A DNA stretch of 64,000 nucleotides. It comes from Aquisalinus luteolus (lineage in GTDB: Bacteria; Pseudomonadota; Alphaproteobacteria; Caulobacterales; Parvularculaceae). Below are positions 1-64,000 of the stretch, in pieces. The stretch covers positions 248,001-312,000 of the forward strand of contig NZ_VCJR02000003.1 of NCBI RefSeq assembly GCF_009712425.2. Reading direction: 5' to 3'. Below the pieces are notes generated by a model, which worked only from the letters and a program-made list of their open reading frames with translations, did no database searches and was not told the origin of the DNA. How positions within the stretch are numbered: position 1 is the first letter of the stretch; every line of letters starts with the position of its first letter. The translations under genes were made by a program, and so were the position numbers.

Positions 1-335
1 ATCGGATACATGACGAGGGAAGACTGAACCGACATGGCAGAGCGATAGCCACTGTCGACACGTTCGACCTCGCGGGCGATCAGGCCATAGGCGACGTGGG
101 AGGCGCCAGCGCCGCCATATTCCTCGGCGACGGTAGCGCCAAGCAGGCCCTGTTCGCCGAGCTCGGTCATGATAGCGCGGTCGAAGCTCTCTTCCCGGTT
201 CGCCTTGATGACGCGCGGCATCAGTTTGCTGTCGCAATAGCCGCGGGCGGCATCGCGGATCATCCGCTCTTCCTCGGTCAGTTGTTCGTTGAGGAACAAT
301 GGATCGGTCCAGTCGAATGTCAGTGTCTCGGCCAT
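1..335 (-). CDS. gcdH: Glutaryl-CoA dehydrogenase, N-terminal part (gene runs off the left edge)
   Basis: An FAD-dependent acyl-CoA dehydrogenase that oxidises and decarboxylates glutaryl-CoA to crotonyl-CoA in lysine/tryptophan degradation. The 111 residues visible start [20 protein letters not shown] and include [33 protein letters not shown] and [20 protein letters not shown], which match the N-terminal helical domain of GcdH much better than general acyl-CoA dehydrogenases. The start is ATG at 335 behind a GGAGG ribosome site. The C-terminal two thirds, including the catalytic glutamate, lie outside the window. Confidence 0.9.
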
Positions 336-506
336 GGCAACCTCCTTGCCCTGAAAGTCAGTTCATACCCGATGTCGGGTCTTCATATCCTGTTGCAAGC
401 CTATAGGCTTTTCCGCCGCATGGCTCCAGCCTCACCGGTAGACGAAGTGCAGCGTTTTGACGCTTTGGCGAATGGCACTAGTTTTTTGACAGATAACGAC
501 AGGAGA

Positions 507-1596
507 ATGCGCCATCCATCGGAAATTCATCGCCATTTTCGCCCTTCTATGCGGCTTTGCCGCGATACAGCCAGTCGCTCTTGCTCAGCAGGAAGCGCCC
601 CTGACGGTCGCGATCAAGGAAGCACCGCCCTTTGCCTTCAAGGATGAGCAGGGACGATGGGTCGGCCTGTCGGTGGAATTGTGGGAAGAGGCGGCAGGCA
701 GTGTCGGCGTCTCCTATGAATATAGCGAGCAGACGCTCGACGACATGTTTGCCGGGCTGCAGTCCGGACAGAATGATGCCGCCATCGGCGCATTGTCTAT
801 CACGCCGGAGCGTGAGGAGATCGTCGACTTCACCCATGGCTATTACCGTTCGGGGCTTGGCATCGCCGTGCCGTCGGAAGGCGGCGGCGGGCCGTTCTCA
901 TTCTTCGCCCCGCTGCTGACATGGCAGTTTGCCAGCGCTGTGCTGACCTTGCTGGTCGTGCTTGCCGGTGTCGGTGCGGTGATCTGGCTGGTTGAGCGTC
1001 GACAGAACCCTGAGGAGTTTGGCGGCACGACGGCCCATGGCCTTGGCAAGGGGCTATGGTGGTCCGCGGTGACGATGACCACCGTCGGCTATGGTGACAA
1101 GTCACCTCGGACGATGGCCGGACGAATCGTTGGCCTTGTCTGGATGTTCACTTCGATCATCATCATCGCCGGCATGACCGGGGCGCTCGCCTCGGCGTTC
1201 ACCGTGTCCTCGCTCGATGGCGGGATCGAAGGGCCCGACGATCTGCGCGGCGTGCGCGTAGCGGTGGTGGAGGGCTCCTCCAGTGCTGTCTGGCTGGAAG
1301 AGCGCAATATCCGCCTGCGGGAGTTTCCGACCGCCGAGGCGGCACTTGCCGCTGTTGCAGACGGCGATCTTCAGGCGGCTGTGCATGATGCGCCGCTAGC
1401 CAGATACCTGATCGAGAATAGCGATCTGGCTGACCTGCGCGTGCTGGAGCCGAGCTTTGAGCATGAAAGCTATGGGTTTGCCTTCCCGACAGGCAGCCCG
1501 ATGGTCGAGCGCTTCAACCGTGCAACATTGCGCCTGACAGGCGGCAATGACTGGGAAGAGATGATCGAATATTACGTTGGCGAGGAAAATCTCTGA
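507..1596 (+). CDS. GluR0-like ligand-gated potassium channel (receptor with periplasmic-binding halves); apparent frameshift in the signal peptide
   Basis: The protein has the order of a prokaryotic ionotropic glutamate receptor: binding lobe S1 (LTVAIKEAPPFAFKDEQG to about base 880), membrane helix M1 (about 905-990), a pore loop with the potassium filter TMTTVGYGDKSP (1072-1107), helix M2 (about 1115-1200), and binding lobe S2 to the C-terminus. The frame is open from 490, and bases 526-595 read as a clean signal peptide (KFIAIFALLCGFAAI, then ALAQ), but that frame has no ATG, GTG or TTG before GTG673. The only ATG behind a good AGGAGA site is at 507, one frame away; removing one G from the GG at about 521-522 would join MRHPS to KFIAIF. 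Starting at GTG673 would lose the signal peptide and part of S1. Either a real or sequencing frameshift, or a rare start codon. No tight operon partner. Confidence 0.8.
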
Positions 1597-1661
1597 CAAA
1601 CAGACATACCGAGACTGGCAGCCTCTGCGGATACTTATCTAGCGATTTCCTGAAAAAGAAA

Positions 1662-1737
1662 TGGCTCCCCAGGCCGGACTCGAACCAGCGACCCAATGAT
1701 TAACAGTCATTTGCTCTACCAACTGAGCTACTGGGGA
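1662..1737 (-). tRNA. tRNA-Asn (anticodon GTT)
   Basis: On the minus strand a 76-base cloverleaf: acceptor TCCCCAG pairing with CTGGGGA, D arm GCTCAGTTGGTAGAGC, anticodon loop CTGTTAA with GTT, T arm with GGTTCGAGTCC, and an encoded CCA end. An unrelated GC-rich hairpin (1850-1877, loop of 8) follows in the next gap; it has no T run and I assign it no role. Confidence 0.96.
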
Positions 1738-1940
1738 ACATTTGAAGCGCGGATATAGCAAAGGGTTCGCGGCTAATCTACCGGAAAAATCGCCTCTGGC
1801 GCACTTTTTTCACCATCCTCGCCCGACGTAAAAACATGCCCAAACGAGGACGGCCCCGCTTGGGGAGGCGGGGCCGTTACTCACTGTCGTGGGGTATGGT
1901 GGGGTATCTTCTTGGGAGAAGATGTAACCAGCATGCCCCT

Positions 1941-1995
1941 AAAAAGTTAACGGAGGGTTAACTACACACTTAAATTTAACCTCCGTTAAAAATTT
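1941..1995 (-). terminator. Terminator of the RND efflux operon
   Basis: Inverted repeat TTAACGGAGGGTTAA (1947-1961) against TTAACCTCCGTTAA (1976-1989), directly beyond the stop of the pump gene. Read on the minus strand the hairpin is followed by CTTTTTAGG, a short T run; A/T tracts on both sides mean it could work in both directions. Confidence 0.7.
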
Positions 1996-4900
1996 TATTC
2001 GGCCGGGCTTGGGCGGATACCCAGCTCGCCATCATAATCATCGTCGAGAGCATCGATATCAGGGATTGCCTGATCCTGATTCTCGCCGAAGGCAGCCTGT
2101 TTCTCGCCGGTCCACAGCCCCTTGTAGAAGCGTTTGATGTCGACACCGATCGTGTAGAGCGCCGGAACGAACAGGAGCGTCACGAACAGGGCGAACAGGA
2201 CGCCGAAGGACAGGGCGATGATACATGGCCGCAGGAACTGTGCATCGAACGAATCTTCCAGCAGGATCGGTACAAGACCCACGAAGGTCGTCAGCGATGT
2301 CAGGATGACTGGCCGGAACCGGGTCACGCCGGCCTCGACCAGCGCGGCATAGGCCCCAACGCCTTCACGCCTCAAGCGGTTGATGTAATCGATCAGCACG
2401 AGGTTATCGTTGACGACAACGCCAGCCGCAGCCCCGATCCCGAAGAAGGAGAACATCGCGAAGTTCTCTCCCAGCAGGAAGTGGCCGAAGACCGCGCCCA
2501 TAAAGCCGAACGGGATCGCCGTCATGACGAGGATCGGCTGGGCGTAGGAGGAGAACGCGATGGCAATCAGCATGTACATCGCGAAAAGGGCGATGCCATA
2601 GAGGATGACCAGTTCTATCAGGAACTCCTGCTCCTCCTTGCCGGCGCCACGTTCACGAACCGACGCACCCGGATGATTTTCCTTCCATTGCGGAATGAAG
2701 TTCTCGTTGAAGTCCTTCATCAGGGCTGCCGCATCGACGCCCTCCTGGAACTCCGCGGTTACGACCGTAGAGCGTTTGCGCCCGAAGCGGTCGATCCGCT
2801 TGTAGCTCGGGGCGTAGGAGATTTCGGCCACGGCGGAGAGGGGGATTTCCCGGCCATCGGCCGTCCGGATGCGAACATTCTCGATCGAGTCGAGATTTTC
2901 CCGTGTTTCCTTGGGATAACGCACCATGACGCGGACATCGTCGCCATCTCGCGGCAGGCGCTGGACTTCCTCGCCATAATAGGCCTGGCGCACCTGCTGG
3001 GAAACCTGAGCCAGTGTCAGGCCGAAACGCTCTGCGCCCGGCTTGAGATTGACGCGGATTTCGTCGGTGACAGATTGCAGCCGGTCACGGACGTCATAAA
3101 CGCCCGGATAGCTGCGCAGATAGGCCTTGATGTCTTCCGCGCCAAGGCGCAGGTCGTCGAGCGAATCAGACTCGATACCGAAGTTGAATTCCGGTCCGCT
3201 CTGGTTGATCGTGTAGGAGATGGTGATGTCTTCCGCATCCGGAATTTCACCAATGTAATCCCGGAACTTCTCGGAAATACCCTCCGCACTGATGTCACGG
3301 GATTCGGCATCGGAGATTGTCATATAGGCAACGACGTTCGTGTCGCTGGCCTGGACATAGGTCGAGCCGATCGTGCCATCTCCGTGGATGCCGTCCATCT
3401 CCTCGCGCAGGTCGAAGACAGCATCTTCCAGCCGGTCAAAGACCTGCAGGTTGCGGCTGAACGGCGTTCCTTCCTGCATGGTGATGACCACGCTGACGAA
3501 ACGACCCTCGACATTGGGCATGAAGTTGAAGCCGATCCAGCCCTGGCTGAGCAGCGCAACGGCTACGGCAAAGGCACCGATGAACAGCGTTGCCGTGACA
3601 TAACGAAGTTTGATCGCAAGCTCGATGATCGGGCGATAGATCTTGTCGGCAAACCAGATGATGCCCTCGGAAAAGAAGCTCTGTACCTTGTAGAAGGCAC
3701 TGTTCTTGTTCTGCGGCTTCATGTGCGCAAGGTGCGCCGGCAGGATCATGAAGGATTCGATCAGCGAGAAGGTCAGGGCAAAGATGATCGTGAAGGTGAT
3801 GTGCTTCAGGAATTGCGATGCCTCGCCGGAAACGAAGATGAACGGGAAAAACGCGATCATCGTCGTCAGAACGGCATAGAACACCGGTTTTGCCACAAGC
3901 TGCGTGCCGATCACGGCTGCCGTCAGCCCCTTGCGTCCTCTTTCGACCTGCCTGTGGATGGACTCACCGACCACCAGCGCGTCGTCGACCACGATCCCGA
4001 TGACGAGCAAGAGCCCGAACAGCGACAGCATGTTCAGCGATACACCGACCATCGGCAGGAAGATGAACGCACCGATGAAGGAGATCATGATCCCGATCGT
4101 CACCCAGAAGGAAACCACCGGGCGCAGGAACAGGAACAGCACGATCAGGACGAGGGCAAAACCGAGAAGGGCGTTGGAGGAAACCAGCTCCATCCGGTTC
4201 TTGTAGAGCTCGGAGAAATCGAACCAGATTTCCAGTTCCATGCCATCGACCAGCTCGTCCTGCTTGTCCTCGACATATTGCTCGATGGCCTTGGAGAGCG
4301 CGACCACGTTCGATATTTCAGGGGACTGAACATTGAACATGACGGATTCCTTGCCGTCAGTCAGGCCTTTCTCGTTCGCATCGACGAAGCCGTCGATAAC
4401 TGTCGCAACGTCACCAACGGTGATGTTGGAGCCGTCACGGGCCTGGCGGATGACGATCCGTTCGAACTCTTCTTCCGTATTGGCCAGGTTGCGAACGGCC
4501 AGCTGGACCGTGCCGTTGTCTGTGCGCACGGAACCAGAAGACAGGTTCAGCGAACTCTGGCGAACGGCATTGGCAACATCGCCAAGGGTCAGGCCATAAC
4601 GGCGCAGGGATTCCTCGGAAACCTCAATGGAGACTTCCTCCGGCAGGACACCCCAGACCTCGACCAAAGGCGAGCCGTTGGGCAGGGCCGCCAGCTCATC
4701 GCGCATGTCACGGGCAATACGGAAGAATTCCCGCCGCTCCATGTCGTCCGGTGCCGTCAGGGACAGGAATACCGTCTGCTGATTGAACCGGCTTTCACGC
4801 ACGATCGGCGGGAAAGCGTCCTGCGGGAAAGTCGAGATGCCGTCGACACGGTTTTTCACCTCATTGGTGAATTCCGTCATGTCGGCATCGTCCGTCGCAT

Positions 4901-5192
4901 CGACCGTGACGCTGGCAAAGCCTTCGAACGCGGTGGAATAGATCTCGTAGACATTGTCCATGTCCGAGACCGCTTCCTCGATCCGCAGGACGAGCTGTTC
5001 CTCGACCTGTTGCGGGTCTGCGCCCGGCCAGCTGACCGAGACGGAAACCTGGCTGGGCTCGACGCTCGGGAAAACCTCGCGCTCCATGCCGAAGAACTGA
5101 ACTGCGCCAACAATGACGATGGCAATCATCAGGAGGTTGGCCGCAACGCTGTTGCGAGCCCACCATGAAATAAAACCGCCTTTGGGTGTCAT
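1995..5192 (-). CDS. RND efflux pump permease (AcrB/HAE1-like), 1065 aa
   Basis: Inner-membrane trimeric proton antiporter that moves hydrophobic compounds out through the adaptor and outer-membrane channel encoded upstream. It has the full family length and layout: TM1 at residues 15-35, a large periplasmic loop (about 36-335), a helix bundle from 337, and the proton-relay aspartates D403-D404 in GIVVDDALVVGE. A second half repeats this plan. The start codon overlaps the adaptor stop by 4 bases (ATGA), so translation is coupled. The sequence is of the diverged HAE1 type often seen in alphaproteobacterial operons, so the substrate cannot be named. Confidence 0.93.
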   Translation of the reverse strand: MTPKGGFISWWARNSVAANLLMIAIVIVGAVQFFGMEREVFPSVEPSQVSVSVSWPGADPQQVEEQLVLRIEEAVSDMDNVYEIYSTAFEGFASVTVDATDDADMTEFTNEVKNRVDGISTFPQDAFPPIVRESRFNQQTVFLSLTAPDDMERREFFRIARDMRDELAALPNGSPLVEVWGVLPEEVSIEVSEESLRRYGLTLGDVANAVRQSSLNLSSGSVRTDNGTVQLAVRNLANTEEEFERIVIRQARDGSNITVGDVATVIDGFVDANEKGLTDGKESVMFNVQSPEISNVVALSKAIEQYVEDKQDELVDGMELEIWFDFSELYKNRMELVSSNALLGFALVLIVLFLFLRPVVSFWVTIGIMISFIGAFIFLPMVGVSLNMLSLFGLLLVIGIVVDDALVVGESIHRQVERGRKGLTAAVIGTQLVAKPVFYAVLTTMIAFFPFIFVSGEASQFLKHITFTIIFALTFSLIESFMILPAHLAHMKPQNKNSAFYKVQSFFSEGIIWFADKIYRPIIELAIKLRYVTATLFIGAFAVAVALLSQGWIGFNFMPNVEGRFVSVVITMQEGTPFSRNLQVFDRLEDAVFDLREEMDGIHGDGTIGSTYVQASDTNVVAYMTISDAESRDISAEGISEKFRDYIGEIPDAEDITISYTINQSGPEFNFGIESDSLDDLRLGAEDIKAYLRSYPGVYDVRDRLQSVTDEIRVNLKPGAERFGLTLAQVSQQVRQAYYGEEVQRLPRDGDDVRVMVRYPKETRENLDSIENVRIRTADGREIPLSAVAEISYAPSYKRIDRFGRKRSTVVTAEFQEGVDAAALMKDFNENFIPQWKENHPGASVRERGAGKEEQEFLIELVILYGIALFAMYMLIAIAFSSYAQPILVMTAIPFGFMGAVFGHFLLGENFAMFSFFGIGAAAGVVVNDNLVLIDYINRLRREGVGAYAALVEAGVTRFRPVILTSLTTFVGLVPILLEDSFDAQFLRPCIIALSFGVLFALFVTLLFVPALYTIGVDIKRFYKGLWTGEKQAAFGENQDQAIPDIDALDDDYDGELGIRPSPAE

Positions 5193-6484
5193 AACTGGGC
5201 CCCCTGTGCGTCAGCGCCCGCATCGGCACCGGCAGTGTCGGCAGTGGAAGTTTCTTCCACTTGCGGCCTGCGGCGCGACTGGGTCGAGGCGTCACGTTCC
5301 TGGGGAGAAATCGCAATGACTTCAGTGCCATCTTCGAGGCCCGGTGCGCGGGACACGACGACGCGGTCGCCACTGTTGATGCCGCTAGTAATGACGACAC
5401 CATCCTGGACAGAGGCGGAGACAATCACCTGGCGCTGCTCGATCGTGTCGTCATCGAGAACGACATAGACAATACCGTCTTCCTGCAGCGCAATGCGCGG
5501 CACGACGAAGGCGTTGTCCAGTTCACGGCCCTGAATCCGGGCATCGACGAACAGGCCCATGGCAAGCGGGAAGCCATTATCGGCACCGCGGCCATACGGA
5601 TCGCGAACCTCGGCAATCGCAGAGATCTGGCGTGTGCCCGGATCGATCGCCGCATCGGTACGTACCAGATGGCCTTGCCATTCGCGCATCTGCCCTGCGA
5701 CAGTTGCGTTCAGATAAACCAGCGGACCTTCCTCATAGCTGTCAGCCTCGAACGCCAACGGCAGGTCGAGACGGGCAAGGTCATTATCCGACATTGGCAG
5801 GCGGATCTCGGCGACATCGGTCGCGAACAGCTGGCCGACGACAAAGCCCGGCGAGATGAACTGGCCGACATCGGCGTTCTTGGAGCGGACACGACCGTCG
5901 AACGGTGCGCGGATCGTTGTGCGTTCCAGCGCCAGGCGCGCATTGCGCATTTCCGCTTCGGCGCTGGCATAGTTTGCCTTTGCCTGGTTCAGTTGCGGCT
6001 GGCGCAGGGTGAGGGAGGAGGGCTGGTTGCCGCTTTCAAGGCCACCGAGTTCTTCCCAGTCACGTCGGGCAAGTTCCGCCTCGGCTTCCTCAAGCTCCAG
6101 TGCCTGGCTTGCCTGTGCAACACGGGCTTCAGCCTGTGTCACGGCAAGGCGATAGTCTTCCTGTTCCAGCTGGACCAGCATCTCGCCCTTGCGGATCACG
6201 CCGCCATTGGCGAAGTCCGGGGAGATCGCCACGACCTTGCCCGATACCTGCGCCGTCAGCGAGATTTCCGTCTTGGGCATGACTTCGCCCTGGGCCGTTA
6301 CCGACAGGTTGACCGGCTGGCTGTCTGCCACGCGATAGAAAACCGTTGGCGGCTCATAATCCGCTTCCTGCTTTTCAGGCTTGGGCCGCATCGCGGCCAT
6401 GCCGCCGATGAGGAGTATAAAACCCAGGATCAGTACAGCAACGACGCCGAACGTCCCGAAAACTACAAACAACTTGCGTATCAT
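5189..6484 (-). CDS. RND efflux periplasmic adaptor subunit (membrane fusion protein), 431 aa
   Basis: Bridges the inner-membrane pump and the outer-membrane channel. An N-terminal membrane anchor (about residues 6-28) is followed by the biotinyl-lipoyl half SLTAQVSGKVVAISPDFANG, a coiled-coil hairpin (about 115-185), the second lipoyl half TIRAPFDGRVRSKNADVGQF, and beta-barrel and membrane-proximal domains. The C-terminal 40 residues are Ala/Asp/Thr rich and look disordered. It overlaps the gene on each side by 4 bases, so the three proteins are made from one mRNA in the order channel, adaptor, pump. Confidence 0.92.
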   Translation of the reverse strand: MIRKLFVVFGTFGVVAVLILGFILLIGGMAAMRPKPEKQEADYEPPTVFYRVADSQPVNLSVTAQGEVMPKTEISLTAQVSGKVVAISPDFANGGVIRKGEMLVQLEQEDYRLAVTQAEARVAQASQALELEEAEAELARRDWEELGGLESGNQPSSLTLRQPQLNQAKANYASAEAEMRNARLALERTTIRAPFDGRVRSKNADVGQFISPGFVVGQLFATDVAEIRLPMSDNDLARLDLPLAFEADSYEEGPLVYLNATVAGQMREWQGHLVRTDAAIDPGTRQISAIAEVRDPYGRGADNGFPLAMGLFVDARIQGRELDNAFVVPRIALQEDGIVYVVLDDDTIEQRQVIVSASVQDGVVITSGINSGDRVVVSRAPGLEDGTEVIAISPQERDASTQSRRRPQVEETSTADTAGADAGADAQGAQL

Positions 6485-8013
6485 ATGTCCGCTCCTGCGG
6501 CAGTTGCGGCCTCAGACGTACCCGTCGCCTGTTGCCACCATCTTCTGAAAAGTGACGGGGATGCGTCTTCGCCCTCGGCATCCAGGTCACCACTAAATCT
6601 TTCCGGTCCCGCATCGAACGTACCGCCCAGCGCCAGATAGAGGCTGATGCGGTTGTTCAGCCGCTGCTGTCTCGCGGCGATGAACTGGGACTCGGTCTGT
6701 ATCCGGCGTTGTTGTGCACTAATAAGGTTAAAAATGCTGGTCGTGCCGTTCAGATATTGACGTTCGGTCAGGTCCTCGGCGGCAACCGCTTCCTCATAGG
6801 CCAGTTCAAGGGCCTCTTCGCGTGCTGCCAGCAGGGTCTCTGCCGTAATTGCGTTCTCGACATCGGCGAAGGCATTCAGCACTACGCCGGCATAAGAATA
6901 CACGGATGCTTCCGCTGCGGCCTGCTGGGCCTTGGAGTTTGCCAGCAACCTGCCACCCTGGAAAAGCGGCTGGATCAGGCTTGCAGACAGCGAGCCGACC
7001 AGATTGTCCGTGTCGAAAATATCGTCGAATTCCATTGAACCGTTGGAGGCGCTACCTGTCAATCTGAGTGCCGGCAGCAGGGCCTTGCGAGCCTGCGAGG
7101 CCCTGAGGCCGGCAGCTTCAAGACTGTACTCCGCTGAGATGACATCCGGACGACGGTCGAGCATGGATTGGGGTGTGCCGAGGCCGATGACTACGCCTGC
7201 CTCGTTGATAACCGGCTCGATGGCGGGCAGGGCTTCGGCACTGGCCAGTTCCGCTGCGGGATAGCGCCCGAGCAGGACCTCCAGCCCACGGGCTGCTTCT
7301 TTTTCGGCCTGAAGGCGCGATTGCAGCTGCGCCTGGCTGTTGGCAAGCGAGGAGCGGGCAAGGCGGACATCGAGGCTTGAGGAGATACCGCGCTCATAAC
7401 GGCGTTCGGTAATCGTCAGGTTGGCTTCACCGGTCTCCACATCGCGCTCGGACAGTTCCCGCTGAAGGCGGGCTGCGACGAGGCCGTACCAGCTTTGCGC
7501 GACGGCGCCGGCGATGGACAGGCGGGCGGCTGCAAAATCTGCACGGGCTGTTGCTGCGTCTAGATAGGAGGCGCGCGTGGAATCCGTCAGCCGGCCCCAG
7601 ATATCGGCTTCCCAGTCGAGTTGCGCTCCCCAGCTATAGCCAGTCGCATAGACACCGTCGCCATTCGTGCGCTGGACCGAACGACTGGTGCCGAGTGAGC
7701 CTGACAGGGTCGGCAACAGGCTTGCGCGCGTCGCAACCGCCTGCTGGCGAGCGATCTCCACGCGCCGCGAGGCCGCGCCAAGGTCGGTATTGTTGTTCAT
7801 TGCTTCCAGGATGAGCGCGCCAAGCGCATCATCCGACAGATCATTGACCCAGTTCAGCGGTATGGGCTGAGTGCTGGAGACATCTGTCATATCCTGCAGA
7901 GATGCCCACTGGGTGGGAGCCTCTATCGTGTTCAGCGCATCTTCTTTCGAAACCGATGCACAAGCGGCCAGCAAACCAAAGACTGACAAGGCTGCCGTAC
8001 GGCGTAACTTCAT
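6481..8013 (-). CDS. Outer-membrane efflux lipoprotein (NodT/TolC family), 510 aa
   Basis: First gene of the efflux operon. The N-terminus is a lipoprotein signal with lipobox LLAAC and lipidated Cys18. Two repeats of the long-helix/strand unit of the outer-membrane factor family follow: the first includes LGAASRRVEIARQQAVATRA, the second SMLDRRPDVISAEYSLEAAG, a very typical motif of NodT proteins. It forms the exit duct for the adaptor and pump downstream. Two palindromic or paired motifs lie in the upstream gap (see 8096-8137). Confidence 0.93.
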   Translation of the reverse strand: MKLRRTAALSVFGLLAACASVSKEDALNTIEAPTQWASLQDMTDVSSTQPIPLNWVNDLSDDALGALILEAMNNNTDLGAASRRVEIARQQAVATRASLLPTLSGSLGTSRSVQRTNGDGVYATGYSWGAQLDWEADIWGRLTDSTRASYLDAATARADFAAARLSIAGAVAQSWYGLVAARLQRELSERDVETGEANLTITERRYERGISSSLDVRLARSSLANSQAQLQSRLQAEKEAARGLEVLLGRYPAAELASAEALPAIEPVINEAGVVIGLGTPQSMLDRRPDVISAEYSLEAAGLRASQARKALLPALRLTGSASNGSMEFDDIFDTDNLVGSLSASLIQPLFQGGRLLANSKAQQAAAEASVYSYAGVVLNAFADVENAITAETLLAAREEALELAYEEAVAAEDLTERQYLNGTTSIFNLISAQQRRIQTESQFIAARQQRLNNRISLYLALGGTFDAGPERFSGDLDAEGEDASPSLFRRWWQQATGTSEAATAAGADI

Positions 8014-8095
8014 TTTGTTCCCCTGATCCCGCCCTCTACGAAACCAAGTTGGCTACATATAAGGATGTTTTGTCGAGACGCCATATCTCACATGC

Positions 8096-8137
8096 GATCA
8101 ACTAAATTGATCTTAATATTGGTTCCCTCGATTGATC
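8096..8137. promoter_or_regulatory. Candidate operator upstream of the efflux operon
   Basis: A perfect inverted repeat GATCAA-N5-TTGATC (8096-8112) lies 83 bases before the start of the outer-membrane lipoprotein gene, and a further TTGATC half-site follows at 8132-8137. Spacing and position suit a dimeric repressor of TetR or MarR type, which often control such operons, but no regulator gene is adjacent, so this is inference. Confidence 0.4.
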
Positions 8138-8393
8138 GGTATTGCGCATCAAAACCACGTTATGCGCCATTTTTAGCTATAAATAATTGGTAAATTGGCA
8201 CCTTGCTGCTCACCCTTGCATGAAAACTATATTTTTAGTGCAAAAAGTTCCGCTTCAGGAGAGCCTTTTCTTTGATTTCAGGGCTCGACTAAGGGGTGTA
8301 TGTCAACAATTAGCCGGTCTGAGTGATATTTTTGCCACGTGGTTTTTAGGGGTCGGGCTGTATTCCTGACGAGCAGGTCGGGCATCATCCCAT

Positions 8394-8480
8394 AAAAAAA
8401 CTGCGCCCGATCGGGGCGCAGTTGAGAAAGATTTAGGAGAAACCCGAAAGCGGGCATGGCGACAAAGCGTGTCGCCTGTC
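8394..8480 (-). ncRNA. Candidate trans-acting small RNA (about 87 nt)
   Basis: Read on the minus strand, a promoter (next entry) is followed by hairpin GGCGACA/TGTCGCC (8458-8476), hairpin CCCG-CTTT-CGGG (8443-8454), a pyrimidine-rich single-stranded stretch TTTCTCCTAAATCTTTCTC, and a terminator hairpin (CTGCGCCC/GGGCGCAG, 8401-8421) ending in seven T (8394-8400). The exposed CUCCU could pair with Shine-Dalgarno sequences, as in many alphaproteobacterial regulatory RNAs. No peptide of note is encoded. It could instead be an attenuated leader for the efflux operon, whose start lies about 380 bases further on. Confidence 0.6.
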
Positions 8481-8486
8481 ACCTGT

Positions 8487-8515
8487 ATAACAGATATCAG
8501 GAATAAATAAATCAA
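8487..8515 (-). promoter_or_regulatory. Sigma-70-type promoter of the candidate small RNA
   Basis: On the minus strand, -35 TTGATT (8510-8515) and -10 TGTTAT (8487-8492) are separated by 17 bases, placing the first transcribed base near 8480, directly before the first hairpin. Confidence 0.5.
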
Positions 8516-8689
8516 AAATAAATAACTTGCTGGCCGTCGGCGCCGTGTACTAAGAAGGCAAGCAGGCAAGCCATCGGCAAGAATGGCTGCAGTAAGGGAT
8601 GAAAGGGCCAAAAGGGTGCTGATCAGATTGCTGGAATCAGGCTGGCGTTGCCGTCATGAGCCCGTATTGGCTGTCAGAGGAGCCGGCTC

Positions 8690-11119
8690 GTGAACAAGAC
8701 AGATCATCGTATTGATGCCGAAGCCTGGCCCTTGAAAAACAGGCCCGCCCGAAATGCCGCTATTGAGGCACAGGTCGCTGCCCTGCTTGGGCAGATGAGC
8801 CTCGAGGAAAAGGTCGGCCAGGTCATCCAGGCTGATCTTGCCAGCGTCACGCCGGAAGAAGCGCGCGATTATCATCTCGGCTCTATCCTGAATGGGGGCA
8901 ATTCCGCACCTGGCGGCAATAATCGCGCAGCGCCGCAGGAATTCCTCGATCTCGTTGACAGCTTCTTCAGGGCATCGACCGACAAGGCGAACGGACGGAC
9001 GGCTATCCCAATCATCTGGGGCACGGATGCCGTCCACGGCCACAACAATATCGTCGGCGCGACGATCTTCCCGCATAATATCGGCCTTGGCGCAGCCCGC
9101 GATCCGGATCTGATCCGCCGTATCGGAGAGGTGACAGCCCTGGAGGTGCGTACGACCGGCATGGACTGGACCTTTGCGCCGACGCTCGCGGTGGTCAGGG
9201 ATGATCGCTGGGGGCGCACCTATGAGAGCTATAGCGAACAGCCGGACATCATCGCGTCCTATGCCGGCGCGATGGTAGAGGGATTGCAGGGCATTCCCGG
9301 TACAGATGATTTCCTGTCCCATGATCATGTACTGGCGACAGCAAAGCATTTTGTCGGGGATGGCGGCACGGAAGGGGGTGCCGATCAGGGTGACTGCCGT
9401 GCCAGCAACGAGGAAATGCGTGATATCCATGCGGCGGGCTATCCGCCTGCGCTGGATGCTGGTGTGCAGACCGTCATGGCGTCTTTCAATACATGGCACG
9501 GGCGTAAGATGCATGGCTGTCGCGAAATGCTCAGCGATGTGCTTGTCGGTCGGCTCGGTTTTGACGGATTTGTCGTCGGCGACTGGAACGGTCATGGTCA
9601 GGTCGAAGGGTGCACAGTCACTTCCGCCGCTGCGGCCTTCAATGCAGGCCTCGACATGTTCATGGCGCCGGACAGCTGGAAGGGGCTTTACGAGACGACT
9701 CTGCAAGATGTCAGGGCAGGGCGCATCAGCGAGGAGCGCCTCGACGAAGCCGTTGCCCGAATTCTCCGCGTTAAGATACGTCTTGGCCTGTTCGAGGCAA
9801 TGCCACCAAAGGAACGCGCCTTTGCGGGCGATTTTTCGTTACTGGCCTGTGATGATCATCGCACCATTGCGCGGGAAGCCGTGCGCAAATCCCTCGTCCT
9901 GTTGAAGAATGACGGCGTGCTGCCGATCCGTGCTGGCAGCCGCATTCTTGTCTGTGGGGAGGGGGCAGACAATATCGGCATGCAATGCGGCGGCTGGACC
10001 CTGTCATGGCAGGGGACGGATAATGAAAATACCGACTTCCCGAACGGGCAGTCTGTTTTCGCAGCAGTGGAGGATGCGGTCGCAAATTGCGGTGGCTCTG
10101 TCGATCTGGCGCCTGATGGCAACTGGATGGAAAAACCAGATGTCGCCATCGTGGTTTTCGGCGAGCACCCCTATGCAGAATTCCAGGGCGACCGCGACAC
10201 GGTCGACTACAGCTCTGACGCTCCGCTGCAAATGATGAAAAATCTGCAGGCGGAGGGCATCCCGGTCGTCTCGGTGTTCCTGTCCGGCCGACCGCTATGG
10301 GTCAATCCGGAACTGAATGCCTCCAATGCCTTCGTGGCAGCCTTCCTTCCCGGCAGCGAAGGCGCGGGAATTGCGGACTTGCTCGTTGGCGACATGGCAG
10401 GCAATCCGCGCCATGACTATACGGGCAAGCTCAGTTTCTCCTGGCCGCGTGACCCGATGCAGACGCCCCTCAATGTTGGCGATGCGGACTACCAGCCTCT
10501 CTTTGCCTATGGTTACGGTCTCAGCATTACCGACAGCCATGTGCCGGTTGAGCATGATGAAAGCTGTGCCCTTGAGGTGCGAGGCAGCTATCGCCTCGCT
10601 GACCTGTTCATCGCCGGTCAGGCGCGCGGTGGCTGGCAGTTACTGCTCGCCGAAGATGATGGCAAGGCGCTCGCGATCAACGGGCCAAAGGTGGCGAGCG
10701 CCAGCGGTCTTATCAGCGTCGAGGCCAAGGATCACAAGGCGCAGGAAGATACCCGCATTGCAACATGGAAGGGGCCGGCAAGCCTGCTCATTTCAGGGCC
10801 GCCCACGGATTTCTCGCGCGAGGTCAACGCACAGATGTCGCTCATCGTGACCTGCCGTGTGGTTTCACCTCCCGCAGGTCCCGTGATGCTGACCCTGAAA
10901 GATGGCGATGGCGGCGAGGTTCAGGTCGATATCTCGCAGGACATCCGCAGCGATAATGACTGGCAGACCGTCGCCGTGCCGCTGTCCCACTTCGTGTCTG
11001 ACAAGCTGAACCAGAAAGCTGTCACCCAGCCATTCGGTCTTTATGCGGAGAACCCGTGGTCGCTCCAGATCGAGGGGATCAGGGTCGGTTCATGGGAAAG
11101 CGGCGACACCAATGCTTGA
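8690..11119 (+). CDS. Glycoside hydrolase family 3 beta-glycosidase, 809 aa
   Basis: Exo-acting beta-glucosidase or beta-mannosidase type enzyme. The N-terminal barrel carries KHFVGDGGTEGG (about 219) and the nucleophile Asp298 in GFDGFVVGDWNGHGQ; the second alpha/beta domain starts near residue 395 and a C-terminal extension resembling a carbohydrate-binding sandwich follows from about 620. The start is GTG at 8690 behind AGAGGAG. No signal peptide is seen, so unlike many homologues it may be cytoplasmic and act on imported oligosaccharides such as those from glucomannan. First gene of the mannan cluster; the symporter follows after 49 bases. Confidence 0.9.
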   Translation: MNKTDHRIDAEAWPLKNRPARNAAIEAQVAALLGQMSLEEKVGQVIQADLASVTPEEARDYHLGSILNGGNSAPGGNNRAAPQEFLDLVDSFFRASTDKANGRTAIPIIWGTDAVHGHNNIVGATIFPHNIGLGAARDPDLIRRIGEVTALEVRTTGMDWTFAPTLAVVRDDRWGRTYESYSEQPDIIASYAGAMVEGLQGIPGTDDFLSHDHVLATAKHFVGDGGTEGGADQGDCRASNEEMRDIHAAGYPPALDAGVQTVMASFNTWHGRKMHGCREMLSDVLVGRLGFDGFVVGDWNGHGQVEGCTVTSAAAAFNAGLDMFMAPDSWKGLYETTLQDVRAGRISEERLDEAVARILRVKIRLGLFEAMPPKERAFAGDFSLLACDDHRTIAREAVRKSLVLLKNDGVLPIRAGSRILVCGEGADNIGMQCGGWTLSWQGTDNENTDFPNGQSVFAAVEDAVANCGGSVDLAPDGNWMEKPDVAIVVFGEHPYAEFQGDRDTVDYSSDAPLQMMKNLQAEGIPVVSVFLSGRPLWVNPELNASNAFVAAFLPGSEGAGIADLLVGDMAGNPRHDYTGKLSFSWPRDPMQTPLNVGDADYQPLFAYGYGLSITDSHVPVEHDESCALEVRGSYRLADLFIAGQARGGWQLLLAEDDGKALAINGPKVASASGLISVEAKDHKAQEDTRIATWKGPASLLISGPPTDFSREVNAQMSLIVTCRVVSPPAGPVMLTLKDGDGGEVQVDISQDIRSDNDWQTVAVPLSHFVSDKLNQKAVTQPFGLYAENPWSLQIEGIRVGSWESGDTNA

Positions 11120-11168
11120 TCGGATAATCCCCGTGCAGCGAACAAAACGATAAAAAAGGGCAGGAACG

Positions 11169-13022
11169 ATGTCACTCACCGGTTTGGATCTCATTATCAT
11201 CATCGCCTATCTCGGTCTCACCGTGGCGATCGGCATGTTCATGTCTGGGCAGGCATCGAAAAGCCTGAAGGGCTATGCACTCGGCTCGAACAAGCTTCCC
11301 TGGTATGCGCTCGGCCTGTCCAACGCGTCGGGGATGTTCGATATCTCCGGCACGATGTGGCTGGTCTACCTGCTCTTCATCTACGGCTTGCAAAGCGTCT
11401 ACATCCCGTGGCTGTGGCCGACTTTCAACCAGGTCTTCCTGATGATCTTCCTGTCTCTCTGGCTGCGCCGTTCTGGCGTGATGACCGGGGCTGAGTGGAT
11501 CGAATTCCGTTTTGGCAAGGGCGTCGGCTCGACCATGTCGCACCTTGTCGTCGTCGTTTTCGCCCTCGTCATGGTGCTCGGCTATCTCGCCTATGGCTTT
11601 GTCGGCATCGGCAAGTTCGGCGCTGCCTTCATGCCATGGGAGTTGTCTTCCGACCCGCATATGAACGAGATCTATTACGGCCTCATCGTCGTCGGCCTGA
11701 CGTCGCTCTACGTCATCAAGGGCGGCATGTTCTCGGTCGTGATCACCGAGGTCATGCAATATATCGTCATGACCGTGGCCTCGATCGCGGTGGGCATCAT
11801 CGCCATCCAGACGGTCAGCCCTGAGCTGCTTGACAGCCTGACGCCGGATGGCTGGGCCGGGATTTTCCCCGGCTGGCGGCTCGACCTCGACTGGAATGAA
11901 ATCCTGCCATCGGCGAACTCGAAGATCGCGGAGGACGGGTACGAACTGTTCCAGATCTTCCTGATGCTGGTGCTGTTCAAGGGACTGCTGCAAAGCTTCG
12001 CCGGTCCGGCACCGAACTATGACATGCAGCGGGTTCTCTCGACCCGCACGCCGAAGGAAGCGGCTATGATGAGCGGTCTCGTCACCGTCGTTCTCGCGCC
12101 GGCCCGTTACATGCTGATCGCCGGTCTCGCCGTGCTCGCCATCGGCTTCTACATGACGCAGCTGAACGCGATGGGCGGTGATGTCGATTTCGAGCTGATC
12201 CTGCCTTTCGTGCTATCGAACTTCATCCCGGCTGGCTTGCTCGGCCTGCTCATCGCGGGGCTGCTTGCGGCCTTCATGTCGTCTTTCGCTGCGACGACCA
12301 ACGCGGCGCCGGCCTATGTCGTCAACGATATCTACAAGCGCTATATCAATCCGAACGCGTCGGAAAAGACCTATGTGTGGATGAGCTATGCCGTTGCCGC
12401 GCTGTTCATCGTAGTGGGCACGGCCTTTGGTCTTTATGCAACGGATATCAACTTCTTGCTTCAGTGGATCGTGTCTGCACTCTATGGCGGGTACACGGCC
12501 TCCAACGTGCTCAAATGGTACTGGTGGCGGTTCAACGGGCAGGGTTATTTCTGGGGCATGGTTGCCGGTCTCCTGTTTGCTATCCCGATGGCGTTCATGG
12601 ACCTCAATGCGCTCCATGCCTTCCCGCTGATGCTGGCCGTGTGCACCGCTGCCGCCATCGCCGGAACGCTGCTGACGCCGCCGACCGACATGGAGACGCT
12701 GGAGAAGTTCTACATCAAGACCCGGCCCTGGGGCTTCTGGGACCCGGTCCAGCAATCCCTCGTCGACAAGGGGCAGGGCGTACCGAAAAACCCGGATTTC
12801 TGGCGCGACATGATGAATATCGGCATTGGCCTTGTCTGGCATACCAGCCTGACGGCGGCACCGATCTTCATGGTCATCCAGCACTGGACGGAGATGACCA
12901 TCGCTATCGTCATCGCCGTGATCACGACCGCCGTCCTGAAATCCACCTGGTACGACAATCTGAAAGACTATGCCGAGGGTACGCCTGAAGCGGAGATCAA
13001 GAAGGAAGGATACGCAAAATGA
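11169..13022 (+). CDS. Sodium:solute symporter (SSS family), probable mannooligosaccharide importer, 617 aa
   Basis: Inner-membrane secondary transporter with about 13-14 hydrophobic helices. The start LTGLDLIIIIAYLGLTVAIG and the motifs GYALGSNKLPWYALGLSN and GLLIAGLLAAFMSSFAATTN are those of sugar-transporting SSS proteins. It lies between GH3 and the GH26 mannanase and overlaps the latter by 4 bases. Known mannan clusters that use an epimerase/GH130 route carry similar symporters, so mannobiose is the likely substrate, by context only. Confidence 0.88.
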   Translation: MSLTGLDLIIIIAYLGLTVAIGMFMSGQASKSLKGYALGSNKLPWYALGLSNASGMFDISGTMWLVYLLFIYGLQSVYIPWLWPTFNQVFLMIFLSLWLRRSGVMTGAEWIEFRFGKGVGSTMSHLVVVVFALVMVLGYLAYGFVGIGKFGAAFMPWELSSDPHMNEIYYGLIVVGLTSLYVIKGGMFSVVITEVMQYIVMTVASIAVGIIAIQTVSPELLDSLTPDGWAGIFPGWRLDLDWNEILPSANSKIAEDGYELFQIFLMLVLFKGLLQSFAGPAPNYDMQRVLSTRTPKEAAMMSGLVTVVLAPARYMLIAGLAVLAIGFYMTQLNAMGGDVDFELILPFVLSNFIPAGLLGLLIAGLLAAFMSSFAATTNAAPAYVVNDIYKRYINPNASEKTYVWMSYAVAALFIVVGTAFGLYATDINFLLQWIVSALYGGYTASNVLKWYWWRFNGQGYFWGMVAGLLFAIPMAFMDLNALHAFPLMLAVCTAAAIAGTLLTPPTDMETLEKFYIKTRPWGFWDPVQQSLVDKGQGVPKNPDFWRDMMNIGIGLVWHTSLTAAPIFMVIQHWTEMTIAIVIAVITTAVLKSTWYDNLKDYAEGTPEAEIKKEGYAK

Positions 13023-14179
13023 TCAGGCTGCTGACCAGAATTTCTTATGGGTTTGCAGCTTTAGGCATCCTCGCCACGGCTGGCTGCGCCGAGCCAGCGA
13101 ACTCCAGCCAGTCCGACGCCTCTTCTGTTGATGCCGTAGAGACGACGCCAGTCATATCCGATTACGGCCAGCGCCGCGACGAGGTAATCGCCCTGCTGGA
13201 AGATGTCGGCGCGGCGGGCAACACGCTGTCCGGCCAGCAGGTCAACGAATATGAAGTCTTCATTCCCTGTGACAGCTTCGATTTTATCGAGGAAATGACG
13301 GGGCAGACACCGGCGGTACTCGGCCTCGAACTGATGTTTGCCATGGAATATGAAGGCTATCGCGAGCTGATGCTCGCCCATGCGGAGCGTCAGGCGGCGC
13401 GCGGCGGCCTTGTGACTTTCACCTGGCATGCGCGCAATCCGATCAAGGTCTGTCCGCGCGGGGAATATTACGAGTGCTCGCAATATGCGATGAGCGATGA
13501 GGAACTTGCCCGCGTCCTCACCCCCGGCACACGCGAGCATGAGCTGTGGCTGAAGGACCTCGATGCGACGGCGGAGATCCTGAAGGAATACGCCGGTCAG
13601 GGCATCACGCTCCTGTTCCGGCCATTCCACGAAATGAATGGCGGCTGGTTCTGGTGGGGCCAGAAACAGCAATATGCAGACCTCTGGGCCATGACCTATG
13701 ACCGTATCACCAACCATCACGGCATCACTAACATGATCTGGGTCTGGGGCGCTGACAAGGGTGCCGAAGGCGCGGAGCAGTATTACCCGGCAGACGGGAC
13801 GGTCGATTTCGCCGGGACAGATTTTTATGCGGCGGGCACGGATGATGCCCAGTTCATGACCGGCTATGGCAATGTCCAGCCGCTGAACGAGAACGGCTTC
13901 ATCGCCATCACGGAGGTCGGGGTGATGCCGAACTATGAGATATTCCAGCAGATCAAGCCGCTCTGGTTCCTGCAATGGGGCGGCTCCTTCATGAACCCCG
14001 ACTGGGATTATGCCGGAAATTGCGACCGCTGCTCGCCCAAGGGCCATGTCGAGGAGGTCTATTCCTGGCCGGAAGTCTTGAATGTCGAGGAAATGCCGAA
14101 GACCGATCGCATGCGTGCAGCGATGGACCCGGCAGCGGCGGAGGAAGCCCCTAGAGAGTGCCCGCTGAGCCTGCTTTAG
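13019..14179 (+). CDS. GH26 endo-beta-1,4-mannanase lipoprotein, 386 aa
   Basis: Cuts the mannan backbone. Signal peptide with lipobox LATAGC and lipidated Cys23, then a GH26 barrel: acid/base Glu205 in [14 protein letters not shown], a conserved WVWG segment, and the nucleophile Glu299 in FIAITEVG. Anchoring in a membrane suggests degradation at the cell surface or in the periplasm. It overlaps the symporter gene by 4 bases and is followed closely by the GH130 gene. Confidence 0.92.
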
Positions 14180-14222
14180 ACTTGAAACTGATTTGATAAT
14201 TCGTGCCCTGATGGAGTTATTC

Positions 14223-15395
14223 ATGGCCAGACCTGATTTTGACGACCGCCTTTCCCGCCTGAAGCGGGAGCATGAGGCGCTGATCAACCGCCCGAACTAT
14301 GTCAATGGTCTCGGCAACGGCATTTATGACCGCTATATCTATCCGGTCGTCACCGCCGACCATGCGCCGATCGAGTGGCGCTATGACCTGAACCCGGCGA
14401 CAAACCCATGGCTGATGGAGCGCATGGGCATCAACGCCGCGTTCAATGCCGGGGCGATAAAGTGGAACGGCAGATATACCATGGTGGTGCGGGTCGAGGG
14501 CGATGACCGCAAATCCTTCTTCGCGCTTGCCGACAGCGACAAGCCGACAGAGGGCTTCCGCTTCCATGATTACCCGATCCGCCTGCCGCAGACCGATGAG
14601 CCGGACACCAATGTCTATGACATGCGCCTGACGCAGCACGAGGACGGCTATATCTACGGCCTGTTCTGTACGGAACGGAAGGACAAGTCCAATCCTGATA
14701 CCTCCGCCGCCGTCGCCAATTGCGGCATCGTGCGCACGAAGGATATGGAGAACTGGGAGCGCCTGCCGGACCTGACATCGAATTCCGGCCAGCAGCGTAA
14801 CGTCGTCCTTCACCCTGAATTCGTGGACGGAAAATATGGCATCTACACGCGCCCGCAGGACGGGTTCATCTCTGTCGGCTCCGGCGGCGGTATCGGCTGG
14901 GGGCTGACAGACAGCATGGAAAACCCGGTCGTCGAGAAGGAAGAGATCGTCGACGGCAAGGTCTATCACACGATCAAGGAGGTCAAGAATGGGCAGGGGC
15001 CTGCACCGATCAGGACCGCCGATGGCTGGCTGCACCTCGCCCACGGCGTTCGCAACACCGCGGCTGGCCTTCGGTATGTGGCCTATCTGTTCATGACCGA
15101 GTTGGACCGGCCCTGGGTCAAGACATACCAGCCAGCCGGGCACCTGATCGAGCCACAGGGCGAGGAGCGTGTAGGCGACGTTTCTAATGTAATCTTCGTC
15201 AATGGCTGGATCGCGGATGATGATGGCTCGGTCTATATCTATTACGCCTCGTCAGATACGCGCATGCATGTGGCGAGGACATCCGTTGAGCAGCTGGTTG
15301 ATTTTGCGAAGAACACGCCATCTGACCCGTTGCATTCGCACCTGTCGGTCGAGCAGCGTTGCGAGCTGATCAAGCGCAATAGTGACCTCGGCTAG
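14223..15395 (+). CDS. GH130 mannosylglucose phosphorylase, 390 aa
   Basis: Phosphorolyses 4-O-beta-mannosyl-glucose to mannose-1-phosphate and glucose. The five-bladed propeller sequence shows the proton donor Asp133 in TNVYDMRLT and the family stretch [20 protein letters not shown], typical of subfamily GH130_1. I take ATG14223 ([10 protein letters not shown]) behind GGAG; an in-frame upstream TTG at 14193 has no ribosome site. No signal peptide, so cytoplasmic. The epimerase that makes its substrate follows after 5 bases, which is the strongest context evidence for this specificity. Confidence 0.9.
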
Positions 15396-15400
15396 GGTTT

Positions 15401-16612
15401 ATGGATCGTACGCTGAATACCCTACGCGACGAGTTTCGGTCCGAGCTGGAGCGGATTGCCGACTGGTGGATGGCCAATGCACCGGACGATGCCAATGGCG
15501 GGTTCCATGGCCAGATCAATATGGACAATACGCCTGAGCCGGGGGCGGAGAAGGGCTGCGTGCTCAATGCCCGTATTCTCTGGACCTTTTCCGAACTCGC
15601 CGCCTTCGATGACCGGGCCGAGTATCGCGCCATGGCCGACCGTGCCTATGAGAGTTTCACGGGTTCTTTCCTCGATCCCATCCATGGCGGGGCGTGGTGG
15701 TCGCTGAATGCTGACGGCGCGCCGTCCAGCCGCCGCAAACAGACCTATGCGCAGGGTTTCGGCATTTATGGTCTGAGTGCCTATTATCACCTGACCGGAG
15801 AGCAGAGGGTGCTGGACTATGCGCTGGAGCTGGCGAGGCTGCTGGAAGAGAAAACCTACGACGCAGAAAAGGGCGGCTATATCGAGGCCTTCGCCGAGGA
15901 CTGGTCGCCAATAGATGATGTGCGCCTGTCCGAACGCGACCTTCAGGCGACGAAGACAATGAACACCCACCTGCATATCCTCGAGCCCTATACGGCGCTT
16001 TATCGTGTTCATCCGACCGACCACACCCGCGAGTTACTACGCAAGAACATCGTCCTGCTGGCCGAAAAGTTCATTGCGCCGCGTGGCACGCATCAGCGCC
16101 TGTTCTTCGACGATAACTGGAACAGCCTCAGCGACGAGGTATCGTTCGGCCATGACATCGAGGCCTCATGGCTGCTGCATGAAGCGCTTGAGGTGCTGGA
16201 CGATCCTGCGCTGATGGCGCTCTACCTGCCCCATGTGCGCCAGCTTGCCGATGCCTGTCTGAAGGAAAGCCTGAATGCCTTTGGCGAGGGAATCTGCGAA
16301 CTGGGCCATCACGGGCCTGAACGCATTTATGAGTGGTGGTGCCAGGCGGAGGCGCTGGTCGGGTTCCTCAATGCCTGGCAATTGACCGGCGAGGAGCGCT
16401 ATCTGCGCGCTGTGATGGAAGTCTGGCAGTTCATCAAATCCGATGTTCTCGATACGGAAAATGGCGACTGGCATGCCTATGCCGGCGATGTACCCGACTA
16501 CAGCAATCTCGGTTACAAGGCCGGGTTCTGGAAAGGCCCGTATCATACCTGCCGTGCCTTGATAGAGTGCGCTCGACGCATCGACACATTGACGGGAGGA
16601 AAAGCATGCTGA
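15401..16612 (+). CDS. AGE-family 2-epimerase, probable mannobiose/cellobiose 2-epimerase, 403 aa
   Basis: An (alpha/alpha)6-barrel epimerase expected to convert the reducing-end mannose of mannobiose to glucose, giving mannosylglucose for GH130. Conserved histidines are seen in EVSFGHDIEASWLLHEAL, in CELGHHGPERIYEWWCQAEA and near the end in GFWKGPYHTCRALIE, as in cellobiose 2-epimerases rather than N-acylglucosamine epimerases. It begins 5 bases after the GH130 stop and its end overlaps the aldo/keto reductase start by 7 bases. Confidence 0.88.
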   Translation: MDRTLNTLRDEFRSELERIADWWMANAPDDANGGFHGQINMDNTPEPGAEKGCVLNARILWTFSELAAFDDRAEYRAMADRAYESFTGSFLDPIHGGAWWSLNADGAPSSRRKQTYAQGFGIYGLSAYYHLTGEQRVLDYALELARLLEEKTYDAEKGGYIEAFAEDWSPIDDVRLSERDLQATKTMNTHLHILEPYTALYRVHPTDHTRELLRKNIVLLAEKFIAPRGTHQRLFFDDNWNSLSDEVSFGHDIEASWLLHEALEVLDDPALMALYLPHVRQLADACLKESLNAFGEGICELGHHGPERIYEWWCQAEALVGFLNAWQLTGEERYLRAVMEVWQFIKSDVLDTENGDWHAYAGDVPDYSNLGYKAGFWKGPYHTCRALIECARRIDTLTGGKAC

Positions 16613-17475
16613 CACCTTCACCTAACTCTTTCGCTTTCGGCACATGGCGGTTTTCAACTGCGACCTATGACGACTTTGCCGAATGCCTGTCGATCTGCAA
16701 GCAGCACGGCATCACCCATATCGACACAGCGGACGTCTATGGCGGGGAGGAGGGGTTCGGCACGGTCGAGACCCTGCTCGGCAGGCTGCGCAGTGAGGCT
16801 CCGGAGCTGTTCGATGGTACCACGCTGGCGACCAAGATCGGCATCCAGTTCGGCAGCCCCTATAATCAGAGCCCGTCTTATCTTCGCGATGCCATGCGCG
16901 CCAGCCTCGACCGTTTGCAGATGGACAAGGTCGATCTCATCTACATCCACCGGCCCGATAACCTCGCCCATCCGGCCGATGTCGCTGAAGTACTGGATGG
17001 CTTCGTTCTTGAGGGGCTGACCGAAAAGGTGGCTGTCTCCAACTATACGCCATGGCAGGTCGCGGCGCTGCGCACTTACCTGCAGGCGGAAATCTACGCC
17101 CACCAGATCGAGTTCTCGCCGCTCTATGTGGCGCCGATCTTCGAGGGTCTATTGGATGACGCCATGTCTCACCGCACCCGCATCGCGGCATGGTCACCGC
17201 TGGGCGGCGGCAGCCTGTTCGGTGACAAGGCTCACATGGAAACGCACGTCCTGCGTGTTCGCGAGGAAATGGACGACCTTGCCAAGGCCCACGACGCCAG
17301 CCTTGCCGATATCGCCTATGGCTTCGTGCGCCAGCACCCGGGGGGCGCGGTGCCGATCATTGGCACGACCAAGCCTGCCCGCCTGCGCGAAACGCTGGAA
17401 GCAACACCGGTCAGCCTTGAACGAAACGAATGGTATCGCCTGCTTGAGGCGAGCCTTGGCCACAGGATGCCATGA
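16606..17475 (+). CDS. Aldo/keto reductase, about 289 aa
   Basis: NAD(P)H-dependent oxidoreductase of the AKR barrel family: Asp40 and Tyr45 of the catalytic tetrad in HIDTADVYGG, the Lys in LATKIG, the His in IYIHRPDN, and the cofactor motifs IAAWSPLGGG and VPIIGTTKPARL. The start ATG16606 has a GGGAGGA site and lies inside the end of the epimerase gene. A sugar or sugar-derived aldehyde is a plausible substrate from context, but no known mannan pathway step requires it. Confidence 0.85.
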   Translation: MLTPSPNSFAFGTWRFSTATYDDFAECLSICKQHGITHIDTADVYGGEEGFGTVETLLGRLRSEAPELFDGTTLATKIGIQFGSPYNQSPSYLRDAMRASLDRLQMDKVDLIYIHRPDNLAHPADVAEVLDGFVLEGLTEKVAVSNYTPWQVAALRTYLQAEIYAHQIEFSPLYVAPIFEGLLDDAMSHRTRIAAWSPLGGGSLFGDKAHMETHVLRVREEMDDLAKAHDASLADIAYGFVRQHPGGAVPIIGTTKPARLRETLEATPVSLERNEWYRLLEASLGHRMP

Positions 17476-17500
17476 TAACTCTGTAGAGGGAGGAAACGAG

Positions 17501-18922
17501 ATGGACTTTAGAAAACTTGCCTTGCCGCTTGCCGCGCTCGCCGCTGCTGGCCTGATGGCGTGCTCCGAGCCCGCACAACCGGAAACGAATGCCGGCACCC
17601 TGGATATGACGGCGGGCTCCGGCGCGCCGGTCGATCCTGAAACGGGCGGCATGGCGCAAACCGAGGAGGCGAGCGACTTCGTCACCGTCGACGGCATGCG
17701 CTTTACGCTAGAGGGCGAGGATTACGCCTATGTCGGCGCAAACATGTGGTACGGCGCCTATCTCGGCGCAGATACCGAGTATGGCGATCGCGACCGCCTC
17801 ATCCGCGAGCTTGATTTCCTGAAGGAGAATGGCGTCACCAATCTGCGCGTCCTTGGCTCCTCCGAGCTGTCGCCGCTCAACAACTCCGTCCGCCCGACAT
17901 TCCGTGACGAGACCGGTGCCTATAATGAGGAGCTGATGGTCGGGCTCGACTTCCTGCTCGCCGAGATGGGCAAGCGTGACATGAAGGCCGTGATCTATCT
18001 CAACAATTTCTGGGAATGGTCCGGCGGCATGGTCACTTACCTGTATTGGACCAATGGCGGCGAGTTCATCAATCTCGGTGACCCGGCCCACCCGTGGCCG
18101 GCCTTTGCCGTCTTTTCCGCCGGGTTCTACCGGTCCGAAGCCGCCAACGAGCTTTATCGCGATTATATCGATGCGCTGGTGACTCGCACCAACACGATTA
18201 CCGGCATTCCCTATACGGAAGACAGTGCCATCATGTCGTGGCAGCTGGCGAACGAGCCGCGCTCCGGCGGCGGTACGCCGGAAGAGGAGCAATACCTGCC
18301 GGACTTCTATGCGTGGATCGACGACACGGCGGGCTATATCAAGTCGCTCGACCCCAACCATCTCGTCTCTTCCGGCAATGAAGGCTCCATGGGCTGCGGC
18401 GGCAGCATGGACTGCTTCATCGAGGCCCACGACACAGACAATATCGATTACCTGACCTTCCATATGTGGCCAAAGAACTGGGGCTGGATGGATGCGACAG
18501 ACATGGAAGGCACGTGGGATCGCACGGCGGCAAACGCCATGGAGTATATCGAGGCCCATATCGATGTCGCGCGTGACATGGACCGGCCGCTGGTGCTGGA
18601 GGAGTTCGGCTTCGACCGTGATGGCGGCAGCTTCGACAAGGCGGCCAGCACGGATTATCGCGACCGCTTCTATACCATGGTCTTCGACCGTATCGAAGAA
18701 AGCGTGGATGCAGGCGGCCCGCTCGTCGGGTCGAACTTCTGGTCGTGGGGCGGTTATGGCGAGGCTGCTCACGATGATTATCTCTGGCAGAATGGCGACA
18801 AGAGCTATACCGGTGACCCGCCCCAGGAGCCGCAGGGCCTCAATTCGATCTTCGCTGGCGATGACACGACAATCGAGGTGCTGGCAGATCACGCAGAAAC
18901 TCTGGAGAGTCTGACAGAATAG
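17501..18922 (+). CDS. GH5 endo-beta-mannanase lipoprotein, 473 aa
   Basis: Second secreted mannan-cleaving enzyme. Lipoprotein signal with Cys21 (LAAAGLMAC), an acidic linker to residue 60, then a GH5 barrel: acid/base Glu252 in MSWQLANEPRSGG and nucleophile Glu368 in RPLVLEEFGFDRDGG, with YVGANMWYGAYLG at the barrel entry as in GH5 mannanases. I chose ATG17501 because it has a GGGAGGA site and a clean signal peptide; the same frame stays open upstream into the reductase gene without meaning. Confidence 0.9.
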   Translation: MDFRKLALPLAALAAAGLMACSEPAQPETNAGTLDMTAGSGAPVDPETGGMAQTEEASDFVTVDGMRFTLEGEDYAYVGANMWYGAYLGADTEYGDRDRLIRELDFLKENGVTNLRVLGSSELSPLNNSVRPTFRDETGAYNEELMVGLDFLLAEMGKRDMKAVIYLNNFWEWSGGMVTYLYWTNGGEFINLGDPAHPWPAFAVFSAGFYRSEAANELYRDYIDALVTRTNTITGIPYTEDSAIMSWQLANEPRSGGGTPEEEQYLPDFYAWIDDTAGYIKSLDPNHLVSSGNEGSMGCGGSMDCFIEAHDTDNIDYLTFHMWPKNWGWMDATDMEGTWDRTAANAMEYIEAHIDVARDMDRPLVLEEFGFDRDGGSFDKAASTDYRDRFYTMVFDRIEESVDAGGPLVGSNFWSWGGYGEAAHDDYLWQNGDKSYTGDPPQEPQGLNSIFAGDDTTIEVLADHAETLESLTE

Positions 18923-18997
18923 ACATGGATTGGCGCTTTGCCTCAGCGGCCAAGAGGATTATGCTGATCCCACGAATAATACGGGGTTGGATTCCAA

Positions 18998-20242
18998 ATG
19001 GTCGATATATCGGACAGTACCGATATCGAGGAGGGGGAGCGCAAGCTTAGCGGCACCGGCCTTGCCGGGACCAATCTGGAGCGCGCTGGCGGTTATAACC
19101 AGCGCGTCACCCTGCAGGCAATCCGTATAAACGGGTCGGTCACACGCTCTGAACTGGTCGAGCTGACGGGGCTGACCGCCCCGGCTATTGCCAATATCAC
19201 GCGGCGCCTGCTCGATGCAGGCCTTGTCGAGAACATTGGCAGGGTGCAGGGTGCCCGCGGCCAGCCGGCAATGCGCTTTGCTATCAACCCGGATGGGCGC
19301 TTCGCCATCGGGCTCAATATTGACCGCGATTATGTCACCATGGTGGCTGTTGATTTTCACGGACGCATAAAGGCACGCGCGACCACCAACCGGAAATTCG
19401 CGATGCCTGACGAGGTGGCTGACTTCTTCAGGGAGAACCTCGAGCTCTTTTTCACTCGAGACGGCATCCCCCGCAGCAAGGTCATGGGCGTGGGTATCGC
19501 CGTGCCGGATGATCTCGGTACGGTCGAATCGAATGATCGCCCGGCGGCCTATGAAGCCTGGGCCGGGTTCGATCTTCAGAACATGATCCAGTCGATTGCC
19601 GATTACCCCGTCTTCATTGAAAACGATGCTGCCGCTGCCGCCATAGGCGAGCTGCAGTTCGGGCATGGACTGCATTCATCGAATTTTCTCTATCTTCTTG
19701 TCACCTCCGGCCTTGGCGCCGGGTTGGTGGTCGAGGGCAGTTATTTCCGCGGTGCCCATGGACGAAGCGGGGAGCTGGGCTTCCTGCCCGTGTCCTCGCC
19801 CCTGACCAAGGCAAAGACCCTGTCAGAGGTTGTTTCCGTCGCTGGTCTTAAGCGCCATATGCGGGGCAGGGGGTATGCGCTTTCCAGTCTTGCCGAAGTG
19901 GAAGGACTGGAAGGCGAGGCTCGGGCCGCGTGCGATGAGTGGCTAGCCCTTTCAGTCGAAGCACTGACAGGACCGATCCTTGCAACCATTTATCTCATGG
20001 ATCCGGATGCGGTCTATATCGGCGGCCGCCTGCCGCATTCCCTCGTCGATAAAATGGCCGGCATGCTGAACGAGGCAATCGCCGAGACAGGCGTCAAGAT
20101 CGCAGCACCTTTCCGCGTCGCCAGCGCCGCCCTGTCCGCCGATGCCCCGGCCGTTGGCGCGGCAATCATGCCGTTCTTCGACATGCTCTTGCCTAATCGC
20201 GCCTCCCTGATGAAGACGGTCGCGGCTGACCAGGTCATCTGA
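18998..20242 (+). CDS. ROK-family transcriptional regulator, 414 aa
   Basis: Probable sugar-responsive repressor of the mannan cluster. Residues 30-95 form a winged helix-turn-helix (SVTRSELVELTGLTAPAIAN), followed by the ROK fold with IGLNIDRDYVTMVAVDF, the ATP-like loop IENDAAAAAIGE and the glycine-rich stretch SGLGAGLVVEGSYFRGAHGR. The usual ROK zinc-site cysteines are not apparent after this. The ribosome site before ATG18998 is weak. It lies 75 bases after the GH5 gene on the same strand. Confidence 0.88.
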   Translation: MVDISDSTDIEEGERKLSGTGLAGTNLERAGGYNQRVTLQAIRINGSVTRSELVELTGLTAPAIANITRRLLDAGLVENIGRVQGARGQPAMRFAINPDGRFAIGLNIDRDYVTMVAVDFHGRIKARATTNRKFAMPDEVADFFRENLELFFTRDGIPRSKVMGVGIAVPDDLGTVESNDRPAAYEAWAGFDLQNMIQSIADYPVFIENDAAAAAIGELQFGHGLHSSNFLYLLVTSGLGAGLVVEGSYFRGAHGRSGELGFLPVSSPLTKAKTLSEVVSVAGLKRHMRGRGYALSSLAEVEGLEGEARAACDEWLALSVEALTGPILATIYLMDPDAVYIGGRLPHSLVDKMAGMLNEAIAETGVKIAAPFRVASAALSADAPAVGAAIMPFFDMLLPNRASLMKTVAADQVI

Positions 20243-20282
20243 AGGTCTTTACACGGATGCCTGAGGATGGGATGCAGGGCGC

Positions 20283-20813
20283 ATGCCCAGATTATTCGTC
20301 GCCTTCGGCCTGCCGCAACTCCTGCGAGACAGCCTCGCCCTGACCCGGGGCGGGCTGGAAAATGCCCGCTGGATCGATCCGTCCGATTATCATGTCACTT
20401 TGCGGTTTATCGGCGATGTCGACAATGCCCGGGCAGACAGGCTGGCAGAGGCGCTGGAAATGGTAGAGGCGGAGAGCTTCACTGCCCGTACGGAAAGTTA
20501 CGGCTGTTTTGGCGGCGACAAGCCGCGGATCGTGCATCTCGGCCTTCACGCTGATCCGGAATTGGTCGTCCTGCAGCAAAAAGTGGAATTCGCCTGCCGC
20601 GCCGCCGGGTTCGAGCCGGAAGGGCGCAAGTTCACACCGCACATCACCATTGCCAGGATGCGCAGGAAAGGACCTGAAGACATCGCTCATTGGTTATCCT
20701 CGCGGATGCCGCCAATCCCCCAAACCTTCCGTGTGGAGAATTTCAGTCTCTATGTGGCGAGAACAGGCGGCGGCGGGCCTTATCACCCCATTGTCGAATA
20801 TCCGCTGGATTGA
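20283..20813 (+). CDS. thpR: RNA 2',3'-cyclic phosphodiesterase (2H family), 176 aa
   Basis: Opens 2',3'-cyclic phosphates at RNA ends. The two catalytic HxTx motifs are present at the expected distance: His37 in YHVTLRF and His120 in PHITIAR. Length and the start MPRLFVAFGLP match ThpR. It converges with the phosphatase gene, with only 6 bases between the stops. Confidence 0.9.
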   Translation: MPRLFVAFGLPQLLRDSLALTRGGLENARWIDPSDYHVTLRFIGDVDNARADRLAEALEMVEAESFTARTESYGCFGGDKPRIVHLGLHADPELVVLQQKVEFACRAAGFEPEGRKFTPHITIARMRRKGPEDIAHWLSSRMPPIPQTFRVENFSLYVARTGGGGPYHPIVEYPLD

Positions 20814-20819
20814 GCCCGC

Positions 20820-21782
20820 TTATTCGGTGCCCAGATAAGCCTTGGGAACCGGCAAGCCATCATGTTCCTGCTGCCAGACGAGGGAGGTGATCTTCCAGCC
20901 ATTGGCGTCGCGGACAAGCTGGAAAGAGTTGATTCCACGCATGAAGGGTTCGGCATCATCGGCAGATCGCACGGCCTCATAGGAAGAGAAAACCTGCGCG
21001 ATACCGCCATACTGATGGACGGTGCGGCCGACCTCCTTTTCGAAGAAACCGTTCTCTTCCAGCCAGGGTCCGCTGCGCTCGATATACTCCTGCGGCATCA
21101 GGACACGTGGGGACTGATCGGGCAGGTGCAGCGCCATCATCTGCGCACCATCGGCGAAAAGAGAGCGAAAACAGGCCCAGTCGCGCTTTTCGCCCGCCGG
21201 ACCGGAGATGACAGCATAAGTCTGGACGATGAGGCTTTCGATCGTCGCACCTGCCTCAGGACATCCGGCCATGGCCAGAGGTGCGCCGCCAGCCTCATAC
21301 AGCTCTGTTTCACCATTCGCGACCCGGTACAGGCGGTCATGCTCGTCATGGGCGATCGGCTCGCCTGCTTCGCCGCCCAGCAGGCGGACGAGTTCAGGGG
21401 TCGTATTGCTGTGGCCGACGACCAGAACAGGACCGGTGGTCATCTTCAAGGCTTCGGCGAAGGCGGGCAGGGCGAAGGGATCGTAGGGACTGACATCAAG
21501 ATCAAGACGATTGGCGAGAGGCTCTGCGGTCTGGCGTGCGCGTATCGTGTCGGTCACATAAATTGTCCTGATCGGCAGGCCCGCTAGCTGGTTCGCGACC
21601 CGCTCGGCCCGGGCCTTGCCCTTTGCCGTCAGCGCAGGGTCATTGCCGTCACCCGCCTCGGCATGGCGAAGGAGCAGGATCGTGTCGGCACCAACCGGAA
21701 CCGGCTGCGCCCCAACCGTGATCAGGGCTGACAGGAAGAATGCCGTCAGAACTGAAAAAACTGACTTGATGAGATCGACCAT
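20820..21782 (-). CDS. Secreted histidine phosphatase fused to an NTF2/SnoaL-like domain, 320 aa
   Basis: N-terminal signal or anchor (residues 5-25), then a SixA/phosphoglycerate-mutase-like domain with Arg39-His40 in LLLRHAEAG, the SDTIRAR-like segment VTDTIRARQTAEPL and the second histidine in VVGHSNTTPELV. From about residue 180 a separate alpha+beta domain follows (SLIVQTYAVISGPAGEKRDW to SLVWQQEHDG) that reads as an NTF2-like fold. The two domains occur separately in most proteins. The substrate is unknown; the location is probably periplasmic. Confidence 0.8.
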   Translation of the reverse strand: MVDLIKSVFSVLTAFFLSALITVGAQPVPVGADTILLLRHAEAGDGNDPALTAKGKARAERVANQLAGLPIRTIYVTDTIRARQTAEPLANRLDLDVSPYDPFALPAFAEALKMTTGPVLVVGHSNTTPELVRLLGGEAGEPIAHDEHDRLYRVANGETELYEAGGAPLAMAGCPEAGATIESLIVQTYAVISGPAGEKRDWACFRSLFADGAQMMALHLPDQSPRVLMPQEYIERSGPWLEENGFFEKEVGRTVHQYGGIAQVFSSYEAVRSADDAEPFMRGINSFQLVRDANGWKITSLVWQQEHDGLPVPKAYLGTE

Positions 21783-21867
21783 TTTTTCCTCCTCACCCTT
21801 GGCCCCAGTAAAGCATACCGCATTGCTGGAATGGAAGGAAATCGCGTCGAATGTATGATGATGAGAA

Positions 21868-21941
21868 TGGAGGCCACGGCCGGAATCGAACCGGCGTACA
21901 CGGCTTTGCAGGCCGCTGCGTCACCACTCCGCCACGTGGCC
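21868..21941 (-). tRNA. tRNA-Cys (anticodon GCA)
   Basis: On the minus strand a 74-base cloverleaf with acceptor GGCCACG/CGTGGCC, discriminator T, CCA encoded, anticodon loop around CTGCAAA (GCA) and T arm CCGGTTCGATTCCGG. Confidence 0.96.
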
Positions 21942-22130
21942 GTCCCGTGAAATGGTGAAAGCGTGTCATAGCCCCGGGGAGCGGATCAGTAAAGCGCCAA
22001 TAGGCGCGCAGGCGCAAATTTGTCTCGGGAGGAAGGCGTTGCCTCAGCCGCCAGACAGGGCTAAGAGCTACACGTTGATCAAACACAGCAGAAGGCCTGT
22101 GAGAGGCCTGAAAGACCCAAGAGAGACAAC

Positions 22131-22787
22131 ATGGATTTTGCAGCCGCGCGCAAGCACATGGTGGACAGTCAGGTCCGTCCGAACGACGTGACCGATATCG
22201 AACTGCAGCTGGCGATGGAATCGCTGCCGCGCGAAAAATTCGTGCCGTCCAACCGCAAGTCTCTTGCCTACGCCGAGCTGGGTATCGAGCTCTTTGCAGG
22301 CCGTTGGCTGCTACAGGCCCGTGATTTCTCCAAGCTCGTTCATGCCGCCGGCATCCGAAAAGGCGATCTCGTCCTCGATGTCGGTTGTGGCTATGGTTAT
22401 TCCTCTGCCGTCATCGCCCGCCTTGCCGGCATGGTGGTGGCCCTTGAAGAAGACGAAAGCGTTGCCGCCGACGCAGAAAAGCGAATCGCAGCCCTCGGCA
22501 TCGACAACGCAGTGACCGTAAACGGACCGTTGACCGACGGCATGACCAATCAGGGCCCCTATGACGTGATCACCATCGCCAATGGCGGCATCGCCGAGCG
22601 GCCGGTCAAACTGCTTGAGCAGTTGAAACCGGGCGGGCGTCTCGTCGCAATCTGGGTCAATGGCGGCATCGGTCGAGCCACGGTCTATACGAAGTCTTCT
22701 GCGGCAATCGGTGACCGTTTCGTTTTCGAAGCGCAGCCGCCGGGCATCATCCAGGGCTTCAAACCTGCACCCGCCTTCACCTTTTGA
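22131..22787 (+). CDS. pcm: Protein-L-isoaspartate O-methyltransferase family protein, 218 aa
   Basis: S-adenosylmethionine-dependent methyltransferase that repairs isoaspartyl residues. The SAM motif VLDVGCGYGYSSAVIA and the start ARKHMVDSQVRPNDVTD are those of the short alphaproteobacterial Pcm-like proteins, which in many genomes sit near tolC or other envelope genes and may not all have repair activity. The start is ATG22131. Confidence 0.85.
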   Translation: MDFAAARKHMVDSQVRPNDVTDIELQLAMESLPREKFVPSNRKSLAYAELGIELFAGRWLLQARDFSKLVHAAGIRKGDLVLDVGCGYGYSSAVIARLAGMVVALEEDESVAADAEKRIAALGIDNAVTVNGPLTDGMTNQGPYDVITIANGGIAERPVKLLEQLKPGGRLVAIWVNGGIGRATVYTKSSAAIGDRFVFEAQPPGIIQGFKPAPAFTF

Positions 22788-22903
22788 CACCACACAGATT
22801 GTGGCTCTCCTGCTGACATTGACAAGATGTTGAAAAATGGGGGTTGATAGGCATCGCGAAGCACCGGAATAGTTAACCATAGATTAACGCAGGAACCGAG
22901 TGT

Positions 22904-23590
22904 ATGGCGAACCCTCAAGCAGAACCGAGCATGGACGATATCCTTGCGTCGATACGGCGTATCATTGCCGAGGAAGACGATCCTGCGCCGAAGGCGAAGA
23001 GCATTCGCAAAACGCCCGAACAGGTGACGGCCAGGGTGTCTGAACCGGTCGAGGAATCCGCCCCCGAGGAAATCGAGGAAGAGTTGCAGGAAGAGGCCGT
23101 CGCTGCCGCACCTGCCTTCGATGAAGACGACGATTCGGACTTCGACATTTCCGATGATGATGCCGACGATGAAGTAGAAGCGTCTGCAGAGGCGGAAGAA
23201 GTGCCGGAATATGCCGGCGCTGAAGATGACGATCTCGATTTCGATGTGTTCGACGACGACATTACCGCTGAGGCCGCCAGTGCCGACGCGACAGTCGAAG
23301 AACAGGATGTCGAGAATGCCGCGCCGCAATCAATCGCCGAATCAATCGGTTCCCTTACAGAAAGAGTTGAACAGACCATGTTGAGCAAAGCTTCCGCCGG
23401 TGCCGCAGCCAGCGCCTTCAAGCACCTGGAACAGAATGTCCGCGTCGCCAACAGCAATTCGGCCACGCTGGAGGATATCATCGAGAAGATGCTGGAACCG
23501 ATGTTGCAGCAATGGCTCGACAACAATCTGCCGCGCATCGTCGAGGAAAAGGTCGAGGAAGAAGTGCGCAGGCTTGCCCGCCGCCACTAA
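22904..23590 (+). CDS. popZ: PopZ-like polar organising protein (DUF2497), 228 aa
   Basis: Forms polar scaffolds that hold the chromosome origin region through ParB. The three-part layout is clear: N-terminal helix SMDDILASIRRIIAEEDD, a long acidic Asp/Glu-rich disordered region (about residues 45-135), and C-terminal helices TLEDIIEKMLEPMLQQWLDN and NLPRIVEEKVEEEVRRLARR for oligomerisation. The family is confined to alphaproteobacteria, which supports the organism call. A strong terminator follows. Confidence 0.92.
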   Translation: MANPQAEPSMDDILASIRRIIAEEDDPAPKAKSIRKTPEQVTARVSEPVEESAPEEIEEELQEEAVAAAPAFDEDDDSDFDISDDDADDEVEASAEAEEVPEYAGAEDDDLDFDVFDDDITAEAASADATVEEQDVENAAPQSIAESIGSLTERVEQTMLSKASAGAAASAFKHLEQNVRVANSNSATLEDIIEKMLEPMLQQWLDNNLPRIVEEKVEEEVRRLARRH

Positions 23591-23621
23591 CCAGGCTTCA
23601 GGAAGTTTACAGCAAGCGTTT

Positions 23622-23649
23622 ACGGCTGCCTCAGGGCAGCCGTTTTTTT
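23622..23649 (+). terminator. Intrinsic terminator of popZ
   Basis: Stem ACGGCTGCC (23622-23630) with GGCAGCCGT (23635-23643), 4-base loop, then seven T ending at 23649. Confidence 0.9.
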
Positions 23650-23663
23650 GCATACGACCCAAT

Positions 23664-23695
23664 AAAAAAACCGCTTCCCGAGGGAAGCGGTTTTT
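23664..23695. terminator. Bidirectional terminator, mainly for the M13 peptidase gene
   Basis: Stem CCGCTTCCC (23671-23679) with GGGAAGCGG (23682-23690), flanked by seven A on the left and five T on the right, so it ends transcription of the minus-strand peptidase gene and backs up the popZ terminator. Confidence 0.9.
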
Positions 23696-23718
23696 CGTTA
23701 CTCAGGTACCTGTATGGC

Positions 23719-25818
23719 CTACCAGATACGCACTCGCGCATCAGGGGCCAGATACAGCTCGTCATCTTCGCTGACCTCGAACGCATCATACCATGCATCC
23801 ATGTTGCGCACGACACCGTTCGTTCTGTACTCGGACGGAGAGTGCGGATCCGTCGTCAGGCGGTTCTTCAACTCTTCCTCGCGATATTTGCGTTTCCAGA
23901 CCTGGGCCCAGGCCATGAAGAAACGCTGGTCGCCGGTATAGCCTTCCAGCACCGGTGCTTCCTCGCCATCGAGCGACAGTTTGTAGGCGTCATAGGCCAT
24001 GGTCAGGCCGCCGAGATCGCCGATATTCTCGCCCATGGTCAGGCCGGGATCGACAAAGAAGCCCTCTACCGGAGAATAGGTCTCGTACTGGGCGCCGAGC
24101 GCATCGGTCTTCTCTTCGAAAGCCTCTGCGTCTTCCTCTGTCCACCAGTCGCGCAACAGGCCCGTGCCATCGGACTTGCGACCCTGGTCGTCGAAGCCAT
24201 GGCCGATCTCGTGGCCGATCACAGCACCGATGCCACCATAGTTGACAGCATCGTCCGCTTCCGGATCAAAGAACGGTGCCTGCAGGATTGCTGCCGGGAA
24301 CACGATCTCGTTCATTGGCGGGTTATAATAGGCATTGACCGTCTGCGGGTTCATGAACCATTCGGACCGATCGATCGGCTTGCCGAGCTTGGAGATCATG
24401 TCGTTCCAGGCCCAGACGCCGGCACGCTTCTGGTTGCCGAAGGCATCGCCCTCGATCACTTCAAGGCTGGAATAATCCGTCCATTCGTCCGGATAACCGA
24501 TCTTCGTATTGAAAGCTTCCAGCTTGGCGAAGGCTTCCTGCTTGGTCTCTTCCGTCATCCAGTCAAGGTTTTCCAGACGGATACGGAAGGCTTGCTTCAG
24601 GTTGGAAACGAGCTCTTCCATCTTGGCTTTGGACTCTGGCGGGAAGTGATCCTCGACATAGACCTGGCCGACTGCCTCGCCCAGCGTGCCATTGACGGCG
24701 GCAACGCCGCGTTTCCAGCGCTCGCGCTGTTCAGTCACGCCGCGCAGCTTGGTGCCGAAGAAGGCAAAATTAGCCTCATCGAATTCACTCGGCAGCACAT
24801 CGGCATTATCGGAGATGAGATGGACCTTCATGTAGTCCTTCCACACATCAACCGGTGTTTCGGCAAAGATTTCAGCTGACGCCTGGATCGCATCGTTTTC
24901 ACGCAGGACAAACTGCGTCTCGCCGCCAAGGCCGGCTTCGTTCAGCATGACAGCCCACGGGAAATCCGGCGCGTAGGTCTGCAGTTCATCGGCGGATACA
25001 AGATTATAGGTCAGGTCGCGCTGGCGGCGCTTGGCCGGTTCCCAGTGAACCATGGCCAGTTCTTCTTCCAGTTCGTACACGGCATCTGCACGCTCCTGCG
25101 CATTGTCCATGCCGGCCATGGTCATCAGATTGGCGAGATAGGCACGGTAGGCTTCGCGTTCCTCGGCAAAACCCTCATCGGTGTAATAGCCCTTGTTTGG
25201 CAGGCCGAGGCCAGACTGGGATACATAGGTGATGTAGCGGTCAGGCTGCTTGGAATCGACGTTGACGAAGGGCGAGAACGGAGTGCTGACGCCCAGTTCA
25301 GGGTCGCCGAACGCGCGCGCGACATCCTCGTAAGTCTCGAGAGTGTCAATCGCGGCCATGTCGTCGTCGAGAACCGACAGACCTTTTTCGTTGATCGTCT
25401 CCGTATCGAGATAGCTGGCGTAATAATCGCCGATCTTTTGCTCGACAGAACCCTGTGCCGCGTTCGAGGAAGCGGCTGTTTCGATGATGTTCTTCACGCG
25501 CTCTTCGGAGCGTTCGAACAGCACGGTGAAAGAGCCGTAATTGGAGAACTCTGCAGGGATCTCGAATTCATCGAGCCACTGGCCGTTCACATAGCGGAAG
25601 AAGTCATCACCCGGATCGATCTCGGTCTTCATGTCCGAAAGTTCGATACCGAATGTGCCGAGCTCCGGGCCTTCGCCCTGATCGACACCATAATCCTCAA
25701 CACCCTCAGCCTGATAGTCAGCCTGATTTTCGGGAGCGGTCGTCTGGTCGCTGGTGCCCTCATTGCCGCAGGCAACGAGAGCCAGCGCCGCAACGCCGCC
25801 TAACAGAAGTTTCTTCAT
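23719..25818 (-). CDS. M13-family zinc metallopeptidase lipoprotein (PepO-like), 699 aa
   Basis: Neprilysin-type endopeptidase for peptides in the periplasm or at the surface. The signal MKKLLLGGVAALALVACG ends in a lipobox Cys. The catalytic zinc motif HEIGHGFDDQGRKSDG is followed by GENIGDLGG, which gives the third ligand, and a C-terminal SPSEYRTNGVVRN segment binds substrate. I place the start at 25818, behind AAGGAG, rather than at an upstream in-frame codon at 25851. Its promoter faces that of the threonine dehydratase terminus. Confidence 0.9.
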   Translation of the reverse strand: MKKLLLGGVAALALVACGNEGTSDQTTAPENQADYQAEGVEDYGVDQGEGPELGTFGIELSDMKTEIDPGDDFFRYVNGQWLDEFEIPAEFSNYGSFTVLFERSEERVKNIIETAASSNAAQGSVEQKIGDYYASYLDTETINEKGLSVLDDDMAAIDTLETYEDVARAFGDPELGVSTPFSPFVNVDSKQPDRYITYVSQSGLGLPNKGYYTDEGFAEEREAYRAYLANLMTMAGMDNAQERADAVYELEEELAMVHWEPAKRRQRDLTYNLVSADELQTYAPDFPWAVMLNEAGLGGETQFVLRENDAIQASAEIFAETPVDVWKDYMKVHLISDNADVLPSEFDEANFAFFGTKLRGVTEQRERWKRGVAAVNGTLGEAVGQVYVEDHFPPESKAKMEELVSNLKQAFRIRLENLDWMTEETKQEAFAKLEAFNTKIGYPDEWTDYSSLEVIEGDAFGNQKRAGVWAWNDMISKLGKPIDRSEWFMNPQTVNAYYNPPMNEIVFPAAILQAPFFDPEADDAVNYGGIGAVIGHEIGHGFDDQGRKSDGTGLLRDWWTEEDAEAFEEKTDALGAQYETYSPVEGFFVDPGLTMGENIGDLGGLTMAYDAYKLSLDGEEAPVLEGYTGDQRFFMAWAQVWKRKYREEELKNRLTTDPHSPSEYRTNGVVRNMDAWYDAFEVSEDDELYLAPDARVRIW

Positions 25819-25907
25819 GCCATTACTCCTTAAAAAAAAATATCCGGCCATCCGCTGAAAGGGCGGATTGCCAACTAATTCGTGCGTTTATCACAAATGG
25901 TTCGCGA

Positions 25908-27191
25908 TTAATATGTGGCAATCTCGGTCGCCAGACCAGCCGCACGCAGGTTTTCGATGATCCTGTCGAGGTGAGGGCGGTCATTGGTCTCGACGGAAAT
26001 GTCGAGATAGGTCGCCTTCGCCGGCAGGTCATTGAAAATGCGGTGATAGGAAACGTCGATGACGTTGCCCCCCGCCGTCGCGATGATATCGGCAACCTTG
26101 GTCAGCTGGCCGGGCACGTCCAGCAGCTCGATGCGCAGGCGCGCCATACGTCCCTGGCGGGCGATATCGCGCATCAGTATGGAGGAGAGCAGGCGCGTAT
26201 CGATATTGCCGCCGCAGATGACGGTGCCGACCTTCTTGCCCACGAACATTTCCGGATTGGTCAGGATCGCGGCAAGACCGGCAGCGCCAGCCCCCTCGGC
26301 CAGTGTCTTCTGCACATTAAGATAGAGGCTGAGGGCACTTTCCAGCGCCCTTTCGTCGACCATGACGATATCATCGACCAGGTCGGCAATCAGCTTGCGT
26401 GTCAGCTTGCCCGGTTCGCGTACGGCAATGCCTTCAGCCAGCGTCATGCCGCCGATAGGATTATCCTGATCTTTCAGCAGGTTGAGCATGGAAGGGTATA
26501 GCTGTGCCTGAACACCGATTACCTTGATGTCCGGCCTGATCTGCCGCGCGGCAATGGCAATGCCGGAGAGCAGGCCGCCGCCACCTATCGGAACAACGAG
26601 GATGTCGAGATCCGGCACGGCCTCCAGCATTTCCACGCCGATCGTGCCTTGGCCGGCAACAACATAGGGGTCGTCGAATGGATGGACGAAGGTCAGTCCG
26701 TCCTCGTCGCACTTCTTGCGGGCGACGACATTCGCGGCGTCGTAATCGTCGCCGTCAAGGATCACATTGGCACCCAGCGCCTCGGTCTGCTGCACTTTCA
26801 CATAAGGGGTATGACGCGGCATCACGATGGTCGCATCGATCCCCAGCGTCGCCGCATTGCGGGCAACACCCTGGGCATGGTTGCCGGCGGAGGCGGCAAT
26901 GACCCCGCGCCTCTTCTCATCAGCTGTCAGGCTGAGCAGTTTTGCCAGTGCGCCGCGTTCCTTGAACGCACCTGTATATTGCAGGTTCTCGTATTTGACG
27001 AACAGCTCGCAGCCGGTCAGGGCGCTGAGCTTTTCCGACTTCATGCAGGGCGTAATCGCAATCGAGGCCCATGTCGGATCTTCCCGGTGGAGAATCGATT
27101 TCAGGTCACCGTCAGACAGGCCGGGTACGGCGCTGTCTTTCGAGGTTGAGGCCTCATGCGGCATGGCAGAACTGTTCATTTTTGCGCTCAT
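25908..27191 (-). CDS. ilvA: Threonine ammonia-lyase with C-terminal ACT domain, 427 aa
   Basis: PLP enzyme that deaminates threonine to 2-oxobutanoate. The PLP lysine is Lys77 in YTGAFKERGA, with phosphate loop VVPIGGGGLLSG and CGGNIDTRLL. One ACT domain from about residue 335 (RLRIELLDVPGQLTKVADII) suggests the TdcB/catabolic-length class with regulation, not the long two-ACT biosynthetic form. The first 30 residues are low complexity and the exact start is uncertain. Confidence 0.88.
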   Translation of the reverse strand: MSAKMNSSAMPHEASTSKDSAVPGLSDGDLKSILHREDPTWASIAITPCMKSEKLSALTGCELFVKYENLQYTGAFKERGALAKLLSLTADEKRRGVIAASAGNHAQGVARNAATLGIDATIVMPRHTPYVKVQQTEALGANVILDGDDYDAANVVARKKCDEDGLTFVHPFDDPYVVAGQGTIGVEMLEAVPDLDILVVPIGGGGLLSGIAIAARQIRPDIKVIGVQAQLYPSMLNLLKDQDNPIGGMTLAEGIAVREPGKLTRKLIADLVDDIVMVDERALESALSLYLNVQKTLAEGAGAAGLAAILTNPEMFVGKKVGTVICGGNIDTRLLSSILMRDIARQGRMARLRIELLDVPGQLTKVADIIATAGGNVIDVSYHRIFNDLPAKATYLDISVETNDRPHLDRIIENLRAAGLATEIATY

Positions 27192-27322
27192 GTTTATCCC
27201 TTTATCGCGCGTCAGCTACATTATCCATGGTAAAATTCCCCAAAATATTGCGCTTCGTCGAATTCTCATGAAATTTTCGTGACCTATTGTATTAGTATGC
27301 TGGCACGGCTATATCGCCAACC

Positions 27323-27637
27323 ATGACAGATCAAGACAAGCAAATCGCCATTGCCGAGCTTTGCGAGGCCATTCTCGAAATCCAGACGAAGGAAGAGGCC
27401 AATGCCTTCCTGCGCGACCTTTGCACGCCCGGCGAGCTGCTCGCGGTGTCGGAGCGCTGGCGTATCGCCCGCCTGCTCGATGCCGGGGGCAAGTCCTATC
27501 GCGATATCGCGCGGGAGACCCATGCCAGCACCACCACCGTTGCCCGCGTCGCCCGTTTCCTCAGGGATGAACCATGGCGCGGCTATCGCACCATTCTCGA
27601 CCGTATGAAAAAGACATCAGGACAAAACGATGAGTAG
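27323..27637 (+). CDS. YerC/YecD family TrpR-like regulator, 104 aa
   Basis: Small DNA-binding protein with a TrpR-type helix-turn-helix (GKSYRDIARETHASTTTVAR, residues about 56-75) after the family segment LRDLCTPGELLAVSERWRIA. It overlaps hisG by 8 bases, an arrangement that suggests control of histidine biosynthesis in cis, though the ligand is not known. Confidence 0.88.
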   Translation: MTDQDKQIAIAELCEAILEIQTKEEANAFLRDLCTPGELLAVSERWRIARLLDAGGKSYRDIARETHASTTTVARVARFLRDEPWRGYRTILDRMKKTSGQNDE

Positions 27638-28523
27638 CAGTGATTCCATCCTCCGCCTTGCCATCCAGAAAAAGGGCCGCCTTGCCGATGGCTCCTTTGA
27701 ACTGCTGAAACGCTGTGGCCTGACGATCAGCCATGGCAAGGACAAGCTCTATGCACGGGTCGAGGAAATGCCCATCGACGTGCTGCTGGTGCGCGATGAC
27801 GATATCCCGGCCTTCGTTGCTGACGGGGCGAGCGATATCGGCATTATCGGCCAGAACGTCTATGACGAGCAGCGCCTGACCGGCGACGCTGACCTGCCCG
27901 AAGAACCCGAAATGCGTCTTGGCTTTTCAGGCTGCCGCCTTTGTATCGCCGTGCCGAAAGGCGAAGGCTATGACGGCGCAAACTGGCTGGAGGGCAAGCG
28001 CATCGCAACGTCCTATCCCGGCATCACGCAAGCCTGGCTGAAAGATCAGGGTATCAATGCCCGTACGGTCGTCATGAACGGGGCAGTTGAAATCGCGCCG
28101 CGCATGAATATCGGCGAAGCGATCTGCGATATCGTGTCCACCGGTGCAACGCTGGACGCTAACGGTTTGATGCCGGTAGAGACGATTTATCGCTCCGAAG
28201 CGATCCTGATCAAATCACCGCACAGACTGAGTGACGCCAAACAGGCTGTGTTCGATTCGCTGCTCAAGCGCATTCGCGGTGTACAAGACTCCCGCGAGGC
28301 CAAGTACATCATGATGAACGCGCCGCGTTCGGCTATCGATGAAATTACGGCCATGCTGCCTGGCTCCGATGCGCCGACGATTCTCAATCTCGCTGGCGAT
28401 GACAGCAAGGTCGCGATCCATGCCGTATGCCGGGAGAGTGTTTTCTGGGAGACGCTGGAGAATCTCAAGCGGCTCGGTGCCAGCGCGATTCTCGTCCTGA
28501 ATATCGAGAAGATGATGGCTTGA
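27630..28523 (+). CDS. hisG: ATP phosphoribosyltransferase, long form, 297 aa
   Basis: First step of histidine synthesis: ATP and PRPP to phosphoribosyl-ATP. It shows LRLAIQKKGRLADGSFELLK at the start, ASDIGIIGQNVYDE, the PRPP loop DIVSTGATLDANGL, and a C-terminal regulatory domain (HAVCRESVFWETLENLKRLG), so it is the long, histidine-inhibited type that does not need HisZ. Coupled to the upstream regulator by overlap. Confidence 0.93.
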   Translation: MSSSDSILRLAIQKKGRLADGSFELLKRCGLTISHGKDKLYARVEEMPIDVLLVRDDDIPAFVADGASDIGIIGQNVYDEQRLTGDADLPEEPEMRLGFSGCRLCIAVPKGEGYDGANWLEGKRIATSYPGITQAWLKDQGINARTVVMNGAVEIAPRMNIGEAICDIVSTGATLDANGLMPVETIYRSEAILIKSPHRLSDAKQAVFDSLLKRIRGVQDSREAKYIMMNAPRSAIDEITAMLPGSDAPTILNLAGDDSKVAIHAVCRESVFWETLENLKRLGASAILVLNIEKMMA

Positions 28524-28616
28524 ATTCCCGTATTTGGGGTATGATTTAAAGCGCTTGCTAGTAGCATCTTCCATATTCCCATAGGCTGGGAACGAAGTGT
28601 TTCGGAGGACGTTGCC

Positions 28617-28847
28617 ATGGTAATGACAAGCGAACCACACAGTATCAAGAAAACACAGGTTCTATTGACGCAGGAGGAGATCGACCTGATCGACCTCTGG
28701 CGAATGGAAAACAGGTTTACCTCGCGCGCCGCTGCGATCCGGGCGCTGATAGGGCGGGGTGCCCGCGATTATTTTTCCGAAGACGAAGACAGTCGGGGCA
28801 GTACCCTTCCGCAGGGCGAAACGACGAAGTCGGCTTCCGGATTCTGA
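28617..28847 (+). CDS. Small ribbon-helix-helix-like protein, 76 aa
   Basis: Residues 13-45 (QVLLTQEEIDLIDLWRMENR followed by FTSRAAAIRALIGRGA) fit a strand followed by two helices as in CopG/Arc-type DNA-binding proteins. It has a GGAGG-like ribosome site. No antitoxin partner gene is adjacent. The last chromosomal gene before the prophage; function not known. Confidence 0.65.
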   Translation: MVMTSEPHSIKKTQVLLTQEEIDLIDLWRMENRFTSRAAAIRALIGRGARDYFSEDEDSRGSTLPQGETTKSASGF

Positions 28848-28927
28848 GATCTCATCAAGGTCTTCGCACTATCAGGAGCGCCGAAATCCTCCCGCATATT
28901 TCCCTTCAAGATGCCGTCAGTTTTCGG

Positions 28928-28956
28928 TTGACCGGGGCAACGCAAAATCCTACTAA
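28928..28956 (+). promoter_or_regulatory. Promoter of the split tRNA-Thr gene
   Basis: -35 TTGACC (28928-28933) and -10 TACTAA (28951-28956) with a 17-base spacer, 21 bases before the first base of the tRNA. It is intact although the gene behind it is cut. Confidence 0.7.
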
Positions 28957-28977
28957 ACGCGCTCTTTCGGAGCGATT

Positions 28978-29020
28978 GCCGCGGTAGCTCAGTGGTAGAG
29001 CGCACCCTTGGTAAGGGTGA
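28978..29020 (+). tRNA. 5' half of tRNA-Thr (anticodon GGT), cut at the prophage junction
   Basis: GCCGCGG acceptor strand, D arm GCTCAGTGGTAGAGC and a full anticodon arm CACCC-TTGGTAA-GGGTG are present. Directly after this (29021 on) the variable loop, T arm and acceptor 3' strand are missing; unrelated sequence and then the 3' end of the integrase gene follow within 15 bases. This is the left attachment junction. The missing half should lie at the right end of the prophage, outside the window. Confidence 0.88.
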
Positions 29021-29034
29021 ATGTAATTCACTTA

Positions 29035-30084
29035 TCATACTGAAATTCCTCTCATTTTCCCAGTTTTTTCTCCGCCTGTGACAGATTTCTGCATGGTCCA
29101 CCCGAATTTCAGCAGCTCGTCACGCAGCGCCTCGGGGGCTTGGTGACAGTACCGCTCAACCATATCCAGACTGGACCAGTGGCCATCGTGCTTCAGGCGC
29201 ATAGGATCGCGGAACATTGCGTAGTGCCACGTTGCCCATGTGTGTCGCAGGTCGTGCGAGGTGAAGCGCTCTATGCCCGCTCGGTCAGCCATGCGGTGCC
29301 AGAGTGTGCGCAGGACGCCGCCCCCGCCTTCTCGGACGTTATAAGGTTTGCCGTACCGGTTGAGCAGTAAACGGCCCTCTCGGTGTTCCAGTGTTGACAG
29401 GCTGGCGACGACGCGCGGCTGCAAGACAAACCGGCGGATGATATCCTGCTTGTCGATCTCGAATATCGCCTCGCCGTGCTCAAGGTAGACGTTCTGCCAG
29501 TCGATCATGAGGCCGTCCGCTTCTCGTGGGCCGGTCCCGACATAGAAGTTCAGCATAGCCCGCGCGTGGCCGTCCTGCGTCGCCTGAAGGCACTCCTCGA
29601 CCTCTTGGGGCGAAAGCCAGCGATAGGCCTCCTTGCGCTTGTTGTGGCCCTTGGGGCGGCGAAAGCGAGGGGCGGCGCACCAGCCATTATGAGAGACGTG
29701 TTGTAGCACCGCAGAGACGGGCGTGTAGAGCTGGCGATTGACCGTCGAGGCCGTACAGGCCGGGTAAAGCTCGCGAGCAAGGTCATCGAGCACATCCTGA
29801 TCCACATCCCGGCATATCATGCGGCCGATTTTCTCGTTGATCGGTGCCAGGTATCGCGGCGAGCCGCCCTGATCCAGATAGTTCACGATTGCCTCCGCGA
29901 ATGTTCTTGTCGCCTTCTCTCCAAGGGCGTGACGTTCTTCGAGCTCCCTTTCGATCCGTCGGGCGTATTCCTTGGCGAGCGTTTTGCTAGTCGTTTCCGC
30001 GCTTCGTCGAACGCGTCTGCCCCCAACACTACCGACGACCTGCCAGTATTTTGTCCCCGGTCTTTTTGTGATTTTGAGGGGCAT
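29035..30084 (-). CDS. int: Tyrosine-type site-specific integrase, 349 aa
   Basis: Catalyses integration into tRNA-Thr. An N-terminal arm-binding domain (SVGGRRVRRSAETTSKTLAK) and core-binding domain precede the catalytic domain with Arg in GTGPREADGL, His-x-x-Arg in SHDLRHTWATWH, HWSSLDMVE and the nucleophile Tyr in ERYCHQAPE. The gene stops 15 bases from the tRNA remnant, the usual position for a phage integrase. It is last in the leftward cascade and its 5' part is overlapped by the candidate excisionase gene. Confidence 0.93.
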   Translation of the reverse strand: MPLKITKRPGTKYWQVVGSVGGRRVRRSAETTSKTLAKEYARRIERELEERHALGEKATRTFAEAIVNYLDQGGSPRYLAPINEKIGRMICRDVDQDVLDDLARELYPACTASTVNRQLYTPVSAVLQHVSHNGWCAAPRFRRPKGHNKRKEAYRWLSPQEVEECLQATQDGHARAMLNFYVGTGPREADGLMIDWQNVYLEHGEAIFEIDKQDIIRRFVLQPRVVASLSTLEHREGRLLLNRYGKPYNVREGGGGVLRTLWHRMADRAGIERFTSHDLRHTWATWHYAMFRDPMRLKHDGHWSSLDMVERYCHQAPEALRDELLKFGWTMQKSVTGGEKTGKMRGISV

Positions 30085-30278
30085 TGGAAGTACTCTCTCT
30101 TGATTTGCTCCAGATCCATCTTAGTGAAGTGCCACCGGCCTGTGGCCGTCAAGCTTCCGATTTCCCGACCCTGCAGAAATTCTCGCAGCGTGGTGTGCGA
30201 TATCTCGAACGGCAGCGCCTCGGCTGCAGCTCGGAGACCGCGCACATACGCTCTATCCTGCCGGGCGGGGTGGGTCAC
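29883..30278 (-). CDS. Candidate excisionase / small DNA-binding protein, 131 aa, overlapping int
   Basis: Residues 20-60 (LPFEISHTTLREFLQGREIG, then TATGRWHFTKMDLEQI) look like a MerR/excisionase-type winged helix. It starts with GTG that overlaps the upstream stop (GTGA), like its neighbours, but its last 200 bases run inside int in another frame. The position before int fits an Xis. The large overlap is odd, and the C-terminal basic tail may be a by-product of the int frame. Confidence 0.5.
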   Translation of the reverse strand: MTHPARQDRAYVRGLRAAAEALPFEISHTTLREFLQGREIGSLTATGRWHFTKMDLEQIKREYFQCPSKSQKDRGQNTGRSSVVLGADAFDEARKRLAKRSPRNTPDGSKGSSKNVTPLERRRQEHSRRQS

Positions 30279-30460
30279 TTGGCGGGGTCCTTTTGGCCTT
30301 CACCGGATTGCACCTTTAGCCAAAAAGGCTCGCCCCAGCCGTCCTCCATTAACTGGCAAAGCTCGCCATCAATGAACATAAGCTCAAGGCGCGGGACCAT
30401 CGCACAGTTGGGAATTGTCGAGTGCACGACAATTCCGTTGTATTTTCTGTCAGAAGCCAT
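30275..30460 (-). CDS. Small phage protein, 61 aa
   Basis: No family recognised. Acidic/hydrophobic protein (NGIVVHSTIPNCAMVPRLEL) with a GGGAGAG ribosome site; it starts 2 bases beyond the stop of the upstream membrane protein and overlaps the downstream start by 4. Confidence 0.65.
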   Translation of the reverse strand: MASDRKYNGIVVHSTIPNCAMVPRLELMFIDGELCQLMEDGWGEPFWLKVQSGEGQKDPAK

Positions 30461-30461
30461 C

Positions 30462-30614
30462 CTACTCTCCCTTCTCTATGGTGTCGATTTCCGGAAACTC
30501 TTCATCAAGACGTTTTCTTGCCCATCGGATGCCAGCGGCGCGGCCAGCTGGTAGGCCAAGATAAAAACCAAAAACAAGGCCGATGATCACCCCCAAGAGC
30601 ATATCGTCACTCAT
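30462..30614 (-). CDS. Small membrane protein, 50 aa
   Basis: A short frame reading MSDDMLLGVIIGLVFGFYLG and then LPAGRAAGIRWARKRLDEEF to an acidic end. One transmembrane helix (residues 5-22) followed by positive charges predicts the C-terminus in the cytoplasm. It overlaps the upstream gene by 8 bases and leads straight into the next, so it belongs to the translated cascade. Function unknown. Confidence 0.65.
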   Translation of the reverse strand: MSDDMLLGVIIGLVFGFYLGLPAGRAAGIRWARKRLDEEFPEIDTIEKGE

Positions 30615-30813
30615 GATCAGTATCCTTCTCTATGGTGTTGGTACGGGCGGCGAGCGGTGGCAGCGGACATAGCCCGCCGAAATAATTGTCTGCGTGATTG
30701 TACTCCAAACGCTCGCCAGTTTTGGTGCACTCGTAAACTCCACCGGAGTAATAGTCCCGGTGCGGACAGGACCGGCATCCGTTTGTAGTGCCTGTTATCC
30801 TGAATTCACTCAT
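30607..30813 (-). CDS. Small Cys-rich phage protein, 68 aa
   Basis: Four to five cysteines (NGCRSCPHRDYYSGGVYECT and a later GGLCPLPP) suggest a small zinc-binding fold. I start at ATG30813 behind GGGAGG rather than the in-frame codon at 30849. No family recognised. Confidence 0.65.
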   Translation of the reverse strand: MSEFRITGTTNGCRSCPHRDYYSGGVYECTKTGERLEYNHADNYFGGLCPLPPLAARTNTIEKDTDHE

Positions 30814-30931
30814 CCCCGCCTCCCTGTTCCATTGCACGAAGGGCGACAAGGGCTTTCAGTGCAAAGATAATATTCTCCGTGGTTCGGCGCTCGCGCTCCA
30901 GGTCCTCTATAAGGGATTGTAGCTCGGTCAT
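30806..30931 (-). CDS. Small coiled-coil protein, 41 aa
   Basis: MTELQSLIEDLERERRTTEN followed by IIFALKALVALRAMEQGGG: one long helix with heptad spacing. It overlaps its neighbours at both ends (8 and 4 bases). Function unknown. Confidence 0.6.
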   Translation of the reverse strand: MTELQSLIEDLERERRTTENIIFALKALVALRAMEQGGGDE

Positions 30932-31362
30932 TTCTCTTGTCCCTTCAGGGAGGCGAGGGCGTCCAGATAAGCCTGACAAACCCAATACTCCGGACCATCG
31001 ACAGGGCTCAGTGTTTGCCCTCTCGCGCCTGCATGGCTTTTACGCATGGCGTTGTACCCGTCATGGACTGCATTTTCCCAGATATCTGAGCACGGATCGA
31101 TTTTCATGCCATCCACCTCTACCAGCCCTTCTTCCATACGGGAGAGGTAGTGGGACTGGGCTGCGGCGCGGGCGGACTCTTCACTAGGCAGACGGTTTTG
31201 CAGGCAATGGGAGTCGGTCGCCGTCACCATGTACAGCACCCACCCGTCGCTAACAAATTGCTCAATATGATAAGAGTAGCCCGCTGCCGCTGCGACTATG
31301 CCCAGCCAAGGCGACGGGGCGGTCTTCCACTCCAGTTCCTTCACTGTATACACCTTAGTCAT
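30928..31362 (-). CDS. Phage protein of unknown function, 144 aa
   Basis: GGAGA site before ATG31362. N-terminal segment VKELEWKTAPSPWLGIVAAA, then YSYHIEQ and a helical C-terminus. The opening EL.W....P.P.....A....Y.I resembles small proteins common in alphaproteobacterial prophage early regions; no activity known. Confidence 0.7.
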   Translation of the reverse strand: MTKVYTVKELEWKTAPSPWLGIVAAAAGYSYHIEQFVSDGWVLYMVTATDSHCLQNRLPSEESARAAAQSHYLSRMEEGLVEVDGMKIDPCSDIWENAVHDGYNAMRKSHAGARGQTLSPVDGPEYWVCQAYLDALASLKGQEK

Positions 31363-31588
31363 TGGTGTCTCCTTTGCGGGTGTTCCGGGCGCGGAGCATG
31401 GCGGCGGCTATTGTGTAGGCGAGCCCAGCAAGCTCATCGGCCAGCTCGTCGCATGGCGCGTTATCGGGCATTTCAGAAAGGGTTGCGTGCATGGCATGCC
31501 CGGCGAACCAGTCACGCAGAGACATGCCAGGCATTTGCCTTTCGAGATTGGCAGGGAACGCCATAGGGTTATCCATCTTCTCAGTCAT
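31355..31588 (-). CDS. Phage protein with GMSLRDWFAGHA motif, 77 aa
   Basis: The motif GMSLRDWFAGHAMHATL followed by a helical ADELAGLAYTIAAAMLRAR is seen in many small phage early proteins of unknown function. Overlaps both neighbours by 8 bases. Confidence 0.7.
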   Translation of the reverse strand: MTEKMDNPMAFPANLERQMPGMSLRDWFAGHAMHATLSEMPDNAPCDELADELAGLAYTIAAAMLRARNTRKGDTND

Positions 31589-31904
31589 TCTTTACCTCGG
31601 GGTGGTTGGGGAGGGAAATCGTCATAAAAAGCGTTGCATCGGGATGCGTGACAGGCTTTCCGTATTCGTCGGAATCATCTTCATCCCACCACCAATAACC
31701 AGCGACGCCATTGCGAGGCTCTTGCCACCCAGCAACGATGCAGCGGTGGTGGGGCGCGATATCCTCTATCGGCTGCCACCCATCCTCTTTCTTCAGGCGT
31801 GACAGGGCGGCGTCGAGACCAGACGAACTGCCATCATAACCAAGTTGAATAAGGTGCTGGCGGGCGGCCTCCATAGCCTTAATAGCCTGTTGAATGGGGG
31901 TCAT
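31581..31904 (-). CDS. DUF551-like phage protein, 107 aa
   Basis: A helical N-terminus (TPIQQAIKAMEAARQHLIQ), then GWQPIEDIAPHHRCIVAGW and YWWWDEDD, with THPDATLFMTISLP near the end: the layout of DUF551, in which a Trp-Gln-Pro-Ile segment starts a small beta domain. I take ATG31904 behind GGAGAAG; the extra seven upstream codons lack a ribosome site. Confidence 0.65.
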   Translation of the reverse strand: MTPIQQAIKAMEAARQHLIQLGYDGSSSGLDAALSRLKKEDGWQPIEDIAPHHRCIVAGWQEPRNGVAGYWWWDEDDSDEYGKPVTHPDATLFMTISLPNHPEVKND

Positions 31905-32080
31905 ACGGCTTCTCCATAGGCCCATGCGCGGAACTGTTCATCCCATTCGCCGGGAGGCATATCCATCGGGTATTGACCCGGGTTCTTTTTGTTTTCCTCC
32001 TGCCACATGAGAGCAAACCTTGCGAGGCTGGTCTGTTCTTCCGCAACCCACATGGAAAGGTTCATTTGTTTCTCACTCAT
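31901..32080 (-). CDS. Small phage protein, 59 aa
   Basis: Reads MSEKQMNLSMWVAEEQTSLA, RFALMWQEENKKNPGQYPMD, MPPGEWDEQFRAWAYGEAV. It overlaps the next start by 4 bases (ATGA) and its own start overlaps the HNH gene end, so it fits the cascade. No family recognised. Confidence 0.6.
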   Translation of the reverse strand: MSEKQMNLSMWVAEEQTSLARFALMWQEENKKNPGQYPMDMPPGEWDEQFRAWAYGEAV

Positions 32081-32508
32081 CTCGTCCTCATCTTTCTGCT
32101 TGGCAGTTTACGCTTTTGTCCGTGCGGGGTGGGGAAGGGGCGGGAGGGTAGTTTCTTCCCCCGCCGTTTCCGTGATCGCTCGCCCGCGTGTGTCTTCTGG
32201 CGGCGCTTGCATTTGGCTATATTTGTTGCATCCGTCCGTGTCTTGACTATACTACAAACCGACCTGTAAAGCGAACGATTATCGAGGTTATTCGACCCGC
32301 CAAGCTCCAAAGGTATTCCGTGTTCGTCTGTTATTGCACGAGGTGTGAAGAAGTCCAGATACTCGCCACACTCACCACACCCGCACGGCACTTTGTGCGG
32401 ATCAACGCCAGCCTGTTCGAGAGCCAAGACGGCGAACTGACAGCGGTTAAGCGTCTGCCGTTTCTCCGTCTCCACTCCCTCTCGCATATAGGCTGGGCGG
32501 TGGGGCAT
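32077..32508 (-). CDS. HNH-like endonuclease domain protein, 143 aa
   Basis: A CGCGECGE cysteine pair and the segment TPRAITDEHGIPLELGGSNN plus LDNRSLYRSVCSIVKTRTD show an HNH fold (DEHxIPL, GG, N, K). The C-terminal third is very basic (KKLPSRPFPTPHGQKRKLPS). I start at ATG32508 (GGAGG site, TAATG overlap with the upstream stop). Its place in the early recombination arm, away from terminase, argues against a packaging HNH. Confidence 0.7.
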   Translation of the reverse strand: MPHRPAYMREGVETEKRQTLNRCQFAVLALEQAGVDPHKVPCGCGECGEYLDFFTPRAITDEHGIPLELGGSNNLDNRSLYRSVCSIVKTRTDATNIAKCKRRQKTHAGERSRKRRGKKLPSRPFPTPHGQKRKLPSRKMRTR

Positions 32509-33107
32509 TAGTCCTCCAGAGACCTGTAAAGGGCGTCTACCCACTCTTGGCGACTGGCAGCTCGGTCGCGCTCTTTCTCAGCCTCGCGAAGGTGGTAATC
32601 GACATCTCTGCGTGCGGCAGCTAAACTACGCTCCAGCCATTCCGGACCAGAAAGCCGAGCAGGCTCGTCATAGTACGGGGTGCAGTCGAACTTGAGCGAC
32701 TCGCGGAGCTGAGACGCCATAAACGCTTTAAGCTCTTCATGGTCAGGGCTAGGCGGGACCCACGCCAGCACATTGCTCAACATGCTCTCGTAGCGCTGCC
32801 TGTGCGCCGTAACATCTGCAAGGTGTTCTTGATACCGAGCGCAGGCGCTCTCATACTCAGCCAAGGCCTTGGCCTCCGCTTCATCTGGAGAGATGCCTGA
32901 TATTTGCTTCAACTCGGCTTTGGCCTCGGCGAGGGCATTTACGTGATAAGACTGGCCTCCATCATTGGGCAGAGTCTCCGGAACGGGTCCGGGTTCAGAG
33001 TCTCTGAGCTGAATTGCAGCCCCAAAAGCACGGGCGCACTGCAAGGCAAAATCGCGAAACTCTGTGATCTCCCCCGATTGTACGTCTGCTGTATATCCAG
33101 TTGGCAT
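32508..33107 (-). CDS. Phage early protein, 199 aa
   Basis: Starts MPTGYTADVQSGEITEFRDF, a sequence type common in phage genomes. The middle is helical with a coiled coil (AEAKALAEYESACARYQEHL) and a charged helical end. No known activity; often found beside recombination genes. Confidence 0.75.
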   Translation of the reverse strand: MPTGYTADVQSGEITEFRDFALQCARAFGAAIQLRDSEPGPVPETLPNDGGQSYHVNALAEAKAELKQISGISPDEAEAKALAEYESACARYQEHLADVTAHRQRYESMLSNVLAWVPPSPDHEELKAFMASQLRESLKFDCTPYYDEPARLSGPEWLERSLAAARRDVDYHLREAEKERDRAASRQEWVDALYRSLED

Positions 33108-33147
33108 ATCTATCTCCTATGCAGCCTTACTGCTTTTGGGGTTGTCA

Positions 33148-33468
33148 CTATCGGACGCGCTCAGCGGCCCGTTTGTTTGCATTCTGTGTACGCCACACCT
33201 CAATCACCATGTCGGCCCATTTGCCCTTTGCCTTGTGGTAGGCAACGCGGCGGCGAGCGTCCGGCAACTGCTTTTCGGTAATGTCCCGATACTCAGGCTG
33301 TCGCATCGCCCACGCTTCTTTTGCCGTCATGGATTTCTCGTCGCAGTCGTCCATCAGGACGGCCTTGAAGTTCTTGGCTAGCTGCTCCAGCCGAGCTTCC
33401 TCATGAATAGCCTGAGCGTATTCCTCAGGGCACTCAGCCAGGTATTTGACGGCCTCTGAAACGCTCAT
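33148..33468 (-). CDS. Phage early protein, 106 aa
   Basis: Mostly helical (EAVKYLAECPEEYAQAIHEE, AYHKAKGKWADMVIEVWRTQ) and Ala/Glu/Lys rich. It overlaps the exonuclease end by 4 bases, so it may be a partner in the recombination module, by position only. Confidence 0.7.
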   Translation of the reverse strand: MSVSEAVKYLAECPEEYAQAIHEEARLEQLAKNFKAVLMDDCDEKSMTAKEAWAMRQPEYRDITEKQLPDARRRVAYHKAKGKWADMVIEVWRTQNANKRAAERVR

Positions 33469-34088
33469 GCCGCCTCGCTCGATTGCATGGCAGCAATCAT
33501 CTCATCAATGGCGGCATCGGCGATGGCGATAGCCTCTACCAAATCGGCCTGCATCTTATCGTCACGCTCAATCCGCTTGATGGCGAGTTGCAGGTGAGCC
33601 GGGAAGCGATTGTCATAGCTTACCAGATCCACCCATTGCCGGTCAGGGAAGCAAAGCAATTGGTGTTGCACCTGCCACTTGTATTCCTCGGCGTGAGCAT
33701 CCTCCCTCAGCGCCTCAAAGTGTTTTGTTGGGCTGTAGGGGCATTTGATCTCAACAAGCCCCAGATCGCCCACAAGGCCGTCAGGGGAGCACGAGACATT
33801 TGCAAGATCAGGGTGAGCCTGAAACGCCAGCTCTTCAACAGAAACTCCCATATCGAAGCTATACGCCTCGCGGGCTTCACTCTCTGTCTCATTGCCGTGC
33901 CTCATCGCAGCGCTTTCGAAAGTCGGTGCGCATTTTCCCGTAAGGCGCTCGACGGCAAGCGTCGTCAGCAGGTCATGATATGCTTTTGGCAAGCTACCGT
34001 TCTTGTTTCGGTTCATCAGGTCGCCAGCACGGGACGCGGTAAACTTCCCGGCCCGCGCGGAAAACCATTCCTCAGTTCTCTGTTCCAT
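33465..34088 (-). CDS. Lambda-type/YqaJ exonuclease, 207 aa
   Basis: 5'-3' exonuclease for homologous recombination of phage DNA. YqaJ features: EWFSARAGKFTASRAGDL at the start, AMRHGNETESEAREAYS, and the PD-(D/E)xK core SCSPDGLVGDLGLVEIKCPY with Asp, Glu and Lys in order. It overlaps the ERF gene end by 17 bases; exonuclease plus annealing protein forms a Red-like pair. Confidence 0.9.
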   Translation of the reverse strand: MEQRTEEWFSARAGKFTASRAGDLMNRNKNGSLPKAYHDLLTTLAVERLTGKCAPTFESAAMRHGNETESEAREAYSFDMGVSVEELAFQAHPDLANVSCSPDGLVGDLGLVEIKCPYSPTKHFEALREDAHAEEYKWQVQHQLLCFPDRQWVDLVSYDNRFPAHLQLAIKRIERDDKMQADLVEAIAIADAAIDEMIAAMQSSEAA

Positions 34089-34833
34089 CAGTGCTCTCCA
34101 TTTCTCGCTTGCGTTCGTTCCATGCCTTCTTGATTTGCATCAGCGGGCCATTGGGAATGCCTTGCCACTCGTCTTTCAGGCGGTCGCCAATTGCATCCAG
34201 TGCGGCGCGGTCCTTGGCCGTCTCAATATCAACAAACCATCCCGTCGCGTCGTACTGCTTCTGTTGCTGCTGTGGTGCATGGCCGTCCGTGTCAGGCGCG
34301 GCAGCAAGACCAAGGGCTGCTTTGAGTGTGTAGCGCTGCAGATAGGTCACCGTTGACCCCATGGCCTGAATATTGTTCTTGTTGCCGCTGTTGTCTGGCT
34401 GGCCGGGGAGCGTAGTCTCCTCGCTGTAGCCGTCGCGGTGAGCAACAATGCAGGTGACGTTGATGTTTCCACTGCTAACATCCGTGCGCCAACGGTATGA
34501 CAGGCCATGCTCGGCTAGGATTGGGTCAACTTGCTCCGCAATAAGAGCGATGTCCTCATATTTGTAGTGCGTCCGGCCCTTGGCTGTGGTAAAATCAACC
34601 TCGCGGCCCTTCATGATCGGCTTGATCTCCGAACGGGCTGCAGCCATCGCGGCATCAAAGGATTTGCGGGCTTGGCCTTTTTCCCAACGCTCCTGTAGCT
34701 CCATGAGCTTTTCGAGCTGCTCCATGCCCGCGCCATTCTCCATCGCACGGCTGATCAATTCCATCGGCGTGACTACAGCGGGGGAATTGTCCCGGCGCGG
34801 GATGTCGATCACTTGGTTCTTCTGTTCACTCAC
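34072..34833 (-). CDS. erf: ERF-family single-strand annealing protein, 253 aa
   Basis: Anneals complementary strands made by the exonuclease. Typical ERF segments are QARKSFDAAMAAARSEIKPI, THYKYEDIALIAEQVDPILA, GLSYRW and AMGSTVTYLQRYTLKAALGL. I start at GTG34833 (SEQKNQVIDIP) behind GGAGAGAGA; an upstream ATG at 34878 would add residues that overlap the small gene before it. Confidence 0.9.
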   Translation of the reverse strand: MSEQKNQVIDIPRRDNSPAVVTPMELISRAMENGAGMEQLEKLMELQERWEKGQARKSFDAAMAAARSEIKPIMKGREVDFTTAKGRTHYKYEDIALIAEQVDPILAEHGLSYRWRTDVSSGNINVTCIVAHRDGYSEETTLPGQPDNSGNKNNIQAMGSTVTYLQRYTLKAALGLAAAPDTDGHAPQQQQKQYDATGWFVDIETAKDRAALDAIGDRLKDEWQGIPNGPLMQIKKAWNERKREMESTDGTEN

Positions 34834-34924
34834 TATCTCTCTCCATCTCTCTAAACCATTCCTGCCAGGTATCTTCATCTACTGGGACAGGGGGAAGTGG
34901 GGGTAAGGCTGGGGCAGGGGTCAC
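34826..34924 (-). CDS. Possible 32-aa peptide between early genes
   Basis: GTG start behind AGGAGAGA, reading a Pro-rich TPAPALPPLPPVPVDED and WQEWFREMERDSE, stopping 8 bases inside the ERF gene. Only spacing and coupling support it. Confidence 0.35.
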   Translation of the reverse strand: MTPAPALPPLPPVPVDEDTWQEWFREMERDSE

Positions 34925-34933
34925 GTCTCTCTC

Positions 34934-35305
34934 CTATGCAGCGGGTGGGGTGTGTTTGGCCTTCATCTCGTCAAAGTCGGCAGACGGATTGAACCAGTCA
35001 TCTTTCAGGATGTGGCCTATGGCGTTGACGGCACTAAGACCTGCCTTTACACGTATTGTCTTGCCGGGAAGCTCATCCCACTTGGCGACGCCTGCAATTT
35101 CCATTACGCGCCAGATGAAATGACCGGTGTAGTCAGGACCAATCGGGTCGTGATGCTTAAAGCTTTTGGGGAGGTATAAAGAGTACCCGCCAAACGCCTG
35201 CCCGGCACCGCCGTAATCAAGGTGTAGCCATGCCGTGAGCAGCCCATGGTCATCATTGGTGATCGTCGCTCCGGTGATTAGGGCGTTCTTAATTTCAATA
35301 TCCAT
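34934..35305 (-). CDS. Phage early protein, 123 aa
   Basis: Starts MDIEIKNALITGATITNDDH and contains LLTAWLHLDYGGAGQAFGGY, a sequence type found in many phage early operons near recombination genes. GGAGG ribosome site before ATG35305. Function unknown. Confidence 0.75.
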   Translation of the reverse strand: MDIEIKNALITGATITNDDHGLLTAWLHLDYGGAGQAFGGYSLYLPKSFKHHDPIGPDYTGHFIWRVMEIAGVAKWDELPGKTIRVKAGLSAVNAIGHILKDDWFNPSADFDEMKAKHTPPAA

Positions 35306-35613
35306 CACGCAGCCTCCGGCCCATTACCATTGATGGCGTAATGGTCTTCTGCTTCTGCCTTGGCGCGGTCACCGAAAATGGATACGACCTCTCCGCTTTT
35401 GATGAAGAACGGTGCGGCAAAGGCGGCGTTCTCAGCCTCGCTATCCAGACGGCGCTTTTCATCAAGAACCTGGAACAGCGTTGCTCTTGTCTGCGCACGC
35501 ATGTCTTTTGTGTCGATCCGTTCCAGTGCTTCGCTTTTCAGGAGAGTCAGGACTTCATCAAGCTTGCTCTCGATAGAGGCTAGGGCTGTGCGGTCTTGAT
35601 AATGGCGGGTCAT
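35305..35613 (-). CDS. Phage early protein, 102 aa
   Basis: Helical N-terminal half (IESKLDEVLTLLKSEALERI) and a C-terminal FFIKSGEVVSIFGDRAKAEA. It overlaps its neighbours by 1 and 4 bases. No family recognised. Confidence 0.65.
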   Translation of the reverse strand: MTRHYQDRTALASIESKLDEVLTLLKSEALERIDTKDMRAQTRATLFQVLDEKRRLDSEAENAAFAAPFFIKSGEVVSIFGDRAKAEAEDHYAINGNGPEAA

Positions 35614-36782
35614 TGTTGCTCTCCCCGTGCTTTGGCGAGGCCTTCTGCGGCGCAGAACAACACCGGGAAGGGGCGGCCCTTATTTCGAATTGAGCAAATG
35701 GCCTCCGCAACAGCCAAATTCATGCGAGGCTGGTCATCAAGTATTGCTTCAGCCAAAATTACGTTCTGATCACGGATGGCATAGTCGCCGGGAACAGGAA
35801 GGCCTTCGCCAAGAACCCACGTAATATCCGAACGGTCGAGACCAAGGTTGTCAGCGAGCGCCACAGCATTGCTGAGTTCCTTTGCGCCCTTGCTGGCGCG
35901 GCTAGCGACAGTCATGCTGTTTGGATCGTTTTCAGGCAACGCCATTCTTACGAGCTGCATAGAGGCCATCGACGCCTTGCAGCCTGCCGAAACCACAGCC
36001 CCGGCAAAGGCGGCCGACGGTTTCCCCTTGTGTTCAGTAAACTCTAAAGAGCGCTCGTATTGGCTCTCGGTGCTGACTACCTTCTCGCAAACAACAGGCT
36101 CGGTGCATTCAGGCAAAAAGTCCACAAGGTAGCTGTCGATAATGAACGGATACTTTACCGTGCGGTCTTCGGTCAGTTCAATGTACCGCTTGAAATTGTA
36201 TCGAAATGCAGCCGGGTGTTTCAGCTCATGAACCCGAATTCCTTGGTAAAATATATGCTTTGACCGACCGGCATAGACGGCAATTGTATCGTTCTCCCAA
36301 AGAGGGTCTTCCTCTGGATTTATGAAATATTCTTCAAGCGAATAAAAAATTGCATCGAATTGCTTTAGCGTGACCGCGATTACGGTTTGTCCAGCTGATG
36401 ACACAGGGGCCGCGCCCTGCCTGTGAAAGGTCTCTCCGTTCTCATCTTTGCAGTTAGAGTAAATTTCACGAAATGCCTGCCATGGCTCCCAGTCGCGCCC
36501 CAGATCGGTAGTAAAGCCAAGCTGCGTGACGTCCCCGGGTCCTATCAGATAGACAAAGGACTTTGTCTCGCCACGGAATTCCTCATTGCGGGCTTCAAAC
36601 CGGTAAGAGTTCCCGCCGATTGAGAGCGCTATTTCCCCACCGCTTCTTAGGATCACGGCGCAGGCATATTTTAAACCAGTACCAAAGCGACCGATCGCGC
36701 CTTTTGTGCCCTTTACTGAAAGACCAAACGTAGTGAGCGCCCGAATATCAAGCTCGCCATCGTTCCTAAATACAATCATCAT
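35610..36782 (-). CDS. GHKL-ATPase-like phage protein, 390 aa
   Basis: The first 60 residues (FRNDGELDIRALTTFGLSVK, then AIGRFGTGLKYACAVILRSG) resemble the ATP-binding Bergerat fold of GHKL proteins: the Gly-rich GxFGTGLK equals the lid motif. The remaining 330 residues match no effector domain I know; a helical end (LAVAEAICSIRNKGRPFPVL) contains a likely dimer region. Found in other phages as a conserved early protein; a role in countering host systems or handling nucleic acids is possible but not shown. CAGGAGA site before ATG36782. Confidence 0.7.
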   Translation of the reverse strand: MMIVFRNDGELDIRALTTFGLSVKGTKGAIGRFGTGLKYACAVILRSGGEIALSIGGNSYRFEARNEEFRGETKSFVYLIGPGDVTQLGFTTDLGRDWEPWQAFREIYSNCKDENGETFHRQGAAPVSSAGQTVIAVTLKQFDAIFYSLEEYFINPEEDPLWENDTIAVYAGRSKHIFYQGIRVHELKHPAAFRYNFKRYIELTEDRTVKYPFIIDSYLVDFLPECTEPVVCEKVVSTESQYERSLEFTEHKGKPSAAFAGAVVSAGCKASMASMQLVRMALPENDPNSMTVASRASKGAKELSNAVALADNLGLDRSDITWVLGEGLPVPGDYAIRDQNVILAEAILDDQPRMNLAVAEAICSIRNKGRPFPVLFCAAEGLAKARGEQQ

Positions 36783-36809
36783 TCTCTCCTGTATCGTTCT
36801 GTGGTATGA

Positions 36810-37199
36810 TCAAATCTGTTCCGGGTACTGTTTCGCCCATGCGTCGCGGGCTTCCAGTGTGGTGAAGTCGGGGGAGACCTGCTCGCCATTGTCCTCTACC
36901 CAGAAGACCATTGCCTTGCTTTCGGAGAGGGGACGGATATCGCGGGGCCTGTTGCGGAACCGGCGCGTCGGGGCGAGGGTGATCCCGTCCAGAGCGTCTT
37001 TGAGCAGCCAGTTTTCTTCGATGAACTCGACCAGCTCGCGCGTCGCAAGGCGGTTTATCTCCTTACGGATCATCGGGAGAAGGTGCTTGATCACCTCTTC
37101 TGCCTCTTCCCGCAAAGCCTCATCATCCTCAGCCCGGCGAGCATCTACCCTGTCGGTAAAACGGGTGTCGTAGTCGCTGTCTTCGTGGTGCAAGGTCAT
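36810..37199 (-). CDS. First gene of the leftward early operon, 129 aa
   Basis: Charged helical protein (DEALREEAEEVIKHLLPMIR, KEINRLATRELVEFIEENWL). I take ATG37199, with GGAG 8 bases before it, about 20 bases from the predicted transcription start. No family recognised. Because it is first behind the repressed leftward promoter it may be an antiterminator or early regulator, by position only. Confidence 0.7.
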   Translation of the reverse strand: MTLHHEDSDYDTRFTDRVDARRAEDDEALREEAEEVIKHLLPMIRKEINRLATRELVEFIEENWLLKDALDGITLAPTRRFRNRPRDIRPLSESKAMVFWVEDNGEQVSPDFTTLEARDAWAKQYPEQI

Positions 37200-37224
37200 G
37201 GCGGTCTCCATCAGTTGATAGAGA

Positions 37225-37254
37225 CACTTAACCGCAAAAAAATGCGGACGTCAA
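37225..37254 (-). promoter_or_regulatory. Leftward early promoter with operator in its spacer
   Basis: On the minus strand, -35 TTGACG (37249-37254) and -10 TAAGTG (37225-37230) with an 18-base spacer that contains the perfect palindrome CCGCA-N6-TGCGG (37232-37247). A repressor there would block RNA polymerase. The same layout is seen at 39931-39960. Confidence 0.75.
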
Positions 37255-37261
37255 CAGAAAA

Positions 37262-37291
37262 CCGCAAAAAAGTGATGTAATTTTTTTGCGC
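37262..37291. promoter_or_regulatory. Secondary operator cluster (CCGCA and TGCGC half-sites)
   Basis: CCGCA at 37262-37266 and TGCGC at 37287-37291 are spaced so that a 30-base unit runs half-site to half-site. It lies upstream of the leftward promoter and before the plus-strand lipoprotein gene, so it may affect both. Confidence 0.5.
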
Positions 37292-37367
37292 CTTATCCTC
37301 GTCTTGCGCAAACGGGGCTTATCGCGCATGGTTGCGTGTCTTTGTAAGTATCAACGAGAGAGGGAAT

Positions 37368-37694
37368 ATGAAAAAGACACTGCTTATCGCCGTCGCCATA
37401 GCCGTCACGGTATCGGCATGCGCCACAAAGCGTTATCCAATTGCTACAGAGCTTTCCACAACAGAGGTCCAGCTTATGGACTGCAAGGATCTGTCTATAG
37501 AGATGGCCAGAATTGACGCCATGGAAGTGCAAATAGCGGAAACGGCGGAAACGGACTGGCGTTCGGTCGCTGGCTTCCTTGGTGACTATGGCATCGGGAA
37601 CGCAATGGCAAAATCAGAGGCCACGAAGGCTCTGGCGGAGCGCCGTGCATCGGTCCGGGGTGCCCAGGTACAGAAGAACTGTCAAATTTATTGA
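37368..37694 (+). CDS. Phage lipoprotein, 108 aa
   Basis: MKKTLLIAVAIAVTVSACAT: signal peptide with lipobox VSAC (Cys18). The rest is helical (LSIEMARIDAMEVQIAETAE) and ends ALAERRASVRGAQVQKNC. A GAGAGAGGG site sits before ATG37368. On the strand opposite to the early genes and close to the immunity region, so it may be expressed in the lysogen, for example as a surface exclusion factor; this is inference. Confidence 0.7.
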   Translation: MKKTLLIAVAIAVTVSACATKRYPIATELSTTEVQLMDCKDLSIEMARIDAMEVQIAETAETDWRSVAGFLGDYGIGNAMAKSEATKALAERRASVRGAQVQKNCQIY

Positions 37695-38179
37695 CTTAGC
37701 AACTCCGCAGGGGCGTTGACGATGCATAGTGCCATATCAGCGTCTAGGTCACGAAGCTTTTCGTAAATGAACGTCGCGCCCTTGCCATCTTGCGTATAGA
37801 CCTTATTGCCCATAGCGCCGGTAACATCGCGATGAAATTCGCGGAAGGACAACGTGTAGCCTTTGGCCGTCGGGATCGCCTCGGCAGTAAAGTCTACAGT
37901 GTATACCATTTGCATAAAGCCATATCCGCCGGGAGCCTTTGCGGTCCCTGTAAATGCATACTCACCGCCTCCGGGAGTGTATCCGTTCACATGGCGCGCG
38001 GCGCAAAACTGAACGCGCTGAGCCAGTTGATCAGGTGAGGGGGTGTGATCGAAATTGATCTCGTAGACATGCCTCTCTGCTCCTTCGCCCGCGATTAGCG
38101 CGTTGGCGGGCAGTGTCTCGTGCTGAAGTATTGAAGCGCACCCGCCAATGGCCAACAGAGCGGGAAGAATATTCCTCAT
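37688..38179 (-). CDS. Phage lipoprotein, 163 aa
   Basis: MRNILPALLAIGGC: short signal with Cys14. The mature part (YEINFDHTPSPDQLAQRVQF, KVYTQDGKGATFIYEKLRDL) is of mixed strand/helix type with no recognised family. CAGGAGA site; ATGA overlap with the upstream membrane protein. Converges with the 37368 lipoprotein, overlapping by 7 bases. Confidence 0.7.
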   Translation of the reverse strand: MRNILPALLAIGGCASILQHETLPANALIAGEGAERHVYEINFDHTPSPDQLAQRVQFCAARHVNGYTPGGGEYAFTGTAKAPGGYGFMQMVYTVDFTAEAIPTAKGYTLSFREFHRDVTGAMGNKVYTQDGKGATFIYEKLRDLDADMALCIVNAPAELLSQ

Positions 38180-38754
38180 GGTCTTCTCCTGATAGCGGTA
38201 GAAATCATTTCCAGATATGTCATCACGGCCTTTGCAATCGGGCTTTGATCGGCCCTTACCAGCCTGCCGGCGGTGAGCCAGCGCGGCAGGTAGGCCGCGT
38301 TATGAGAGTGCGTTTCCCTGTCCGGCGAGGGCGGGCCATCCTTGCGGCCAAGACGCTCGATGAAGCGCTGTCCGGCTGCGACATACATCACCAGAACCTC
38401 GATAAACACGAAGGCGGCAACGAACAGGATAAACCATCGATCCGGACGCCATCCCAACAACTGGATTGCATGAGAGATGAACAGCAGGGCCTCTATGCCC
38501 ATGCATATCCATGGCCACCAGTAAGCAGTTTTCTCGCCGTCTCTCTGGTCAAGCATGTAGCCAAAGACGTTGATCAGGATGAAGGAAATAACGAGGTCAA
38601 ACCAGACCGGCGGTGGATTGCCTGCAAACATGCCACCAGCCCACGCCAGAACAACGGCCAGTGTGCCGAAGCGTAAACGCCAGTCGCCCGACAGGGACGC
38701 TGCCAAGATTAGGCCGACATAGAGGCCGAGAAATATGGTTGTAATGGTTCCCAA
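38176..38754 (-). CDS. Phage membrane protein, about 192 aa
   Basis: Five hydrophobic helices (residues about 5-22, 29-46, 53-70, 80-98, 107-128) and a cytoplasmic-type tail AAYLPRWLTAGRLVRADQSP. The only start in frame at the right place is TTG38754, without a good ribosome site. Its tail motif YLPRWLTxGR is repeated in the small frame at 39277. Possibly lysogen-expressed. Confidence 0.6.
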   Translation of the reverse strand: MGTITTIFLGLYVGLILAASLSGDWRLRFGTLAVVLAWAGGMFAGNPPPVWFDLVISFILINVFGYMLDQRDGEKTAYWWPWICMGIEALLFISHAIQLLGWRPDRWFILFVAAFVFIEVLVMYVAAGQRFIERLGRKDGPPSPDRETHSHNAAYLPRWLTAGRLVRADQSPIAKAVMTYLEMISTAIRRRP

Positions 38755-38793
38755 AGTGCCACCGCCGATTAAACGGTGGCACCAAAGGTTAAT

Positions 38794-39171
38794 TTATGCA
38801 AGCCCGATAACAGCAAGCACCCTTTGCAGGGCATCCGGTGGAGTATCCGTGTCATTGCCTCGCAGAGCCAGTTCCGGGAACCGCGCGGCGAGGGCGGCGT
38901 GAAGATCGAACAGGTGTGTTACCAGTGAGGCATAAGCCGCTTGGGGGTCGGTGCCCATGACAGCCTGCGCACGCTGCATCAGGTCGGTGTGTTCGGCCTC
39001 AAGGCCCCCGGCGCGGGCGGCACCGGCAAGACCAGCGCAACTGGCCATGATCGCGGCGGCGGTGGTTTTGACCCGCGATGGCTTGCGCATATGACGACAG
39101 GCTTTGATGATCGATGCTTCGGCCTCGTGAAGGCGGTCTACATCGGCGGTGGTCAGTTCTCTGGATTGCAT
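38794..39171 (-). CDS. Phage protein of unknown function, 125 aa
   Basis: Helical Ala-rich protein (DRLHEAEASIIKACRHMRKP, AAAIMASCAGLAGAARAGGL). GGGAG site before ATG39171. It sits between the repressor and the membrane/lipoprotein genes on the same strand. Confidence 0.6.
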   Translation of the reverse strand: MQSRELTTADVDRLHEAEASIIKACRHMRKPSRVKTTAAAIMASCAGLAGAARAGGLEAEHTDLMQRAQAVMGTDPQAAYASLVTHLFDLHAALAARFPELALRGNDTDTPPDALQRVLAVIGLA

Positions 39172-39276
39172 ATCTCTGCTCCCTGTTGTTGACAGGGAAG
39201 CCTAGGGAGCAATCCTTTAACTGTGGGTTAACGTCTCTTGCCAGCGCACGGAATGCGTGATTATCCTGTGATCAGG

Positions 39277-39501
39277 ATGGGGAACGAGAACAACATCATC
39301 TATCTTCCAAGATGGTTGACCATGGGCCGAAAAGTGGCCTTGGGGAAGACCCGTCTTGGTCAGGCGTTGAGCGAGGAAAAGATACAGCTGCTCATCCACC
39401 TGATGTCTCTCGATACTCTTCAAGATAAGCCTTTCCCGCGCGTAGATAGGCCGGGATGTCTTCCGGATCAACATTCTCCTCCACAATCAGACGAACAATG
39501 A
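39277..39501 (+). CDS. Possible small protein with YLPRWLT motif, 74 aa
   Basis: Reads MGNENNIIYLPRWLTMGRKV and LGQALSEEKIQLLIHLMSLD. The segment IIYLPRWLTMGR matches AAYLPRWLTAGR at the end of the 38176 membrane protein, which argues that this frame is coding. Its end overlaps the repressor gene on the other strand by 110 bases, and there is no clear ribosome site, so confidence is low. Confidence 0.35.
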   Translation: MGNENNIIYLPRWLTMGRKVALGKTRLGQALSEEKIQLLIHLMSLDTLQDKPFPRVDRPGCLPDQHSPPQSDEQ

Positions 39502-39871
39502 GCCGGAAACGGCGCGTTACCTCGGTGAGCCATTCGTTGTTGGCGAGGGGTAGGGCGGCAAGGTCCTCAAGTGAGCCACGCTTTTGAGCGTCGGCGGCAA
39601 CCAGGCGAATTGTTATTGCCAATGCGGCTGCCAGCTGTTCGTGCGTTGCCGTACCGGCGGCGGACTGAGACAGGCCAAGCATCTCAGCAGCATCGATACC
39701 ATGCGCCTGACACAGCAGTTCAACCGTTCGGAGATTAGGCCCGCCTGACGATCTGCCTCTGAGCGAGCGAATGCTGGATTCGGAAACCACACCGGCGGCT
39801 ATTGATTTGTCGGACTCGCCAGCATCCTTTCGGGATCTCAACCATTCCTGAAATGCCACGGTAATGCTCAT
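39392..39871 (-). CDS. Prophage repressor-type HTH protein, 159 aa
   Basis: Probable main lysogeny repressor. The N-terminus (AFQEWLRSRKDAGESDKSIA to GPNLRTVELLCQAHGIDAAE) is a lambda-repressor-like helix-turn-helix; the C-terminal half has no peptidase catalytic residues, so RecA-stimulated self-cleavage is not expected. I take ATG39871 (MSITVAFQEW); a longer frame upstream runs into the operator region. It faces the Cro-like gene. Confidence 0.75.
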   Translation of the reverse strand: MSITVAFQEWLRSRKDAGESDKSIAAGVVSESSIRSLRGRSSGGPNLRTVELLCQAHGIDAAEMLGLSQSAAGTATHEQLAAALAITIRLVAADAQKRGSLEDLAALPLANNEWLTEVTRRFRLIVRLIVEENVDPEDIPAYLRAGKAYLEEYRETSGG

Positions 39872-39908
39872 AAACTCATGAGCAATACGGAATCTGTCCG
39901 CGCTACAA

Positions 39909-39924
39909 CGGCAATTTTCTGCGG
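39909..39924. promoter_or_regulatory. Operator site in the immunity region (left)
   Basis: CGGCA-N6-TGCGG, one mismatch from the perfect palindrome, 37 bases before the repressor start, 29 bases from the next site. Confidence 0.6.
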
Positions 39925-39930
39925 AAGATA

Positions 39931-39960
39931 TTGACGACCGCAAATAATTGCGGTTAATAT
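39931..39960 (+). promoter_or_regulatory. Promoter of the Cro-like gene with operator in its spacer
   Basis: -35 TTGACG (39931-39936), 18-base spacer holding the palindrome CCGCA-N6-TGCGG (39938-39953), -10 TAATAT (39955-39960). The predicted transcription start coincides with the ATG of the next gene at 39969. Confidence 0.78.
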
Positions 39961-39968
39961 CCATGGCT

Positions 39969-40190
39969 ATGAGCACCGTGGAAAATGTTATCGAGCGCAT
40001 TCGCGCCTACAAGCGCGAGACCGGCATCAGCCTTGACGCCTTTGCAAAGCAGGCTGGCCTTGGCGGAGAAACCTCCCTGCGCAACTTCAACAAGCCTGAG
40101 TGGAGTCCGACAGCGAACACGCTGCGGATGCTCGAAGCAATTATTCCAGAAGACTATCAGCCCTCGGAGCAAGTCTCCGACGCAGCATAA
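39969..40190 (+). CDS. Cro-like HTH protein, 73 aa, probably translated from a leaderless mRNA
   Basis: Lambda-repressor-like helix-turn-helix (IERIRAYKRETGISLDAFAK, ETSLRNFNKP) of Cro size. The -10 box ends at 39960, so transcription should start near 39967-39969, at or next to ATG39969; the alternative ATG39963 lies upstream of that start and neither has a ribosome site. This predicts leaderless translation, as for the lambda repressor from its maintenance promoter. Confidence 0.75.
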   Translation: MSTVENVIERIRAYKRETGISLDAFAKQAGLGGETSLRNFNKPEWSPTANTLRMLEAIIPEDYQPSEQVSDAA

Positions 40191-40207
40191 CAGAAAGGGA
40201 GAGAGCC

Positions 40208-40354
40208 ATGACTTACGAAGATCAGACCAAGGAAGGCAGCGAGGAGGCGGCAGCATTCCTGACCGGCCTTCTGGTTGGTGCCTTCTCATTTGCCGTGCTG
40301 GCGAAAGCCTTTGACCTGTTTGTGACAGTCGTTCCGGCGATGCTTCCCGGATAG
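40208..40354 (+). CDS. Small membrane protein, 48 aa
   Basis: TYEDQTKEGSEEAAAFLTGL then LVGAFSFAVLAKAFDLFVTV: one transmembrane helix after an acidic N-terminus. Strong GGGAGAG site. It lies directly behind the Cro-like gene and before a terminator, so it is among the first genes expressed on induction. Function unknown. Confidence 0.65.
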   Translation: MTYEDQTKEGSEEAAAFLTGLLVGAFSFAVLAKAFDLFVTVVPAMLPG

Positions 40355-40409
40355 TTTCCTCCCTGACAGGGCCGGCCCTCCATAGGTTGTACCAAGGCCC
40401 TGCCAGCTT

Positions 40410-40446
40410 GCCACCGGAGCTAATCCCCCCGGCTCCGGTGGCTCTT
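40410..40446 (+). terminator. Hairpin terminator after the Cro-like operon
   Basis: GCCACCGGAGC (40410-40420) pairs with GCTCCGGTGGC (40432-40442), loop of 11, then TCTTT. A read-through or antitermination point before the rightward genes is plausible. Confidence 0.6.
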
Positions 40447-40512
40447 TCGAATAACAGGGCGGTGGCCGTGACCATGATTTGCACTCTCCGTCAACAGTAA
40501 AAATGTAGCACG

Positions 40513-40542
40513 CTGCAAATAATTATCAACACATTTTTGCGG
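40513..40542. promoter_or_regulatory. Operator-like half-site pair before the rightward operon
   Basis: CTGCA (40513) and TGCGG (ending 40542) define a 30-base unit like the one at 37262-37291, 44 bases before the first rightward gene. I could not find a convincing promoter here. Confidence 0.4.
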
Positions 40543-40585
40543 TGCACAAAAGATGGTTAATACAACCGCAGGAAAGGCGCACACA

Positions 40586-40909
40586 ATGCCAGTAATGACG
40601 CTTCCCTATCCTCCGAAAGATGAAAGCCTGCGGCGCGGTGGTGTCCTCACAGAGCGTTATATGACGTGGGAGCGAGCCTGCCAGCCGACCGCCCGGCAAT
40701 GTCAGTACACGCCCGGCGCGGTGGATATCGTCGTCACACTGAACGAGGCTAATGGCAGCACGGCAGGCAGGGGTGATGCGGTGGGACTGTTGCTGGAGGA
40801 TTTGGGCCTTATCGACAGCGTCAAGTCCATCCGCTCCCTGAAGGTCGAAACCGGCCCTGTCTGCGGGTGTCTCGTCGAGGTGCGGCAGGCGGTGGAGGGT
40901 GCGGCGTGA
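40586..40909 (+). CDS. RusA-like (Holliday junction resolvase-like) protein, 107 aa
   Basis: VMTLPYPPKDESLRR at the start and GRGDAVGLLLEDLGLIDSVK with a following RSLKVE line up with the RusA pattern (PPS/T at the start, D-N-x-x-K-x-x-x-D-x-L), but the key DLDN is GRGD. It could be an inactive or diverged member. I use ATG40586 with AGGAAAGG; an in-frame upstream start lacks support. First gene of the rightward replication arm. Confidence 0.6.
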   Translation: MPVMTLPYPPKDESLRRGGVLTERYMTWERACQPTARQCQYTPGAVDIVVTLNEANGSTAGRGDAVGLLLEDLGLIDSVKSIRSLKVETGPVCGCLVEVRQAVEGAA

Positions 40910-41292
40910 GCTGGGGTCAAGAGGAAACGGACGAGATTTGCAGGCTATGGAACGCTGGCGAGAGTGCTGGCCAGATCGCCATGAAGCTCAAGGGTAAAAG
41001 CCGCAATGCCGTCATCGGCAAGTTGGTGCGCCTGTATGCGGCTGATGATGAGCGTATCATACGGCCCATTGGTGGGGCAGGGAGGGGCCATGGCGCACCG
41101 TCCGGTCCGAAGACCGTAGAGGCACAAAAGAGGCAAGACCAAAACGACCTCTACCTCATGCAGTGCCGGAAACAGACCTACCCGGACATGCCGTACAAAT
41201 ATCACGAGATCGAACAGCAGACAGGTATGCGCAACGCGTCGGCCCGGCTGGCGGCAATCATGAACGATTACCAGCGGAGCGAGAAGTCATGA
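40906..41292 (+). CDS. GcrA-like DNA-binding protein, 128 aa
   Basis: The N-terminus SWGQEETDEICRLWNAGESA followed by GQIAMKLKGKSRNAVIGKLV matches the GcrA N-terminal domain (SW..E....L..LW..G.SA.QIA..L....RNAVIGK). GcrA is an alphaproteobacterial cell cycle regulator that activates promoters with methylated GANTC sites. The C-terminal part (about 75-128) is unrelated. GTG start overlaps the previous stop; GGAGGG site. Confidence 0.75.
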   Translation: MSWGQEETDEICRLWNAGESAGQIAMKLKGKSRNAVIGKLVRLYAADDERIIRPIGGAGRGHGAPSGPKTVEAQKRQDQNDLYLMQCRKQTYPDMPYKYHEIEQQTGMRNASARLAAIMNDYQRSEKS

Positions 41293-41774
41293 ACAGACAC
41301 CAGAAAGCCGCCTATATCGTTGCCCTGACGGCTCATCTGTGCGGAATCACAGTGCGCCAGTTGCGGGGTAGGGGAAGAGCCTCTCGTTTGGTCGCCGCCC
41401 GGCGCTGTGCGGCGCTGGCTCTTCGTGCGCACCCTGAGAAATATACGCTTCATCAGATAGGGCACTACCTCAACAGAGACCATACGAGCGTCATAAACCT
41501 GATTGATGAGGCCGAGGGCGCAGCCCGTGACATGGGCCAGCGCGGCGCATTCACTCGCGAAGCTCTTTTACGCTGCTTTGGCATCAGGCAAGACGGCTGT
41601 CGCATTACTGTGGATGTGGTTGCAGATCGTTGGAACGCTAGAGACACCGACGCGGCAATATCCCGTCGGTTTGGGCTGTCAAGCAACACAATCAAAAACA
41701 TGCGGCTTCAGATTGCCGGAGACCCCCGGATCGTCAGGAAGCCATACGAAGGCATGTACGAGGTGCGCACATGA
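41289..41774 (+). CDS. DnaA-domain-IV-like replication protein, 161 aa
   Basis: Residues about 30-72 (ASRLVAARRCAALALRAHPE, IGHYLNRDHTSVINLIDEAE) resemble the DnaA domain IV helix-turn-helix, including the DHTSV signature for DnaA-box contact (DHTTV in host DnaA). There is no ATPase domain. A second HTH-like part follows. ATGA overlap with the GcrA-like gene. It may recognise host or phage DnaA-type boxes. Confidence 0.7.
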   Translation: MNRHQKAAYIVALTAHLCGITVRQLRGRGRASRLVAARRCAALALRAHPEKYTLHQIGHYLNRDHTSVINLIDEAEGAARDMGQRGAFTREALLRCFGIRQDGCRITVDVVADRWNARDTDAAISRRFGLSSNTIKNMRLQIAGDPRIVRKPYEGMYEVRT

Positions 41775-42004
41775 CCTGCCGACACTGCACATGCGCTTCA
41801 TGCGCTGCCCGTAATACCCTTGAGGACCGTATCATCCGTGAATGGAACAATGGCTATGGCTATGACCGTGCCGCCAGCAATCTTGGCCTGAACAAGTACA
41901 CCGTCCGCCGGGTCATTCGTGAGCTGGTCGAGGCCGGTGACGAGCGGCTGGCACGACAACCAGGTAAGCGCCTGAAGCCGGGCAAGTATGTGGGGGCGGT
42001 ATGA
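41771..42004 (+). CDS. Small HTH protein with CxxC pair, 77 aa
   Basis: CRHCTCASCAARNTLEDRII then YDRAASNLGLNKYTVRRVIR: an N-terminal Cys cluster and a resolvase-like helix-turn-helix. Coupled by overlaps to both neighbours. Possible small regulator of the replication arm. Confidence 0.65.
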   Translation: MTCRHCTCASCAARNTLEDRIIREWNNGYGYDRAASNLGLNKYTVRRVIRELVEAGDERLARQPGKRLKPGKYVGAV

Positions 42005-42864
42005 GCGATTACGACCCAGCCGACGATTCCAAGAAATGCTATGACGTGGCCATATCAGCGCTTCGCCAAGAGGGCATTGCCAACGGCACTATCACGCCAT
42101 GGAAACGCAAGGAAGTGATCGGCGATTGTACGCTTTATCTTGGCGACTGTCTGGAGATCATGCCGGTGCTAGATCTGGTGGACCACGTGATTTCAGATCC
42201 GCCTTATGAAGCGAGCCTGCATGCCAGTAAGAACTCTCTGTCCGGACGGGTCCGGACAGACAAAGGCCCCGATCTGAAGGGGCTGAACTTCGCTCCCATT
42301 GACGATACTCGCGGGACAGTAGTGCGGCTAGTTGCCGAGACATGCCAAGGCTGGGCAATGTTCTTCTGCACCGTTGAGGGCGTTGCTCGGTGGGCGGATG
42401 TTATAAATCCTTCCCGTCTAAAATACAAACGTGCCTGCATCTGGATTAAACCAGACTCCACCCCTCAGCTTAACGGGCAGGGGCCTGCACAGGGGGCAGA
42501 GTGCATCGTCACGGCATGGGCTGGATCGGGTCATGCCCGCTGGAATGCGGGCGGAAAGCGCGGTGTTTATACCCATTGCGTCAACGGTCCTAAGCGGCAC
42601 GGAGCACACCCGACCGAAAAGCCTGTCTCCCTTATGGCAGAACTGCTGAGGGACTTCACCAATCCCGGCCAGACGATCCTGGACCCCTTCATGGGTAGCG
42701 GCACAACCGGTGTTGCTTGCGTCAAGATGGGACGCAAGTTCACCGGCATAGAACTGGACCCGGATTATTTCGAGATCGCCTGCGAGCGCATCCGTGAGGC
42801 ATACCGCCAGCCAGACATGTTTGTTAAGCCAGCTCCTAAGGCCGTGCAGGAGGGCTTTCTGTAA
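42001..42864 (+). CDS. Site-specific DNA methyltransferase (DPPY type), 287 aa
   Basis: SAM-dependent methylation of adenine N6 or cytosine N4. The DPPY motif (HVISDPPYEASLHAS) precedes the SAM motif DPFMGSGTTGVACVKMGRKF, i.e. the beta-class order. No restriction partner, so an orphan enzyme that could protect phage DNA or act on GANTC-like or other sites; specificity cannot be read. Confidence 0.88.
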   Translation: MSDYDPADDSKKCYDVAISALRQEGIANGTITPWKRKEVIGDCTLYLGDCLEIMPVLDLVDHVISDPPYEASLHASKNSLSGRVRTDKGPDLKGLNFAPIDDTRGTVVRLVAETCQGWAMFFCTVEGVARWADVINPSRLKYKRACIWIKPDSTPQLNGQGPAQGAECIVTAWAGSGHARWNAGGKRGVYTHCVNGPKRHGAHPTEKPVSLMAELLRDFTNPGQTILDPFMGSGTTGVACVKMGRKFTGIELDPDYFEIACERIREAYRQPDMFVKPAPKAVQEGFL

Positions 42865-43673
42865 TGGCTGAAATGCCTTGGTTTCGTTTTTTCCCATCAG
42901 ACTGGCTTGCCGGTACGCGCGGCATGAGTGCGTCTGAAACTGGCATCTACATAACGCTTGTAGCCACCATGTACGAGCGCTGCGAGCCGGTGCCGGAAGA
43001 CCATGCCCGGCTTGCGCGGCTCTGTGGTGCCACGAAAGCAGCCTTTGTGAAAACGCTTAATATCCTGATCGATGAAGGCAAGATCATCCGCGTGGATACA
43101 GGGCTATGGAACGAAAGAGCCGCAAAAGAGATCGGAATTCGCGAAGAAAAATCAGAAGTGGGAAGGAGTGCAGCACAGGCGCGTTGGGGTGGAAAGGTCA
43201 ATAAAAACAATGATAGCAGCAATGCAAACGCAATGCGTATGGAAAGCGAACGCAATGCTAACCAGAAGCCAGATATAGATATTCCTAAAGGAATATCTTG
43301 TCAGGCCGAGCCTGACGCGCCTGCCGACGATTGGCCGGACCGAATGTGGAAGACCTATCCCGCACGGCCAAATCCCGGATCAAAAAAACAGGCGGTGGCG
43401 AAGTTGGGTAAAATCCCCAAACGCGACCGGCCAGCCGTCGAAGAGGCTATCCGCAGCCTAATCGAATACCATCGCGGCGGCGATCCGCAGTACATCCCAA
43501 TGATGACCACATGGCTCAACGGCAAGCGTTGGGAAACACCGATAGACCTCGACCAAGCAAGGCAGCACAATGGACAAGCTAACCGTAAACCCGCAGGCCA
43601 TCCCCGCGACGCAGACGAGCGACGGGCGCAACTCGCAGAACTCACAAGGCCATACCTCACCGGCCACGGCTAA
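42864..43673 (+). CDS. DUF1376 phage replication protein, 269 aa
   Basis: WFRFFPSDWLAGTRGMSASE and GIYITLVATMYERCEPVPED are the DUF1376 N-terminal winged-helix domain found in phage replication initiators. A linker then leads to a C-terminal domain with RMWKTYPARPNPGSKKQAVA and MMTTWLNGKRWETP, typical of DnaT/DnaD-like replication proteins. Confidence 0.82.
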   Translation: MAEMPWFRFFPSDWLAGTRGMSASETGIYITLVATMYERCEPVPEDHARLARLCGATKAAFVKTLNILIDEGKIIRVDTGLWNERAAKEIGIREEKSEVGRSAAQARWGGKVNKNNDSSNANAMRMESERNANQKPDIDIPKGISCQAEPDAPADDWPDRMWKTYPARPNPGSKKQAVAKLGKIPKRDRPAVEEAIRSLIEYHRGGDPQYIPMMTTWLNGKRWETPIDLDQARQHNGQANRKPAGHPRDADERRAQLAELTRPYLTGHG

Positions 43674-44211
43674 GGCTGTGACGGTGGCGGTGGATATGAT
43701 CTTTGCCCGGTGCACCATCGCTGATGGCTTCACGCTGGAGAGCTATCACGCAAGCCTGATGGAGATTTTCGCGGGCTATTCACCCGACGCCGTCAAGTGG
43801 TGCACTGAGCGATTCCTGCAATCGCCCGGCAGCGGTTATCCGGTTTCGCCACAAGGCATCGCTGCGTGGATTGACCGCTGGAAAGCCAATGATCCGACCA
43901 AGACCGCACGGCTTTACGATCGTGCCGCAGAGGATCGGAGGCAGGATCAGAAACTCATCGGCATGCGCAGGGAAAGCCCGGAGGAGCGCAGACAGATCGC
44001 CGCCGACCTGCGCAAGAAGTTTGGACGCCAACGCCCTGACGAGAAGGGATGGACCCCACCAATGACGGTCGAGATCAAGGGTAGGCATCCCGGCGCGTGC
44101 CAGACCCCTGCAGAGCTTCGCAGGCGCATTGCAAAGTGCTGCCCCGAATTATCCGAGCAGGGAGCAAATGCTCTTATCCGAGAACAGTTCAACCCAATGA
44201 TTGGAGAGTGA
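43570..44211 (+). CDS. Phage replication-associated protein, 213 aa
   Basis: Starts inside the previous gene (overlap 104 bases). Core ALMEIFAGYSPDAVKWCTERF-like segment (ASLMEIFAGYSPDAVKWCTE) and GYPVSPQGIAAWIDRW read as a helical domain seen in partner proteins of phage replication initiators. No catalytic motif is visible. The C-terminal end is basic/helical. Confidence 0.65.
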   Translation: MDKLTVNPQAIPATQTSDGRNSQNSQGHTSPATAKAVTVAVDMIFARCTIADGFTLESYHASLMEIFAGYSPDAVKWCTERFLQSPGSGYPVSPQGIAAWIDRWKANDPTKTARLYDRAAEDRRQDQKLIGMRRESPEERRQIAADLRKKFGRQRPDEKGWTPPMTVEIKGRHPGACQTPAELRRRIAKCCPELSEQGANALIREQFNPMIGE

Positions 44212-44214
44212 GAT

Positions 44215-44412
44215 ATGGACTACGTTGAATTCATGAGAGCGCTTGCATGGAGCGGATGGGGCCTTGCGTCGTTCACGTTCGGGCTGATGTTCGCGCTTCT
44301 TTTCGCCATGGCCTGCAAGGGGTTGGTAAAGGCAATTCTGTTTGGCGATCCGATCGATATCGCTGTGGACAAAAAACTTCGCAAAATCGCCAAGGAGGAC
44401 ACCCCCGAATGA
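44215..44412 (+). CDS. Small membrane protein, 65 aa
   Basis: FMRALAWSGWGLASFTFGLM continues into a hydrophobic helix and ends in charged DIAVDKKLRKIAKEDTPE. Overlaps the next start by 4 bases. Function unknown. Confidence 0.6.
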   Translation: MDYVEFMRALAWSGWGLASFTFGLMFALLFAMACKGLVKAILFGDPIDIAVDKKLRKIAKEDTPE

Positions 44413-44948
44413 CCAACCAACCGGGCAGGGAAGGGCAGAAGGCAATCCTCATTGCTGAAATGCTCCACCAAGGCCGAGCAATGCTCTTGGCCGAGGATCA
44501 CGACACGCCGTCTGACGAAGAGATTGTCTGGCGGCTGTTGCAGGAAGCAGCAGAGACGCAACGGGCAATCCGGGGCGTCGGCCCTCGATACCAGAACAAG
44601 CACGGCGTCGATTACTTTCACTCGCCTGCCGAGATATTTGGCACTGAGGTGGAAATGTCTGCCGACAACATCCAGTACCCGCCCCAGATCATCCGGGTTG
44701 CCTCAAAGCAGGCTCTAGATCGCTACATGGAGGTGATGACCTGGTTCACCTACATCCACACAGGCCGGAACGAGCGCCGCTCCCGCAAGGCCATGCTTGC
44801 GCTTGCAAACGGGTGCACTCTGCAGAGGGTTGCAGACATGTGCGGGTACGGATCGAGGGCGGGCGTGAAGAACATGAAAGATCGTGCGCTTACCGAAATA
44901 GCCCAGCGTTTGCGCCGGATGATGTTAGCAAAAAAGATTGCGGCCTAG
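44409..44948 (+). CDS. DUF6362-like phage protein with HTH, 179 aa
   Basis: N-terminal helical part, then RNERRSRKAMLALANGCTLQ and RVADMCGYGSRAGVKNMKDR, a helix-turn-helix in the C-terminal half. Proteins of this type stand between replication and packaging genes in alphaproteobacterial prophages and may regulate late genes; by position and fold only. I use ATG44409, which overlaps the preceding stop. Confidence 0.68.
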   Translation: MTNQPGREGQKAILIAEMLHQGRAMLLAEDHDTPSDEEIVWRLLQEAAETQRAIRGVGPRYQNKHGVDYFHSPAEIFGTEVEMSADNIQYPPQIIRVASKQALDRYMEVMTWFTYIHTGRNERRSRKAMLALANGCTLQRVADMCGYGSRAGVKNMKDRALTEIAQRLRRMMLAKKIAA

Positions 44949-45392
44949 GGTGACATAGCTAACGGAAACGGGGTATAAGGATTGTACGCTGCGGGCTAGC
45001 CTTGCAGCGCCGCAAAGTACCCGGCCCGCGCGGGAGTAAGCAGCGGTTGTCAGTATAGACCTGACCTATGCCCGCCCCCAGCCAGCGTGTTATAAGATCA
45101 ATGGCTGATGGAGATTATGGCTGGGATCGCATTAGCGAGTGATGCGGGTGAGAGTCCCAAAACTAGCCTTTCCATTCAGGTTCCGGTCCGACCGGAACAG
45201 GTGCAAGTCCTGAGATGGCCCGACCAGAATTGGCGGGTGCCCCTTTCCGCAAGGGGATTAAACGGGAAATGCAGCCCGGCCCGCCAGTTACCCGATGCTT
45301 TCCGGGCAATGAAAGACGAGACGGGGCGTCCGGGGAGCCGTCTATAAGCTAAAAGCCGGAGCCAATACCAACACCAGCCATGGAGGGCTGAG
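44949..45392 (+). ncRNA. Structured non-coding region, candidate large RNA
   Basis: 444 bases without a credible protein gene but with many strong hairpins, all read on the plus strand: CCCAGCCA/TGGCTGGG (45077-45084 with 45118-45125), GTTCCGGT-N3-ACCGGAAC (45180-45198), TGGCGGG/CCCGCCA (45231-45237 with 45280-45286) enclosing CCCCTT/AAGGGG (45240-45256), and two small hairpins with seven-base loops of the same type: GGG-TGAGAGT-CCC (45146-45158) and CAGG-TGCAAGT-CCTG (45198-45212). Loops of form TGNRAGT fit T-loop folds known from RNase P, cobalamin riboswitches and group II introns; I see no domain V, B12 box or RNase P core. It ends just before a small gene and a tnpB. Confidence 0.5.
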
Positions 45393-45590
45393 ATGAGCCG
45401 CTGGCAAGCAGAAATCACCTACCGGTCAGACAACGGCCCGATCAACGGTGTTATTCATCACCTCGAAGAGCTTGAAGACCTGCAAGACATCATCGAGCGC
45501 GGCCCGCATTGGGATGCTTTGATCGACATCAGGATCACCCGCATTGGCGCTGATGAAAAGATGACTGTCGAGTCCGCAGCTCTGGCATAG
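45393..45590 (+). CDS. Small phage protein, 65 aa
   Basis: GPINGVIHHLEELEDLQDII followed by ERGPHWDALIDIRITRI: an acidic helix and a strand, a sequence type found in small proteins of mobile elements. GGAGGG site before ATG45393. It separates the structured region from tnpB. Confidence 0.65.
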   Translation: MSRWQAEITYRSDNGPINGVIHHLEELEDLQDIIERGPHWDALIDIRITRIGADEKMTVESAALA

Positions 45591-45619
45591 CCACCTGCAT
45601 TACAGAGTTCGAAGCTGGT

Positions 45620-46696
45620 ATGTCTTACATAACCTACAAGTATCGAATTAAGGACGCGACATCGGGCAAGTGGCTTGATCGCCATGCAACAGCCTGCAAT
45701 CAAGTGTGGAACTTTTGTTGCAACACACAAAGACAAGCCGAGCTTAGGCGGTACGGAGACAGGGGCCACTTTTGGCCGTCTGCTTTTGACCTGATCAACC
45801 TTACTGCTGGCAGTGGTAAAATGCTCGGTCTGCATTCCGACACCGTGAGCGCATTGTGCAGACGGTTTGAGCAGAACCGAGACACGCAGGAGCGTTCGCC
45901 GCAGTTCCGCAAAAGCTTTGGGCCTCGCCGGTCTTTGGGTTGGGTCCCAATCACCAAAAGAGCCCTGAAAATTTGCGGCGATGAGGTCGTTTATCTGAAG
46001 CGAAGGTTTAAACTTTGGCGTTCCCGAGACATTTCCGGTGAGTTTAAAGCGGGCTCTTTTACCCAGGACGCGAGAGGCAGATGGTATGTGTCTCTTGTCT
46101 GTAAAGTTGAGGACGGATTGGCCAGAAAAGACGGCTGCGTCGGCATTGACCTTGGTCTAAGGAACTTAGCAATAACAAGCGACGCGGAAAAGATATCGGC
46201 CCCGAGGCTGTTCCGTCGCTATGAGCGCAAGCTTGGCGACGCGCAACGGGCCGGGAACAAGAGGCGGGCGAGGGCTATTCATGCTAAAATCGCGAATGCC
46301 CGGCGAGATTACCTACACAAAGAATCTACCCGCTTAGCGGATAACTATTCTTTTATTGCTGTCGGCGACGTTAAGGCTGCACAGCTCGCAAGAACCAGGA
46401 TGGCTAAGTCCATAATGGATGCGGGATGGGCGCTGTTTCGGGATATGTTGCGGTATAAGGCTGCCAGAAGGCGGGCCGTATATGTTGATGTCGATGAGCG
46501 GTATACTTCCCAAATGTGCTCGGGCTGTGGGGTTGTTCCCGACAGTAGTCCGAAAGGTATGGGCGCACTTGGAATGAGGCGCTGGGATTGTTGTGAGTGT
46601 GGTGCGTCACATGATCGTGACGTAAACGCCGCCAAGAACATCCTTCGCGCCGGGCTGGAGTGCCAGCCTCCTGCTGAGGAAATCCTCGCCGCATAG
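45620..46696 (+). CDS. tnpB: TnpB (IS200/IS605 family RNA-guided nuclease) with altered RuvC-II site, 358 aa
   Basis: Relative of the OMEGA nucleases and Cas12. RuvC-I Asp177 in CVGIDLGLRNLA, RuvC-III in ASHDRDVNAAKNILR (Asp332/Asp334), and a zinc ribbon Cys300, Cys303, Cys324, Cys327 are intact, as is the N-terminal wedge segment NQVWNFCCNTQ. At the RuvC-II position the usual Glu (in I..E.L) is Gly249-Asp250 in FIAVGDVKAAQL. A Glu at 293 (VDVDERYTSQMC) could replace it, as in TnpB groups with a moved catalytic residue. No tnpA or clear transposon ends, so it may be domesticated by the phage. Confidence 0.85.
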   Translation: MSYITYKYRIKDATSGKWLDRHATACNQVWNFCCNTQRQAELRRYGDRGHFWPSAFDLINLTAGSGKMLGLHSDTVSALCRRFEQNRDTQERSPQFRKSFGPRRSLGWVPITKRALKICGDEVVYLKRRFKLWRSRDISGEFKAGSFTQDARGRWYVSLVCKVEDGLARKDGCVGIDLGLRNLAITSDAEKISAPRLFRRYERKLGDAQRAGNKRRARAIHAKIANARRDYLHKESTRLADNYSFIAVGDVKAAQLARTRMAKSIMDAGWALFRDMLRYKAARRRAVYVDVDERYTSQMCSGCGVVPDSSPKGMGALGMRRWDCCECGASHDRDVNAAKNILRAGLECQPPAEEILAA

Positions 46697-46740
46697 CGGC
46701 TTGGAAGGCATTAAAACAGAGCCGGGGTTTTATGCTCCGG
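46653..46740 (+). ncRNA. Candidate omega RNA scaffold at the tnpB 3' end
   Basis: Three tandem hairpins overlap the end of tnpB: GGCTGG/CCAGCC (46653-46668), GAGGA/TCCTC (46676-46687) and GCCGC/GCGGC (46688-46700, across the stop codon), then GAGC/GCTC (46719-46737). Guide RNAs of this family are encoded at exactly this place, with the guide following the scaffold. The boundary with the guide cannot be fixed here. 46741-46887 holds no gene that I can support. Confidence 0.5.
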
Positions 46741-46887
46741 TTGTTATGAGATCCTCAATTCCAATCCCCCGTCAGTGTGAGGCGTCGCCACAGGTTCCTC
46801 TCTCACCTACCGCAAAGCGCTCGCCCGCTGACGGGGTACATCATTCAGGAGGCTATGAGCCATGATCCGTGAGTTTTACTTCTAGCC

Positions 46888-47058
46888 ATGACCGGTAAGC
46901 AAGAAGCGCCGGTATCCCGGGATGACATTAAGCCCATGCCAACGCCGCAGCGAGGCTTGACCATGCTTGAGGCGTTCATAGGGCTGGGCATGGCTTACCG
47001 CGACGCGGGCGCTCAGATGCTCGCAGGGCAAGCAGCACGATATCGCCATGACCGATAA
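46888..47058 (+). CDS. Small phage protein, 56 aa
   Basis: MTGKQEAPVSRDDIKPMPTP then RGLTMLEAFIGLGMAYRDAG; it ends 11 bases inside the metallopeptidase-like gene. The translational overlap is the main support; no family recognised. Confidence 0.5.
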   Translation: MTGKQEAPVSRDDIKPMPTPQRGLTMLEAFIGLGMAYRDAGAQMLAGQAARYRHDR

Positions 47059-47683
47059 GTCCAAAGGCGGTAGGCCGAGGCCGACTGGCGTGATCCTGCA
47101 GCATGAGGACCATTTCGAGCCTTGTCGAGAGCTTGCCGATTGGGCGCGTGAGACGTTTATCGAACCCGGCGGCACGCTGGAAAACGAAGACCACGAGCAC
47201 CTGCAGCACGCTTCGATAGGCTTCCTCTGGACTAACGTCGCCAACGCCAAGAAGGGCAGGCGCATTGTCGGGCAGGCGGAACCCGGAAAGCCCATGGGCA
47301 TGGGCGGCAAGTGGGGCAAGGCCAGACAGGAATACCAGGTCACGCAGTGGTTCGGGGAAGTACCTGATTTCATCATCACGCTGGATGCCAATTACGCCAG
47401 CCAGTGCAGCGATGCTGAGTTCTGCGCTCTCGTAGAGCATGAGCTTTATCACTGCGCTCAGGAGAAGGATGAATTCGGCGCTCCGAGGTTCAATCAGCAA
47501 ACCGGGCTGCCTGTCTTCGGTATGAGGGGGCACGACATCGAGGAATTCATCGGAGTGGTCCGCAGATACGGAGCCGAGGCAACCCACATTCAAGAACTCA
47601 TTCAAGCAGCAAAGGAAGGCCCGACCATAGCGCCGGCGAACATTGCCCAGTCATGCGGCACATGTCTCGCGAGGGCGGCTTAG
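47048..47683 (+). CDS. Putative phage metallopeptidase, 211 aa
   Basis: The HExxH zinc motif is in LVEHELYHCAQEKDEFGAP, with a downstream GHDIEEFIGVVRRYG that can give a further ligand. This is the type called phage metallopeptidase domain in many siphovirus genomes; its role is unknown. It stands before the terminase genes. Confidence 0.78.
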   Translation: MTDKSKGGRPRPTGVILQHEDHFEPCRELADWARETFIEPGGTLENEDHEHLQHASIGFLWTNVANAKKGRRIVGQAEPGKPMGMGGKWGKARQEYQVTQWFGEVPDFIITLDANYASQCSDAEFCALVEHELYHCAQEKDEFGAPRFNQQTGLPVFGMRGHDIEEFIGVVRRYGAEATHIQELIQAAKEGPTIAPANIAQSCGTCLARAA

Positions 47684-47709
47684 CCTTTTAGGGCCTTGTA
47701 GTTAGGCAA

Positions 47710-48168
47710 ATGGCGAACAGACGGCTATCAGGAGAAGTTAAGGCCTTTATCGTCGCGGCCTTGGCGCGGTTTGACACGCCGACAGAGGTGGCGACGCAAG
47801 TGAAAGATACTTTCGGCATCGAAATATCTTTGCAATCTGTCAACTCCCACGACCCGACAAAAGCGGCTGGCAAGGAATTGGCCCAGAAATGGCGCAAGTT
47901 GTTCGAGGAAGAGCGTAAGCGGTTCCGCGAGGATGTGTCGGCCATTCCCATCGCCAACAAGTCCTACCGCCTCTCCACCCTCGAACGGATGGCCCGCAAG
48001 GCCGAAAAGATGGGCAACATGGCGCTGACGGCCCAGCTGCACGAGCAAGCGGCGAAGGAATGTGGCGATGCGTACACGAACCGGCAAAAGATAGATCATG
48101 GCGGCAGCATCGAGCATCGCGGCCTCGCGGACTTCTACGCAGGACGCGACCCTAAATCCGGTTCTTAG
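47710..48168 (+). CDS. DUF2280 protein, probable small terminase subunit, 152 aa
   Basis: LSGEVKAFIVAALARFDTPT and EVATQVKDTFGIEISLQSVN give a helix-turn-helix; the rest is helical (LSTLERMARKAEKMGNMALT). DUF2280 proteins regularly precede the large terminase, as here, and act in DNA recognition for packaging. Overlaps terL by 71 bases. Confidence 0.78.
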   Translation: MANRRLSGEVKAFIVAALARFDTPTEVATQVKDTFGIEISLQSVNSHDPTKAAGKELAQKWRKLFEEERKRFREDVSAIPIANKSYRLSTLERMARKAEKMGNMALTAQLHEQAAKECGDAYTNRQKIDHGGSIEHRGLADFYAGRDPKSGS

Positions 48169-49564
48169 GGAGTTCTGGGAGTTACCCGCGCGGGAGCGCG
48201 TCCTGTACGGTGGGCGTTCATCGTCAAAGTCATGGGATGCGGCTGGCTTTGCCATATTTCTGGCTTCGAATTACCGGGTTAAGTTTCTCTGCGTAAGGCA
48301 GTTTCAGAATCGGATCGAAGAGAGCGTCTACACGCTTTTGAAGATCCAGATTGAGCGCTTTGGGCTTGATCGCGAATTTGCCATCCTGAAGAACAAAATC
48401 GTTCACAAGAGGACCGGCAGCGAATTTATCTTCTACGGCCTGTGGAGACATATCACAGAGATCAAGTCTACGGAGGGTGTGGATGTTTGCTGGATCGAAG
48501 AGGCGCACAACCTCACGAAAGAGCAATGGGACATTCTGGAGCCGACGCTTAGAAGCGAGGCCAGCCAATTCTGGATCATATTCAACCCGAAACTGGTAAC
48601 CGATTTCGTCTACCGCAAGTTCGTGACTGGCGGGCCGCAGGGCAAGATCAGGGGCAAGATAACGGGCGAGGTTGGCGGGACCATCCGCCGCAAGATCAAT
48701 TACGACGAGAATCCGTTCTTGTCTCGCACAATCCTCAGGGTCATCGCCCGCAAGAAGGAAGAGGACGAGGAGGACTATAGCCACATATACCTTGGTGAAC
48801 CTGTCGAAGATGATGATGCGGTCATCGTCAAGCGTTCGCATATCAAGGCGGCTATCGATGCGCATATCAAGCTCGGCATTCAGCCTAGCGGCCGAAAGCG
48901 GATCGGCTTCGATATAGCCGATAGCGGCGTGGACAAGAACGCTATCGTCCGCACGCACGGTATTGTTGCGCTGCAGGTTGATGAGTGGAAGGGCAAAGAA
49001 GATGAGTTGCTCAAATCTGCCACGAGGGTTCACAGCTTGGCTGTCGAGCATGGTGCCGAGATTGATTACGACTGCATCGGCGTCGGGGCTTTCGCCGGCT
49101 CTCACTTTGCCTCTTTAAACGAGCGGCCAGGCACGAAAGTCGCCTATCACAAATTCAATGCGGCTGGCGAGGTAATCGACAAAGAAAGGCCGGTAAACCC
49201 GGACGATCCGAAGTCACCGATCAACGGGGATTATTACGCGAACCGCAAGGCGCAGGCTTGGTGGGAGGTTGCGGCCCGGTTTCGAAACACATTTAACGCC
49301 GTCGAGAAGGGGCAGAGCTTCCCGGAAGACGAATTAATCAGTATATCGAGCGATTGCGACCATATTGACCAGCTCATAGACGAGCTGGCGACACCGCGCC
49401 GCGATTTCGACAACAGGGGCAAGGTGAAAGTGGAAAGCAAGAAAGACCTTGAGAAGCGCGACATTGCGTCTCCGAACAAAGCTGATGCGTTTATCGCTGC
49501 CTATGCGAAACGCGCTGAAGGTGTCGCCGCCGCCATGTTCCTCAGGAAGAAACACCGCGCATGA
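48098..49564 (+). CDS. terL: Terminase large subunit (PBSX-like), 488 aa
   Basis: Packaging motor ATPase and nuclease. Walker A-like GGRSSSKSW, the Walker B and coupling residues VCWIEEAHNLT, then a RNase H-like nuclease with the first Asp in RIGFDIADSGVDKNA and later acidic residues. The start ATG48098 lies inside the small subunit gene; ATGA overlap with the portal gene. Confidence 0.9.
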   Translation: MAAASSIAASRTSTQDATLNPVLREFWELPARERVLYGGRSSSKSWDAAGFAIFLASNYRVKFLCVRQFQNRIEESVYTLLKIQIERFGLDREFAILKNKIVHKRTGSEFIFYGLWRHITEIKSTEGVDVCWIEEAHNLTKEQWDILEPTLRSEASQFWIIFNPKLVTDFVYRKFVTGGPQGKIRGKITGEVGGTIRRKINYDENPFLSRTILRVIARKKEEDEEDYSHIYLGEPVEDDDAVIVKRSHIKAAIDAHIKLGIQPSGRKRIGFDIADSGVDKNAIVRTHGIVALQVDEWKGKEDELLKSATRVHSLAVEHGAEIDYDCIGVGAFAGSHFASLNERPGTKVAYHKFNAAGEVIDKERPVNPDDPKSPINGDYYANRKAQAWWEVAARFRNTFNAVEKGQSFPEDELISISSDCDHIDQLIDELATPRRDFDNRGKVKVESKKDLEKRDIASPNKADAFIAAYAKRAEGVAAAMFLRKKHRA

Positions 49565-50913
49565 GTAAAGTATCGATGATTGCTAATGCCGTGCAGCGGT
49601 CATTGGGCACAATGTTCCCCGGCTATTTCTCTGGCACGACCAAGCGGAACCATTACGCCGACTTTGGCTACCCCGAGGCGATCAGCTTCGACATGTTCTG
49701 GCAGATGTACCAGCGCACGGGGTACGGCAAGGCCGCCGTTGAACGCTATGTCGGCAAGACGTGGGAGGACCTGCCCAGTCTTCAGACTGACGAAAAAACG
49801 CGGGAGATGAACAAGGTTGAGCAGGCCCTGTTTGACCGGTTCCGTGATCTGAGAGCATGGCCGAAGATCGTAGAGGCCGACCGCCGCTCGCTGGTTGGCA
49901 AGTACAGCGCCATCATCCTGAGGCTGGCGGATGGTCAGGGCATGGACAAGCCCGTCGGGCGGGTGAACGGTCTGGACGGCCTTATCGAGATTATCCCGGC
50001 TTGGGAGGGTCAGCTTACCATCTCTGACTGGTATAGCGACATCAATGACGAAAACTACGGCAAGCCAAAGATGTTCCAGTTCAATGAACAGGGCGTCGGC
50101 TCCGACAACAAGCAGAAGGTCCGCAATTTCAACGTACACCCGGACAGGGTGATCGTCTGGTCAAACGACGGCACCGTGCATGCTGACAACTTTCTGTCGG
50201 CAGGGTTCAATGACCTTATCAGCATAGAGAAGATCATTGGCGCTGGCGGTGAGGGTTTCTGGAAGAACGCCAAGGCTGGCCTGTTCCTGGAGATCGACAA
50301 GGAAGCCAATATCGAGGCCATGGCGAAGGCCATGCAGGTAAGCCCGGGCGAGCTTGCTGAGGCCATGGATGATCAGGTTAATGACTTCCAGACAGGTATT
50401 GACGCTTACCTGTTGATGCAAGGCATGACTGCGAAGAACCAGCAAATAACGCTGCCAAGCCCGGAGCACTTCATTCTGGCACCGGTGCAGTCCTTTGCCG
50501 CTTCCGTTTCGATGCCAACCAAGATCCTGACGGGCATGCAGAGCGGGGAGCGCGCTTCCAGCGAAGATCAGGAAGACTGGGAAAAGACAATCAGTTCCCG
50601 GAGAGACCGCGAGACGGTCCCCAACATTATGGAGCTGGTCAACAGGCTCGTTCAGTTCCGTGTCCTGCCTGAGGAAGACTGGTCGATTGATTGGCCGGAG
50701 CTTGGGGAAGCCAGCCCCGCAGAGAAAATCGCCCGCGCCGACAAGATGGCAGACATCAACGTCAAGCACATGAACGCAGGTGGCGCAGCCCCGGTCTTTG
50801 ACGGCAATGAGGTTCGCGAAGCGGCGGGCTATGAGCCGGTTGAGGGTGTGGACGACATTGAAGACGACACCGACACAGGCCCGCCAGACAGCGAGGAAGA
50901 CGATGATCAATAA
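49561..50913 (+). CDS. Portal protein (DUF1073 type), 450 aa
   Basis: Dodecameric channel in one capsid vertex. DUF1073 segments: FDMFWQMYQRTGYGKAAVER near the start, VHPDRVIVWSND, QSFAASVSMPTKILTGMQSG and ASSEDQEDWEKTISSRRDR. A very acidic C-terminal tail (DDIEDDTDTGPPDSEEDDDQ) is disordered. The order terL-portal-protease is standard. Confidence 0.85.
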   Translation: MSKVSMIANAVQRSLGTMFPGYFSGTTKRNHYADFGYPEAISFDMFWQMYQRTGYGKAAVERYVGKTWEDLPSLQTDEKTREMNKVEQALFDRFRDLRAWPKIVEADRRSLVGKYSAIILRLADGQGMDKPVGRVNGLDGLIEIIPAWEGQLTISDWYSDINDENYGKPKMFQFNEQGVGSDNKQKVRNFNVHPDRVIVWSNDGTVHADNFLSAGFNDLISIEKIIGAGGEGFWKNAKAGLFLEIDKEANIEAMAKAMQVSPGELAEAMDDQVNDFQTGIDAYLLMQGMTAKNQQITLPSPEHFILAPVQSFAASVSMPTKILTGMQSGERASSEDQEDWEKTISSRRDRETVPNIMELVNRLVQFRVLPEEDWSIDWPELGEASPAEKIARADKMADINVKHMNAGGAAPVFDGNEVREAAGYEPVEGVDDIEDDTDTGPPDSEEDDDQ

Positions 50914-52054
50914 ACGCCAATTCATCTGCAACGAGGCCAGCGCCCCGGTGCGGGTCAATATCACGACGAAAGTAAACCTTGCCTCCATCCGGCAAGAAAA
51001 ACGCAATGGCCGCGATGTAATCATCGTGCCCAGCGCTACGCTTCCGGATGACGTGATCATGAACGGAATCAAGTATCCCGCTGCCGAGATCGAGAAGTCT
51101 TATCGCACCCTCGACAAGACGCCCGCGCCATTTGGTCATCCGAAGGTCAACGGCCTGTTTGTGTCGGCTAAGGACCCTGAGGGCCTTAATGTTTCTTGGA
51201 TCGGTGCCTGGAACGAGAACGTGCGACGCGAGAATGGCCGCGTGTTCCTCGACAAGATCATTGACGTACAGAAGGCCAAGCAATCGCCTGAGGGCCAGCA
51301 GGTCTTGAACGCCATCGAGCAAAAGCAGCCGATCCACACATCAACCGGCCTGCTGTGCAACCTGACTGGACCCGATGGCGACGATCACGAGTACACCGCA
51401 ACGGATATCCTGTTCGACCATGACGCCATCCTCTTGAATGAGGATGGGGCCGCCACGCCGGAACAGGGGGTTGGTATTTTCGTCAATTCCAAAGGCGAAA
51501 GCGAAGAAACGAAGGTTATCAACTCTGCTTTTGACCGGGCAGACGACGAAATGGACTGGGCTATTGATAGCCTGGCCCGAGCGCTTGAAAAGCGCGACCG
51601 TGCTCCGATGCTGGAGCGAATGAAGTCCGCCATCCTGTCCGCATTCAGCGGCACCGAGCGGGAAACCTCAGCAAACAGAAAGGAAGCTGAAATGGCTGTT
51701 ACAGAAGAACAGTTCAAGACCCTTTCCGATAAGGTGGATACCCTCTCGGAAAGCCTCACCCCTGAAAAACTTGGCGAGGCCATCGGCAACGCGCTCAAGC
51801 CGATCACCGACAAGCTGGAAGCTGTCGAGAACGCACAAAAGGCGAAAGACGATGCCGAACTGAAAGAGCTTCAGGACAAGATCGTCAAGGCCAATCTGAT
51901 GAAGGAAGACGCTGCCAAGGAGCTGACGCTCAATGCGGCCCGCGCTCTTGCCGAAACCATCAAGCCGCAGAAAGCCGCTGCCGTGAATGGTGCTTTCCAG
52001 CGCCCGAATGACGGCCCGGCCTTCGTGCTGCCGAAAGCCGAAAAGGAGGCTTAA
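50903..52054 (+). CDS. Head maturation protease / scaffold (DUF2213), 383 aa
   Basis: The N-terminal part (residues about 30-200: DDVIMNGIKYPAAEIEKSYR, TPAPFGHPKV, GLLCNLTGPDGD) is the DUF2213 head protease type; the C-terminal 130 residues are helical and charged (LKELQDKIVKANLMKEDAAK), typical of a fused scaffold. I use ATG50903, overlapping the portal stop. Confidence 0.8.
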   Translation: MINKRQFICNEASAPVRVNITTKVNLASIRQEKRNGRDVIIVPSATLPDDVIMNGIKYPAAEIEKSYRTLDKTPAPFGHPKVNGLFVSAKDPEGLNVSWIGAWNENVRRENGRVFLDKIIDVQKAKQSPEGQQVLNAIEQKQPIHTSTGLLCNLTGPDGDDHEYTATDILFDHDAILLNEDGAATPEQGVGIFVNSKGESEETKVINSAFDRADDEMDWAIDSLARALEKRDRAPMLERMKSAILSAFSGTERETSANRKEAEMAVTEEQFKTLSDKVDTLSESLTPEKLGEAIGNALKPITDKLEAVENAQKAKDDAELKELQDKIVKANLMKEDAAKELTLNAARALAETIKPQKAAAVNGAFQRPNDGPAFVLPKAEKEA

Positions 52055-52057
52055 CAC

Positions 52058-52519
52058 ATGGCACGTTACAACAAGATTTTCCTTGGCCCGGTCGAAGAGA
52101 CCAAGCCGCAAGTCCGTGAGCTGAATGCTTCCGTCGCCCTGAAACCGGGTCGGCTGGTTGTGATCAGTTCCGGCGAATGGGCGCTTGCTGCCGCAACGAC
52201 CGTTGGCAAGGTCTGGCTCGTACAGGACAATTATCTCGCTATGAAGGGCGTTGATGATGACTGGACGCAGGACACGACCGCCATCGGCATCGAGATGCAG
52301 GATGACCAGCTCTATGCAGCTCGCATCGCCAATGGCGTCAACATCACCGCCATTGGTACCGCCCTCACGCCGGGTGCTAACGGCACGCTCGCCATTGCAT
52401 CCACAGAAGACCTCATCGTTGCCTACTCTGAAGAGGTCTACAACAACAACTCCGGTAGCGAACAACTGCTCAAGGTCCGTCCTGCAGGCAGCCAATCCTA
52501 TCTGAGCGCAGCCGCATAA
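52058..52519 (+). CDS. Head decoration-like protein, 153 aa
   Basis: All-beta small protein (LKPGRLVVISSGEWALAAAT, GTALTPGANGTLAIASTEDL) between the protease and capsid genes, the usual place of a capsid cement protein. Confidence 0.72.
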   Translation: MARYNKIFLGPVEETKPQVRELNASVALKPGRLVVISSGEWALAAATTVGKVWLVQDNYLAMKGVDDDWTQDTTAIGIEMQDDQLYAARIANGVNITAIGTALTPGANGTLAIASTEDLIVAYSEEVYNNNSGSEQLLKVRPAGSQSYLSAAA

Positions 52520-52531
52520 GGAGGAATTCAC

Positions 52532-53584
52532 ATGCGATATTTTGACGAACAACTTGTCGCCAATTCGCGTCCTCACGCGGCTTGGTGGGGCGAAGTAACG
52601 GCGAACCGCGAATGGTTCCACCAGAAGGAAGACGACATGGCAACGGTGGCTAACGCTGCCTCTGTCTTGCCGCGCGATGCCTGGCTGGATCTGGACGGTA
52701 TCACCCGCCGCGTAATGCGCAATGACGAAGGTCAGGCGTACATGCAGGACCTGATGCCTCTGGCAAAGGCTGTGAACATCGGCAAGCTGGTTCACCTCAA
52801 CCGCGTGTCTTCGGATGCCGGTTCGGTGCAGCGCTCCATGTCTGGTCAGGTTCCGAACACCCTCGATAAGGTCGAGTACACCTATCGCGGGACGCCGGTT
52901 CCGATCTTCTCCAGCGGCTATGGCCGTGAATGGCGCGAGTGGAACACGCTTTCGTCTGAGAACTTCGACGCCCTTGCCGACGATCAGGAAGCGATCACGG
53001 CGAAGATTCGTCGCGACATGGCGCAGTATGCGCTTGACGGCGATTCATCGCTCAACTTCCAGGGCTATGCCGCTGCCGGTATCCGCACCAACGCCCTGTC
53101 CAAGGTCATCAACCTTGGCACTGCGAACTCTGGTGCCAATATCGACCTGACGGCCACAGCCACAACGTCGGACGCCATCGATGCATTCTTCACCAATACT
53201 CTTGGTGCGATGCTTGATGCCAACCACATCACCGGCGCGGTGAACGTCTATGTCTCGCCGGAGATTGGCCGCAACTTCGACCGCTCCTATTCCGGTTCTG
53301 CCGGTAACAAGGAAGGCAAGCTGTGGGAGTATCTGGAAAGCAACCGCCGCATCAACAAGATCGCGGTTTCCTATGAGCTGACGGGTAACGAGATGTTCGG
53401 CTTCGTGCCGAGTGCCGAGTATATCCGCCCGCTGATCGGTATGGCGACCAACACGACCGCGATGACCCGTCTCAACCCGACCGATAATTACCAGTTCCTG
53501 GTGATGGCGGCGATGGGCTTGGAAATTCGCGCTGATTACAACGGCAAAACCGGCGTGTTCTACACGACCGATATTGACGAGTAA
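52532..53584 (+). CDS. Major capsid protein (DUF2184 type), 350 aa
   Basis: Position after decoration protein, length and sequence (DAWLDLDGITRRVMRNDEGQ, PVPIFSSGYGREWREW, YVSPEIGRNFDRSYSGSAGN) fit DUF2184 capsid proteins with the HK97 fold. GGAGG site before ATG52532; an internal ATG at 52637 follows the 35-residue N-terminal arm. Confidence 0.82.
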   Translation: MRYFDEQLVANSRPHAAWWGEVTANREWFHQKEDDMATVANAASVLPRDAWLDLDGITRRVMRNDEGQAYMQDLMPLAKAVNIGKLVHLNRVSSDAGSVQRSMSGQVPNTLDKVEYTYRGTPVPIFSSGYGREWREWNTLSSENFDALADDQEAITAKIRRDMAQYALDGDSSLNFQGYAAAGIRTNALSKVINLGTANSGANIDLTATATTSDAIDAFFTNTLGAMLDANHITGAVNVYVSPEIGRNFDRSYSGSAGNKEGKLWEYLESNRRINKIAVSYELTGNEMFGFVPSAEYIRPLIGMATNTTAMTRLNPTDNYQFLVMAAMGLEIRADYNGKTGVFYTTDIDE

Positions 53585-53590
53585 TCCATG

Positions 53591-53614
53591 AGGCCCCGCT
53601 TTAACCGGCGGGGC
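53591..53614 (+). terminator. Hairpin after the capsid gene
   Basis: GGCCCCGC / GCGGGGCC with an 8-base loop directly behind the capsid stop; only a weak T content follows (CTTCTATT). It may lower expression of the genes behind the capsid gene or stabilise the capsid mRNA. Confidence 0.45.
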
Positions 53615-53635
53615 CGCTTCTATTCAGGAGACGAT

Positions 53636-53983
53636 ATGCAGATCGAAATTACCGCAGGCGGTATCTACCGCGCGACGAAAGAAGGCTCTGAGGAAATCCC
53701 TGTCGGCACTGTCATGACCGTCTCGAAAGAGCCGGTGCAATGGAAGGGTCGCTATCGCATCATCGGCAAAGGCGGCGACACCATGGTCGTCAATCCGGCC
53801 ACTGACGGTGGCCGCGAAAAGGCAATCCGTGATGCGATCATGGGCCTGTCAGAAGACGACTTCACCGCACAGGGTAAGCCCGAGGTTGATGCGATCAACA
53901 CGCTGATGCCGGAGAGCTCTGCCACGGTCACGGCCAAGGAGCGCGATGCGGTCTGGTCCAAGATGCAAGATGAGGCCGAATAG
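53636..53983 (+). CDS. Phage head-region protein, 115 aa
   Basis: MQIEITAGGIYRATKEGSEE, then SH3-like strands (GRYRIIGKGGDTMVV) and a helical end. AGGAGA site before ATG53636; the in-frame codons upstream pass through the hairpin. No family recognised. Confidence 0.65.
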   Translation: MQIEITAGGIYRATKEGSEEIPVGTVMTVSKEPVQWKGRYRIIGKGGDTMVVNPATDGGREKAIRDAIMGLSEDDFTAQGKPEVDAINTLMPESSATVTAKERDAVWSKMQDEAE

Positions 53984-54427
53984 GTGAGCCTGATCGGCAC
54001 GATCGCAGACTGGCGCACATGGGCCACGGCGCGGGGCGACAGCGCCCCCGCTGATGCGGATGATGCGGACGCTACAGCGGCCTTGCAACGCGCAACGGAC
54101 TATATCCGCTATTACTACGTCTCCCGGTTCGTTTCGCCCTATACGGAAGCGTCGGACAATGTCGAGGAGGCGACCTATGTTGCGGCTGGTGTTGAACTGG
54201 CAACACCTGGGTTCTTCTCGAAGACCTACACAGAAGGCGAGCGCAAGGTTTTAACGGGCGTTGACAGCATCCGGTGGACCGTTGTCGAGCGTGGGTCAAC
54301 GGCCCGCACCGGCACGCTGATGATGCCGACGCACAGCCTTATCGAGGCGATGCTGGGCAATTACCTGCCGAATGACAATGTGACCGCGCCTTATATCAAG
54401 CGCATTGGCGGTCGCCGTGACTCTTGA
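53984..54427 (+). CDS. Head-tail connector-like protein, 147 aa
   Basis: IADWRTWATARGDSAPADAD and QRATDYIRYYYVSR with a following helix pair resemble gp6-type adaptors that attach below the portal. GTG start. Confidence 0.65.
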   Translation: MSLIGTIADWRTWATARGDSAPADADDADATAALQRATDYIRYYYVSRFVSPYTEASDNVEEATYVAAGVELATPGFFSKTYTEGERKVLTGVDSIRWTVVERGSTARTGTLMMPTHSLIEAMLGNYLPNDNVTAPYIKRIGGRRDS

Positions 54428-54788
54428 TGTTGCGGCCATATCGGCAGATGTCAGGGCGGGTTTGCTAGAGGCGGGAGTTCCGCCTGAGCCGGGGGCCACA
54501 CCTCTGCTGAAAAAAAAGCAAGTCACCGGTAGCGGCTATAATCCGACCGTGACCTATAGTGATGGTGACGATATTGTCATCGTGTTTAGCAAGTTCTCAG
54601 ACAAGCGTATTGACGGGTCTAGTATCTTGGAAACCGACACCCGCATCCTCATGGATGCGACCGGTCCCGTGCCTGAGATAGGCGACAAGATATATATTTC
54701 AGATACGGAACAATACAACATCATCAACCCCAAGCCGATCCGGCCATCCGGGACGGCGGTGCTTTGGGAATTGCAGTGTAGGAAATGA
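54417..54788 (+). CDS. Head-tail joining protein, 123 aa
   Basis: Small beta-rich protein (SDGDDIVIVFSKFSDKRIDG, PEIGDKIYISDTEQYNIINP) in the place of a neck or stopper protein. GTG54417 overlaps the previous gene by 11 bases. Confidence 0.65.
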   Translation: MTLDVAAISADVRAGLLEAGVPPEPGATPLLKKKQVTGSGYNPTVTYSDGDDIVIVFSKFSDKRIDGSSILETDTRILMDATGPVPEIGDKIYISDTEQYNIINPKPIRPSGTAVLWELQCRK

Positions 54789-55837
54789 CACCATCCGAAC
54801 GCGAGCGCCTTGCAGAGCTGCTTGATATTCATGACCGGCGCATTCGTGAGGCTTTCCTGCAGGCCATTGCCGAGACCAGCAACAGGGTCACGTTGGCCCG
54901 CGTTGTCGAGGCACTGGAGCGCGGGAATATCGAGGCTGCACTCGATGCGTTGCTGTTAGATAGCGCCAGCTTCGATCTGATCGCTGAGGCGGTAAGGCAG
55001 GCCTATATCGACGGCGGTCGCTTCGGTGCCTCGGTCCTGTCCGGTACGCGGGCGGGCTTTTCCGCCACCATCCTGTTCGATGTGCGCAACCCGGCTGCTG
55101 AGCGCTGGCTCTTGGAGAAGTCTTCCCGGCTGATACAGGCCATCGTTGAAGACCAGCGCCAAGGTGTAAGGGAGGCTCTGGCGGATGGCATGCGCCGGGG
55201 CGTCAATCCACGCTCTACTGCGCTGGATATCGTGGGTAGGGTGCAGAAGGGCCAGAATATCCGCTCAGGCGGCAAGCTGGGGCTTACGGCTCACCAGATG
55301 GGCTATGTGTCTCAGGCCCGCTCGCAGCTCTCCAGCGGCGATCCTGCGATGATGAAAGCCTATCTCAGGCGCAAGCTGCGGGATGGCAGGTATGATCGCA
55401 CAGTGCTTAAGGCTATTCGAGACGGAAAGCCGCTCACCGGTGCGCAGATAGACGTTATCATCGGTCGGTATGCTGACCGGCTGCTCAAGCACCGTGGCGA
55501 CACGATAGCCCGCACGGAGAGCCTGAGCGCCATGACGGCCTCACGGTACGAGGCAACGAGACAGGCTATACAGAGCGGCACCCTGCCAGCCTTTGCGGTC
55601 GAGATGGAGTGGAATGCCACGCCAGACGCAAGGGTCAGGGACAGCCATATCTACCTGCATCGGGACCGGGTTCGCTTCGGCGAGGCATTCCAGACGATCC
55701 ATGGCAACAGGCTTCGCTATCCCGGCGATGCAGAGTTGGGCGCGACCGGCAAGGATCTGATCAACTGCCGCTGCCGTGGTGATGTTCGAGTTGACTGGAT
55801 AGCGGTGGCGAAATGGAAGAAGGCGAGAGGGGGCTAA
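54785..55837 (+). CDS. Phage head morphogenesis protein (SPP1 gp7/Mu F-like), 350 aa
   Basis: The C-terminal domain (DTIARTESLSAMTASRYEAT, VEMEWNATPDARVRDSHIYL and LINCRCRGDVRVDWI) is the head morphogenesis domain with its Cys/His-like end (TPDxRVRxxHxxL...NCRC). The N-terminal half is helical. Its stop overlaps the convergent HTH gene by 4 bases. Confidence 0.83.
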   Translation: MTPSERERLAELLDIHDRRIREAFLQAIAETSNRVTLARVVEALERGNIEAALDALLLDSASFDLIAEAVRQAYIDGGRFGASVLSGTRAGFSATILFDVRNPAAERWLLEKSSRLIQAIVEDQRQGVREALADGMRRGVNPRSTALDIVGRVQKGQNIRSGGKLGLTAHQMGYVSQARSQLSSGDPAMMKAYLRRKLRDGRYDRTVLKAIRDGKPLTGAQIDVIIGRYADRLLKHRGDTIARTESLSAMTASRYEATRQAIQSGTLPAFAVEMEWNATPDARVRDSHIYLHRDRVRFGEAFQTIHGNRLRYPGDAELGATGKDLINCRCRGDVRVDWIAVAKWKKARGG

Positions 55838-56196
55838 GCGGATTTTCTCATTTTGCGCATTGCCTTCATGTAGTTGTATACTCGCGCCTTGGCTGCCGCC
55901 TCGCCGATGCCGAGGGTTTCGGCTACTGCGGAAAAGGGCATCCCGGTACGGTACAATCCGTATGCCTCAATCTGTTTTTTAGTGGGGGACTGTTTTGCGG
56001 CGGTTGGTAAAATTCCGTCTCTGTCGAGAATCTTGTCTTCAATAAACTGATTAATTTCAGATTCGACCCAAGCGTTACGATTTGTGCTGATTTTTACAGG
56101 CATGGGGAACTTGCCCTGTTGAGAAAGGCGCCAAAGATGCACTCTGGAATATGGTATACCCCGCGCAATCAAATCTTCGTAGCTAAGCAGTTTCAT
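55834..56196 (-). CDS. AlpA/MerR-like DNA-binding protein inserted in the structural operon, 120 aa
   Basis: The first 60 residues (LSYEDLIARGIPYSRVHLWR, GKFPMPVKI, NRNAWVESEINQFIEDK) are an AlpA-type winged helix of excisionase/regulators; a second helix-turn-helix follows (TKKQIEAYGLYRTGMPFSAV, AETLGIGEAAAKA). It is the only convincing minus-strand gene between terminase and the tail module with its own upstream region, so it looks like a later-acquired gene. Confidence 0.75.
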   Translation of the reverse strand: MKLLSYEDLIARGIPYSRVHLWRLSQQGKFPMPVKISTNRNAWVESEINQFIEDKILDRDGILPTAAKQSPTKKQIEAYGLYRTGMPFSAVAETLGIGEAAAKARVYNYMKAMRKMRKSA

Positions 56197-56365
56197 ATTG
56201 ATCTCCCTTCATTGCGATAACATGCCATGCGCGGGGTGAAAAAACAATAACAAAAACAACAGCTTAAGTGTTGCCATAGAGCCTAACAAAGACCGCCAAA
56301 AGTAGGTAAAACAGCAACTTAGGTGGCAATTTACACCGCTAGGTTTGGAAAGAGTGTGGAAAAAT
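56197..56365. promoter_or_regulatory. AT-rich promoter region of the AlpA-like gene with a repeated motif
   Basis: About 170 AT-rich bases, unlike the flanking genes. A motif occurs twice in similar form: CTTAAGTGTTGCCA (near 56263) and CTTAGGTGGCA (near 56317). Could be binding sites of the AlpA-like protein; weak. Confidence 0.3.
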
Positions 56366-56803
56366 ATGGCCCAATCATTCACAGCCCAGATAGACGAGTG
56401 GGTCAAAGAGACAAGACTCCGGGCCGAGACGGTGACAAAGGTTGCTGCCGACAAGGTGTTTGCCGGAGTGACCACGCCAGTTGCTCAGGGCGGTCGCATG
56501 AGGGTCGATACCGGCTTTCTGAGGTCCTCTTTCGAGGTGACGCTCAACGTGCCGGTCGATGCTGTCAGGTACAAGCCTGAGGATGTTGACCGGTTCACCT
56601 TCGATCCGGGCGAGATCACGCTCTCCCTCGCCGGGTTCGAGCTTGGAGATACGATCTACGGTGTCTTCACCGCGAATTACGCCCGCTATCGGGAGTATGG
56701 CGCGAACGGTCAGCCTCCTGATGCTTTTGTCCGGACTGAGGTTCTTCAGTGGCAGGACTATGTGAATGAGGCCGTGAGGGAAGTTCGGGCGGCGGGCCTG
56801 TAA
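56366..56803 (+). CDS. gp10-type minor tail / tail completion protein, 145 aa
   Basis: FTAQIDEWVKETRLRAETVT, GRMRVDTGFLRSSFEV, YARYREYGANGQPPDAF: the pattern RVDTGxLRxS and YAxxxEYG is that of HK97 gp10-like neck proteins. ATG56366. Confidence 0.75.
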   Translation: MAQSFTAQIDEWVKETRLRAETVTKVAADKVFAGVTTPVAQGGRMRVDTGFLRSSFEVTLNVPVDAVRYKPEDVDRFTFDPGEITLSLAGFELGDTIYGVFTANYARYREYGANGQPPDAFVRTEVLQWQDYVNEAVREVRAAGL

Positions 56804-56975
56804 TCTCGCTGCCCTCCTTGGTCAGTCCGTAGGCTGCGATAAGCGTCGTCAGATAGGACCGTGCCAGTTTCAAAGACGTATCAGCGCCTGTTGACAGCGC
56901 GGGTTCATCGCCCAGCGCAGAGCGGGCTTTTATCAGGCGCTCAAACGCTTCTCGCTTATTCAAGGGATCAGACAT
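56667..56975 (-). CDS. Possible minus-strand protein, 102 aa
   Basis: SDPLNKREAFERLIKARSAL and LKLARSYLTTLIAAYGLTKE read like a helical protein, and no plus-strand frame fills 56804-56973. Its C-terminal third, however, is the reverse of the gp10-like gene, and the ribosome site is weak. Confidence 0.4.
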   Translation of the reverse strand: MSDPLNKREAFERLIKARSALGDEPALSTGADTSLKLARSYLTTLIAAYGLTKEGSEITGPPPELPSRPHSHSPATEEPQSGQKHQEADRSRHTPDSGRNSR

Positions 56976-57396
56976 GGCGACAGGCCCCGAGGCAGTGATT
57001 GCCGATCTACTACTTGAGCATATGGACGGCCTGACAACAACCCCGGCGACGGACAAGGCGTGGGGCAATGTCGATCATAAGCGCGGCACCAAGGATTATC
57101 TTGAGGTCGCAATCCTGCCCGTGCGCAGCGAGGTTCCGGCTCTGGCCGGTGTCAGGCGTGCGCGGGGCATATTGCAGGTCACTGTGGCTGTGAAGCGCAA
57201 CAGGGGCATCGTGAAGGCAATGGAGCTGGTCTCTCAGGTCTGTGACCATTGCCCTAGCGGTACGCTTCTCCAGTCTGGCGACATCTGCGTCCGTTTCAAC
57301 AGCCAATCTTCTCCGACCGCCCCCCTGGTGGAGAGGGACGAAATCCGAATTCCGGTTTCCATTCCATATCAGTCACTCATTGAAGAAGGAGAGTAG
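56974..57396 (+). CDS. DUF4128-like tail terminator, 140 aa
   Basis: EAVIADLLLEHMDGLTTTPA, YLEVAILPVRSEVPAL and VERDEIRIPVSIPYQS fit the small alpha/beta tail-terminator proteins that cap the tail tube. Immediately before the tube gene. Confidence 0.72.
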   Translation: MATGPEAVIADLLLEHMDGLTTTPATDKAWGNVDHKRGTKDYLEVAILPVRSEVPALAGVRRARGILQVTVAVKRNRGIVKAMELVSQVCDHCPSGTLLQSGDICVRFNSQSSPTAPLVERDEIRIPVSIPYQSLIEEGE

Positions 57397-57398
57397 AC

Positions 57399-57893
57399 AT
57401 GTCTCAAGATGGCGGCACTCAAGGCCGTAGGATTTATATCGCTGTCACCAGCTCTGGCGGGTCTACCCCTGACGAGGCTGCTGATGATCTGAATGAAAGC
57501 GAATTCGAGGCCCTTGACTGGGTCGAGATCAAGCACGCCGCGCCGGTCCCGTCCTTCGACGTGGAGCAGGCCATGGAGCAATTCGAGCCGGTCACTGGTC
57601 TTGCCGTCCCGTTCAAGGGTGTCGAGTCCATGACAGGCCGGGAATTGTCCTTCATCCGCCGCAAGGCCGATGCCGGGCAAATCGCTGTGCAGGCTGCTGG
57701 CGATACTGACCTGTATTACCCGTTCAAGCTGGTCTATCGCGATGCGGCGACGGGCGGGAACAACACAGTGAAATATTCCCGCGCACTTGTCCGGAAGGCC
57801 ATGGAGGGCCAGAGCGAGGCCGGTGGCGCTGCCATCATCACCACGCAACTCGCCTTCGTTCAGTATCCGATCAAGACGGATGACGCCGCGTAA
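57399..57893 (+). CDS. Major tail tube protein, 164 aa
   Basis: Beta-rich (RRIYIAVTSSGGSTPDEAAD, MTGRELSFIRRKADAG, DLYYPFKLVYRDAATGGNNT) and in the fixed place between tail terminator and chaperones. GAAGGAG site. Confidence 0.75.
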   Translation: MSQDGGTQGRRIYIAVTSSGGSTPDEAADDLNESEFEALDWVEIKHAAPVPSFDVEQAMEQFEPVTGLAVPFKGVESMTGRELSFIRRKADAGQIAVQAAGDTDLYYPFKLVYRDAATGGNNTVKYSRALVRKAMEGQSEAGGAAIITTQLAFVQYPIKTDDAA

Positions 57894-58333
57894 TGGACCT
57901 TTCAGCGATTGAACCTAGCCCGTACTGGTACGAGGTGAAGAACCCGGCAACAGGCAAGCCTATCGGCCTGTCCCTGCTGATCTGCGATCCAACGGACCCT
58001 GATTATGAAGCGGTCGAGTCCGCTCATAACAAGGTCTTTACCTCAGCCGCCCGTGATGGCGTCGAGGTCAAGGAAGACGAGATCGAGGACATGACCCGGA
58101 GCAAGTTTGCTGCCCGGATCAAGGAGTTCAAATGGGGTAAGGGTGCCGATGGCAAGCCTGCCTCGTGGAACGGCAAGACGCCTGACTACTCCCACGCCAC
58201 GGCCAAGGACATGCTGACCCGGGACTGGCTTTACCGCCAAGTCATGCAGGCTTGCTCCAAGGAGGCGCTTTTTTTTCAAGGGCAGAACACTGGCTCTGCC
58301 GAGAAATCAAAAGACACACAGCCTACAGAATAG
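57893..58333 (+). CDS. Tail assembly chaperone (G-like), 146 aa
   Basis: First part of the frameshifted pair that loads the tape measure protein. IEPSPYWYEVKNPATGKPIG starts it; the frame passes a run of eight T at 58269-58276 (codons CTT TTT TTT), where a -1 shift gives the longer product with the next frame. Without the shift it ends at 58333 in a Ser/Lys/Thr-rich tail. It overlaps the tube stop by 1 base. Confidence 0.85.
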   Translation: MDLSAIEPSPYWYEVKNPATGKPIGLSLLICDPTDPDYEAVESAHNKVFTSAARDGVEVKEDEIEDMTRSKFAARIKEFKWGKGADGKPASWNGKTPDYSHATAKDMLTRDWLYRQVMQACSKEALFFQGQNTGSAEKSKDTQPTE

Positions 58334-58647
58334 CCGATCACACCGGCAAGACCGAGCGTGATCGAATGCGTGAGGCGGGGATGGCTGTTAGCGAGCCGAC
58401 CCCGCCACGCGGCGCTGAATATCTCTGGAACGCCTTCCTCGCCCTATCTGAGGCAAGGCGATACGACCAAGGCGATCCTCAACCCCTGAGCCTTCTGGAA
58501 ATCAAGGCATGGACCGAGCTTTATGCCCGGCCCCTGTCCCCCCGTGAAATCGAGATCATCCAGATAATGGATGGCGTGTTCCGCAACACCTTTGCCCGCG
58601 TCATGCGGACCAATGAGAAGCGCAGAGAGTATCTGCAAGGAAAGTAA
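58252..58647 (+). CDS. Tail assembly chaperone extension (T-like), reached by -1 frameshift
   Basis: This frame is -1 to the one before. After the shift at T-TTT-TTT the protein continues SRAEHWLCREIKRHTAYRIA, then GAEYLWNAFLALSEARRYDQ to MRTNEKRREYLQGK. It ends at 58647, the first base of the tape measure gene. In-frame starts before the slip site have no ribosome site, so it should be made only as the GT-like fusion (57893-58647). Confidence 0.82.
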   Translation: MLQGGAFFSRAEHWLCREIKRHTAYRIADHTGKTERDRMREAGMAVSEPTPPRGAEYLWNAFLALSEARRYDQGDPQPLSLLEIKAWTELYARPLSPREIEIIQIMDGVFRNTFARVMRTNEKRREYLQGK

Positions 58648-60668
58648 TGGCTGATCTGGCAACACTTGGCATCGGCATTGACAGTTCCGGCGCGCTTAAG
58701 GGCGCAAAGGATCTGGACAAGCTCAGTGCGTCGGCGAAGAAAGCCGAGGTGTCCACGGATGGATTGGAGCGGTCCTTTACCGGGGCCACAGCCAAGGCAC
58801 AGGCCAGTGCTGCGGCGAACATGTCTGTCAACAAGTCGGCTCGACAGATGGCCACGGCGTTCGATGTGAGCACCGCTGCAACCGACGCCAACAGCCGGGC
58901 GATGATGGCGAATGTCGCCTCTGCCCGCCGCGCATCACAGATGCAGCGCCAGCTTTCCTACCAGTTGATCGATATCGGGCAGGCTATCCCGCTTGCCTTT
59001 CAAAGCCCTCTGTACGCGATGCAGAACTTCGGCTTTCAGACTGCCCAAATCGGTCAGCTCTATATGGGGCAGGGCGGGTTCAATCAGGCGATCAAGGACG
59101 CCTCCCGTCAGGTCGGTGGCTTCGTCACGCGCATGGGGCCTATGGTCGCTGTGGGCGGCGCTGTGGCGGCGGTATTCGCTGGACTGACGCATGAGATCAA
59201 CCGCACCTCGAAAGAGACGGTCGGCATGGGCGATGTGTTCCAAGCCACGATGCAAAGCGCTGGCTCTGCCATCTATCAATACCTGGAGCCGGGGATTTCC
59301 GCAATTGCACCATGGGTGCAGCAGGCATGGGACTTGGTCGTTCGCGCAACGGGCATGGCTGTGAATATGAGCGTCCGCCAGTTCCTTTACATGGTGGAGA
59401 CTGCCAAGACAGCCTTCAAGGCCGGTGCTGTGGTTGTCGGGTCTACGGTAGAGGCTATCACGAACAGCTTTGCCGAGCCAATCCAAGGCCTGATCGACGG
59501 AACGGCCAAGGGTATCAATGCCCTTCTTGCCGCTCTCGACGTGGTGAACCAAGCCTATGGCCGCGCCCCACTGAATATCCGTGTCAATCCTATCGAGCTG
59601 ACAACGACGGATGGTGCGACGCTGGGCAATCTCCGCGAAACCATCGCCAAGGAGCTGATGGGCGTTGGGGTGGACTTCAATGAAGCGGTCCAACGTATCG
59701 AAAACACCGACTATGCAGGCGCGATCTATCGGGACATTTCCGCCCGTGCGCAGGCCATTGCCAAGGCCCGTCGGGATGCCGAGGAAGTGGCGGCGAATGA
59801 CAACGGCCCGATCAAGGGCGAGTCCGGCATCGCCTATCAGCTTACGCAGGAATTGAATGCGGCACTTGAGGCTGAAAGAGCATATTTAGCGCAGCGCAGC
59901 CAGTTCGAGACACCAGCCGAGCGGGCGCGTCGAGAATGGGCCGAGCGAATGGCGGTTCTGGAGCAGGCCCGCGCTCAGGACATTGTTAATCTGACGGAAT
60001 ACCGAGAGCAAGAGCGCCGGATTAATCAGGCGTTCCATGAAGCTCAAGTGGCCGCGAACATGTCTATGGTAAGCAGTACACGGCAGAGTTTTTCTACGAT
60101 GCTTGGCATCATGCAGCAATTTGGCGGTGCTAAGTCTGGCCTTTATAAAGCTCTGTTCGCCATTGATCAGGCTTATGCAATCGCTCAGGCTAGTGTCGCC
60201 ATGGGGCAAAACATGGCCCAAGCCTCGAAGATAGGTTTCCCGCAGAACATACCTTTCATTGCGGCGGCAGCGGCACAAGGCGCAAGTATCATTGCTTCCA
60301 TTCAAGCTGCAGCCATGACAATGAAGGGCGGCAGCGGCATCCAAGGTTATGCGACAGGCGGCGTTATCCCCGGTGGTGAACAAATCATCCGTGTCAACGA
60401 GCGCGGCACCGAGTCTGTACTCAATGCTGGCGCAACAAGCCGCCTTGGCAAGGATAATATCGACCGCCTCAACCGTGGCGGGTCAATGATGGGCAATGGC
60501 CGGAGCGAGAAGATCAGCATTCAGCTTGACTTGTCGGAAGACCTGCGAGGGCGCGTCGTTGAGACAGAATCGGCGGTAGTGGAGATCAACAACTCCCAAC
60601 GCCAGACACAGTCCGCCGTCAAGGAGATGGGTTATGCCATGCGCAGCCAGCGAAGGAAGTCGGCATGA
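58647..60668 (+). CDS. Tail tape measure protein, 673 aa
   Basis: Sets tail length. Long Ala/Gly-rich helices (AKGALKGAKDLDKLS-like repeats, AAANMSVNKSARQMATAFDV), hydrophobic central part, a coiled region 380-490 (RARREWAERMAVLEQARAQD), and the C-terminal motif YATGGVIPGGEQIIRVNERG with ESVLNAGA found in many tape measures. At 673 aa a tail of about 100 nm would be expected by the usual rule of thumb. Confidence 0.9.
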   Translation: MADLATLGIGIDSSGALKGAKDLDKLSASAKKAEVSTDGLERSFTGATAKAQASAAANMSVNKSARQMATAFDVSTAATDANSRAMMANVASARRASQMQRQLSYQLIDIGQAIPLAFQSPLYAMQNFGFQTAQIGQLYMGQGGFNQAIKDASRQVGGFVTRMGPMVAVGGAVAAVFAGLTHEINRTSKETVGMGDVFQATMQSAGSAIYQYLEPGISAIAPWVQQAWDLVVRATGMAVNMSVRQFLYMVETAKTAFKAGAVVVGSTVEAITNSFAEPIQGLIDGTAKGINALLAALDVVNQAYGRAPLNIRVNPIELTTTDGATLGNLRETIAKELMGVGVDFNEAVQRIENTDYAGAIYRDISARAQAIAKARRDAEEVAANDNGPIKGESGIAYQLTQELNAALEAERAYLAQRSQFETPAERARREWAERMAVLEQARAQDIVNLTEYREQERRINQAFHEAQVAANMSMVSSTRQSFSTMLGIMQQFGGAKSGLYKALFAIDQAYAIAQASVAMGQNMAQASKIGFPQNIPFIAAAAAQGASIIASIQAAAMTMKGGSGIQGYATGGVIPGGEQIIRVNERGTESVLNAGATSRLGKDNIDRLNRGGSMMGNGRSEKISIQLDLSEDLRGRVVETESAVVEINNSQRQTQSAVKEMGYAMRSQRRKSA

Positions 60669-61270
60669 CGGCCCCGTCCTCTGCTGTACAGGCAGCCATG
60701 CGGGCCGATGGCGGTCGCAGGCACACCTTCGCGCAGTTCTACATCGATGAAGGCACGGTCTATCTCTGGGATGGCGACGGCACCATTGATTATGACGAAA
60801 ACACCTATGTCGGGACAGGCTCTCTCGGGACGGTAGAGTTCAACGAGACCAAGATTTCCGAAATGTCCGGTGCCTTCACCATGCTCCTGTCAGGCACCTT
60901 CGTCGGTGACGATGGCGGCGAGCTGACGGACGGGCTGCAAACGGCCCTGACGAAGACACTTACCGGCACGGCGCTCCAAGGACGCAAGGTTACTGTCTTC
61001 ATGGCCGTGACCGATCTTGAGGGCACTCAGGTTCTCTATGATCCGTACCAGAGCGTAACGGGCATCATGGATGTGATCGATGCGCCTGACAACGAGATGG
61101 GCGCTCCCTCGTTGCGCATCTCCGTTGAAGACCGGGCCTATCTGGAAACGCTGGTCACGCCTCGCAAGTATTGCCTCGCCGATCACCAGCGCATGAACCC
61201 CGGCTCAACGTGGATGAAACAGACCGCTGTTCTTGATGCGCAGGATATCAACTGGGGCAAGTCTGCGTGA
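60665..61270 (+). CDS. Distal tail protein, 201 aa
   Basis: Beta-rich, with HTFAQFYIDEGTVYLWDGDG, VTGIMDVIDAPDNEMGA and a Trp-rich C-terminus NPGSTWMKQT. It overlaps the tape measure by 4 bases and resembles DUF2163-type baseplate hub entry proteins of gene-transfer-agent-like tails. Confidence 0.65.
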   Translation: MTAPSSAVQAAMRADGGRRHTFAQFYIDEGTVYLWDGDGTIDYDENTYVGTGSLGTVEFNETKISEMSGAFTMLLSGTFVGDDGGELTDGLQTALTKTLTGTALQGRKVTVFMAVTDLEGTQVLYDPYQSVTGIMDVIDAPDNEMGAPSLRISVEDRAYLETLVTPRKYCLADHQRMNPGSTWMKQTAVLDAQDINWGKSA

Positions 61271-61686
61271 GGCTGGTTGGCTGGGAAGAAAGGCTTGCCG
61301 CCGTCATCGATGGGGCGAGGCGAAAGGATTTTGTCTGGAGTGCGCATGATTGCTGCACCTTCCCCGCTGACTGCGTCGCGGCCCTGACCGGCACCGATCC
61401 GATGGCGGATATTCGCGGCACGTATGAAACAGCGCGGCAAGCGCTGGAATTGATCAATCAAGAGGGCGGGATTGCCGATATGGTGTCTGCCCGCATGCCA
61501 TGGGCGCATCAGGTATCATCCCTGAAGGCGCATCGCGGCGATATCGTTCACCTGGAACAGCAGGGATTGGATGCCAGGCTCGCCGTTGTCTACGGCACGG
61601 GCTGTATTGCCCCTGAGCCGCACGGCCTTGCGTTCCTGCCTCTACCGAAAGGCGCTGTTGCGTGGCACGTACCCTTCGCATCCTAG
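61267..61686 (+). CDS. DUF6950-type tail protein, 139 aa
   Basis: WEERLAAVIDGARRKDFVWS and AHDCCTFPADCVAALTGTDP (Cys and His as in NlpC/P60-like folds) and GDIVHLEQQGLDARLAVVYG. Such proteins stand between distal tail and tip genes and may be a peptidoglycan-associated or structural component. GTG start; 4-base overlap. Confidence 0.7.
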   Translation: MRLVGWEERLAAVIDGARRKDFVWSAHDCCTFPADCVAALTGTDPMADIRGTYETARQALELINQEGGIADMVSARMPWAHQVSSLKAHRGDIVHLEQQGLDARLAVVYGTGCIAPEPHGLAFLPLPKGAVAWHVPFAS

Positions 61687-63368
61687 CGGCCTGCTTCGCC
61701 TTGTTCTGGGGCGGGACAACGCAGGCGCATGCCGAGCCGGTAAGCACATTCTTTATCGCGGTTGGCTCTGCTGTAACCTTTGGCGCGGCCTCAGGGGCAA
61801 CAGCGGCATGGATTGGGGCATTGACCGTTGGCGCAGTGGTCGGGGGTCTTGCCCTCACCATGATGATTACCCGGCCCGCTATCGGACAACAGGGCCAGAC
61901 TGTCCCGTCTGTTGGTGCGGACGAGCCTATCGGACATGTTATCGGAGAGACGATTGTTCCCGGTCACGCGGTCCATCGTCATTCAAGCGGTGACGACAAC
62001 GAATGGTTCTTCGAGAGCCGTGCGTTATGCATGGGGCCTATCGAGGAAATCGTTGAGATCAGGATCAATGACTACGCTCTGACTTTCAGCTCAATGACGA
62101 ATTCTGAAGATGGCTTTGCGCCAAGCGAGCTGAGCGAGGCCACGCTCAAGGCCAATGGCCTGCCGAAAGACCTGTCCGAGGCCATATTTTTTACGGTCGG
62201 CCTAGGCGGCACGTCTGAGCCGGTCGATCCGATGCTGCTTGAATGGGGTAACGGTGACGCCAACTCTCGGCACCAGCCCTTCGCCTACATCAATTTCCGG
62301 GTAAACTTCGAGAAGTTTGAAGGCCGGATGCCGAAGATTACCGTAAAGCTCAAGGGCGAGAAGGTCTATGACCCGCGTGAAGTCTCCCACGACGAAGACG
62401 ACGCCTCGACGTGGGAATGGTCGGACAACACAGCCCTGATCCGGGCATGGTATGTGCGCCAGCCATGGACCTTTGCGGCCTATGCGGAGGAAGTGGATTA
62501 CGACACTGTAACCGCTGCGGCCAACATTGACGATGAGTTGGTTCTGAAGCAGAACGGCGTCACCTATGAAAAGCGCTATCGCTGTGGCGGACTGCTCAAG
62601 GAAAGCGATGATCGCAATTCCGCTCTCGCAGAGCTGACCAATGCCTGTGGCGGCTGGTATGTAGAGCCGAAGCCGACCGGCAAATGGCAGTTCTTCTCCG
62701 GGGCCTACATGTCTCCGGTCATGGATATCACGGGTGATGATGACGTTCACGACATCGGGTCGGGCGATTACTCACCGGCAAGCCGGGGTGCAAGGAACCG
62801 TTACACGAGGATATTCGGGTCATTCCAGGACCCTGCCGCGTCATACAAGGCGAATGGCTATCCCGACGTTCTGATCACGCAGGCTCTCGCAAGGGAGCAT
62901 AAGGGTTTTGCCGATTGGCTCGCGGCCAACCCCTCCGCGACGCAGTCACAAATCAGGACGCAGGCGGAGAGCTATCGCGATCTGTCCCTGTCATTGGACT
63001 TCACCTTTATCCAGTCTCCGGACCAAGCCCAGCGCGTGGCCCATATCCGGGGCATGGAAGCCTATTACCAAAAACAGTGGAAGGGCGAGCTTGGCGGTAT
63101 CGGTCTCGTTGTCCCCGCCGGGCAAAATGTGAGGCTTACGGATATTCGTTACTCTATCGAGGATTTACCAATGCGTGTGGATCTTGTCCGCCATGAAGAC
63201 CAAAGCACGATAGTCACCCTGAGCGAGACAAACTCCGCGATCTACGCCGGGCCGACAATCCGGGAGAGCACCGCACCAGTCCGTCCCGTTCTTCCCCGTC
63301 CGGGCAATCCTGACTATCGCGACACGCCGGATGGCGGTGGCACCCTGACGTTGGATGAAGCGGTATGA
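61662..63368 (+). CDS. Tail tip / central hub protein, 568 aa
   Basis: A hydrophobic start (TLRILAACFALFWGG and a second segment) then DEPIGHVIGETIVPGHAVH, KRYRCGGLLKESDDRNSALA, LTNACGGWYVEPKPTGKWQF: the pattern of J-like tail hub proteins that contact the host. The second hydrophobic helix (about 28-70) is also typical of this group. It overlaps the gene before by 25 bases. Confidence 0.75.
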   Translation: MARTLRILAACFALFWGGTTQAHAEPVSTFFIAVGSAVTFGAASGATAAWIGALTVGAVVGGLALTMMITRPAIGQQGQTVPSVGADEPIGHVIGETIVPGHAVHRHSSGDDNEWFFESRALCMGPIEEIVEIRINDYALTFSSMTNSEDGFAPSELSEATLKANGLPKDLSEAIFFTVGLGGTSEPVDPMLLEWGNGDANSRHQPFAYINFRVNFEKFEGRMPKITVKLKGEKVYDPREVSHDEDDASTWEWSDNTALIRAWYVRQPWTFAAYAEEVDYDTVTAAANIDDELVLKQNGVTYEKRYRCGGLLKESDDRNSALAELTNACGGWYVEPKPTGKWQFFSGAYMSPVMDITGDDDVHDIGSGDYSPASRGARNRYTRIFGSFQDPAASYKANGYPDVLITQALAREHKGFADWLAANPSATQSQIRTQAESYRDLSLSLDFTFIQSPDQAQRVAHIRGMEAYYQKQWKGELGGIGLVVPAGQNVRLTDIRYSIEDLPMRVDLVRHEDQSTIVTLSETNSAIYAGPTIRESTAPVRPVLPRPGNPDYRDTPDGGGTLTLDEAV

Positions 63369-64000
63369 GCAAAGTTCCGCTCATCATCAGATGGCCCGTG
63401 GCAAAGATGCCTGCGCTTGGGGCGTATGAAGTCTATCGGCACAGCGCCGACATTACCCCGACAACCGATATTCCGACCACGGCAACCAAGGTCAATGAGT
63501 TGCGGGGCCATAGCATGGCCTTCGCTGCCGATCCAAACACGACGTACTACTTCTTCGTCCGGTTCCGAAATGATGGCAACGGCCAGTTCTCGGACTGGAT
63601 CAACGGCAGCGTCACGACCGGCGAATTGGCTATTCGTGAGGCGACGGCCCCGCTTTCCATCACCGACGACACGGTATCGCTAGCCTTTGACGATACACAA
63701 TTCGAGGTCAACGAAAGCGACGAGCTGGCAATCATCGCCCTGGCGTGGTCGCTGATCACGGGCAAGCCAACAACCCTTGCGGGGTATGGCATCACCAATG
63801 CGCTGGCGCTTGCCGGTGGCACGATGACCGGCGACTTGCGGTTCACCAAACCCGCCTCGATCTGGCTGGACGGCACGAACGGACGGTTGCTGCTGGCCAT
63901 CGAGGACGGAACCGGACGGTGGGTGATCAAGTGGAACGCCACGCGCGGCACAAGCGAGACGGCGATTACCGGAGATCACTGCTTCCGCCTGCGCTCGACA
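63365..64000 (+). CDS. Tail fibre-like protein, N-terminal part (runs off the right edge)
   Basis: ATG63365 overlaps the hub stop (ATGA). 212 residues are visible: a fibronectin-like start (KVPLIIRWPVAKMPALGAYE, YYFFVRFRNDGNGQFSDWI), then LITGKPTTLAGYGITNALAL, GTMTGDLRFTKPASIWLDGT, repeats typical of fibres. The end lies outside the window. Confidence 0.78.
   Translation, partial: MSKVPLIIRWPVAKMPALGAYEVYRHSADITPTTDIPTTATKVNELRGHSMAFAADPNTTYYFFVRFRNDGNGQFSDWINGSVTTGELAIREATAPLSITDDTVSLAFDDTQFEVNESDELAIIALAWSLITGKPTTLAGYGITNALALAGGTMTGDLRFTKPASIWLDGTNGRLLLAIEDGTGRWVIKWNATRGTSETAITGDHCFRLRST

Follow-up and report, generated by a model that had tools for sequence, protein, structure and literature searches.

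Twin T-loop hairpins lie close together in a non-coding gap of an Aquisalinus luteolus prophage

Results

A non-coding gap among prophage genes

Tightly packed, same-strand phage genes in the genome of Aquisalinus luteolus are interrupted by 444 non-coding bases, which raises the question of whether this gap encodes a structured RNA. The window analyzed is the whole 64,000-nt stretch at positions 248,001–312,000 of contig NZ_VCJR02000003.1 (genome, 3.68 Mb), and all coordinates refer to it. The neighbors of the gap are prophage genes, and those matched to a family all lie on the plus strand. The order before the gap is DNA methyltransferase, primosomal protein, and the DUF6362-like gene (44409–44948) that flanks it on the 5' side. 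The 3' flank is a 65-aa gene, with TnpB and packaging genes further downstream; the order is 65-aa gene, TnpB (45620–46696), phage metallopeptidase, DUF2280 protein, large terminase subunit, and portal protein. Gene annotation bears out the initial annotation, which had placed the gap just before a small gene and a TnpB gene. The two features at issue are as follows.

44949..45392, plus strand (assigned from the T-loops and the flanking genes), candidate structured RNA in a non-coding gap
45393..45590, plus strand, 65-aa gene directly 3' of the gap, codon score 0.254

The initial annotation saw no credible gene in 44949–45392. Four ORFs of at least 40 aa lie wholly or mostly inside the gap, and their codon scores (−0.018 to −0.171, none positive) agree with that reading as far as a crude codon model goes. 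The model was trained on 44 ORFs of the window; it gives TnpB, a real gene, only 0.017 and some minus-strand shadow ORFs more than 0.15. The 65-aa gene has the second highest score among those listed.

The DUF6362 match of gene 44409–44948 falls under the Pfam cut-off, and the structure prediction for the protein upstream of the gap (pLDDT 40.5) is too low for use. A role of the DUF6362-like protein in late regulation is no more than a guess, based on the place of its gene and a helix-turn-helix-like stretch seen by eye. The 65-aa gene is without a family in Pfam, PHROGs, and NCBIfam. A single-sequence structure model of its product is fair (pLDDT 73.4). In the PDB, this model comes closest to p56 uracil-DNA glycosylase inhibitors of phages (E 0.013, probability 1.00, TM 0.78 by target), with nothing at E ≤0.001. 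On this model, the 65-aa protein may be a p56-like DNA mimic.

Two T-loop hairpins in the gap

Two hairpins with matching loops, TGAGAGT and TGCAAGT, had been noticed in the gap. Both are present, and both are consensus T-loops.

45146..45158, plus strand, T-loop hairpin 1, GGG-TGAGAGT-CCC, 3-bp stem, loop TGAGAGT at 45149–45155
45198..45212, plus strand, T-loop hairpin 2, CAGG-TGCAAGT-CCTG, 4-bp stem, loop TGCAAGT at 45202–45208

In the T-loop consensus, as set out in the available text of PMC2258182, a U-A pair closes a GNR triloop and two 3' bases are bulged. The two hairpins conform to this consensus (U-GNR-A-NN) with Watson-Crick closing pairs. The same text describes the double T-loop as a tertiary module common to AdoCbl and FMN riboswitches (PMC2258182), which upholds the initial idea that paired T-loops are a feature of folded RNAs. 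The first base of T-loop hairpin 2 also belongs to the preceding hairpin (45180..45198). The bases after T-loop 2 (CTGAGATGGCCCG, 45210–45222) nearly recur at the start of the 65-aa gene (CTGAGATGAGCCG, 45388–45400); short repeats in two copies such as these are frequently due to chance.

T-loop hairpins were counted by requiring a consensus loop and at least three Watson-Crick stem pairs. Across the 64 kb, the census counted one minus-strand hairpin and two plus-strand hairpins, and the gap holds both of the latter. This total of 3 is not above the mean of 3.8 T-loop hairpins in 60 shuffles of the whole window, which held no pair within 70 nt. The window therefore has an ordinary count of T-loop hairpins, and only the closeness of the two is unusual. 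The pattern tested was taken from the finding itself, so the figures are post hoc and optimistic: dinucleotide shuffling of the gap, repeated 5000 times, never gave two or more T-loop hairpins, and among 385 genomes of the class only this one has the twin T-loop pattern, with one match for a backward control pattern. The plain string GGTGNNAGTCC has 2 occurrences compared to 0.44 expected, and at least 2 were seen in 8 of 100 shuffles. A census of 1.28 Mb of other loci (L087–L234), among them viral contigs with a related metallopeptidase (80) or a related TnpB (64), contained a single close pair, which is A+T-rich and lies in L170.

Predicted fold and transcription signals

The initial annotation had taken the strong stems of the gap as a whole to be special, and folding energies do not support this. 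The whole gap has a z of −1.58 on the plus strand (8 of 100 shuffles fold as well) and −1.32 on the minus strand (9 of 100). The minimum among 150-nt windows in the gap is −1.96 (at 45176), compared to 5% of 320 windows below −2.52. When pairing is restricted to spans of 50 nt, the z of the plus strand is −1.03 (15 of 100 shuffles) and that of the minus strand is better, at −2.02 (3 of 100). The core at 45103–45292 (190 nt, plus strand) has a z of −2.55 with 0 of 100 shuffles as low, a value that sits between the 5th (−2.64) and 10th (−1.93) percentiles of 200 background windows. The energy model predicts the following elements.

44969–44987 with 45201–45222, plus strand, long-range helix, exclusive with T-loop 2, pair probabilities 0.80–0.94
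45108..45175, plus strand, arm enclosing T-loop 1, 7-bp closing helix 45108–45114/45169–45175, mean probability 0.93
45180..45198, plus strand, 8-bp hairpin between both T-loops, helix 45180–45187/45191–45198, mean probability 0.97
45228..45289, plus strand, three-way junction with two inner hairpins, 11-bp closing helix 45228–45238/45279–45289, mean probability 0.98 (inner helices, 0.95 and 0.99)
45375..45390, plus strand, hairpin over the likely ribosome-binding site of the 65-aa gene (site assigned by eye), mean probability 0.98

Other pairings are preferred over both T-loops in the energy model. The stem of T-loop 1 has a pair probability of about 0.28 in the full gap. That of T-loop 2 is about 0.01 because 44978–44987 pairs with its bases, and its three inner pairs reach 0.83–0.90 once 45103–45212 is folded alone. 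Energy models are ignorant of T-loop tertiary contacts; therefore, the low T-loop probabilities are a warning and not a refutation. The predicted pairings suggest two mutually exclusive forms of the gap RNA.

A search of the gap for terminator-like sites gave none on the plus strand and three on the minus strand. Lacking a plus-strand site, a transcript would continue into the 65-aa gene. Sigma-70-like promoters numbered 0 in 44300–47100 compared to 1.5 expected from shuffles, a count to be read knowing that host promoters may not fit the pattern. With neither a promoter nor a plus-strand terminator in the gap, read-through of a leader is more natural than a free plus-strand RNA.

Comparison with known RNA families

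The initial annotation could not match the gap to a known family, and a cmscan search with 4227 Rfam families agrees, with nothing in the gap at gathering scores. A permissive Rfam search of 2.3 kb aligned 45218–45298 with the cobalamin riboswitch (RF00174; 26.2 bits, E 3.8e-4), which coincides with the predicted three-way junction at 45228..45289. This candidate was rejected. The score is below the gathering score of 31.5, the middle of the model is skipped, and narrowing the search lowers the match to 13.5 bits (E 0.16). A whole-genome cobalamin search (E ≤1) gave a true host riboswitch at 130.8 bits and one weak place at 20.3 bits. The gap is not among the matches listed genome-wide, where 150 of 247 candidates were scored and the gap may have been filtered out. 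There is no cobalamin gene among the annotated neighbors of the gap. The gap resembles RF00174 in that the AdoCbl riboswitch has a double T-loop module, according to the available text of PMC2258182, and in that a stem, a hairpin, and a UUAAACGGGAA stretch at 45226–45291 align to the 5' part of the model. It differs in that both T-loops of the gap precede the matching part instead of following it.

The group II intron domain I model (group-II-D1D4-4, RF02003) opens with a GGGUGaAAGUCCC hairpin that resembles T-loop 1, but the match is at noise level (9.4 bits, E 6). Group II domain V was not matched in the window at the gathering score or in 44700–47000 at E ≤5, and there is no reverse transcriptase among the neighboring proteins scanned. 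We treat the cobalamin and group II likenesses as a shared building block and not as membership. GOLLD and ROOL are large phage-associated RNAs, and the gap is like them in being a large non-coding candidate in a phage. Group I intron, GOLLD, and ROOL were all missing from the Rfam matches at E ≤5 in 44700–47000. The string GGTGCAAGTCC, which recalls a tRNA T-arm, also occurs in the tRNA array of contig L035. ARAGORN called two tRNAs in the window but no tRNA or tmRNA in the gap, which is unlike a tRNA. The initial interpretation is thus supported in part. The twin T-loops are real and unusually close, but one large structured RNA across all 444 bases is no more than a candidate, with ordinary folding energy, no homologue, and no match to a large-RNA family.

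Searches for relatives of the gap

Blastn of 44900–45620 in phages gave only one 28-base match, within the 65-aa gene, and blastn of the gap in plasmids gave no match. Searching 100 relatives and 385 genomes of the class returned the gap itself and one short match each (L002 and L235); both were rejected since they overlap long ORFs. A covariance model of the core 45103–45292, R1, was built from this one sequence and therefore has a short reach. R1 gave nothing above noise except the window in sets of 71 and 96 loci, covering 55 of 81 twin-pattern, 51 of 80 metallopeptidase, and 41 of 64 TnpB loci. Only the window scored above noise in 61 and 200 genomes (overlapping sets; stricter filters over 40 genomes). 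No homologue was found by DNA or by covariance model, and the gap therefore offers no covariation in support of its predicted helices. A conserved protein frame across the gap, which the initial annotation had named as a refutation, was not seen, an outcome of little weight when there are no homologues to compare.

The neighboring proteins were also used as guides. Protein searches with the 179-aa gene and the 65-aa gene, and with the portal protein in genome contigs, returned nothing beyond the genome itself and a chance match (L003). The DUF6362 family was matched in 15 of 200 genomes of the order, once over the cut-off, and R1 was at noise in the three loci opened. The large terminase has relatives in 1322 phage records. 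A pattern of a T-loop followed by TTAAANGGGAA gave four stretches that were rejected as coding-looking by eye. A literature search over titles and the starts of abstracts returned no multi-T-loop phage RNA, which says little.

Stretches with several T-loops in viral contigs

The twin T-loop pattern occurs in 81 stretches of viral contigs (L004–L084). Most of those viewed by eye, a part of the 81, were rejected as collagen-like or CRISPR-like repeats or as coding, and L035 is a tRNA array. Five of the matches listed look non-coding by eye (L017, L019, L025, L031, and L075) and carry 2 to about 5 T-loop arms. ORF listings cover three of the five, namely L017, L031, and L075. Rfam searches of these five gave only a tRNA in L019 and noise. 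Four were folded, and none is better than its shuffles (z −0.77 for L017, −1.25 for L025, 0.60 for L019, and −0.73 for L075). The best R1 score among viral contigs is 11.5 bits (E 0.92), in L031. A triple T-loop pattern returned L017 and three repeat-like stretches. The five stretches are leads, not homologues.

L031 has about five T-loop-like arms in about 380 bases (4090–4470, plus strand), two of them identical with a hairpin between. A 188-aa open frame runs through this stretch, which may be coding. L017 has three T-loop arms at 3440–4015 (minus strand), with no long ORF on the same strand and no blastn match in phages. In L075, two T-loop arms lie within a 10-bp closing stem at 6925–7060 (minus strand), in a stretch that precedes a portal-like gene and is followed by a strong hairpin; ORFs overlap it, and it may be coding. 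One T-loop string is common to L031 and L075 and was found only there. The L019 stretch (4060–4208, plus strand) follows a tRNA-Thr gene and has an acceptor-like closing stem, an encoded CCA, and two T-loop arms; ARAGORN made no tRNA call at 4060–4208.

The TnpB neighborhood

TnpB (45620–46696) matches NCBIfam guided_TnpB at 200.5 bits. The protein has Gly-Asp at the presumed RuvC-II position, a site where we would expect the RuvC-II glutamate. Gly-Asn or Gly-Asp is found in 19 of the 20 relatives displayed, and the remaining one (L193) is unreadable in that frame. The Gly-Asp looks like a lineage trait.

The place of an omega RNA is the 3' end of tnpB. The gap shares with the omega RNA setting a nearby TnpB gene, but it lies 5' of tnpB with a gene between. 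This intervening 65-aa gene places the gap probably outside the TnpB element. Around tnpB, plus-strand structure is strongest at the 3' end of the gene (46601–46750, z −4.17), where an omega RNA would be expected. The census found no T-loop pair in 64 loci with a related TnpB. Upstream DNA, viewed by eye for 20 of the 64, is unlike the window, and a few of these sequences are alike among themselves. TnpB is probably an unrelated neighbor of the gap, and the adjacency looks incidental.

Discussion

The observation that holds is of twin T-loops, unusually close to one another, in a non-coding prophage gap; that they belong to a large folded RNA is plausible but unproven. Our main reading, to which we assign a probability of about 0.47, is that the gap encodes a structured, mostly cis-acting prophage RNA, an orphan leader. 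It is supported by the gap shuffles (0 of 5000), the twin pattern in 1 of 385 genomes, the presence of 444 non-coding bases amid tightly packed same-strand phage genes, the core z of −2.55, the lack of a plus-strand terminator, and the hairpin at 45375–45390. Counting against it are the ordinary energy of the gap, the disfavored T-loops, the lack of a promoter, the three minus-strand terminators, the lack of a homologue, and a T-loop total of 3 versus 3.8.

The leader would work as follows. The gap would be transcribed from the plus strand ahead of the 65-aa gene and the packaging genes. Within the core 45103–45292, both T-loops would make docking contacts elsewhere in the RNA and thereby hold it in a compact shape. 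T-loop 2 shares bases with the predicted helix 44969–44987/45201–45222, and on the energy model the RNA may alternate between two forms; these forms and the helices themselves are predictions of that model. Switching between the forms could have a cis effect on read-through or translation of the downstream genes. The put-type antitermination leaders of HK022 are structured leaders ahead of phage genes, and by analogy the gap would be like them in working only.

Chance hairpins in a site that does not act as RNA are nearly as likely as a structured leader RNA. The gap would then be ordinary intergenic phage DNA, for example promoter DNA, a site for packaging or replication, or what is left of a decayed gene, whose G+C-rich stems and coincidental T-loop strings were picked out by a pattern-seeking reader. 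Such DNA would be expected to give the folding energies seen here (z −1.58 and −1.32 for the gap, and 150-nt windows no lower than −1.96 against a 5% cut of −2.52), disfavored T-loop stems, a T-loop total that is not raised, and no homologue. It accounts poorly for the closeness of the pair, which was matched in none of the 5000 gap shuffles, in none of the 60 window shuffles, and in no genome but this one among 385. A broader proposal makes the gap a member of an undescribed kind of phage RNA in which repeated T-loop arms alternate with short G+C-rich hairpins. L017 and L031 would be further members, perhaps with L075, L025, and L019, all diverged past sequence recognition. We consider this kinship unlikely.

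The size of the gap, its multiple predicted helices, and the several T-loop arms in the non-coding-looking stretches of L017 and L031 would also suit a large trans-acting phage RNA comparable to GOLLD or ROOL, in which T-loops would serve as joints and which would be either processed out of the late transcript or driven by a promoter of its own. This is improbable given that no large-RNA family of Rfam matches at gathering scores or at E ≤5, that the gap has no promoter-like or plus-strand terminator-like site, and that R1 stays at noise in those viral contigs (best 11.5 bits, L031). Least probable is that the gap derives from a known RNA, as a remnant or in rearranged form, whether from a cobalamin riboswitch or from the 5' portion of a group II intron. 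The cobalamin match at 45218–45298 (26.2 bits, E 3.8e-4) and the likeness of T-loop 1 to the start of group-II-D1D4-4 (9.4 bits, E 6) point that way. Against them stand a cobalamin score below 31.5 with the middle skipped, its fall to 13.5 bits in the narrower search, its absence from the genome-wide matches listed, the lack of a domain V or group I match, and the lack of a blastn match in phages or plasmids.

At present, the structured leader is an orphan candidate whose one strong signal is at the level of the motif. Should the gap be transcribed into a folded RNA, the phage would have an RNA built with the double T-loop module and lacking any curated relative, and a testable cis-regulatory switch would stand before the packaging operon.
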